NCBI GenBank assembly: GCA_024181965.1
Contig: BQXS01012484.1
Span: 1 to 36,226, forward strand
Reading direction: 5' to 3'
Length of the DNA: 36,226 bases
Source of the DNA: Aduncisulcus paluster
Taxonomy: Eukaryota; Fornicata
Position 1 is the first letter of the stretch; every line of letters begins with the position of its first letter. Of the stretch, positions 1 to 36,226 are shown piece by piece. Under the pieces are notes generated by a model. The model saw only the letters and a list, made by a program, of their open reading frames with translations. It did not search any database and was not told the origin of the DNA. The position numbers and the translations under genes were made by a program.

Positions 1-84
1 GATAGAATTATATTTTACTTCAGAGTTTGTTGCAAAATAAAATTGGATGAATTTCTCGTTACCTACATGAGATATTTTTCTTAA

Positions 85-3000
85 ATGTCTCGACAATTAC
101 AAATTACCCCAACACATATTTTTCCTTGTGTCAAGATATCTCCATATATTGGAGTTGATGGTCAGATGGATAGAGAAATAGATTCTGGATGTGTTCTCAG
201 TGATAGTCAGAGAAAATTAGTTCAATTGAAAGGTTTTGATCGTTCTTATAAAGTTAGTTCCATTCAAACACCTGATATATCAAACAAAGACTTTTATCAA
301 CAAATTAATGCCACTAGCCTAATTGAAAGATTTTTTAAAGGTTATAGTGTAATATTTTCTGTTTTTGGGCCTCATTATACTGGAAAGTCTCATTTATTAG
401 GTTTTACTCATCCCAAATATGGGAAATATTATAGAAAAAAACGAATTCGTGTTGGTATCGAATGTGGATTTGTTGTTCGACTTATTGATGGGATAATTGC
501 AAAATTGGAACAAAAAGAGGATGCTATTCTTTCTAAGATAAGATCTACGCCATCGAGTTCAGTTTCTTCTCATCCCAAGACTTTCTCCGGGGCTGGACGG
601 TTATCAACCAGTTTATTTGAAGTATTTGATGATTGTGTGTTCTGCCATGATTCTGTTGAACCCAAAAAATATCTTCTCGCCGATATTAACGACAGTGGCT
701 TTCTTTTGAGACATCACTTTATCCCTGTCGAAACTCTTGACGCTGCAATCATCAGATACATTCCATTTTTCGAACAAAGAAGGAAACAAAGCACCATCAT
801 TCATTCCCAAACAAGACAATCTCACCTTGTATTTATCATCCGTCTCATCAGGAACGATCAATTCCCTGTATTTATGTATTTAACTGAATTTTGCGATTAT
901 ACCGACAAAAACAAGGGTGTTAAGACCTTTGTACGAAGCATGTACACTGAGAAGGCCAAGCTTGCGAATACCCTATGGCAGAGTCCTCTAACATCCCTCC
1001 TTGCTCGAGGTATCCTTCCTGCTTCTTCTCTAATCCCACACACTCCCCTAGATGCTGTTGCAATAGGCGAGGCTTCTTCTCGTATTTTCAGTCCCTCTAC
1101 TTCGACTTCCACGTCTGTTTTATCTGCTCACACCAAAGACACAGTATTCATTGTGCTTGTTGCGTGTCTTGGGATTGGACCAGAGCACAAACAATTAAAC
1201 AAAAAGGTTATGGTTCTTTTGAATGCTTTAAATGAGAAAAAGCTCTCGATCGATGAGAAAATCCTTCAAGCCTTACCTTCAATGGGTCGAGGCACGCCTG
1301 GATCTGCCCACACGCCCTCTCTCAAGACTCCGACTGCACGTACACCGACTATCAGAACGCCCTTGCATTCAGTTCACACAGCTCAACGTCCAGCTTCTTC
1401 CGTGAAGAAAGATCCTTCAACTCCTATTCTCAATGCTAGTTCAACCCTCTCCACACTCGATTCTGGGAGAGTAGATTCGCCTTCCAAGAGAAAAAGAAAT
1501 AAGCGAACAACTCCAAGATCAAAGAAAACTTTGTCACATAAGCCTGAAGAAGAAGAGATTCCTCACAACGCTTCCTCCAGAAGTGAAGTGGGTGGGGAAA
1601 TATTCGATTCTGATCTCCCAATGCATCCATTGTCTCCAGATCATCCATCCTCAAAGTTACTCAAATCTATTTTGGGATCTTCTCAAAATGATCATTCACC
1701 TTCTCGCAGCAAGTCTGCCATGCTCTCCTCCGTGTCTTCTTCTCTCATGAAAGGGATCAGTGGATCCCCTATAAAGAAAGGAAAGAAGGGTAAGAAAAGT
1801 CCCTCCTCTTCGACTGGTGAGGGAAAGTGGGGAAAGCTTAGATCCAGTCTGAGGAACAAGAAGAAAGGCTCTCCATCTCTTGTAACGAAGAAAGATCTCA
1901 GTGCAGGTGGAGACAATGGGACTAATGGTACCCATTCTGACCAGCAAACTCTCTTGTTGGTACAGTTAATGCAAGAGGTGAAATCTTTGAAACATCAAGT
2001 AGATCGTTCAAAAGAAGAAGAGAAAGAAGAGAAAGAGAAAGAGAAAGAGGAGAGTGCTCAAGTTGAGACTGTTTCTATTCAGGATAAACAACCTCAGCAA
2101 ACACTAGATGAAGATCAAATGAAGGAGATTGAAGATCAAATGAAGGAGATTGAAGATCTTAAAGCACAAATAATTCAACTCACTGAACGTGTTTCCTCCC
2201 TTGAAACTGAGAATTCTCTTCTTCGAGAAGATTGTTCAACCATTGATGACCTTCGTCTAAAATGTTCCAAGGCCGAAGACCATGTCTCTTCTCTAACCAT
2301 TGAACTTAGCTCCCGTGATCGTGAGTTGAGTTTGCTTAAATCTGAGCTTTCTACGTCCCAACACTCGCTCCAAACTTCCGACTCAACAATTCATACCCTT
2401 GAATCGACTCTACATTCATTAGAAACCAATATATCCGCCCTAACGTTGGCTAGAAATGCAATGGAATCAGAACGGGACTCTTCAAATCTCCGTGTTAAGG
2501 AAATTGAAGCAAGTTTATCTCAATATTCAACGGAATTAAATGCATCCAAGGATCTAGTAATACAACTTGAACGTGACATGAAGAGGTCCCAGTCAATAGT
2601 TGAACAGCAAAAAGAAGAATTGAAGACATTTGAATCCAGGATTGCCGAATTGAGAAAGAAGAATGATGAAATATTGAGGCAGGCGATTGAATCGGGGCGG
2701 ACAGATGAAAGACAGCGAGAGTTATTGAAAACACAGATTGAAGAAGAGTTTAGAGCTCAACGTGAAAAGGAAGAGGAGGAACGTAAAGCTCGTAAGTCCC
2801 AAGAAGAGGTGGAACGTGGACTGAGGATGGAAGTTGAAGATGCCGAGCGTCAGGCCAGGCGTGCGAAGGAGGACCAGGATCGCAAAGAGAGGTTAGAAAT
2901 CGAAGAGAATGAGCGTTTGTTGCGTGCTAAAAAGGAGACTGAGGAGCGTGAAAATCGCATGAGGGTCGAATTAGAAGAACGCCAAGCTCGGCATAAGAAA

Positions 3001-4449
3001 GAGGAGGAAGAGAGGGCTGCTTCTCTAGCTTTGGAAAAAGAGGAGAGCGATGATTTTTGTTCTGTTTCTGAAGATGGTGACTCTCTTGTACAGAAGAACA
3101 ATGCTCTTTCTGTTGAGCTTGAGCAGCTTCGTGTTTCTCTTGGTCGGGATTCACGATCCTTGGAACGTTCGAAGGAACAGTTTGAAGTGTCTAAGAAGAA
3201 CTTTGAGAAAGCTAAACAAGCCTTTGAAAAAGAAGTAACCTCCTCAACTGAACTTTTGGACCGAGAGAAAGAGAAATTATCGTTGGAAAAGGAAAATCTA
3301 AGCAAGGATTTGGAACAGTTCTCTTACTCTAAACGAACATTTGAGGATGAGAAGAGATCCTTCAATTCATCTCAACTGGCCGATTCACGAAGAATGAAAG
3401 AAAAGGAAAGTGAAATGGAAGACAGAGAAAGGTTGATTTCTTCAAAAGAACAAAGTATTGTCGATAAAGAGAAGGAAATTGTTGAACAAATGGAAGAACT
3501 CGCAGATAAAACTCGTGAACTCCAAGACAGGGAAAAGGCTCTTGCCGAAAGGTCCCATGAACTTGATGAAAAGGAGAAGGAGCTTATTGACAGAGAAGAA
3601 ACCAAAGAATTGGAATATAAGCGCCTTGAAGAAGAGTATCAGGCCGCACAGATGAAAGAGAAGACTGCCAACAAGGATTTCATATCAGATCTTCAATCTC
3701 AATTGGGAGATCTTAAGAATGCTCAAAGAAACATGTTAACCAACCTAGGATTTGTCCTTGACATGCCTGTAGATACCATCGCTGCTGTCCCAAGCTCCGT
3801 GAGGGCAGAGCTCGATCGGAGAGTGCAGAGTGCAATCGAGGAGGAACAGATGCGTAAAAGCAGAGTGTTTGAAGCTAGTAGTGCTGCCTGTTCTGTTGAT
3901 GCGCGCTCAGAGGAACCTCACAGTTCTGACTCGACATTTGCTCCCGAGGGTCAGGATCAACAACATATTATTTCGGCACTTCGACATGAGAGAGACATGT
4001 TATTTGAGCGATTCTCCATGTTAGTGCAGAGTCTAAAGTCTAAACATTCCCATGAAAAATTAGGCGGCCCGATCCTTCCTTCTTCCCCTCAATATCGCAT
4101 GTCTTTCGATTCTCCTGTTTCTTCTGGCCACTCCCCTGTGCATTCCAGTCGTAGGTCTTCAATCATCTCAACAGTATCACCCGGATCTTCTCGTCTTTCG
4201 AATGCTTCTTCTGCCTCCACTGTGTTTTACACTGATACTTTCTATGGAAAGAAGAAACAAATTGATGTCACGGATCTCCTTGCAAAATATCTCTCTCAGA
4301 AAGAGAGTATTGAGGTTATGGAGAAGGAGATTGAAGAGTTGACCAGTGCATTGTCAAAGATGAGACAAATGTATGGAAGTTTGATGGAAATGCAGGTTTG
4401 TGGTATCAAAAAGAAAAAGAAATTTGGAAGGGCATTCCATTGGATATGA
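85..4449 (+). CDS. Divergent kinesin-like protein with long coiled-coil stalk
   Basis: A 1454-residue protein. Residues about 12-390 follow the order of a kinesin motor domain. GPHYTGKS (95-102) stands where the P-loop GQTGSGKT should be, SLFEVFDD (176-183) matches the S-x-x-E-I/V-Y segment, and QTRQSHLVFII (242-252) matches the switch I SSRSH region. VLVACLGIGPE (357-367) followed by a helix matches the end of the motor. The switch II DLAGSE is not recognisable: the aligned stretch is LTEFCDYT (266-273). A Ser/Thr/Pro- and Lys-rich linker (about 400-615) leads into a long, highly charged coiled coil (about 618-1240), a second Ser-rich stretch and a short C-terminal coiled coil (about 1395-1440). 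A 21-base unit is tandemly repeated at 2110-2151 and duplicates one heptad. Family membership is inferred from motif order; loss of switch II suggests weak or no motor activity. It could instead be a structural microtubule-associated protein descended from a kinesin. The ATG at 85 places the first motor strand directly after it. Confidence 0.62.
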   Translation: MSRQLQITPTHIFPCVKISPYIGVDGQMDREIDSGCVLSDSQRKLVQLKGFDRSYKVSSIQTPDISNKDFYQQINATSLIERFFKGYSVIFSVFGPHYTGKSHLLGFTHPKYGKYYRKKRIRVGIECGFVVRLIDGIIAKLEQKEDAILSKIRSTPSSSVSSHPKTFSGAGRLSTSLFEVFDDCVFCHDSVEPKKYLLADINDSGFLLRHHFIPVETLDAAIIRYIPFFEQRRKQSTIIHSQTRQSHLVFIIRLIRNDQFPVFMYLTEFCDYTDKNKGVKTFVRSMYTEKAKLANTLWQSPLTSLLARGILPASSLIPHTPLDAVAIGEASSRIFSPSTSTSTSVLSAHTKDTVFIVLVACLGIGPEHKQLNKKVMVLLNALNEKKLSIDEKILQALPSMGRGTPGSAHTPSLKTPTARTPTIRTPLHSVHTAQRPASSVKKDPSTPILNASSTLSTLDSGRVDSPSKRKRNKRTTPRSKKTLSHKPEEEEIPHNASSRSEVGGEIFDSDLPMHPLSPDHPSSKLLKSILGSSQNDHSPSRSKSAMLSSVSSSLMKGISGSPIKKGKKGKKSPSSSTGEGKWGKLRSSLRNKKKGSPSLVTKKDLSAGGDNGTNGTHSDQQTLLLVQLMQEVKSLKHQVDRSKEEEKEEKEKEKEESAQVETVSIQDKQPQQTLDEDQMKEIEDQMKEIEDLKAQIIQLTERVSSLETENSLLREDCSTIDDLRLKCSKAEDHVSSLTIELSSRDRELSLLKSELSTSQHSLQTSDSTIHTLESTLHSLETNISALTLARNAMESERDSSNLRVKEIEASLSQYSTELNASKDLVIQLERDMKRSQSIVEQQKEELKTFESRIAELRKKNDEILRQAIESGRTDERQRELLKTQIEEEFRAQREKEEEERKARKSQEEVERGLRMEVEDAERQARRAKEDQDRKERLEIEENERLLRAKKETEERENRMRVELEERQARHKKEEEERAASLALEKEESDDFCSVSEDGDSLVQKNNALSVELEQLRVSLGRDSRSLERSKEQFEVSKKNFEKAKQAFEKEVTSSTELLDREKEKLSLEKENLSKDLEQFSYSKRTFEDEKRSFNSSQLADSRRMKEKESEMEDRERLISSKEQSIVDKEKEIVEQMEELADKTRELQDREKALAERSHELDEKEKELIDREETKELEYKRLEEEYQAAQMKEKTANKDFISDLQSQLGDLKNAQRNMLTNLGFVLDMPVDTIAAVPSSVRAELDRRVQSAIEEEQMRKSRVFEASSAACSVDARSEEPHSSDSTFAPEGQDQQHIISALRHERDMLFERFSMLVQSLKSKHSHEKLGGPILPSSPQYRMSFDSPVSSGHSPVHSSRRSSIISTVSPGSSRLSNASSASTVFYTDTFYGKKKQIDVTDLLAKYLSQKESIEVMEKEIEELTSALSKMRQMYGSLMEMQVCGIKKKKKFGRAFHWI

Positions 4450-5079
4450 GATAGAAAAAGAGAGAGTTGTTGCGTTCATTATTATATTATATTTTACATT
4501 CTCATTCGACGTGAAATTTTATTTCACAAGGATTTTCAATCTTCTTTGTTTAATAATATATCGAACAATTTCTTGGGAAATTCAACCCTAGAATAGATTG
4601 ATGGTTCTGTTGTAATTATAGTTATGATTCGAAGAAAAACTGAAATTATTATATTCATTATTATTGTGAACATGGATTTTCATAACCATGATTTTTTTTT
4701 TTTTTTTTTATGTCATGATGTATATTTCTTTCTTCAGCAGTTAGCTTCTTGCTCTTCCATCTTGCCACACATGTCCATACCAAAGGAAATGAATGAATGG
4801 GAAGTTATTTTTGAGACAAAGTTTGAAAACTTCTTGGTTTGGTGGAAGAACAGATGCCGTGGGATCGAATTTGATTGGTAGAGAAAGTAATAGGAACATC
4901 GGGAATATCATTTTGTTGTTGATTTTTTTCACTAATAAAACTCAGTATGTTATTATCTGTTGAACATTTCCAAAAACTCAAAAAATAATTTACTATACTG
5001 TACTATCATAGTACTATGGCATAGTACGTATGCTGTCAATTGGTTCATTATCTTAAATATGTCTGAATCCAAGTAGCGT
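4450..5079. other. A+T-rich spacer between kinesin-like gene and tRNA-Cys
   Basis: No convincing gene. It contains an 18-base T run (4692-4709) and, at 5000-5027, two overlapping perfect dyads about 53 bases upstream of the tRNA. The open frames here are short, low-complexity and without family resemblance. Confidence 0.6.
5000..5027. repeat. Two overlapping perfect inverted repeats
   Basis: GTACTAT-C-ATAGTAC (5000-5014) overlaps GTACTATG-G-CATAGTAC (5011-5027). They share the central GTAC, so the stretch can fold as either of two hairpins or offer two protein half-site pairs. It lies 53 bases upstream of tRNA-Cys. The function is unknown. Confidence 0.7.
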
Positions 5080-5152
5080 GGATCTTTAGCTCAATTGGTA
5101 GAGCAACGGTTTGCAGTGCCGCAGGTTACTGGTTCGAGTCCGGTAGGGTCCT
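5080..5152 (+). tRNA. tRNA-Cys (anticodon GCA)
   Basis: The cloverleaf folds: acceptor GGATCTT pairs with AGGGTCC (5145-5151), the D arm is GCTC/GAGC, the anticodon loop TTGCAGT gives GCA, and the T arm is ACTGG-TTCGAGT-CCGGT. The discriminator base is T (5152), as expected for cysteine tRNAs. The internal A box and B box (GGTTCGAGTCC) are both present. There is no intron. The anticodon stem has one mismatch at its outermost pair. Confidence 0.95.
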
Positions 5153-5153
5153 A

Positions 5154-5159
5154 TTTTTT
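5154..5159 (+). terminator. Pol III terminator of tRNA-Cys
   Basis: Six T residues begin two bases after the tRNA discriminator, a standard RNA polymerase III stop. Confidence 0.85.
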
Positions 5160-5465
5160 CGGTCAAACCACAACCCTTACTTTGATTCAACCAACTTCCG
5201 AAGAGTCTCCTATATGAGAGGTTTGTGAAGAACAATTTATTGAATAAAAGTGCCACGGAGCCTTTTGCATGGAGAGTTTCTATCGAAGATAAGATTCTAG
5301 TCCTTCGGCGTGATTTTCCCAGGATGAAAATTCATAATCTCAAATTCCTATAAATCTCAATCATAAAAACCAAGTATATCACTGAAAAATTACAAATATC
5401 ATACAAAAACATGTCAAATTGCCTAAACGTCTCTCTCAGAAAAATGCCAAAATAAAGTATTATTA
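5160..5465. other. Spacer between tRNA-Cys and a convergent gene
   Basis: A+T-rich. I see no gene or clear repeat. It must hold the 3' untranslated region of the minus-strand gene that ends at 5466. Confidence 0.5.
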
Positions 5466-7499
5466 TTATTCAAACAAAGCCTCAACGCCCCCACCAGATT
5501 CTTCAATATAATCGAATATTGATTTCTTCAATGATGAAGCTTCTCCCAAATCCATAGAGACATATAAGTGATGTGGAGGGGTGTACATGAGGAGAGAAGA
5601 GTAGGTTATTGGCTGTTGAGTTGGAGTTCGAGGGGTTGGATATTTGTGGATAATAGCTTTGAAAGTCTTGCCGGTGATAAAATCACAATAACATGAAAAT
5701 CGATTCCTTTTCCCATTTCGATAACACATAATGAATTGCATTCCCGAATATATATGATATCTAAATGTCCATTTATGCGCTGATTGAGAAGATTTTTCAA
5801 GCATTTCCATCCTTGGGATCAATGAAAGCAAAGGAAATTGATTGAAGATTTTAATTTGAAAAGAATATGAAATCCATTTTGAAATGTTTATACAATATTG
5901 GTTCATACATAAATCATTTGAATAGTAATCTTTCGTGAACATAATTTTTAGAGATGGGTCATATTTTGGTGATATATGGGAAATTATGGAAAGATCAGAT
6001 GAAATATTGGAAATCAAACTAATTAAACTATTTCCAGGATTCGAAGAATACGATTTAGTCTTTAGTTTCAAGCAAAAATCAAACAAATCGTCAATCATAT
6101 CTCTAATATTGCGAAATATTTCAGCACAACATGAGTGATTTATACATAACTTGGAAAAATATGATAAAACTGAAAACATTTCAAATTTTATATCTAATTT
6201 GTCATGTTGTTTCTTATTAATTTTATCAATTCCTCGAATTTCACTCCTTTTATCTTTAATTTTCCTCAAAATTAAATGAAAATAGCAGAAAGATTTTCGA
6301 GCGAACTTTGGTGATTTTGAAACATTTTTTAGAATGTTAACCATAAGCAAAAAAGTTGATTTATCTTGCAATAATTGTTCGATAAAAGGTTCGATACATT
6401 CGAATATTTCGCTCTGAATTGATTCGGAATCAAAAATAATAGTAATTACTTCAAATAAAAAGAGTAAATAGAGCACAGCATTTTTAATTCCTGGGGATTT
6501 TCCTGGAAGAGTTCCAATTTCAAGAATTGGTTTATAAATTACAAAAGATGGAGTAAAATCAAAGTATACAAATTCTATTGGATCAGTTTGACACTGATTC
6601 TTATTGATATATACAAAACCTAAACATATCCAAGTATATAACTCATATGCGTGTTCGTCTTTCAGTGTTTTAACGATATTAATCAAATCATGGAGGAAAT
6701 TACTAAAGATATCTTTTAAAATTGAGGATATATATATATTATCCCATACATCTGGAGCAAATAAGTCATAAATGGAAATGGAATCCTTATTAGAATAGCC
6801 AAAAAACATGGCGAAACACTCAATACATAGTATATATTTCTCTTTGTCTTTTTGAGAAAAAGATTCAAGAGAATCATGGGGAAATGAATGCAAAATTGAA
6901 GAGAGAAAATTTCTAAATTCATTATACTTTACAATTACCATGGCCTCTGATGCGTAAGGGTACTTGTGTCGAGATAAAAATTCCTTTAACCCCTTCAAAA
7001 AATAGTTTGATGATGACATTTGTGGATATAGCTTTCCGGTATATTGTTCGCACTCTACTTCAATGACAGAGAAAATATGGAACAATGATTTAGAAATTGA
7101 ATTGAGTTTATATGTTCCCTCGATAGTTCCTCCAAGAACGGATTCAACTTGGAGTAGAGGTTTAAGTAATGATTTTATCATTTCAGTGAGGGCTAATTCA
7201 TCTAAAATTACTTCAGTATCCTGATATACATCGTTATGAGCTACAAAGAATGACAATAGTTCAAAACAAACCGTGAATACTTGACGAGAATTTTCATTTA
7301 CAGGAAATTTCTCAAAAAGAACTTTTATACGGGGTAAAGTATCATAAAAATGTTTCGTTACAATACTCTGAAGAGGAACATCATGATCACTGGGTAGGTG
7401 GGCATTTTCAGCAGCAAACAAGGCTTCTATTTCATCTTTTTTGATTATTTCAATCAATTCTGTTAGTTCTTCTACTACATCTTTTTTTGACCAAGACAT
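5466..7499 (-). CDS. Unrecognised 677-residue, mainly helical protein
   Basis: One uninterrupted frame with ATG at 7499-7497, starting MSWSKKDVVEELTELIEIIK. I do not recognise the family. The sequence alternates amphipathic helices with short polar turns from about residue 5 to 500 (for example FTVCFELLSFFVAHND and LYLLFLFEVITIIF). This is typical of an alpha-solenoid (ARM/HEAT-like) scaffold, but no repeat can be aligned with confidence. The last ~120 residues differ: they are aromatic-rich (WTFRYHIYSGMQFIMCYRNG) and look beta-structured. There is no signal peptide and no clear membrane span. Codon use is more A+T-biased than in the kinesin-like or pseudokinase genes, which suggests weak expression or fast evolution. 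It is divergent from the membrane protein gene at 7860. Confidence 0.75.
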   Translation of the reverse strand: MSWSKKDVVEELTELIEIIKKDEIEALFAAENAHLPSDHDVPLQSIVTKHFYDTLPRIKVLFEKFPVNENSRQVFTVCFELLSFFVAHNDVYQDTEVILDELALTEMIKSLLKPLLQVESVLGGTIEGTYKLNSISKSLFHIFSVIEVECEQYTGKLYPQMSSSNYFLKGLKEFLSRHKYPYASEAMVIVKYNEFRNFLSSILHSFPHDSLESFSQKDKEKYILCIECFAMFFGYSNKDSISIYDLFAPDVWDNIYISSILKDIFSNFLHDLINIVKTLKDEHAYELYTWICLGFVYINKNQCQTDPIEFVYFDFTPSFVIYKPILEIGTLPGKSPGIKNAVLYLLFLFEVITIIFDSESIQSEIFECIEPFIEQLLQDKSTFLLMVNILKNVSKSPKFARKSFCYFHLILRKIKDKRSEIRGIDKINKKQHDKLDIKFEMFSVLSYFSKLCINHSCCAEIFRNIRDMIDDLFDFCLKLKTKSYSSNPGNSLISLISNISSDLSIISHISPKYDPSLKIMFTKDYYSNDLCMNQYCINISKWISYSFQIKIFNQFPLLSLIPRMEMLEKSSQSAHKWTFRYHIYSGMQFIMCYRNGKRNRFSCYCDFITGKTFKAIIHKYPTPRTPTQQPITYSSLLMYTPPHHLYVSMDLGEASSLKKSIFDYIEESGGGVEALFE

Positions 7500-7859
7500 T
7501 GTCGATATGTATTATATAGAGAGAAAAATAACGAAAATTATTGAACAAAAATCGATTCATCGAATGTAACTCACTGGGAAATCTTGATTCGCCAAATCAA
7601 AGAGGTAATTTATTTCAAACAATAGTTAGTTTGTTATTTTACTTTTTTAAAATATCTATTATTGTTCAAATCCGTGCGCTAAGAAGTAAGCCGTGTTTTG
7701 GGGCAAATATAACTTTTTACAGGTACTAAAGTGCATCATAATGAAAAAATTAGTGTGAGTTTAATGTTCTTGATTTATTAGAATACTAATTTGAATTCAG
7801 ATAAACATGATATTTAAATCAAATCTCTATTTTTTCTTCTTTGCCACATAGACCGTTCG
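7500..7859. promoter_or_regulatory. Divergent intergenic region
   Basis: About 360 bases between two genes transcribed away from each other, so it must carry both promoters. It is A+T-rich with no recognisable element. An ATG at 7741 followed by a possible donor, with a CACATAG acceptor before the 7860 start, was tested as an upstream exon, but the frames do not join. Confidence 0.5.
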
Positions 7860-8528
7860 ATGTTTAGAGTTCTGCTGACCATTGGAATAGGATTCATTCT
7901 TTTCGCAATATTCGGAAGATATCTTGTTCTTCCGGGATTTTTTCAATCACTCGAAAATGGCTTGGCTGGAATTCCAACTGATGTAAGTGCGTGGAAAATA
8001 ATCAGATATTTGATTTGGGCATTTTCATTCAAATTTGGAATTTATTTTGTCACGCTTGCAGCACTTGTAAAAACGAAGATGAGTAGGCCTCGTTTCATTT
8101 TATTTACCACGATGGGTTTGGTTTATCTTTCAGTGGCATATGCTCCAATATCGATAAAAATGCCCCTTTTATTCGGAATTGGGGGTGGAATCATGTCAAT
8201 TTCCATTGTTATTATCTTAATAAGGTTGGGGAAAGTTCGGGATATTAAACCTAATAGCACTGTCTATTCACCATCAAAAATTGATCTTAGGATCGTTGGA
8301 TATTTCTTCTTTGCCATGGCAACCTACAACCTTTGCCCATTGCTTGGCGTTAAAACATTTGCACTCGAGCCTGAACAAATGATCAAATATGGAACCCAAA
8401 AGGAAGCCATATCATTTGGTTCACATATTTTAATTGAATTGGTACTTGGATGGATATTTATTCTTTTTAGTTACCTTGATCTATCTAAAGCAAGAAAATT
8501 CAAAAAAATTGATGTATCAAGTGGATAA
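7860..8528 (+). CDS. Six-span membrane protein of unknown function
   Basis: A 222-residue protein with about six hydrophobic segments: residues ~5-27, 47-70, 78-98, 102-122, 143-165 and 187-208. The second loop is basic and the C-terminus ends in a charged tail (DLSKARKFKKID). There is no signal sequence other than the first span. I cannot assign a family. The regular spacing of spans and the lack of charged residues within them fit a small integral membrane protein rather than a channel or enzyme with a visible active site. The start is the first ATG in frame, eight bases after a possible acceptor-like CACATAG, so an upstream exon cannot be fully excluded. It stops with TAA and converges on the cytidine deaminase gene. 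Confidence 0.75.
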   Translation: MFRVLLTIGIGFILFAIFGRYLVLPGFFQSLENGLAGIPTDVSAWKIIRYLIWAFSFKFGIYFVTLAALVKTKMSRPRFILFTTMGLVYLSVAYAPISIKMPLLFGIGGGIMSISIVIILIRLGKVRDIKPNSTVYSPSKIDLRIVGYFFFAMATYNLCPLLGVKTFALEPEQMIKYGTQKEAISFGSHILIELVLGWIFILFSYLDLSKARKFKKIDVSSG

Positions 8529-8662
8529 TACAGCTGTAATATAATACTATACTAAACTGAATAAATAGATATTATTTTATGAGATAATATGAACAGCTTA
8601 TTCGTAACGCAAGATCTCATGGTATCTCGAAAGAGATAGAGTAAGAAACTCTTGTACACTCA

Positions 8663-9121
8663 CTAGAAGCTAAACCCATATGGTAGCAGGTCTTTAACTG
8701 ACATAACTGCAACATCACCCCTTGTATTCGCCAATATAATGGTGGTAGATTCATCGGCAAATTCAGATATAACCTGTCGACATGCTCCACATGGACTCAC
8801 TGGTCCCTTCGTATCAGCAATCACAGCAATAGTTTTGATCTTTTTCATGCCATGGGAAACGGCTGAGAAAATGGCAGTTCTCTCAGCACAGTTCGAAAGA
8901 CCATATGAAGCATTTTCGACATTACATCCTTCAAATATGTCTCCAGTTTCAGTTTCTACACAAGCTCCAACAGAAAAATGACTGTATGGACAGTAAGCTT
9001 TCTTGCTTGCGGCCAGGGCTTTATCCAAGAGAGATTTTTCGTGAGAAGAAATAATTGGACATGGATCGAATGGTGATTTTTCGATTAAACTTTTTTTAAT
9101 GGGTAAATTTATAATTTTCAT
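8663..9121 (-). CDS. Cytidine deaminase (tetrameric type)
   Basis: A 152-residue enzyme of pyrimidine salvage that hydrolyses cytidine or deoxycytidine to uridine or deoxyuridine. The catalytic centre is complete: CAE (78-80) gives the first zinc cysteine and the proton-shuttling glutamate, and PCGAC (110-114) gives the other two zinc cysteines. FEGCNVENASYG (63-74) is the conserved substrate-binding segment. Length and the three-cysteine zinc site fit the small homotetrameric class. The ATG at 9121-9119 is followed by a ~25-residue leader before the family's usual start. The stop is TAG. The first 55 codons and ~275 bases of upstream DNA are duplicated further upstream (see repeats at 9084-10320). 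Confidence 0.95.
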   Translation of the reverse strand: MKIINLPIKKSLIEKSPFDPCPIISSHEKSLLDKALAASKKAYCPYSHFSVGACVETETGDIFEGCNVENASYGLSNCAERTAIFSAVSHGMKKIKTIAVIADTKGPVSPCGACRQVISEFADESTTIILANTRGDVAVMSVKDLLPYGFSF

Positions 9122-10320
9122 AACACAATCACAAGGATCAGATTGTTAATTTAGCAAATATGACGCGACCAAATTGGAAAAAAAATACTCAAGATTAGTA
9201 TTATGGAATAACAACAATTAATACTCGGGATAAACAAATGTACTCTCGAATTATTTTAAGTTTTCAAACTTTATACATCAAAATAATTGATATATAAAGA
9301 TCATGATAAAAAAAAATGACTTCATTTGGATAGAATTCGAAAACAAAAATATAAAATTGATATTTCAATTAAAATGCAAAATTAATCATTTTTTAGATGG
9401 GTAAATTTATAATTTTCATAACACAATCACAAGGATCAGATTGTTAATTTAGCAAATATGACGCGACCAAATTGGAAAAAAAATACTCAAGATTAGTATT
9501 ATGGAATAACAACAATTAATACTCGGGATAAACAAATGTACTCTCGAATTATTTTAAGTTTTCAAACTTTATACATCAAAATAATTGATATATAAAGATC
9601 ATGATAAAAAAAAATGACTTCATTTGGATAGAATTCGAAAACAAAAATATAAAATTGATATTTCATTAAACTTTTTTTAATGGGTAAATTTATAATTTTC
9701 ATAACACAATCACAAGGATCAGATTGTTAATTTAGCAAATATGACGCGACCAAATTGGAAAAAAAATACTCAAGATTAGTATTATGGAATAACAACAATT
9801 AATACTCGGGATAAACAAATGTACTCTCGAATTATTTTAAGTTTTCAAACTTTATACATCAAAATAATTGATATATTTTCTACACAAGCTCCAACAGAAA
9901 AATGACTGTATGGACAGTAAGCTTTCTTGCTTGCGGCCAGGGCTTTATCCAAGAGAGATTTTTCGTGAGAAGAAATAATTGGACATGGATCGAATGGTGA
10001 TTTTTCGATTAAACTTTTTTTAATGGGTAAATTTATAATTTTCATAACACAATCACAAGGATCAGATTGTTAATTTAGCAAATATGACGCGACCAAATTG
10101 GAAAAAAAATACTCAAGATTAGTATTATGGAATAACAACAATTAATACTCGGGATAAACAAATGTACTCTCGAATTATTTTAAGTTTTCAAACTTTATAC
10201 ATCAAAATAATTGATATATAAAGATCATGATAAAAAAAAATGACTTCATTTGGATAGAATTCGAAAACAAAAATATAAAATTGATATTTCAATTAAAATG
10301 CAAAATTAATCATTTTTTAG
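9084..10320. repeat. Nested exact duplications of the cytidine deaminase 5' region
   Basis: Four head-to-tail copies share the deaminase start codon region and upstream DNA. R1 is 9084-9396 (native). R2 is 9397-9664, matching R1 at an offset of 298. R3 is 9665-9876, offset 581. R4 is 9877-10320, offset 924 and reaching back to 8953, inside the coding region. The copies look base-for-base identical, although they are mostly non-coding. The R1/R2 junction lies in a shared T-rich stretch and the R2/R3 junction in a shared ATTAAA; R3/R4 shows almost no homology. Unique DNA resumes at about 10323. Either very recent tandem duplication or misassembly could produce this. Confidence 0.9.
9845..10045 (-). 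pseudogene. Truncated cytidine deaminase copy
   Basis: This carries the deaminase start and its first 55 codons unchanged (to GACVE), then runs into duplicated non-coding DNA and stops after ten unrelated residues. Both zinc-binding motifs are missing, so any product would be inactive. It is the coding part of repeat copy R4 and keeps the native upstream sequence, so it could be transcribed. Confidence 0.85.
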
Positions 10321-10323
10321 ATT

Positions 10324-10352
10324 GTTTTGTGAAAAAGAATAATAACTAAACG
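10324..10352 (+). repeat. 29-base sequence repeated exactly at 20264-20292
   Basis: The 29 bases beginning GTTTTGTGAAAAAG occur here, directly beyond the outer edge of the deaminase duplications, and again immediately before the N gap in the ABCC gene. Orientation is the same and there are no mismatches. Confidence 0.9.
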
Positions 10353-10694
10353 GGGGAAATGATGAGTTTGATTTTTTCATTTTGGTTGACAAGATGATTG
10401 GATGTTATTTTATTGTAAATTATTCTTTGGTAGCATACAAATAATACTTTTTCCTTTTATCATTGTGAATAGCCACAAATTACCGATTTAGAAGTTCGCT
10501 CAAGTAGATCGCCACATCAAAGCTGGACGCATTGTGAATAATCAATTTTATTATTATCACCGACCAAAAATAAAATGGTGAACTGTAGAAACTACAGAAA
10601 TTAGACTAAATTACAGAAAAAATGATGAAGCGGGAGATTTTGTTTTTTTCGTTTTTTTTTTTTTTATATAAACTACAAGAGATATTTCAGAGAT
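10353..10694. other. Spacer downstream of the pseudokinase gene
   Basis: A+T-rich with a T run near 10652-10664 just beyond the pseudokinase stop. I see no gene. CATTGTGAATA occurs twice (about 10463 and 10531), probably by chance. Confidence 0.5.
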
Positions 10695-12972
10695 TTATCT
10701 ACTTCCCCCAAAGCTAACTCCATGGACTTTAACATGTCTGATGGCAACAATGTTTCCTCCACGAACATTAGCAGGGAATTTTAACCGAATAGCAACACAG
10801 GTCGTTTCTCCAGGGAGGGTAAAATCAAGCTGTTCTTTCCTCTCACATTTGAATTCTTTCAAAACCTTCCATTTGCTCTTCTCTGTCTCCATAACAGACA
10901 CTTCCATGAGGCTAGGACCACATTCACCCGGACAGACAGTGACCCCACTGACGAATGTTGTCTTGTTGTTACAAACATTGAGATCAACAACGGGACTGAG
11001 GGCAGAATAGACAGTGACATCGTCAGCGAGAACATTCTCAACACGGTTGTCCTTCTCGTGGAGGAGATCCCAGGAGGAGTACTCATAGGGATGCTGGATA
11101 GTGATGGGCTGAGGAGTAGCACGTTGAACCTGACGCTCAAGCTTTGCGAGATTCCTCTTCACATCCTTGATGAGGGGAGACAATTCACAATACTTTGAAC
11201 CGAGTTCCTTCTTTGTCTGCTCCTCTTCCTCGATTCTTGCCTTCTCGTCTTCCTCATATTTGGCAAGCTTTTCCTTGACGGCCTTGAGTTCATCTTCAAG
11301 GTGGTCAATACGGGCGGAAGAATCGCGGAGTCTTGGAAGGCAAGCAATGTCACCAGTGACCTCTGGAGGTGGCTGGGAGAGCTCATAGTCCTCAAAGGAA
11401 CGGAGATGGGCGAGACTGGTGGGCAAACCAACAACAACCTCAGTTCCAGCCTTGTCATGGGCATCAAGCAAGGAGGAAGGATATCCCTCTTTCGAGAAGA
11501 GCTTCTGGAAGTCCCCAACTGTCGAGTTATAGGAGTGAATAAGGCTCTTGATGGTCTCAAGCTTTCCCTCAAGATCTCTGCGGCACATTTTGACCTTATC
11601 GTACCAGCACATACAAATAAAACGACGAGCGGCACTCTGGCACAAGATAGTGTCTTGACGGAACTTGTGGAACATCCGACGCATCTGTTTGCAGAGGACA
11701 TTGGCTTGGCAACGCATAATGGCCTTCCTGGCAATCAAATACTTTGTACGTTCTCCGTGCATACGCCAAGCACTCTGAAGTTTGACGGCAGCAGCGTTCT
11801 TGTGATCAGCAAGGGCAATCTTATATCTCTTACGTTGGAGACAACCACGGATATGCTTCTGGATGGTGATAGCAGAGTTTCTGAGCTTACGGTACTCCTT
11901 TCTGACAACATGACCTCTCCACACACGTTGGACGTCAACAGCAAAATCATACTGGGCGTAAGTGAGAACTTCTTGAGCATTCCATCTCTCCTCGGCCTTG
12001 ACACGGATCAGATTTTCAACAATAGCCTTAATACGAGGGAATTCATGAAGAGGGTCAAGATCAACATGACCTGTGAGGGCATCGTCTCTAAAAGTGACTT
12101 CGTTAGTAATGTTAAATGGAAGTTTTCCAGTGACAAGTTGATAAATAGTTACACCAAGGGCCCAAAGATCGGCGGCAGTTGTGTATTTCTTCAAGGCAAG
12201 AAGTTCGGGAGCCCAGTACACAAGAGTACGAGGAATAGCATCTCCGATCAATATTTTGGAGAAAAGTTGATGAGTTTGGCGAGCAGAATCAAGCTCTGTC
12301 TTACCAAATTCACCGATCATAGCTGATCCATCTTCAGCCATATAAATTGAACTAGGCTTAAGCCTACCATGAATAATATTACAATTGTGGACAGCACAAA
12401 GACCTTTGGCAATGTCACAGATAAGGCGGAGGCAACGACGATAGATGGGCCTCTCAGGAGCCTTCACAATAGTTTGAAGAGCATCACCCTTGATTCCTTC
12501 CTCCATAAGAAGAACGAGGGTCTTGTAGGTGTATGATGAAGTTGGCCTTTCACTCCAATAGGAGAAAAGGGACACAATATTGGGATGGCCTTGGAAACGG
12601 GCAAGGGAATCAGCTTCATAAACTTTGAGGTCATATGTACGTCTATCAACACAATCCAAACGTTTTAATACTAAAGGAATATGTTTCAAATGTTCAGCTT
12701 TGGGGCGACAGCGAAAAACTTCTCCTTGAATAATAGACAGATCACCTCGTTTAACGGCAAGGGCTTGGCGGTGATCTATATGCAGTTGGAGAGGAGAACA
12801 TAATTGGGATAATTCGAGAGCTGCAAAATATTATTAAAAATACAAGGGAAAGGCTTGATTAGATTTGAATTTGAATTCTATGTAAAATACAGATAAAACA
12901 AATATATAACATACATTTTGATATCGGAGAACCAATACTCTCACCTCCTAACTGAAGTACTTCTAATTTCAT
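10695..12972 (-). CDS. IQ-motif pseudokinase with C-terminal beta-sandwich domain (two exons)
   Basis: Spliced from exon 1 (12972-12915, 19 codons plus one base) and exon 2 (12820-10695) to give 727 residues. A kinase fold covers about residues 40-305: the beta3 lysine lies in LVLKRL (about 69-74), and the activation segment ends at WAPELL. The catalytic loop reads HGRLKPSS (170-177) instead of HRDLKPxN, and DFG is EFG (190-192), so both catalytic aspartates are gone. No glycine-rich loop is evident. About five IQ-like motifs (314-423, for example IQKHIRGCLQRKR) suggest calmodulin or centrin binding. A coiled coil (519-588) precedes a ~110-residue C-terminal domain (608-721) with the strand pattern of a galactose-binding-like fold (inference). 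Starting inside exon 2 would remove the kinase N-lobe strands, and splicing supplies the only ATG in frame. It probably acts as a scaffold at a microtubule or centrin structure. Confidence 0.8.
12821..12914 (-). other. Intron of the pseudokinase gene (94 bases, phase 1)
   Basis: The donor is GTATGT and the acceptor TTTTGCAG. TCTAATCA in the second half of the intron resembles a branch site. Removing it joins T and CT into a serine codon and extends the kinase frame to an ATG. Donor, phase and position near the start match the other two introns in the window. Confidence 0.85.
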
Positions 12973-13480
12973 TGGTGTAAAGAGAGCCAAATCGGAAACC
13001 AGCGAAAATTGGAGCTCCAAAAATAGTGCAGCAAAATATACAGACTATATGAAATATAAATGAAAATTAGAATGAAGAAAGAAATTAGAAATTGACATTT
13101 GTGATTAATAGGGTCAACTATAGAGGATTTTATTATATGATAGTCGGCAAAATTTCTTGGGCTTTTTTTACGTGATTTAGCGAGAGGTCCAATGAATGGA
13201 TGTTTAGATAAAGATTATCATTATTCGTAAAGTCATTTTTTTGATTGTAAAAGGCAAGAATTTGTCTAATTCCTTTGTTTTTTGGAACATGGATCATGTA
13301 GCGTGTAAATGTAGATATAATAAGTTATAAATGGCGTATTATGAGTTTTAAATAATCCATAATAAAGTTTGTTCCTTTATTGGACATATTTACCTTGTCA
13401 ATAATAAAATAAAACGAAGAAGCTTTTTTTGCATGATTTAATACACTTAAAGTCTTATACATATATTATTTTATTATTAT
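12973..13480. promoter_or_regulatory. Divergent region between pseudokinase and Kar5/GEX1-like genes
   Basis: About 508 A+T-rich bases must hold both promoters. No shared box or gene is visible. The last 50 bases before 13481 are almost pure A/T. Confidence 0.5.
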
Positions 13481-15676
13481 ATGAAATATTATATATGTTT
13501 TTTGTTATCATTTCTTCTTACTTTTTGTACTTCTTTCTCTTTTTCCTCCTTTTCTGTTGATCTTGTTGAAAGAGTCTTGCCTGCAATTTCAGTAGTTTCC
13601 ATGGAAAATATGAATGATACGATGAATACATGTATTCATTTAGCTGTTTACAGGTTGGAACAGTGCTTACCTGATTTTTCCCCCTCTTATGGTGAGTCTC
13701 CAATCCAACAGCTTAAGAAGAAACAATTAGCGCTCGATTTTTATAATTGTTTTCTTATTGAACATAATCAAGACCCCATAGCATGTTCTCTATTTGATTT
13801 TGGAGATTCTTCATTTTCTGATATTTCTAATTTTGATTCTCTCTCGCCAATCATGAATATTCCAGCTGAATCTGTATATTGTTCCAATTTCAATGCCATA
13901 GAAAAATCGCCTATTGATCAAACTCGTTGTTTTAACATGATTTTGAACTCTCGTGATAGTGATGTGTATAAACGATATTTGAATGATGTAGAGGAAATAT
14001 GGGATAAAATAATGATAGAAAAGGCTAATGAGAAATTTCAAGCATTAATTTATGAGTTATCTCGCCAATCTGTTTCTCTTAATTCATCCATGACCGATCT
14101 TTCTGATGAAGTCCGCACCCAATCAGATCTAATCAAATTATCAACTGCCGATTTAAAGTCTGAGTTTGGTGATCTTGTTGCTTTATTTAACGATGGATCG
14201 ACCGCATTTATGCTTGCGATGTCATCGTTCTTCTCTGAATTTCAGACCTCAGCCACCCAAATACAAGCGAATGTGGAACAAACCTTGAAAGTAACCGAAG
14301 AAGCACTTGCAAAGCAGGATGATGCGATGCGATTGTCACAGGAACAATCGGATCAACTTGATAGTCTTTCGAAGCACTCCACCTCCATGCTTGGTTCCAT
14401 CTCTGAAGATCTTGGCGACATTCACTCATTCACCGCTGATACAGTGAGCAATGTGAATGAAATGTATCTTAAGATTATTGAAAACCGTGATCTCTCGAAA
14501 AGAGAATCCGAGGCAATCGAGACTTTGCTTACCGAGATGCACAACGAAGTGAGTTCAGTTCCTCAACTTCTTGCTGATATACATGCCAATAGCACTTCCA
14601 GCAATGTATTTTTTGAATATGTTAAAGTTTTTGGATTGTACCTTGGACTTGTTTTCTCTCTTCGAATCTTATTTTTCTCATTCGCCATCCCTTTTGTTGC
14701 CATTCCATCGACAATATCGTTTATAATATGTTTTTGTGTTGAAATTTATCTTATAAAACTTCGATTTCGACCCTCTTCTCCTCCTCCTCTTGTTTTTATC
14801 ATGGATTATTTCGACAATGAATTCCTTCATGGTATCATTGATAGAGTATTTAACTATATCACCGTTAACTATGTTCTTGTGTCATCCTTGATTCGATGTT
14901 CATACATAATATTCTGCATATTTTGTAGCCTTTCTAGGCACCGTTACATTGTCGCGCAGAATGGTGCTGTTAATGAGATTAATAATGAGAGATGGCAACG
15001 TCTAGAAGAGTCCATTATGCTGTTAAGTGAAAGTATAAGTTTAACAAGTGGAGTCGCGAGCAGTTTCCGTGAAGACAAAGTTGAGTCTCATTCTTCCTCT
15101 CTTCCGCTCGAAAAGGAGGGAAAACATGATAACACAAGTGGTATTGTTGGCAATAGTTTGGGTATTATTCAAAAAGATGGTGATAGCAAACCTGAGACTT
15201 TTGCAATAGATCTTCCTAAATCCCCTGAAGTGGAAGTGTTCATTCCGCGAGATGATGATACCTTAGCTTCAACAGTTCAAGATAAGATGGTTTCAGATCC
15301 GTATGACATAATTAGAGAGAAAAAGACCCTTGAAACAATGGAGATACATGGTGATTTGATAGATGATCTCAAACAGGAGGAAGAGGTGAATAGGTCAGTG
15401 GTTCACATCAAGGGATCTGGAGCAAGAAAGGGCATTGGAGGACAGCATAGTCGAAATCGTTCAAGGAGGGCAGGATTTTTGGCAAAAAAAATTAAGTCTG
15501 GACTGAGTACAAAATCCTCAATGGAAAACCCTTGTGTGCTGAAAGAGAAAGAAAGTGAGGGGGTTGATGAAATTATTGGGAAAAGGAGAAAGAAAGGTGT
15601 GTTTTCATCTGATCTTCCAAAAAAACAACACAGTACTGTCAAAATAGAAAACAAAGAGGAGGAGAAACAAAAGTGA
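13481..15676 (+). CDS. Kar5/GEX1/Brambleberry-like nuclear fusion protein
   Basis: A 731-residue membrane protein. Residues 1-25 form a hydrophobic signal peptide. A cysteine-rich domain follows (C51, C62, C90, C102, C134, C150) with the family pattern: CIHLAVYRLEQCLPDF, then LALDFYNCFLIEHNQDPIAC, then a cysteine followed by VYKRYLNDVEEIWDKI. Next comes a long predicted coiled coil (about 180-370), hydrophobic spans (about 378-427) and another (about 455-485), and a polar, basic tail (490-731). This order of signal peptide, Cys-rich domain, coiled coil and C-terminal spans is that of the Kar5 (yeast), GEX1 (plants, algae, protists) and Brambleberry (fish) family. These proteins act in the nuclear envelope during fusion of gamete nuclei. 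The cysteine spacing and architecture are seen; the function is inferred. The long basic tail is unusual. The alternative is an unrelated ER coiled-coil protein. Confidence 0.68.
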   Translation: MKYYICFLLSFLLTFCTSFSFSSFSVDLVERVLPAISVVSMENMNDTMNTCIHLAVYRLEQCLPDFSPSYGESPIQQLKKKQLALDFYNCFLIEHNQDPIACSLFDFGDSSFSDISNFDSLSPIMNIPAESVYCSNFNAIEKSPIDQTRCFNMILNSRDSDVYKRYLNDVEEIWDKIMIEKANEKFQALIYELSRQSVSLNSSMTDLSDEVRTQSDLIKLSTADLKSEFGDLVALFNDGSTAFMLAMSSFFSEFQTSATQIQANVEQTLKVTEEALAKQDDAMRLSQEQSDQLDSLSKHSTSMLGSISEDLGDIHSFTADTVSNVNEMYLKIIENRDLSKRESEAIETLLTEMHNEVSSVPQLLADIHANSTSSNVFFEYVKVFGLYLGLVFSLRILFFSFAIPFVAIPSTISFIICFCVEIYLIKLRFRPSSPPPLVFIMDYFDNEFLHGIIDRVFNYITVNYVLVSSLIRCSYIIFCIFCSLSRHRYIVAQNGAVNEINNERWQRLEESIMLLSESISLTSGVASSFREDKVESHSSSLPLEKEGKHDNTSGIVGNSLGIIQKDGDSKPETFAIDLPKSPEVEVFIPRDDDTLASTVQDKMVSDPYDIIREKKTLETMEIHGDLIDDLKQEEEVNRSVVHIKGSGARKGIGGQHSRNRSRRAGFLAKKIKSGLSTKSSMENPCVLKEKESEGVDEIIGKRRKKGVFSSDLPKKQHSTVKIENKEEEKQK

Positions 15677-16018
15677 CATTGTTGAATTATATCAATATTA
15701 TACGAGCTTATTCATTATATCGATATAAAATTTATTATAACATTTATCTAACGAACAAATTATATGTACAAATTATTAATTATTTCCTTAAACACTTCTA
15801 TTATAGTTCAATGTTGAGGAACTCGTTTTTTCAAATTTTTGAGAATCGTAATATGATCAATATTCTTACATATACAAACAACTAACACTTTTTATAATAC
15901 TTGGTTGAGAATAAAATAATGGTAAAATATTGCATAATGCTATATTCACTGTGGAAAAGACGATTTTTTGAAATTTTTTCTAGATTTTGCATCGTAAAAA
16001 TATTGACATTTATAATTG
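15677..16018. other. A+T-rich spacer before tRNA-Ser
   Basis: Extremely A/T-rich. No gene is credible. It holds the 3' end of the Kar5/GEX1-like gene and the 5' flank of tRNA-Ser. Confidence 0.5.
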
Positions 16019-16101
16019 GGCGTGATGGCCGAGTGGTCTAAGGCGGTTGTCTTGAAAACAATTGTGCATTGCACGCGTGGGTTCGAACCCCACTCGCGCC
16101 G
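16019..16101 (+). tRNA. tRNA-Ser (anticodon TGA)
   Basis: Acceptor GGCGTGA pairs with TCGCGCC (16094-16100) and the discriminator is G. The anticodon stem GTTGT/ACAAT encloses CTTGAAA, giving TGA. A long variable arm (GTGC-ATT-GCAC) marks it as a class II serine tRNA. The T arm GTGGG-TTCGAAC-CCCAC contains a perfect B box. There is no intron. Confidence 0.95.
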
Positions 16102-16109
16102 TTTATACA

Positions 16110-16113
16110 TTTT
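16110..16113 (+). terminator. Pol III terminator of tRNA-Ser
   Basis: This is the first run of four T residues after the tRNA, eight bases beyond its 3' end. It is minimal but adequate. Confidence 0.6.
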
Positions 16114-16322
16114 CGAAAGTGGTGAAGGACACAAATTGTTTTTTTGGATCTTTTGTCATAAAGATTTCTCTTATAATGCAAATGATGATGGTGAAGGGGC
16201 CCATAAAATCGAACAAACTTTGTTCCTTAAAGGATTGAATAAGATATGATTTATTTAGATCTATAATATATCACTCGTCTTTCATTTTTTTGAATACGTA
16301 ATATAGAATTGAAATAATATAA

Positions 16323-16862
16323 TTATTGGTCCTGATCAAAAAGGAATTTCGATGGTAAGGATGAATATTCCTCTAAAAGCGTATCTAAAACAGAATGATG
16401 TATTTTCAATGCTGGTAAATCAAGTATTTCATATCCAGCATCACTCATGGCACCTGATTCTTGGGATGATAATGCCTTTTTGCCACTTTCTAATGAAGAT
16501 CGACGCTTTTGTTGAATATTATGAAATTCTATTGATCCTTTGGATTCCTTTTCTTCCTTTTTTCTTTCTTTCTCAATTTCAGCTTCTAATTCTTTTTGTT
16601 CTTGGATCCGGCGAAATTTTTTAATTTCTCTTTGTCGTTGTCTCTCTTGCCGTCTTTTTACCATTTCAGCTTGATAAATCTTTTCTTGCTCTTTATGGTA
16701 TTCTTCTTCCAATTTAACACGTTTTAATATCTCTTTTGCCGATTCTTTGGCGTCTAATTGCTGTAATGCTACCCTTTGGGAGTCAAACCATATAAACTCA
16801 GGATTCTCAATAGCTGAGAGGTATATAAAAAATTCACTTTCTGGATATGATAAATGTGCCAT
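16323..16862 (-). CDS. Small basic coiled-coil protein, unrecognised
   Basis: A 179-residue protein starting MAHLSYPESEFFIYLSAIEN at the ATG 16862-16860. The first ~40 residues look folded, with aromatic residues and a short hydrophobic stretch. Residues about 40-110 form one long charged helix dense in Glu, Lys, Arg and Gln. The remainder is Ser-rich and ends with a short amphipathic segment (LKIHHSVLDTLLEEYSSL). There is no membrane span. I do not recognise the family; small proteins of this composition are common among flagellar or basal-body components, but nothing here proves that. It lies divergently from the TTLL1-like gene, with about 311 bases between start codons. Confidence 0.65.
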   Translation of the reverse strand: MAHLSYPESEFFIYLSAIENPEFIWFDSQRVALQQLDAKESAKEILKRVKLEEEYHKEQEKIYQAEMVKRRQERQRQREIKKFRRIQEQKELEAEIEKERKKEEKESKGSIEFHNIQQKRRSSLESGKKALSSQESGAMSDAGYEILDLPALKIHHSVLDTLLEEYSSLPSKFLFDQDQ

Positions 16863-17173
16863 ATATATCTCTGATTATGACCTACTTATAATCCTCTTCC
16901 TCTCAAATTCAATATTTTATGAATTGGATTGGTTAGGGGTGCATCCTCTTTTTTTTATTGGCTTTTTTATTCTAAATATTGGGTATTTTTCCCTGTTATA
17001 ATTTTTTATAACATAAATAATCCTGTATTATTGTATATTGATATAGTAAAGAGAGTTTTGCACTTTTCTTGAGAAAAGAGAAATATTCCTCAAACTTAAA
17101 CACTCCATATTTTATTTAAATTGGTTAATAATTTTAATATCATCAATTGCATTTATTTATCATTGAATATTAG
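16863..17173. promoter_or_regulatory. Divergent region upstream of the TTLL1-like gene
   Basis: A 311-base A+T-rich spacer that must carry promoters for both flanking genes. No element is recognisable. Confidence 0.5.
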
Positions 17174-18518
17174 ATGGTTAAGATCGGGAAGGTAAAATTC
17201 AAAACAGATGCTGATCGCTTTTGCACAGTTTCAAATTTTGAGAAAAGAGGATGGAGTAGAGGTCATGGTGCTGGTATGTTATTTACTTTTTCAGTTTTGA
17301 TTGTTATGGTTTCGAAAATCTCTTTTCGGGCATCTTTTTTTTCTTATTAATATTTTTATTGCTCTTTTTATGATATATTATTGACAAAATATTATAATTT
17401 GTCGATTTTTTTACCTAGATTGGAATTTTTACTGGGCAACTGTTGGGACTGTTAAATGGATATTTTCTCCAGAAGCTGGCAAAAGGTTGTCGGATCATCA
17501 AATAATTAATCATTTTCCCAATCACTATGAACTTACGAGGAAAGATCTTATGGTTAAGAATATCAAACGTTATCGACGTGAGCTTGAACGCGATCAAGGG
17601 CCCCTTGTGTATGCTAATGGGGACTCTGTTCTTGATTTTATTCCGCAGACATATTTATTACCGGCAGAATATACATCATTTTTAGATGAATTTAAGAGAG
17701 TTACTGCGGGGGAACGAGATGAAAGGAAGAAAGTCCCATGGATTTTGAAGCCAAGTGGGAGAGCTCAAGGAAAAGGAATTGTAATCATTCATAAACTTCA
17801 TCAAGTGAAGAAATATTGTACTCCAAAGAGTTATTCGAGTTCAATTGGTCGCGATAGCCATGTTGTGTCCAGATACATTCACAGACCTCTTCTTGTGGGT
17901 GGAAGGAAATTTGATCTTCGGTTATATGTGTTGGTAACATCGTTTCGTCCATTGCGTGCCTATATACATCGCCAAGGCTTTTGTAGGTTTTGTATGTCTA
18001 AATATAGCAGCGATTCTCTCTCAATGTCTGATCCTTTCGTTCATTTGACGAATGTTGCCATCCAAAAGCATGGAGAAGAGTATGATGAAAGGAATGGTGG
18101 AAAATGGTCGCTGGAATCTTTCTTGTTCTATATCGAATCCACTCGAGGTCGAGAATCTTGTAGGAAAATGCAAGATAGAGTTGAAAATATTATATTTCAT
18201 ACATTACAAAGTGTAAAACATGTTATTTTAAGTGATAAACATTGTTTTGAGTGTTACGGTTATGATTTGTTGATAGATGAAGATTTGAGGCCATGGCTCA
18301 TTGAAATTAATGCTTCTCCTTCATTATCTGCATCAACAGTGGCAGATAGGCTGTTAAAATATACCTTATTAGATGATATTTTGAATATTGTAATTCCACC
18401 ATTGTATCCACATTCTCACACTGAAAGAGGGGGATGGAGGGGTGGAGTATATCAAGACTGTTCAAAGGAAGATTTGGGTGGATTTGAAGTGCTCGTTGAT
18501 GAAAGGAAAGAGAGATAA
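17174..18518 (+). CDS. TTLL1: TTLL1-type tubulin polyglutamylase (two exons)
   Basis: Exon 1 (17174-17273) and exon 2 (17419-18518) give 399 residues; human TTLL1 is a little over 420. This enzyme adds glutamate side chains to tubulin tails, mainly on ciliary axonemes and basal bodies. The N-terminal FEKRGW and DWNFYWATV segments are joined only by splicing. RLSDHQIINHFPNHYELTRK and LMVKNIKRYRRELE are close to TTLL1 throughout. ATP-grasp elements are complete: WILKPSGRAQGKGI (141-154), GGRKFDLRLYVL (194-205), HLTNVAIQK (242-250), and EINASPSL (329-336) with the metal-binding glutamate and asparagine. The match is to TTLL1 rather than TTLL4/5/6/7, because it lacks their C-terminal extensions. 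In animals TTLL1 works in a multi-subunit complex; none of its partners is recognised here. A start inside exon 2 would lose the FEKRGW segment. Confidence 0.93.
17274..17418 (+). other. Intron of the TTLL1-like gene (145 bases, phase 1)
   Basis: The donor is GTATGT and the acceptor TTACCTAG. Splicing joins G and AT into an aspartate codon and creates the conserved DWNFYW motif. The intron begins 100 coding bases after the ATG. Confidence 0.93.
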
Positions 18519-18667
18519 ATTTCAGGCAGTCAGATTTATCTCTAATTAAATGGGAAATAAATTGCATTTTATGAATTTACTTTTACTATAACTTAATATT
18601 TAAGCTTTATTGATAGCATTTTAATGGAATAGAAATCTGCAATACATCGATTCTCCTTTTCGGGACA

Positions 18668-20272
18668 ATGGAAAAAAATCCAAGGGAAAAGGCTGGGTTT
18701 TTATCCAAATTATTCTTTTTATATATCAGTCCAATCATTGGACTTTCCAAAAGAAGACCCATTGAGTTTTCAGATGTTCATCCTACTGATTCCCTCCTTA
18801 ATCACGACAAAATGTCCAAAAAATTTGCATCAGTCTGGAGTCGTGAATGTAAAAAAACTAATAAGAAGCCATCCCTTGTTAAAGCCATTCTTTTTACCGT
18901 GTGGAATTCTCCATGTTTCATTCTCTCCTTTATTGGAAAATTAATTCAATCTGTTCTCCAATTTTTCCCTTCAATGGTTCTTAAACGTTTTACAAACCTA
19001 TTAAATGAGATATTTGATGGTCATCAAGCTCTTGAGACTTCTGAATCCCTTTCTTTCCTTGATCTTTTTAGAATTATAGTTTCCACACCTTCTCTTCGCG
19101 TTTTATACCTCCAAGCGTTGTTTCTCGCTCTTTCTATATTTATTGTTCCGCTTATACGACTTTTGGCCATACAGCAATACTATTTCTTTTCTTCCACTAT
19201 GAGTCGTGCTCTTAATACGATGCTAAGGACTCAAATGTACCAAAAAGTTATGAATCTGGATGAAGTTTCACGTCAGAAATGCAATAATGGTAGTATTCTC
19301 AATCTGGTTCTCGGTGATGTTAGGTCTGTCAGCAGCTTTGTAAACAATATCCATCAACAATGGAGTCAGATATTCCAGCTTATCTTGGGTATTTCGTTGA
19401 TAGCGAGTAATGTTGGATCCATATCGTTCTTTGGGGTGGCCATATTGGCCGTGTTAATCCCTTTTCAAAAATACCTTGCCAAATGTGCATCAAAACGCAG
19501 AGCTAAACGTGGGTCTTTGATTAGAGCTCGTGTTAAGTTAGTTAATGAGATTATTAATGGCATTCGAATTATAAAATCGAGTGCTTATGAACCATTTTTC
19601 GTTAAGAAGGTGAAAAAAGAGCGTAAAGACATACTTAAGCGGTTATTTTCGATTAGAATCCTTAATCAATCGCAGAAATTGATTGTTGAACTCATTCCAA
19701 TGTTACTCAGCTTCACTATTTTTGTCACACAATCACTAAAGATGAATAAGATTAAGGATTCATGTGAGTTGGAATTTGGAACCAATAACGATGAATTTGA
19801 TGAATGTTTTTCTTCTTATGCGAATATTTTCTCAATATCTAATTTTATAAGCACCATATCTCTTTTTAATTCCCTCTGGTATCCTTTGCAAGCCATCCCT
19901 AAAATGCTTGACCAATATGGTGATGTCCAAGAAGCTGAAGGAAGAATCATGACATTTATGGCTCTTAAAGAAAAGAACAAACAGGAAAAACAACATGTTC
20001 ACAATATACCGCACGGTGGAGAGAATACAAAGGTCGTCATTGGTACTACCACTGTTTCAACTCATGAATCTAAAAATAGAAGTGATCTTGAGAAAGAAGA
20101 AATTGAGATATCACAAGGAGTTGATGCCTCTTGGGATGTTGTTGATGAATCTGTATTCACAAAGCTAAAGAGGAAATCGAGGGAAGAAAGGAAGAAGGAG
20201 AAGAAAGAGAAGAGGAGGAAAGAGAGAGAGAGGAAGAAGGAAGAGAGAGCGAAGAGACGGGAAGTTTTGTGA
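18668..20272 (+). CDS. ABCC (MRP-type) transporter, N-terminal part: TMD1
   Basis: This reads 534 residues in one frame from ATG 18668. The opening, NPREKAGFLSKLFFLYISPI, is the ABCC signature before the first transmembrane domain, followed by RRPIEFSDVHP. About six hydrophobic spans follow (near residues 75-105, 148-170, 234-268 and 335-355 among others), ending in the Gly/Glu-rich stretch that precedes NBD1. The last ~40 residues are a Lys/Arg/Glu-rich linker. The frame ends just before an assembly gap because the true continuation is replaced at 20264 by 29 bases also found at 10324. The real gene should run on into the NBD1 part at 20643, since the linker residues immediately upstream of 20643 match this part's end. 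There is no N-terminal TMD0, so it is the short MRP form. Confidence 0.85.
   Translation: MEKNPREKAGFLSKLFFLYISPIIGLSKRRPIEFSDVHPTDSLLNHDKMSKKFASVWSRECKKTNKKPSLVKAILFTVWNSPCFILSFIGKLIQSVLQFFPSMVLKRFTNLLNEIFDGHQALETSESLSFLDLFRIIVSTPSLRVLYLQALFLALSIFIVPLIRLLAIQQYYFFSSTMSRALNTMLRTQMYQKVMNLDEVSRQKCNNGSILNLVLGDVRSVSSFVNNIHQQWSQIFQLILGISLIASNVGSISFFGVAILAVLIPFQKYLAKCASKRRAKRGSLIRARVKLVNEIINGIRIIKSSAYEPFFVKKVKKERKDILKRLFSIRILNQSQKLIVELIPMLLSFTIFVTQSLKMNKIKDSCELEFGTNNDEFDECFSSYANIFSISNFISTISLFNSLWYPLQAIPKMLDQYGDVQEAEGRIMTFMALKEKNKQEKQHVHNIPHGGENTKVVIGTTTVSTHESKNRSDLEKEEIEISQGVDASWDVVDESVFTKLKRKSREERKKEKKEKRRKERERKKEERAKRREVL
19941..20264 (+). repeat. Left copy of a duplicated segment flanking the gap
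   Basis: This segment recurs as 20313-20634 at an offset of 372. The only difference seen is one AG dinucleotide in an AG run (six here, five in the right copy). That two-base change shifts the frame. The left copy's frame is the one that leads correctly into NBD1. Confidence 0.92.
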
Positions 20273-20292
20273 AAAAGAATAATAACTAAACG
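20264..20292 (+). repeat. 29-base sequence identical to 10324-10352
   Basis: It begins exactly where homology between the two flanking copies ends, and it runs up to the first N. It interrupts the ABCC frame with a TGA. It is more likely a mis-joined end than part of the gene. Confidence 0.85.
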
Positions 20293-20312
20293 NNNNNNNN
20301 NNNNNNNNNNNN
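20293..20312. other. Assembly gap (20 N)
   Basis: A run of exactly 20 undetermined bases inside the ABCC gene. The flanks repeat each other, so the true gap may be zero or negative in length. Confidence 0.99.
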
Positions 20313-20634
20313 GAAGAATCATGACATTTATGGCTCTTAAAGAAAAGAACAAACAGGAAAAACAACATGTTCACAATATACCGCACGGTGGAGAGAATAC
20401 AAAGGTCGTCATTGGTACTACCACTGTTTCAACTCATGAATCTAAAAATAGAAGTGATCTTGAGAAAGAAGAAATTGAGATATCACAAGGAGTTGATGCC
20501 TCTTGGGATGTTGTTGATGAATCTGTATTCACAAAGCTAAAGAGGAAATCGAGGGAAGAAAGGAAGAAGGAGAAGAAAGAGAAGAGGAGGAAAGAGAGAG
20601 AGGAAGAAGGAAGAGAGAGCGAAGAGACGGGAAG
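20313..20634 (+). repeat. Right copy of the duplicated segment flanking the gap
   Basis: This is a second copy of the end of TMD1 and the basic linker. One AG unit is missing, so its own frame ends at 20659 (reading ...GESEETGSKENGEYF in the wrong phase). It continues without a break into the NBD1 coding region. Confidence 0.9.
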
Positions 20635-20642
20635 CAAAGAAA

Positions 20643-22646
20643 ATGGGGAGTATTTCTAGCTCTGCCAATTCTGCCAATGATAGCTCTCCTAATGGTTGTG
20701 AGTTAAAGAAGCCGGTAGAATCAGATCCCAAAGTCTTTTGTAAGAAGGAAAAGAAGAAAGTCTCTCGTCCTATTCTTCAATCTATAAATATGACATTGAG
20801 AAACAGTGAGAATGTCTGTGTTCTTGGTGCTGTGGGGAGTGGAAAGAGTAGTTTGATTAATTTGATTCTTGGAGAAATGACCATAAAACCGAGTAGAGTC
20901 TCTGAAGAAATTGCTCCATCCATATCTAAGGCTCTTGTTACTCTAAACGGATCTGTGGCTATCAGTACTCAACGGTCGTATGTTCTCAATGCCACTTTGC
21001 GGGATAATATCCTATTTGGTGCCCCATATGATCATGAACGTTATCTTCATACTCTGGTTGCGTGTTGTCTCGTGTCAGATCTTGTCCAGCTTAAGAATGG
21101 AGATATGACAGAAATAGGAGAAAAGGGAATGACTCTGAGTGGGGGTCAGAAAGCCAGGGTTTGTCTTGCAAGGGCTGTCTATAGCGGTGCTGATATCCTC
21201 CTTCTCGATGATCCCTTGAGTGCTGTCGATGCTCACGTTGCGCGTAGACTCATGAAACGTCTCATAGCCAGACGTAGAGTAGATTCTGACACCCTTGAAG
21301 AGGACTTTATCGACGGTGAAGACACTCCTGGTCTCCCTCCTTCTCTTATTCCTTCCACTTCCATTGTTGTGATGCCCACTCACCAGTACCAGTTTGTTGA
21401 CATGTTCGACTCTGTTGTCATTCTTCGTGATGGTCAATGTGTGTTCCATGGGAGTGTCGGTGATGTGAGAACTCTCTGTGAATCTTCTTGTTCCTCGAGT
21501 GGTGACGCTGAAGAGGAAGAATGTTGTCAGGGGGAAGATGATCGTATCGATTATATTCAATCGTGTCTTGGAATAGGACTCGAAGAAGAGGTTTGTGTTG
21601 ACCAGCCTGGTTTACGAGAGGAAGAGGAAGAGGAAGAGGAAGAGGAAGAGGAAGAGCAGTCGATGTCTTCAAAGGTTATTGAAGCGCGCCATTCTCCAAT
21701 GTCTATATCAGTCATTTCAATGACAGATGATGACGAGACAACAATTGAGTCTGAGCAAGACTCTCGTGGGGATGTGATAAAGTCAGGCAAAGCATTGAGA
21801 CGTGATATGAAAGCTACATCGCCTCTTCATGCGTCACAGGGTGATCTGTGTCCTCCATCGTCCTCTGCTTCCTCCTTGTCATCCAGCTCTAGTCGTCTAT
21901 GTCTCCACACTGCTGACATTGCCAACTATTGGAGTGAATATGATCGTCTCAAGGATCTCCTCTTCCCTCAAAAAGGAGATCATCTCAAATCTGAGTCCAT
22001 TGAAGAGTCTGAGGATTCTTTTGATGTGGAGGAAATTAGACCTTCAAAGACAAACATTACTAAGAACAAACTTATATCTGACAAGATACAAGAAAAAGAA
22101 GAAGAAGAAGAAGAAGAAGAAGAGGAAGAGGAAGAGCAGTCGATGTCTTCAAAGGTTATTGAAGCGCGCCATTCTCCAATGTCTATATCAGTCATTTCAA
22201 TGACAGATGATGACGAGACAACAATTGAGTCTGAGCAAGACTCTCGTGGGGATGTGATAAAGTCAGGCAAAGCATTGAGACGTGATATGAAAGCTACATC
22301 GCCTCTTCATGCGTCACAGGGTGATCTGTGTCCTCCATCGTCCTCTGCTTCCTCCTTGTCATCCAGCTCTAGTCGTCTATGTCTCCACACTGCTGACATT
22401 GCCAACTATTGGAGTGAATATGATCGTCTCAAGGATCTCCTCTTCCCTCAAAAAGGAGATCATCTCAAATCTGAGTCCATTGAAGAGTCTGAGGATTCTT
22501 TTGATGTGGAGGAAATTAGACCTTCAAAGACAAACATTACTAAGAACAAACTTATATCTGACAAGATACAAGAAAAAGAAGAAGAAGAAGAAGAAGAAGA
22601 AGAGGAAAGAGGAGAAACTCGGATTCAATGTCATAAAGTGGATTGA
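20643..22646 (+). CDS. ABCC transporter, middle part: NBD1 and acidic linker
   Basis: Walker A GAVGSGKSS (20826-20852), Q-loop region AISTQRSYVLNATLRDNILFG, signature LSGGQKAR (21135-21158), Walker B with DDPLSAVDA (from 21192) and the H-loop MPTHQ form a complete NBD1. The residue after the Walker B aspartate is another Asp, not Glu, as in most ABCC first domains, so this site is probably the low-activity one. The ATG at 20643 is internal: the same frame is open upstream and joins the basic linker of TMD1. After NBD1 come a Glu tract and two copies of a ~160-residue acidic, Ser-rich unit, then the exit peptide RGETRIQCHKVD. A stop at 22644-22646 arises where repeat copy 3 is joined on. The same exit peptide continues into TMD2 at 24026, showing where the real gene goes. 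Confidence 0.85.
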   Translation: MGSISSSANSANDSSPNGCELKKPVESDPKVFCKKEKKKVSRPILQSINMTLRNSENVCVLGAVGSGKSSLINLILGEMTIKPSRVSEEIAPSISKALVTLNGSVAISTQRSYVLNATLRDNILFGAPYDHERYLHTLVACCLVSDLVQLKNGDMTEIGEKGMTLSGGQKARVCLARAVYSGADILLLDDPLSAVDAHVARRLMKRLIARRRVDSDTLEEDFIDGEDTPGLPPSLIPSTSIVVMPTHQYQFVDMFDSVVILRDGQCVFHGSVGDVRTLCESSCSSSGDAEEEECCQGEDDRIDYIQSCLGIGLEEEVCVDQPGLREEEEEEEEEEEEEQSMSSKVIEARHSPMSISVISMTDDDETTIESEQDSRGDVIKSGKALRRDMKATSPLHASQGDLCPPSSSASSLSSSSSRLCLHTADIANYWSEYDRLKDLLFPQKGDHLKSESIEESEDSFDVEEIRPSKTNITKNKLISDKIQEKEEEEEEEEEEEEEQSMSSKVIEARHSPMSISVISMTDDDETTIESEQDSRGDVIKSGKALRRDMKATSPLHASQGDLCPPSSSASSLSSSSSRLCLHTADIANYWSEYDRLKDLLFPQKGDHLKSESIEESEDSFDVEEIRPSKTNITKNKLISDKIQEKEEEEEEEEEERGETRIQCHKVD

Positions 22647-24059
22647 AGCGCGCCATTCTCCAATGTCTATATCAGTCATTTCAATGACAGATGATGACGA
22701 GACAACAATTGAGTCTGAGCAAGACTCTCGTGGGGATGTGATAAAGTCAGGCAAAGCATTGAGACGTGATATGAAAGCTACATCGCCTCTTCATGCGTCA
22801 CAGGGTGATCTGTGTCCTCCATCGTCCTCTGCTTCCTCCTTGTCATCCAGCTCTAGTCGTCTATGTCTCCACACTGCTGACATTGCCAACTATTGGAGTG
22901 AATATGATCGTCTCAAGGATCTCCTCTTCCCTCAAAAAGGAGATCATCTCAAATCTGAGTCCATTGAAGAGTCTGAGGATTCTTTTGATGTGGAGGAAAT
23001 TAGACCTTCAAAGACAAACATTACTAAGAACAAACTTATATCTGACAAGATACAAGAAAAAGAAGAAGAAGAAGAGGAAGAGCAGTCGATGTCTTCAAAG
23101 GTTATTGAAGCGCGCCATTCTCCAATGTCTATATCAGTCATTTCAATGACAGATGATGACGAGACAACAATTGAGTCTGAGCAAGACTCTCGTGGGGATG
23201 TGATAAAGTCAGGCAAAGCATTGAGACGTGATATGAAAGCTACATCGCCTCTTCATGCGTCACAGGGTGATCTGTGTCCTCCATCGTCCTCTGCTTCCTC
23301 CTTGTCATCCAGCTCTAGTCGTCTATGTCTCCACACTGCTGACATTGCCAACTATTGGAGTGAATATGATCGTCTCAAGGATCTCCTCTTCCCTCAAAAA
23401 GGAGATCATCTCAAATCTGAGTCCATTGAAGAGTCTGAGGATTCTTTTGATGTGGAGGAAATTAGACCTTCAAAGACAAACATTACTAAGAACAAACTTA
23501 TATCTGACAAGATACAAGAAAAAGAAGAAGAAGAAGAGGAAGAGGAAGAGGAAGAGGAAGAGCAGTCGATGTCTTCAAAGGTTATTGAAGCGCGCCATTC
23601 TCCAATGTCTATATCAGTCATTTCAATGACAGATGATGACGAGACAACAATTGAGTCTGAGCAAGACTCTCGTGGGGATGTGATAAAGTCAGGCAAAGCA
23701 TTGAGACGTGATATGAAAGCTACATCGCCTCTTCATGCGTCACAGGGTGATCTGTGTCCTCCATCGTCCTCTGCTTCCTCCTTGTCATCCAGCTCTAGTC
23801 GTCTATGTCTCCACACTGCTGACATTGCCAACTATTGGAGTGAATATGATCGTCTCAAGGATCTCCTCTTCCCTCAAAAAGGAGATCATCTCAAATCTGA
23901 GTCCATTGAAGAGTCTGAGGATTCTTTTGATGTGGAGGAAATTAGACCTTCAAAGACAAACATTACTAAGAACAAACTTATATCTGACAAGATACAAGAA
24001 AGAAGAAGAAGAAGAAGAAGAAGAAGAGGAAAGAGGAGAAACTCGGATTCAATGTCATA
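21617..24059 (+). repeat. Five tandem ~480-bp units encoding the ABCC linker
   Basis: Units begin (at GAAGCGCGCC) at 21681, 22161, 22645, 23107 and 23587; spacings are 480, 484, 462 and 480. They appear identical except for the number of GAA/GAG codons between them. Copies 1-2 read in one frame and copies 3-5 in another. Between copies 2 and 3 lies the sequence that normally leaves the array (AAACTCGGATTCAATGTC...), so the array is two blocks joined at GGATTG. Copy 5 lacks two A residues in its exit (GAAAGAAG instead of GAAAAAGAAG), which shifts the frame before TMD2. The encoded unit is Ser-, Asp- and Glu-rich with basic-Ser sites such as RRDMKATS. Confidence 0.92.
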
Positions 24060-26380
24060 AAGTGGATTGTAATTCGTATTTCAATTCTGTTATCCCCACT
24101 TCAATTCACATGGCTGAGCCTCCAAAGACTTCTTTCATACAGTCTTGTATGATATATATCCGTGCTACGTCACCTATTCTCTCCTGTTTTGTCATATTTG
24201 TCTATTTCCTCGTTCGTTGGATTGCTAATCGTCAAGATAAGTCGATCTCGAAGCTCAGTAAGTTCTTTTCTAAGAAATCCTCAATTATGGAAACAGATGC
24301 TGATTCTCTCTCTTCCCTCATCAAAGATTATGCTTTCAGTTGTGTCCTTTTTGTTGTGGCAACTCTGATTCGTGTCATTTCCATGGCATGTTGGAGCTAT
24401 CTCTCTGCTAAAACGTTACATGAACGTTTGTTTAACGGTGTGATTCATGCAAAACAATCATATTTCGATACAACTCCAATTGGGAAGATTTTGGGACTCT
24501 TTACAAAGGACGTGAGTGTGGTTGACATGCATATCCAACATAACATAAGTTCTTTCCTTAATGCTCTCTCAAAGGTTGTTAACATTCTATTTATAGTTCT
24601 GAGTGCTTTCTCATCCCCTATTTTTGGCGCTTTCCTTATTCCGGTCATGTTTGTCTATTTAAAAACATACTCAGACTATAATAAGACACATGGACAACTC
24701 AGGGTATTAGAACAAAATACTGCCACGCCTGTATCTTCCCTACTTGGGGAGACTCTTGGAGGACTGACTGTGATTCGAGCGTTTGATGCTGGAGGTCGAT
24801 TCTGCAATGCTTATTCACATCGTCTAGCCATGCAAAACAGGTGTGCAACAATGGTTGGTGTTCTCAAACGATGGTCGAGTACTCGCCTTCAAGGTCTAGG
24901 AACATTCATTCATTTCTTGGTGGCTATATTCCTCTTGTATAATGCACACACGGCCCTGGTGCAGAATGCTGCCCGATTGATGTCATATACTTTTAGCTTG
25001 AGTGGTAGTTTTAATTGGGTTATCAGACAGATGGGTGAACTTGAATTGCAGCTCCAGAGTGTTGTACGAATTGAGGAGGTTGCTCATTGTGAGAAAGATG
25101 GAGAATGGAGGAAAAAGGGTGAGACGATCAAATCAAAACGTATTTCCAAAGATGCTAAAGATTCCAAAGATGATATTCTGATTCCTGTTCAATGGCAGAA
25201 AAAGAAAGGTTTTTTCACTGGTGATTCTATCACTGTTTCATCTTGTTCTAACTGTGAAGAGAAAGATTCTTCTCCCTCATCTTCTCTTACTCTCTCTTCT
25301 CTTCAATGGCCTTCTGCAGCTCCTTCTGTTGTTTTCAATGATGTTTTCATGAGATATGGACCCTCACTTCCACTTGTTCTTCATGGAGTTAATGTGAGCA
25401 TCGAGGGAGGAGAGAAGGTCGGCATAGTTGGGCGTAGTGGAAGTGGGAAGTCATCTCTTGTGGCCACACTCCTTAGACTCGTCGACATCGAATCAAAACC
25501 CTCGGGTAGTTTGACAATCGATGGTGTATCTGTTCATGAGGTTGGATTACATACGCTTCGAGGAAATATAGCCTACATTCCACAAGATCCTGTCCTTTTC
25601 GCGGGAAAGCTTCGTCGTTCTCTTGCTCCAACAACTACCGTAAGTGAGAAAAAAATGCTTGACGTGTTATGTGATTGTGGATTACTTCATGCTTTTGCAA
25701 ATGGGATGATTAAGGAAACGACATCAAGATATAAATCAGGTTATAAAGGAAAGAATACAACTAAGGATGGGTTCGAAAGTGATAATCCTATTTGTAAGTG
25801 GACAGGGTTACCTGTTAAAAGACTTTCAAAGGAGGAAGCTAATGAATTTATTGAGAAATATTCTAAAAATAGACAGATGGAAAGAGATGGAACAGTTTGT
25901 GAACAAGGAGATGAAGAAGTTGAGATTATAGATATTGATATGGAAGATGACTCCCTCTCTTCTCTCTCATGTCGGGAATATGAGTTTGTGTCTCGTATTC
26001 TTGACTTTAAGCTCACAGATGGCGGCGACAATCTTTCTGTTGGACAGCGTCAGCTTGTGTGTCTTTGTCGAGCCTTGCTCAGATCTTCTTCTTTACTCGT
26101 AATGGATGAGGCGACGAGTTCAATCGATAGGGCGAGTGATGTCGCCTTGCAACGGTGTATCCATGAACGTTACGAGAAGGGAACAGTGATAACAATCGCC
26201 CATCGATTGGACACTGTTATGGATTATGATAAGATTCTCGTTATGGATGCCGGAAAAGTAGGTGAATATGGCACACCGGCTGAATTACTCGAACAAGATG
26301 GACTATTGAGTGCTCTTGTCCGTGAAACTGGGGAAGAAAGCGAGATGAAACTGAGAGAAATCGCTTTCAAAACCACTTGA
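24002..26380 (+). CDS. ABCC transporter, C-terminal part: TMD2 and NBD2
   Basis: Open from the Glu tract after repeat copy 5 through the exit peptide RGETRIQCHKVDCNSYF into a second transmembrane domain (about 24110-25060; about six spans, with FFDT-like YFDTTPIGKILGLFTKDV). NBD2 has Walker A GRSGSGKSS (about 25430), PQDPVLFAG, signature LSVGQRQL (26029-26052), Walker B LLVMDEATSSID with the catalytic glutamate, and the H-loop TIAHRLDTV. About 80-90 extra residues (roughly 25690-25980) sit between Q-loop and signature, where ABCC proteins usually have ~65 in all. The C-terminus GKVGEYGTPAELL is typical. With the two upstream parts this makes a TMD1-NBD1-TMD2-NBD2 exporter of the kind that moves organic anions or glutathione conjugates out of the cytosol. 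The substrate cannot be read from sequence. Confidence 0.88.
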   Translation, partial: EEEEEEEEEERGETRIQCHKVDCNSYFNSVIPTSIHMAEPPKTSFIQSCMIYIRATSPILSCFVIFVYFLVRWIANRQDKSISKLSKFFSKKSSIMETDADSLSSLIKDYAFSCVLFVVATLIRVISMACWSYLSAKTLHERLFNGVIHAKQSYFDTTPIGKILGLFTKDVSVVDMHIQHNISSFLNALSKVVNILFIVLSAFSSPIFGAFLIPVMFVYLKTYSDYNKTHGQLRVLEQNTATPVSSLLGETLGGLTVIRAFDAGGRFCNAYSHRLAMQNRCATMVGVLKRWSSTRLQGLGTFIHFLVAIFLLYNAHTALVQNAARLMSYTFSLSGSFNWVIRQMGELELQLQSVVRIEEVAHCEKDGEWRKKGETIKSKRISKDAKDSKDDILIPVQWQKKKGFFTGDSITVSSCSNCEEKDSSPSSSLTLSSLQWPSAAPSVVFNDVFMRYGPSLPLVLHGVNVSIEGGEKVGIVGRSGSGKSSLVATLLRLVDIESKPSGSLTIDGVSVHEVGLHTLRGNIAYIPQDPVLFAGKLRRSLAPTTTVSEKKMLDVLCDCGLLHAFANGMIKETTSRYKSGYKGKNTTKDGFESDNPICKWTGLPVKRLSKEEANEFIEKYSKNRQMERDGTVCEQGDEEVEIIDIDMEDDSLSSLSCREYEFVSRILDFKLTDGGDNLSVGQRQLVCLCRALLRSSSLLVMDEATSSIDRASDVALQRCIHERYEKGTVITIAHRLDTVMDYDKILVMDAGKVGEYGTPAELLEQDGLLSALVRETGEESEMKLREIAFKTT

Positions 26381-27719
26381 ATCACGAAGAAGGGGTTCTT
26401 ATAAGTGATGAAAATGGGGTTGTTGGAGAAGAGGAAGAGTAGGGATGAGATGATTAGTGATATATGATATATGACATATCCAATTATTTTTATTCCCTGA
26501 TCTTTCTTTCTGCAATCTCTCATTTCACATTCAATAAAATGGTTCATATTTTTCCTATTCGTATTTGAACTGCTTATATCCCTCTCCAAAAAAATGCTTA
26601 ATCTGAGCATTTCCTTCTTGTATCCTAAAATAACCATGATTTGGAAACAATTTCATTGCAGTAAATGCATAAAAGAATAAAATTCTCTCATTTTAAGGTT
26701 AGTATCGAGTGTTTACTTGAAAATATAACCATTTTGAAAATCCATGTTCTATTTTTAGATTTTCTATTTTTAGAAATGATCTTTTCAAAACTTCATAATG
26801 CATCGTTATATGTGTAGAAACTGTATTAAATCGATGGGAATTCAATGGGAATGTTGCGAATAGATTTTCTGACTTCTCTTTTCACGAGATAACACGATCA
26901 TTGCAAGAAATTCACATAACTTCGCATTTGTTTACATCGTGGATTATAAGCTGACAAAATATGTTGACAAATTGCAGTTGAAATCTATGAATATTGTGAA
27001 TATATCATTGACTTCTTGTCAGAGAAGCTATTCTTCTGGTTTTCTTCCATTTGCTTCTCGAATCGTTCTCACTCTTCTCTGCTATCTGCTCGATTGATAA
27101 AAACTAATTCAGTTCATTATTTGTTTGTTTTATTTTGCTTTTCAATTCCTTCAATCTCCAATGAAGATTCTAATAGCCTCAGTTTTATTTTGAGTGAAGA
27201 TCTAGAGAATTAATCAATTATCAGGTGTGACCATCCAATAAAAAGGATAACAAAACAAAAAATATAAAAATCAGTCGAAATGTGAGGAATTGCAAAGGAA
27301 TATGATATTGTTAGAAAATCATTTCTGAAAGAAAAAGACAGAGTATATTTGAAAAGAAAGAAAATTCTTTCTCATCTCGTCCAAAAATAGTTATGACTCC
27401 CTCCCACGTGAAGAATCATCATAACAACAAACAAAACCAGAGCAAAATCTTACAATTCCCAATGAAAAGAAAACGATAACAAGAAGAACAAACCAACAAA
27501 AAAAAAAAAAAAAAATTACCGAATGATTGAAAAAATCAACTCTAGGATGGCAATTCAATTATAATTGTTTGAATGTAGTATATATATGAAATAATATAAA
27601 TAAAAATATATCATCAATCATCCGAAATCTCATTCCTTTTTACCTCGAAGAGATTGAACAAAATGCTGTACTGTGCCGATCAATACTCAGATCAACACAA
27701 AAAAGAGCACAAATATACC
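26381..27719. other. Long spacer between convergent ABCC and MFS genes
   Basis: About 1.3 kb, A+T-rich, with an 18-base A run (27498-27515). Open frames within it are short and of random composition. It should hold both 3' untranslated regions. No tRNA, structured RNA or transposon remnant was recognised. Confidence 0.55.
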
Positions 27720-29783
27720 TCAAAATACATCATCAGCATCGACTCTCACTCCAACAGTACTCTGAATCTCCACTTCCTTATCGTGTGAAATATCCTTCAT
27801 GCTTTTCAATTCATCTTTTCCTTTCCCATCACCTTGTGTCACAAGAACACGCATGGAACTCATGGCCCTTGAACGAGTCCTGCCTCTTATCTCTTGGAGC
27901 CCACCAAGACCCCCAAATCCAGGCACACCGTCGTGTTTAGCCTTCTCACAAGCGGCACGATCGATCCCTTGTTCAGAAAATCCCCTTCGACCACGTTCCC
28001 TCGGAAGTACACCGATTTTCCAGATAACAATGACACACAGCACGGGGAATACGGCAGCCGTCACGTAAGTCCACTGAGCACCGGCGAGATAGGCGTCTTG
28101 GTATCCAGGATCAGTCTTGGCACCATCAAAGAGCAAATTGACATAGAACTTGTGGATGAATGCAGACAAGGCGACTCCGAAAGAATTTCCAAAGGCAGTG
28201 GTTACTTGGATAAGAGCCGAGGCTACACCGACGAAATGAGTTGGTGTTGATGAGATAATGAACGTCTGGGCTGGAACATTGTACAATCCAACGCCAGCAT
28301 ACTCCAGAATCATTCCAACCAGCATGACTCCAGTGTTCTCAAGGTAGATACCGAGAGCAATGAGAAGAAGACTGACAGACAGGGTAATGAGACCTGCGGC
28401 ACAACACACACGGGTAACGACCTTCTTGGTAAGTTGGGAGGCAGTGATGGAGGCAATCATCATCGCAAAAGGAGTCGGCATCATGAACTTCCCAAGTTTC
28501 TCAGTGTCATAATTATAGTATTTTGGCATGAGAAGAACGTAAGACATCAGATATCCAGCAATGTAAAGAGAAGAATAAGTAATAACGGAACAAATGATTG
28601 GGAAGACAATGAAACGTGAGTTAAAGATCTTCAACGGTAACAATGGATCCGGGGCTCTTTTCTCGACCTGAATGAAGACGAAAACGGCTACAATATCGAT
28701 TCCAATGAAGACAAAGAACAACCAAGATGGTAAGGAATCCATGGACACACTGGAAAAGGCTAACACAAGACAAGAGATAATAACGGCCATGAGACCAACC
28801 CCAGGAATATCGAAGGGCTTTCTCTGCTCTTTCTTTACAACTGGAGCTCTTTGAGGCTTCACATTCTCGACAGGAGCATCATCAAGATCATCCCAACCCC
28901 CTTTCTTGGGCATAGAATCAGATTGACCAGCTTCTTGGGGAGCATCAGCAGAGGTTGGGGCTTCTACCTTGACGATACCTCCTTTCTTGATCCTTTCAAG
29001 CTCTATCCTATCATTTTCACTCCTCTGTTTCTCCTTTAATTCCCTCTTTTTCTTAGCTCCCATGTGATCACGCAAAAAGGTACGCACTGACATGTAAGCA
29101 ATACTGGCACACACTGGTCCGATAATAAAGCATGTAGAATAGGATTTTGTGGCCATACGTCCTCCCAAAAGCGGTGCTATTTCCTTGGCTGCCGCGAAAC
29201 AGATACTATTGAGAGCTAGAGCAATGGGAAGCTTTCCCTTGACAACCTTCCTGCCCATGATGGCGGCAGGACAGGCAGTGAGGAATGCAATCCCCACAGC
29301 AGCAATGGCTCTGGATACGAGCAACATAACAAATGACTGTGAAAGAAAAGAAATCAAGTCACCAACAATGAAAATTCGAAGACCAAGTTTCAACATAGTG
29401 CAGGGCCCAACGGCATCAACAAGCTTTCCACCCATCAGTAATAATGACGCCTGAACAATTGCAAAGAATTGGGCAACCCACTGAGTGGAGGCAGTATCTT
29501 TATCGAATTGTTCTGAGATAGTAGGGTTTACGAGGGTAACGAGCTGTAAATCCAATGGACATAACATAACAGCAAATCCTAATAATAGGACAAGAACGCC
29601 TGGCTTAAGATTTCTATCAACATAGAACACTCGGGAAGCATCCCCAATATTCTTGACTTTTGATTCAGAACGTTGAGATCTTACATTTGATTCATTGGAA
29701 GATTTCTGGATAATTTCAGTAGAATCCGCTGTTTTATCCGGAATCTGAGATGTCAACAATGTTGAATCAGTGATTTTGCTCAT
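27720..29783 (-). CDS. Major facilitator superfamily transporter, 14-span DHA2-like
   Basis: A 687-residue protein with ATG at 29783-29781. A polar N-terminus (1-58) precedes the first span, which carries DLQLVTLVNPTI (78-89), the counterpart of the DHA2 motif LDxTIVNVALP. GGKLVDAVGPCTMLKLG (118-134) is the loop 2-3 motif A, and EIAPLLGGRM (201-210) fits the span 5 motif C. I count six spans up to ~235, a ~100-residue charged central loop (about 236-338, rich in Lys/Glu), then eight more. This is the 14-span layout of the EmrB/QacA drug:H+ antiporter group, known in bacteria, fungi and plants. The substrate is unknown. The long soluble loop and ~60-residue C-terminal tail are larger than in bacterial relatives. 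Its sequence is richer in G+C and codes more evenly than the orphan gene at 5466. Confidence 0.88.
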   Translation of the reverse strand: MSKITDSTLLTSQIPDKTADSTEIIQKSSNESNVRSQRSESKVKNIGDASRVFYVDRNLKPGVLVLLLGFAVMLCPLDLQLVTLVNPTISEQFDKDTASTQWVAQFFAIVQASLLLMGGKLVDAVGPCTMLKLGLRIFIVGDLISFLSQSFVMLLVSRAIAAVGIAFLTACPAAIMGRKVVKGKLPIALALNSICFAAAKEIAPLLGGRMATKSYSTCFIIGPVCASIAYMSVRTFLRDHMGAKKKRELKEKQRSENDRIELERIKKGGIVKVEAPTSADAPQEAGQSDSMPKKGGWDDLDDAPVENVKPQRAPVVKKEQRKPFDIPGVGLMAVIISCLVLAFSSVSMDSLPSWLFFVFIGIDIVAVFVFIQVEKRAPDPLLPLKIFNSRFIVFPIICSVITYSSLYIAGYLMSYVLLMPKYYNYDTEKLGKFMMPTPFAMMIASITASQLTKKVVTRVCCAAGLITLSVSLLLIALGIYLENTGVMLVGMILEYAGVGLYNVPAQTFIISSTPTHFVGVASALIQVTTAFGNSFGVALSAFIHKFYVNLLFDGAKTDPGYQDAYLAGAQWTYVTAAVFPVLCVIVIWKIGVLPRERGRRGFSEQGIDRAACEKAKHDGVPGFGGLGGLQEIRGRTRSRAMSSMRVLVTQGDGKGKDELKSMKDISHDKEVEIQSTVGVRVDADDVF

Positions 29784-30331
29784 TTAAAAAATATTGAGAA
29801 ATTGAATATAATGAAACGAACAAAATAAAAAATCCACAAATATTAATCAATAATAATGAATATAAGGAAGTGGATGTTGAAAAGGACCTCCAAGTTCGAA
29901 GGAAAAATCAACACCAGACCTAATTATCATATTATGCACGTAATTGAAGGACGATTTGGATTAAATTTGTCCAAAAATAGACTAAAAACGGGTATTACTT
30001 TTTTTCTTCTTCTAAGTTGCCATCTTTGTCCTGGAGGACGAAAATCATCATATACAGACTTTTTGCAATAGTATATGTCAACAAATAATATGTAGACATT
30101 GAAAATGGAATAAAGATTCCTTTTACCCAAAATATTTTCTTAATTTCCTCTGAATTAACTACGAATCAGAATTTCGCTCAATTCTTCCTCCGTTTCATTC
30201 CTCAGGTAATTGAAATAAATAGTAGCTGATTTTAAAATACAAGTTTATAAACATATGATTTATGCTGATGATTATTGTATTCTTTGATTTTTTTGACGAA
30301 ATTGCGAGATTTCTTGTAATCTAATGCAGAT
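29784..30331. promoter_or_regulatory. Divergent region between MFS and Ser-rich protein genes
   Basis: A 548-base spacer, presumed to carry both promoters. TCTAATGCAG just before 30332 resembles a branch site plus acceptor, but no GTATGT donor or upstream coding exon was found. Confidence 0.5.
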
Positions 30332-32803
30332 ATGAATCGTTTGTTCGAGAAATGGGAGCTATACGATCATTATGATAAATTAACTAAGACAAAAGAAAGT
30401 GTATCTGTCAAGAATTGGGTGGTGGGAGAAAGAAGTGAAAAAAAGCTTACAAATCAACATTTGGTTGGTTTAATGCATAAGAAGAAAGATAAAATGTCTA
30501 GAAAAATCCGTTGTAATTCAGAATATTCCCGTATGCCTCCTCGTATCCCTCCAACCTCATCTTTTGCATATGCTGTTGCTCCCACAAGGTCTGCCTCAAA
30601 GAAGAATTCAAAATCCCTTGAAAAAGAGTATGCTGATATGATTTTAGGGATGTCTTCAAAACAATCTGCTTCTCCGAGGACTTTAGAACTAACTCGGCCA
30701 AGATCTAGTGAAGCCATGAGTCCAAGAATTAGTTCTTTGCCTCAACTCACTCAATGTTCGCTTGCAGGTGCTATTCAAATGCAAAGAGTAGATTCTTTGT
30801 CACTTCCACTACCACCTAGGATTCGTCGTCATGGGGAAGAAAAACGAGCATCAAGGCATCAAAAAGAACGAGAAGCTCAAAGATTAATGATACAGGACCG
30901 TATTGACGAAGAAAAAAAGAAGAAGAAGAAAGGAGTTAACTCTGAACTGGGCTCGTTCTTCGGGAGTTTTGATACTGACATGATGTCTTCGTTATCTGGT
31001 GGCATGAGTGGATTTTCTTTTCGCTCCAGGAGTCCATCGGTCACTGAACTATTAACTAAACGTCCAACCAGGACAGGATCTCTGTCTCTTCTGCTTCCTC
31101 CTGCATCCAGCTCTCCAAAATCACAGTCATTTCGGCGTAAATCCTCAGATTCAACCCATCGCAAAACACAAACTGGATCTACTTCAGATGTTATGGAAAA
31201 GAAACAATATGTTTTTCAATCGTCTAAAAAAAGATTGTTATCCAGCAGCAAGCCTACTCCAATAAGTTCAAAAGATTCTGCTACCTATGATTCAACTTCG
31301 AAACAACTTCAATTCCTTACTCCCCCCAATGCTCGTTTCAGCGTTGACTCTCTCTCGTCCTCGTCTGCTCAAAAAGGACGATATCCTGACTTACCTCAGT
31401 ATTCTCATTCCATCGGCCGCCAACCCTCTCTTCTCTCCGCCCGTCTGCCCCCTTTCCGTCTGAATGCTGAGATAGGTTCTGACGATCAACGCTGTGCCTC
31501 TCTTCGACTCTCGTTCCTGTCTCGCTCCATGTGTCATGTTCTTGATATCGCTTATAGAGATAGTGCTATGTTTCAATCCACATCAGGAAACCCATCTAAA
31601 CGGCAGAAAGTACCCTCTCACAGGCTTCCTGCTCTTGATTCTCTAAATGTGAAGTTATTTGTCACTCCGCATATACAAAAGCTCAAACATGGTCGTCTGA
31701 GATCTGTGGCCAAGGACAAACGAATTGCCAAATGCATACCTGATGTTAGAGTGCTTAACAATGGTTATCTCTGCCTTCAGAGTCTCATAGATGTATACAA
31801 AGGGACAGTGGGAAATGCTATTTATGCCCAGCAACAATTAGCTTGGGAAGCCAAAGCCAGGGACCATGAGCTGAAGAGGAAGAAAAGGTCTGGATCCGCA
31901 TCATTTAAACCCAGTGATATTCACAGATATGGAATGTTCAGTGGAGAAGCTGAAGGATTGAGTTCTCCAACTCAACAATATTGCCTCTGTCATGATGATA
32001 ACAGTGACATTCTGAGTGAATATAGTGTTGAAGAGGAAGAGAGAGATGTTGTGGCTATAAAAGATCTTTCACAGCCAATGATACATTCTGATGGTGATGA
32101 AGATAAAAATATATCCAGTGCGACTCCAGGTTATTCAAACAGGAAAACAAGAGATCCAAAGATAGGTTCCTCGGTATCGATCCCTCAGTTTAAGATTGAC
32201 TCTGAGGATGATTCAAAATATGGTCCAAAAATAGATATTCAACATGACACCGATGATGTTTCCGAACAAGGAGAGGAACATTTACAAGGTCCCATGTTAG
32301 CAGATGTTCTTTGTACAATCTCTGAGAGTGTGAGCGATGATGATTTCGATGGTGGTGCCAATGCTCTCTCTGAACCTAAAGATAGAATTGAGAAAGATGG
32401 TAGGGGGATTTGGAGAACAGATTCAAGACTTGAATTTGAGAAACTTATTGATGTGGCCTGCGATGGATCTGATTTGTTTGAAAGCACAAACTCTCTGAAT
32501 TCTCTTACTACAAGTTCTTTGGGCTCTTCATCTTCTTCGTCCTTGCCTGAACTTTGTTCTGCCACATCCGCCTCCAAAGTTGACAAATTCACACCTATTA
32601 CTTCACTCCGACCTATTTTTAGCCTATCTCGAACTTCACACCGGGAGACGACTGATCACTATCTTGGAAATGTTATCGGATATGTTGTTAAGTGTATCGT
32701 CACTCACAAATCAAGGTCTGAAGAAGCTTCTTGCATCGTGTTCTTCGGCTCTGGTGAACTTCTGAAGGCCGCTGAGGAATACATTAACATATATGATTTC
32801 TAA
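30332..32803 (+). CDS. Unrecognised 823-residue Ser-rich protein
   Basis: One open frame from ATG 30332 to TAA. The N-terminal half is basic, Ser/Pro/Arg-rich and probably disordered (repeated SPR, RPR, TRPRSS-type clusters and a Lys run EEKKKKKKG near 30910-30940). A more ordered stretch at about residues 435-520 (VKLFVTPHIQKLKHGRLRSV through a cluster of aromatic and hydrophobic residues) is followed by an acidic, Ser-rich region. The last ~60 residues again look folded (HYLGNVIGYVVKCIVTH...SCIVFFGSGELLKAAEEYI). There is no signal peptide or membrane span. I do not recognise a family. The many Ser-Pro and Arg-x-x-Ser sites suggest a phosphorylated scaffold, but that is only inference from composition. 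Confidence 0.7.
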   Translation: MNRLFEKWELYDHYDKLTKTKESVSVKNWVVGERSEKKLTNQHLVGLMHKKKDKMSRKIRCNSEYSRMPPRIPPTSSFAYAVAPTRSASKKNSKSLEKEYADMILGMSSKQSASPRTLELTRPRSSEAMSPRISSLPQLTQCSLAGAIQMQRVDSLSLPLPPRIRRHGEEKRASRHQKEREAQRLMIQDRIDEEKKKKKKGVNSELGSFFGSFDTDMMSSLSGGMSGFSFRSRSPSVTELLTKRPTRTGSLSLLLPPASSSPKSQSFRRKSSDSTHRKTQTGSTSDVMEKKQYVFQSSKKRLLSSSKPTPISSKDSATYDSTSKQLQFLTPPNARFSVDSLSSSSAQKGRYPDLPQYSHSIGRQPSLLSARLPPFRLNAEIGSDDQRCASLRLSFLSRSMCHVLDIAYRDSAMFQSTSGNPSKRQKVPSHRLPALDSLNVKLFVTPHIQKLKHGRLRSVAKDKRIAKCIPDVRVLNNGYLCLQSLIDVYKGTVGNAIYAQQQLAWEAKARDHELKRKKRSGSASFKPSDIHRYGMFSGEAEGLSSPTQQYCLCHDDNSDILSEYSVEEEERDVVAIKDLSQPMIHSDGDEDKNISSATPGYSNRKTRDPKIGSSVSIPQFKIDSEDDSKYGPKIDIQHDTDDVSEQGEEHLQGPMLADVLCTISESVSDDDFDGGANALSEPKDRIEKDGRGIWRTDSRLEFEKLIDVACDGSDLFESTNSLNSLTTSSLGSSSSSSLPELCSATSASKVDKFTPITSLRPIFSLSRTSHRETTDHYLGNVIGYVVKCIVTHKSRSEEASCIVFFGSGELLKAAEEYINIYDF

Positions 32804-33589
32804 AAATAGAATATAGCTCGATTTTTTTTTTAAAATTACATTTTAAATATTTATTAATTTATATTTATTATATTCCTGACAACTTCTTAATATCTGAATA
32901 TTATATGTTGTTTATCTTATTTTTCTCTCTTCGGCGTTTATTTTTTTTCTATGATCTTCTATTTTTTCTAAATTTTTCTGTTGTTTTTCTCTTGGATGGT
33001 TCACCTTTTCATTGTAAAAATGTGAATTAAATTAATATAAATAATGTTAAATAATCCAAAATTTAAACTTTAATATGTCCGTTTTATCCATTGAATATTG
33101 TCATTATTTTTAGATCTTATTCTTTTTTCCCTTTTTTTTCCTATTATTCATATTTCTATTTTTACAGTCTTTCCAGGCTCCCTCTTATTTTATTTTATTG
33201 TTTTTCGCTCTGATATATATTACATTTCGTTCTACTTATGTGTGTATGGATTCTAGAGTTCTTGGTTTTGTCAGAGTCTGCAAAAATAGTCAAATTCTAG
33301 TGCATCATGTGGTACCTTTCCAAAATCTTCTATTTAAGTTAAAATTTCCAATTTGAATTTGCTATTATTTCAATAAAACTGAGAATCTACGAAATAATGC
33401 CACCATATACTATTCGGATTTCTTGCTACCACCTATTTGATGGGTTGACTGAAGATCTGAAGAATATGACCTTGATGGCAAAGAAAAGAAAGAGAAAAAA
33501 CTATTACTAAACTCATCATTGAGTGATAGACGAGATCTAACAGTAATCAAAACAAATAGACTCAGTTCCAATTTAGTAATGGTCTTATG

Positions 33590-33638
33590 CACTGCAGCAG
33601 TGACTGCTAATAGATATTTAGATCAGATTAAGCTGATC
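33590..33638. repeat. Cluster of three inverted repeats
   Basis: CACTGC-A-GCAGTG (33590-33602) overlaps AGCAGT-G-ACTGCT (33596-33608). GATCAG-ATTAAG-CTGATC follows at 33621-33638. All arms are perfect. Confidence 0.75.
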
Positions 33639-33709
33639 CATTATAATAAAATGTATTTTATACCTTATTAGTTACCAAAAGGTGATTCAATCATTCAAGT
33701 TCGGTTTTT

Positions 33710-33731
33710 CGGTAATTCCCGGTTTAGCCGG
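33710..33731 (+). repeat. 22-base G+C-rich motif, copy 1
   Basis: It starts CGGTAATTCCCGG and ends TTTAGCCGG. It matches 36091-36112 at 21 of 22 positions in the same orientation. It stands out from its A+T-rich surroundings. Confidence 0.85.
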
Positions 33732-33840
33732 TCATTCAAAGTTTGAATTTCAATCGATAATACTTATTCGAAAAACCAGCTCAAAAATGAATACAGAAAT
33801 ATTAAATATTTATTTCGAACAAAAATGATATCATTCAGAC

Positions 33841-35205
33841 TCATTTCTCCTCTTCGGCATCTCCCTCTTCAGAATCTTCCTCATCCAACAAGAGAGCTGT
33901 AATTCCGAGTTCATCGTCTTGTTCTTTAGTTCTTTTATACTCTTCTTCAACCATTTCTGGATCATCCTCGGGGGCATAAAGGTTCTGAATATAACTACCA
34001 TTGGCAGGATCGTCAATGATTATTGTAAATGGTGTTTTTCCCTCCATAAGAAGGTCAAATTTCTCTAAAAAGGCAACAACCTTCTTTCTTTTCTCAGAGG
34101 TAGCGCTATCTCCGGAGAAAAAGGCCAATTCTCTCTTGAGTTGATCTTTTGATTTTTCGAGCAATCCTTCAATGGTTGTGAAAAATCCTCCAAGACTACC
34201 AGGCGTAATGGTCAATCCAAGCATCGGAACCTCAACACTGGCAGTCTCAGATTTAAGAACATCCCTAGACAAGTCGACAGGGTCTGTGATATTGAATGTA
34301 ATCTTCTTTCCTTTCTTGCTAATACCTCCCCCGGATTTGACTTCAACGTCTTTATATCCACACCTCTCACATTTCAAAGCCATCAGAACAATCTCTTTGA
34401 AGTGGGGAATGTTGGCGATAACCATACGTTGCTCACAACGAGAAGTACAGCTTGGACACTCAGTGTAGAAGCTCATGACCTCGGAGGAAGTGGTTACGTA
34501 TTCCTCAAGCTTCTCTTCAGAGGCTACATCGTGAGTAATGCATTGAGCTTTAGAGGCCTTCTCTTTCTTGGCTGAAAGGGCCTGGAAAGCTGCTTCTTGC
34601 TCGGGTTTAACACCGATCTCAAGACACTGCTCTTTGGTACGCACATAACGTGTAACCTTATATTCGTTTGGTATCTTTTTAACGGTTTCATCATCAAGGA
34701 CAAGATTTTCGACAAAAGAGTTTCCAGAAGGGTCATCAAGAATGACAGTAAAAGGAGATTTAAGATCTGTTAAATCATGGATCTTAGCTATTAATTCATC
34801 TATCTTTTTGGCAACTTCGGGCTGTTGGATATGACGAACAGGTTGAAGCTGACCCAATCCTTCAGCAGCAGCTCCAAGGATTCCCTCAACATTTGATAGG
34901 GAACCTTTTTGAGCTTCTTTTGGCATTTCAAGTCCAATCTCAGGAATAGTAATTGTAGCAAAGTCTCCTTTAACAACATGACGCAATAAATCAATAGGTT
35001 CAGAAATTTTAACAGAATAATGGACACCTTTATCTTGAATATCTTCCAAAGATTCAATAGTCTGGTTTGAAAAGTTGCAGTGAGGACAATAGAATGAAGA
35101 AAGGAGAACTTCTTTAAATCCAGGTACCATCGTCATACAGAGCCTAGTGGTCCCCTTTTCATGACAATTCATGCATAATGATTCAACTTCTTGAACTTCA
35201 GACAT
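33841..35205 (-). CDS. ZPR1: Zinc finger protein ZPR1
   Basis: 454 residues with ATG at 35205-35203. Two ZPR1 modules are present. The first C4 finger uses C11, C14, C40 and C43 (CMNC...CPHC) with the family spacing and the VPGFKEVLLSSF core; the second uses C250, C253, C279 and C282 (CPSC...CERC). Each is followed by a double-stranded beta-helix-like domain with SVKISEPIDLLRHV and the matching FNITDPVDLSRDVL, and by the conserved FTVILDDPSGNSFVEN and FTIIIDDPANGSYIQN strands. The C-terminus is acidic. ZPR1 is an essential eukaryotic and archaeal protein that binds translation elongation factor eEF1A and acts as a folding chaperone for it. The length matches other eukaryotes (about 460 residues). 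No intron is needed. Confidence 0.97.
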   Translation of the reverse strand: MSEVQEVESLCMNCHEKGTTRLCMTMVPGFKEVLLSSFYCPHCNFSNQTIESLEDIQDKGVHYSVKISEPIDLLRHVVKGDFATITIPEIGLEMPKEAQKGSLSNVEGILGAAAEGLGQLQPVRHIQQPEVAKKIDELIAKIHDLTDLKSPFTVILDDPSGNSFVENLVLDDETVKKIPNEYKVTRYVRTKEQCLEIGVKPEQEAAFQALSAKKEKASKAQCITHDVASEEKLEEYVTTSSEVMSFYTECPSCTSRCEQRMVIANIPHFKEIVLMALKCERCGYKDVEVKSGGGISKKGKKITFNITDPVDLSRDVLKSETASVEVPMLGLTITPGSLGGFFTTIEGLLEKSKDQLKRELAFFSGDSATSEKRKKVVAFLEKFDLLMEGKTPFTIIIDDPANGSYIQNLYAPEDDPEMVEEEYKRTKEQDDELGITALLLDEEDSEEGDAEEEK

Positions 35206-35421
35206 AAGAAATAACTAAATAAGCTCGCAAATGCGAAGAAAATAGTGATTGCCAACTTCAATTGCCAATTAACGGTGTTTGAGTAAATTATCCTCTGAGA
35301 ACAATTATGAAATCTTATTCAAATATATCAGGGATAATTTTTAATGGTGATGTTCATGCGATTGTAGGGATTCATCACATCGATCAATTTGATTATTCAT
35401 CGAATGAATTATCAATTTTAT
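35206..35421. other. Spacer between ZPR1 and ARL genes
   Basis: 216 bases upstream of ZPR1 and downstream of the ARL gene, both on the minus strand. It is A+T-rich. No element is recognised. Confidence 0.45.
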
Positions 35422-36036
35422 TTACAACTTTCCAACAAGCCAGTCCAATCCTTCTCTGATATCAGATCCATCTCCTTTAACAGCACTTGTTTCAAATATG
35501 GCCCAAGGTCTATCTTGATATTTTGGTAATCCCAAAGCCACTGAAACACGACCACCTGGAGCAGATCCAGGAACATCCTTCTTATTAGCAAAAACCAAAA
35601 GGGGGACACGTGCCAATTCGGGTTCTTTTAAAATATTTTCAAGTTCTCGTCTTGCAGAATCAAACCTGGATGTATCTGACGAATCAGCAACAAAAACAAC
35701 TGCATTTGCTCCCTTTGTATAACTTCTCCAATATGGTCTTATAACAGATTGCCCTCCTAAATCCCAACAACTTAGTTCGATCCCCTTTGTTTGAATTTTT
35801 TCTAGATTGAATCCGACTGTTGGAGCTGTTGGAACTATTTTACCAAGTTTCAATCGATATAATATTGAAGTTTTCCCAGCATTATCTAATCCAATTATTA
35901 TAATCCTTCTCTTTTTTGTCCAGCCTAACCAAGACAACATTGAACTCCATGCAGTGCCTAAAGAAGACAAATTAGATTAATTCAAGAATTATAACAAAAA
36001 TCCTATTTTCCAAAGAAATAAATCAAACATACCCAT
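35422..36036 (-). CDS. ARF/ARL-family small GTPase (two exons, minute first coding exon)
   Basis: Exon 1 supplies only ATGG (36036-36033); exon 2 (35957-35422) supplies the rest, giving 179 residues. Splicing yields MGTAWSSMLSWLGW, with the N-terminal glycine needed for myristoylation and an amphipathic helix. The GTPase motifs fall exactly at ARF numbering: P-loop GLDNAGKT (24-31), T48 in switch I, WDLGGQ (66-71) with catalytic Q71, NKKD (126-129). IRPYWRSY after switch II resembles ARL1 most. A 3-4-residue Gly/Pro insertion follows NKKD. It probably recruits effectors to Golgi or endosomal membranes when GTP-bound. Without the first exon no ATG precedes the helix properly: the unspliced frame opens with TTG, and the next ATG (codon 8) would lose the glycine. 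ARL1 rather than another ARL is a moderate-confidence call. Confidence 0.92.
35958..36032 (-). other. Intron of the ARL gene (75 bases, phase 1)
   Basis: The donor is GTATGT and the acceptor TCTTTAG, with TCTAATT shortly before the acceptor as a possible branch site. It begins four bases into the coding region and joins G with GC into the glycine-2 codon. Confidence 0.9.
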
Positions 36037-36226
36037 TATATTTCTGTGTTCTATTGATATCCCGTCCAAAATGACACTCCTTACTTTATTCGGTAAATCC
36101 CGGTTTAGCCGGATATTGAGCAAGACATGCTCCAAACAAGAAAAAATAAAGACAAAAAGAAAATAATGGGCAAAAAACATATAGTCAGCAACAAATCATA
36201 TAGAGTAGAGGTTAAACCATTGTGAT
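36037..36226. promoter_or_regulatory. Upstream region of the ARL gene
   Basis: The 190 bases before the ARL start contain the second copy of the 22-base G+C-rich motif, 55 bases upstream of the ATG. Nothing else is recognised. Confidence 0.45.
36091..36112 (+). repeat. 22-base G+C-rich motif, copy 2
   Basis: It differs from 33710-33731 only by A instead of T at the seventh base. It lies in the 5' flank of the ARL gene. Confidence 0.85.

Follow-up and report, generated by a model that had tools for sequence, protein, structure and literature searches.

The stretch of DNA analysed here, which we call the window, is a single 36-kb contig (C294; 36,226 nucleotides) from an assembly whose 397 contigs total 7,088,625 bases. 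Its gene content is eukaryotic, and includes a TTL-type tubulin ligase, ZPR1, an IQ-motif kinase, an Arf-type GTPase, an ABC transporter and an MFS transporter. The window also contains two tandem repeats. One has a 298-bp unit (9084-9876; 2.7 copies, 96% match), starts within the 5' end of a cytidine deaminase gene and extends into an intergenic stretch, while the other has a 480-bp unit (21617-24037; 5.1 copies, 96% match) and lies inside the ABC-transporter gene, the halves of which flank the array in several frames. Near the start of the window, at 85-4449, a 1454-aa ORF has a P-loop-like GPHYTGKSHLLG near its N-terminus and a long coiled coil. Its similarity to the kinesin KIF4 is very weak (E 0.63), and it is possibly a degenerate kinesin. 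The gene with which we are concerned here had been read in an earlier note as a candidate karyogamy protein of the Kar5/GEX1/Brambleberry family, and it is composed of the following features:

13481..15676, + strand: candidate karyogamy gene, stop included; 731 codons in one open frame
13481..13555, + strand: signal-peptide-like N-terminus, residues 1-25 (hydropathy; hydrophobic at 3-24, one basic residue)
13613..14005, + strand: N-terminal cysteine domain, residues 45-175 (Cys 51, 62, 90, 102, 134 and 150; Trp 174)
14006..14605, + strand: helical region without cysteines, probably a coiled coil, residues 176-375 (AlphaFold2, hydropathy; net charge -18)
14606..14767, + strand: long hydrophobic segment, residues 376-429, probably two spans (hydropathy)
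14864..14935, + strand: hydrophobic segment, residues 462-485, probably a third span (hydropathy)
14951..15673, + strand: C-terminal tail of 241 residues, 491-731 (near neutral overall, with 40 K+R and 43 D+E)
15398..15610, + strand: basic stretch within the tail, residues 640-710 (KRRKK at 701-705; 18 K+R, 6 D+E)

The gene at 13481-15676 is real. Its 731-aa ORF (13481-15676, forward strand) starts at the first ATG in an open frame that spans 741 codons in all, compared with a longest open frame of 150 codons in 500 shuffles of the local 3.2 kb of DNA. No second copy was found in its own genome. The database prediction for the same gene is 691 aa long, and judging by this length its start would be Met41. 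The choice of start codon bears on the signal peptide that had been proposed for this protein: in the 731-aa version residues 3-24 are hydrophobic and the proposal holds on hydropathy, the method on which this call is based, but the signal-like start depends on the start codon, because translation from Met41 would remove these residues.

Cysteines occur in the candidate at residues 6 and 16 (both in the signal region), 51, 62, 90, 102, 134 and 150, with the next one only at residue 417. The six that follow the signal region are spaced 11-28-12-32-16. In plant GEX1 the spacing is 12-20-13-9-23 in all 120 sequences among the matches listed, and in yeast Kar5 the conserved cysteines C56, C68, C91, C105, C116 and C141 give 12-23-14-11-25 (PMC4291462). 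The same source states that all six cysteines of the Kar5 family are conserved in every orthologue (PMC4291462). The suggestion that the six cysteines of the candidate are spaced as in this family is therefore not confirmed as a whole: it holds for the first three intervals, where the first four cysteines are in a family-like register (11-28-12 vs 12-20-13 in plants and 12-23-14 in Kar5), but not for the last two, where the fifth and sixth are out of register (32-16 vs 9-23 and 11-25). If C150 is instead counted as the fifth cysteine, the last two intervals become 48-24 and W174 stands at the expected sixth position. When cysteines are placed at random, six luminal ones come to lie inside 100 residues in 0.8% of cases, and a four-cysteine register like that of the family arises by chance in about 2.2%, a figure for which the tolerances were chosen after inspecting the sequence. 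We also compared the general layout of the protein with a set of 85 ORFs, each 250 aa or longer and taken from six-frame translations of the window, L001-L006 and L008-L027; the candidate itself belongs to this set. Five of the 85 share the coarse arrangement of a signal-like start, a long part free of membrane segments and a later membrane segment, and one of these five is HAP2, while the candidate alone has all of its ectodomain cysteines near the N-terminus.

The region after the cysteine domain, residues 176-375, has no cysteine and one proline. The long coiled coil that had been proposed here is helical in both of our AlphaFold2 runs, but its heptad-like hydrophobic periodicity is weak. 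When residues 26-521 were modelled alone the prediction was all helical, with a mean pLDDT of 39.5 and a pTM of 0.22, and with 72 plant GEX1 sequences aligned these values were 64.5 and 0.26, with residues 160-200, 208-334 and 340-428 helical. In the latter model the pLDDT was about 75-77 in the third-cysteine helix, 57-64 in the first-cysteine helix and 76-88 over residues 226-295, but stayed under 50 in the insert that separates the fourth aligned cysteine from the fifth. The gain obtained with the plant sequences would be expected if they were related to the candidate, but it is no proof of relationship, and the model of the cysteine domain is of low to medium confidence. The membrane spans expected toward the C-terminus are borne out by the hydrophobic segments at residues 376-429, which has room for two, and 462-485. 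The tail of about 240 residues that follows had been described as basic, which does not fit the whole of residues 491-731, as it has slightly fewer basic than acidic residues and is basic only at 640-710. The further suggestion that the tail may contact chromatin stems solely from the basic residues of that part.

Searches for relatives of the 731-aa protein did not identify a family. In Pfam nothing scored below E 0.024, and that match was to an unrelated coiled-coil model; in NCBIfam no score came near any cut-off, and the sequence search against the PDB returned no family. A search of roughly 5.8 billion proteins with the whole protein yielded, at E<=10, its own prediction and nothing else (7993 candidates scored), and a query with residues 46-178 likewise returned the own prediction alone (25 candidates scored); this search needs shared exact words, and distant relatives may escape it. 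The Pfam Tht1 profile (PF04163), which had been proposed as a test over residues 45-200, gave no match there and was absent among the matches to the candidate at E<=10. This result is uninformative, because the same profile also missed all nine plant GEX1 proteins tried at E<=10 (9 of the 120 sequences). It found nothing in the candidate's own genome and likewise nothing in 14 control genomes. No members of the Kar5/GEX1 family were found in the PDB by sequence; one search gave a single match, to a phosphate-binding protein at E 0.19, and in another the matches were mostly coiled coils.

To compare the candidate with GEX1 directly, we assembled a set of plant proteins using as query what we take to be the Arabidopsis GEX1 sequence. 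Of the 670 candidates in this search, 215 reached E<=0.01, and 120 of these make up the matches listed. Those that carry a name are flowering-plant proteins by that name, many of them labelled GAMETE EXPRESSED 1; three are nameless. The resulting profiles are built from flowering-plant sequences only and are a weak instrument at such a distance. The full-length HMM (HMMER) aligned to the coiled coil of the candidate only. The cysteine-domain HMM scored 1.6 bits on the whole candidate and 4.7 bits over residues 41-215, the latter score being beaten by at least 10 of 500 cysteine-preserving and 8 of 500 plain shuffles. In a gapped profile alignment with CRD and TM modules, the candidate was at background among the 85 ORFs. 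Finally, hhalign aligned the whole protein through its coiled coil at a P of 0.075; P was 0.5 when residues 1-215 were used, 0.45 with the membrane part and 0.69 for a coiled-coil ORF used as a control. The match to known GEX1 sequences that the earlier note had proposed to look for is thus non-significant by HMMER, gapped profile and hhalign alike.

The third-cysteine segment QQLKKKQLALDFYNCF aligns gap-free with plant eEKRsRfAWHLSDCF, and the same segment, which we had picked by eye, was the best (non-significant) one that hhalign found in residues 1-215. When four ungapped plant blocks were chained, the candidate scored 58.5 and ranked first of the 85 ORFs (next 50.0). Plain shuffles averaged 21.2 (sd 8.7) and reached this score in 1 of 2000 cases, and cysteine-preserving shuffles averaged 22.8 (sd 8.8) and reached it in 2 of 2000; the block boundaries were set after seeing the candidate, which makes this test partly post hoc. 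In the best chain two of the four blocks were at their expected place, the first block beginning five residues before C51 and the fourth-cysteine block falling on C134. When eight neutral sets of blocks were used instead, the candidate's score was reached by 8-313 of 1000 plain and 8-320 of 1000 cysteine-preserving shuffles (0.8-32%) and by 1-11 of the other 84 ORFs; in two of the eight sets it was equalled by the reversed sequence. Three blocks fixed by eye had an identity of 22%, against 5.6% when shuffled and reached in none of 2000 shuffles, a comparison biased by the choice of register. The membrane module gave no signal against the plant GEX1 blocks, with 705 of 2000 class-preserving shuffles reaching its score. 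In a MAFFT alignment with 28 plant GEX1 proteins, C51 and C90 were the only cysteines to face plant cysteines, and C51, A55, L59, A84, C90 and F91 fell in invariant columns; over the full length, this forced alignment gave 19-23% identity. Taken together, the sequence case for membership of the Kar5/GEX1 family is suggestive, and it is not proof.

The genomic setting provides evidence of another kind. HAP2, SPO11, MND1 and HOP2 had been predicted to occur in the same genome, and all four are present, with their domains recovered on translated ORFs. HAP2 is unmistakable by sequence (Pfam E 1.6e-89 in the genome search and 5.8e-89 on the ORF), and its best PDB match is 5ow4 ('Uncharacterized protein'; 209.7 bits), followed by 5ow3, Protein HAPLESS 2. 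The HAP2 gene itself (L001 1-3135, - strand) encodes a tail of more than 400 residues, rich in basic residues and serine, after a predicted span at 544-576. The predicted SPO11 has TP6A_N and Spo11-type Toprim domains and matches 8urq (Meiosis-specific protein SPO11) in the PDB at E 6.1e-11, with topoisomerase VI subunit A a better match at 3.4e-18. MND1 has the Mnd1 HTH and LZ3wCH domains, and HOP2 has the TBPIP winged helix. The G+C content of these four loci is 34-39%, and that of the window is 37%. DMC1, which had been expected alongside them, did not turn up in canonical RAD51/DMC1 form in this genome. The Rad51 profile gave two weak Rad51-like matches, the better of which was nearest to RadB/RadA models and to RecA, RadA and XRCC3 chains. 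The HORMA profile found nothing in this genome, and nothing in the control genomes either. Such absences mean little, because the assembly is incomplete: ribosomal protein uL3 was not found in it, though it was found in 14 of 14 control genomes. Judged by their domains, the genes recovered show that the assembly carries part of the toolkit for sex, whatever the candidate gene is, and HAP2, SPO11, HOP2 and MND1 together support a sexual cycle independently of it.

On the contig that holds the SPO11 gene (C351), about 7.7 kb from it, lies a gene for a protein of [FeFe]-hydrogenase fold (L028 1144-2898, + strand), presumably of the Nar1 type. We considered it as a sign of an anaerobe and rejected this, as it scores far under the hydrogenase cut-offs; with these scores and its Nar1-type look, it is silent on lifestyle.

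Considering these results together, we lean towards the view that the 731-aa protein is a divergent karyogamy protein of the Kar5/GEX1/Brambleberry type, located in the nuclear envelope or ER. Its layout, the partial cysteine register, the third-cysteine segment, the block-chain score, the rise in pLDDT with plant sequences, the single copy found in the genome and the presence of sex genes in the assembly are what we count for this reading. A serious though less probable explanation is that it is a lineage-specific coiled-coil membrane protein of the ER or nuclear envelope, acting as a tether or LINC-like link, and that its likeness to Kar5 and GEX1 arose by convergence. The searches, in which no family or plant GEX1 profile matched significantly, favour it, as do the weak results with neutral block sets and the recurrence of the coarse layout in five of 85 ORFs. 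Convergence accounts less readily for the family-like register of the first four cysteines, the cysteine-free coiled coil, the segment of the third-cysteine helix and the three spans, and in a genome with sex genes a karyogamy protein is to be expected.

We regard it as improbable that the protein belongs to the plasma membrane or flagellar surface, as a helper in adhesion or cell fusion comparable to PRM1, its cysteine-rich head carried by a coiled-coil stalk. A signal peptide, a disulfide-rich head, a stalk and a membrane anchor would also fit this arrangement, the N-glycosylation sequons at residues 45, 201 and 370 are compatible with it, and location is not readable from sequence. However, three spans and a long tail with KRRKK fit the nuclear envelope at least as well, and the protein matches no Pfam family. 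As for the karyogamy reading that we prefer, we decided against filing the candidate as a confirmed GEX1, because the six-cysteine feature, supposedly universal, breaks down at the fifth and sixth cysteines, and no similarity search was significant. A more specific version is unlikely in our view, namely that this is a working Kar5/GEX1 karyogamy protein that lacks the canonical sixth cysteine, with Trp in its place and a compensating Cys in a lineage-specific insert, and has a long nucleoplasmic tail that is basic in part, in a lineage of protists without a recorded sexual cycle.

If the candidate is a Kar5/GEX1-type karyogamy protein, we infer its location, topology and function from the literature on that family. 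The signal peptide would direct the N-terminus into the lumen of the ER or the perinuclear space, where the disulfide-bonded cysteine domain and the coiled coil would sit. These luminal parts might link a copy of the protein in the outer nuclear membrane to one in the inner, or copies in two nuclei that lie against each other, while the three C-terminal spans would anchor it and leave the long tail on the cytoplasmic or nucleoplasmic side. In the zygote, the protein would then couple the nuclear membranes and aid their fusion. A similar arrangement has been modelled for Kar5, in which copies bridge the outer and inner membranes, perhaps via disulfides, and the effect of losing the first coiled coil was interpreted as a block to inner-membrane fusion (PMC4291462). 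All domains of Kar5 and its conserved cysteines were reported in that study to be essential for nuclear fusion (PMC4291462). If our reading is correct, the need for all six cysteines becomes questionable.

It would also extend the family to a lineage whose divergence puts it beyond the reach of the profiles tried here, and would suggest that reported absences of GEX1 may be failures of detection. For example, in Naegleria HAP2 and a set of meiosis genes were found and GEX1 was not recovered (PMC9928731), a result that fits either a divergent GEX1 that is easily missed or a GEX1 that can be absent. The earlier note had seen in the candidate a strong genomic hint of sex should the organism belong to a group regarded as asexual. 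This was overstated, as HAP2 together with SPO11, HOP2 and MND1 in one protist assembly is the firmer point, and a similar case is already in print. Hap2 and Gex1 have been reported from metamonads in which a sexual process was never directly observed (Salas-Leiva et al. 2021, PMC8516963), and their joint presence was taken there as strong evidence for a capacity for sexual reproduction in Carpediemonas membranifera (PMC8516963). Since this pair in protists never seen to mate has been published, our candidate, even if correctly read, would be a further and unusually divergent case.

Among the known systems, the candidate can be compared most closely with GEX1. As described for the GEX1 proteins of plants, Chlamydomonas and Plasmodium, it has, in this order, a signal-like start, an N-terminal cysteine domain, a probable coiled coil and probably three C-terminal spans (PMC7586128), and Arabidopsis GEX1, also with three spans, is required for gamete nuclear fusion (PMC7586128). 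Unlike plant GEX1, it has about 39 inserted residues after the fourth aligned cysteine and before the fifth, an extra Cys134, Trp174 at the place of the expected sixth cysteine and a much longer C-terminal tail. With yeast Kar5/Tht1 (PF04163) it shares six cysteines near the N-terminus, a probable coiled coil and predicted C-terminal spans, a comparison made by published cysteine positions only, but Kar5 has two spans and a lumenal end (PMC4291462). Zebrafish Brambleberry, compared by its description, similarly has a cysteine domain, a coiled coil and C-terminal spans, though two in number (PMC10609895), and in this respect the probable three spans of the candidate are like those of GEX1 rather than those of Kar5 and Brambleberry (PMC7586128, PMC10609895). 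At the level of the genome, the nearest parallel is with the metamonads of Salas-Leiva et al. 2021, again compared by description, as in both cases a protist genome contains HAP2 together with a GEX1 candidate (PMC8516963).
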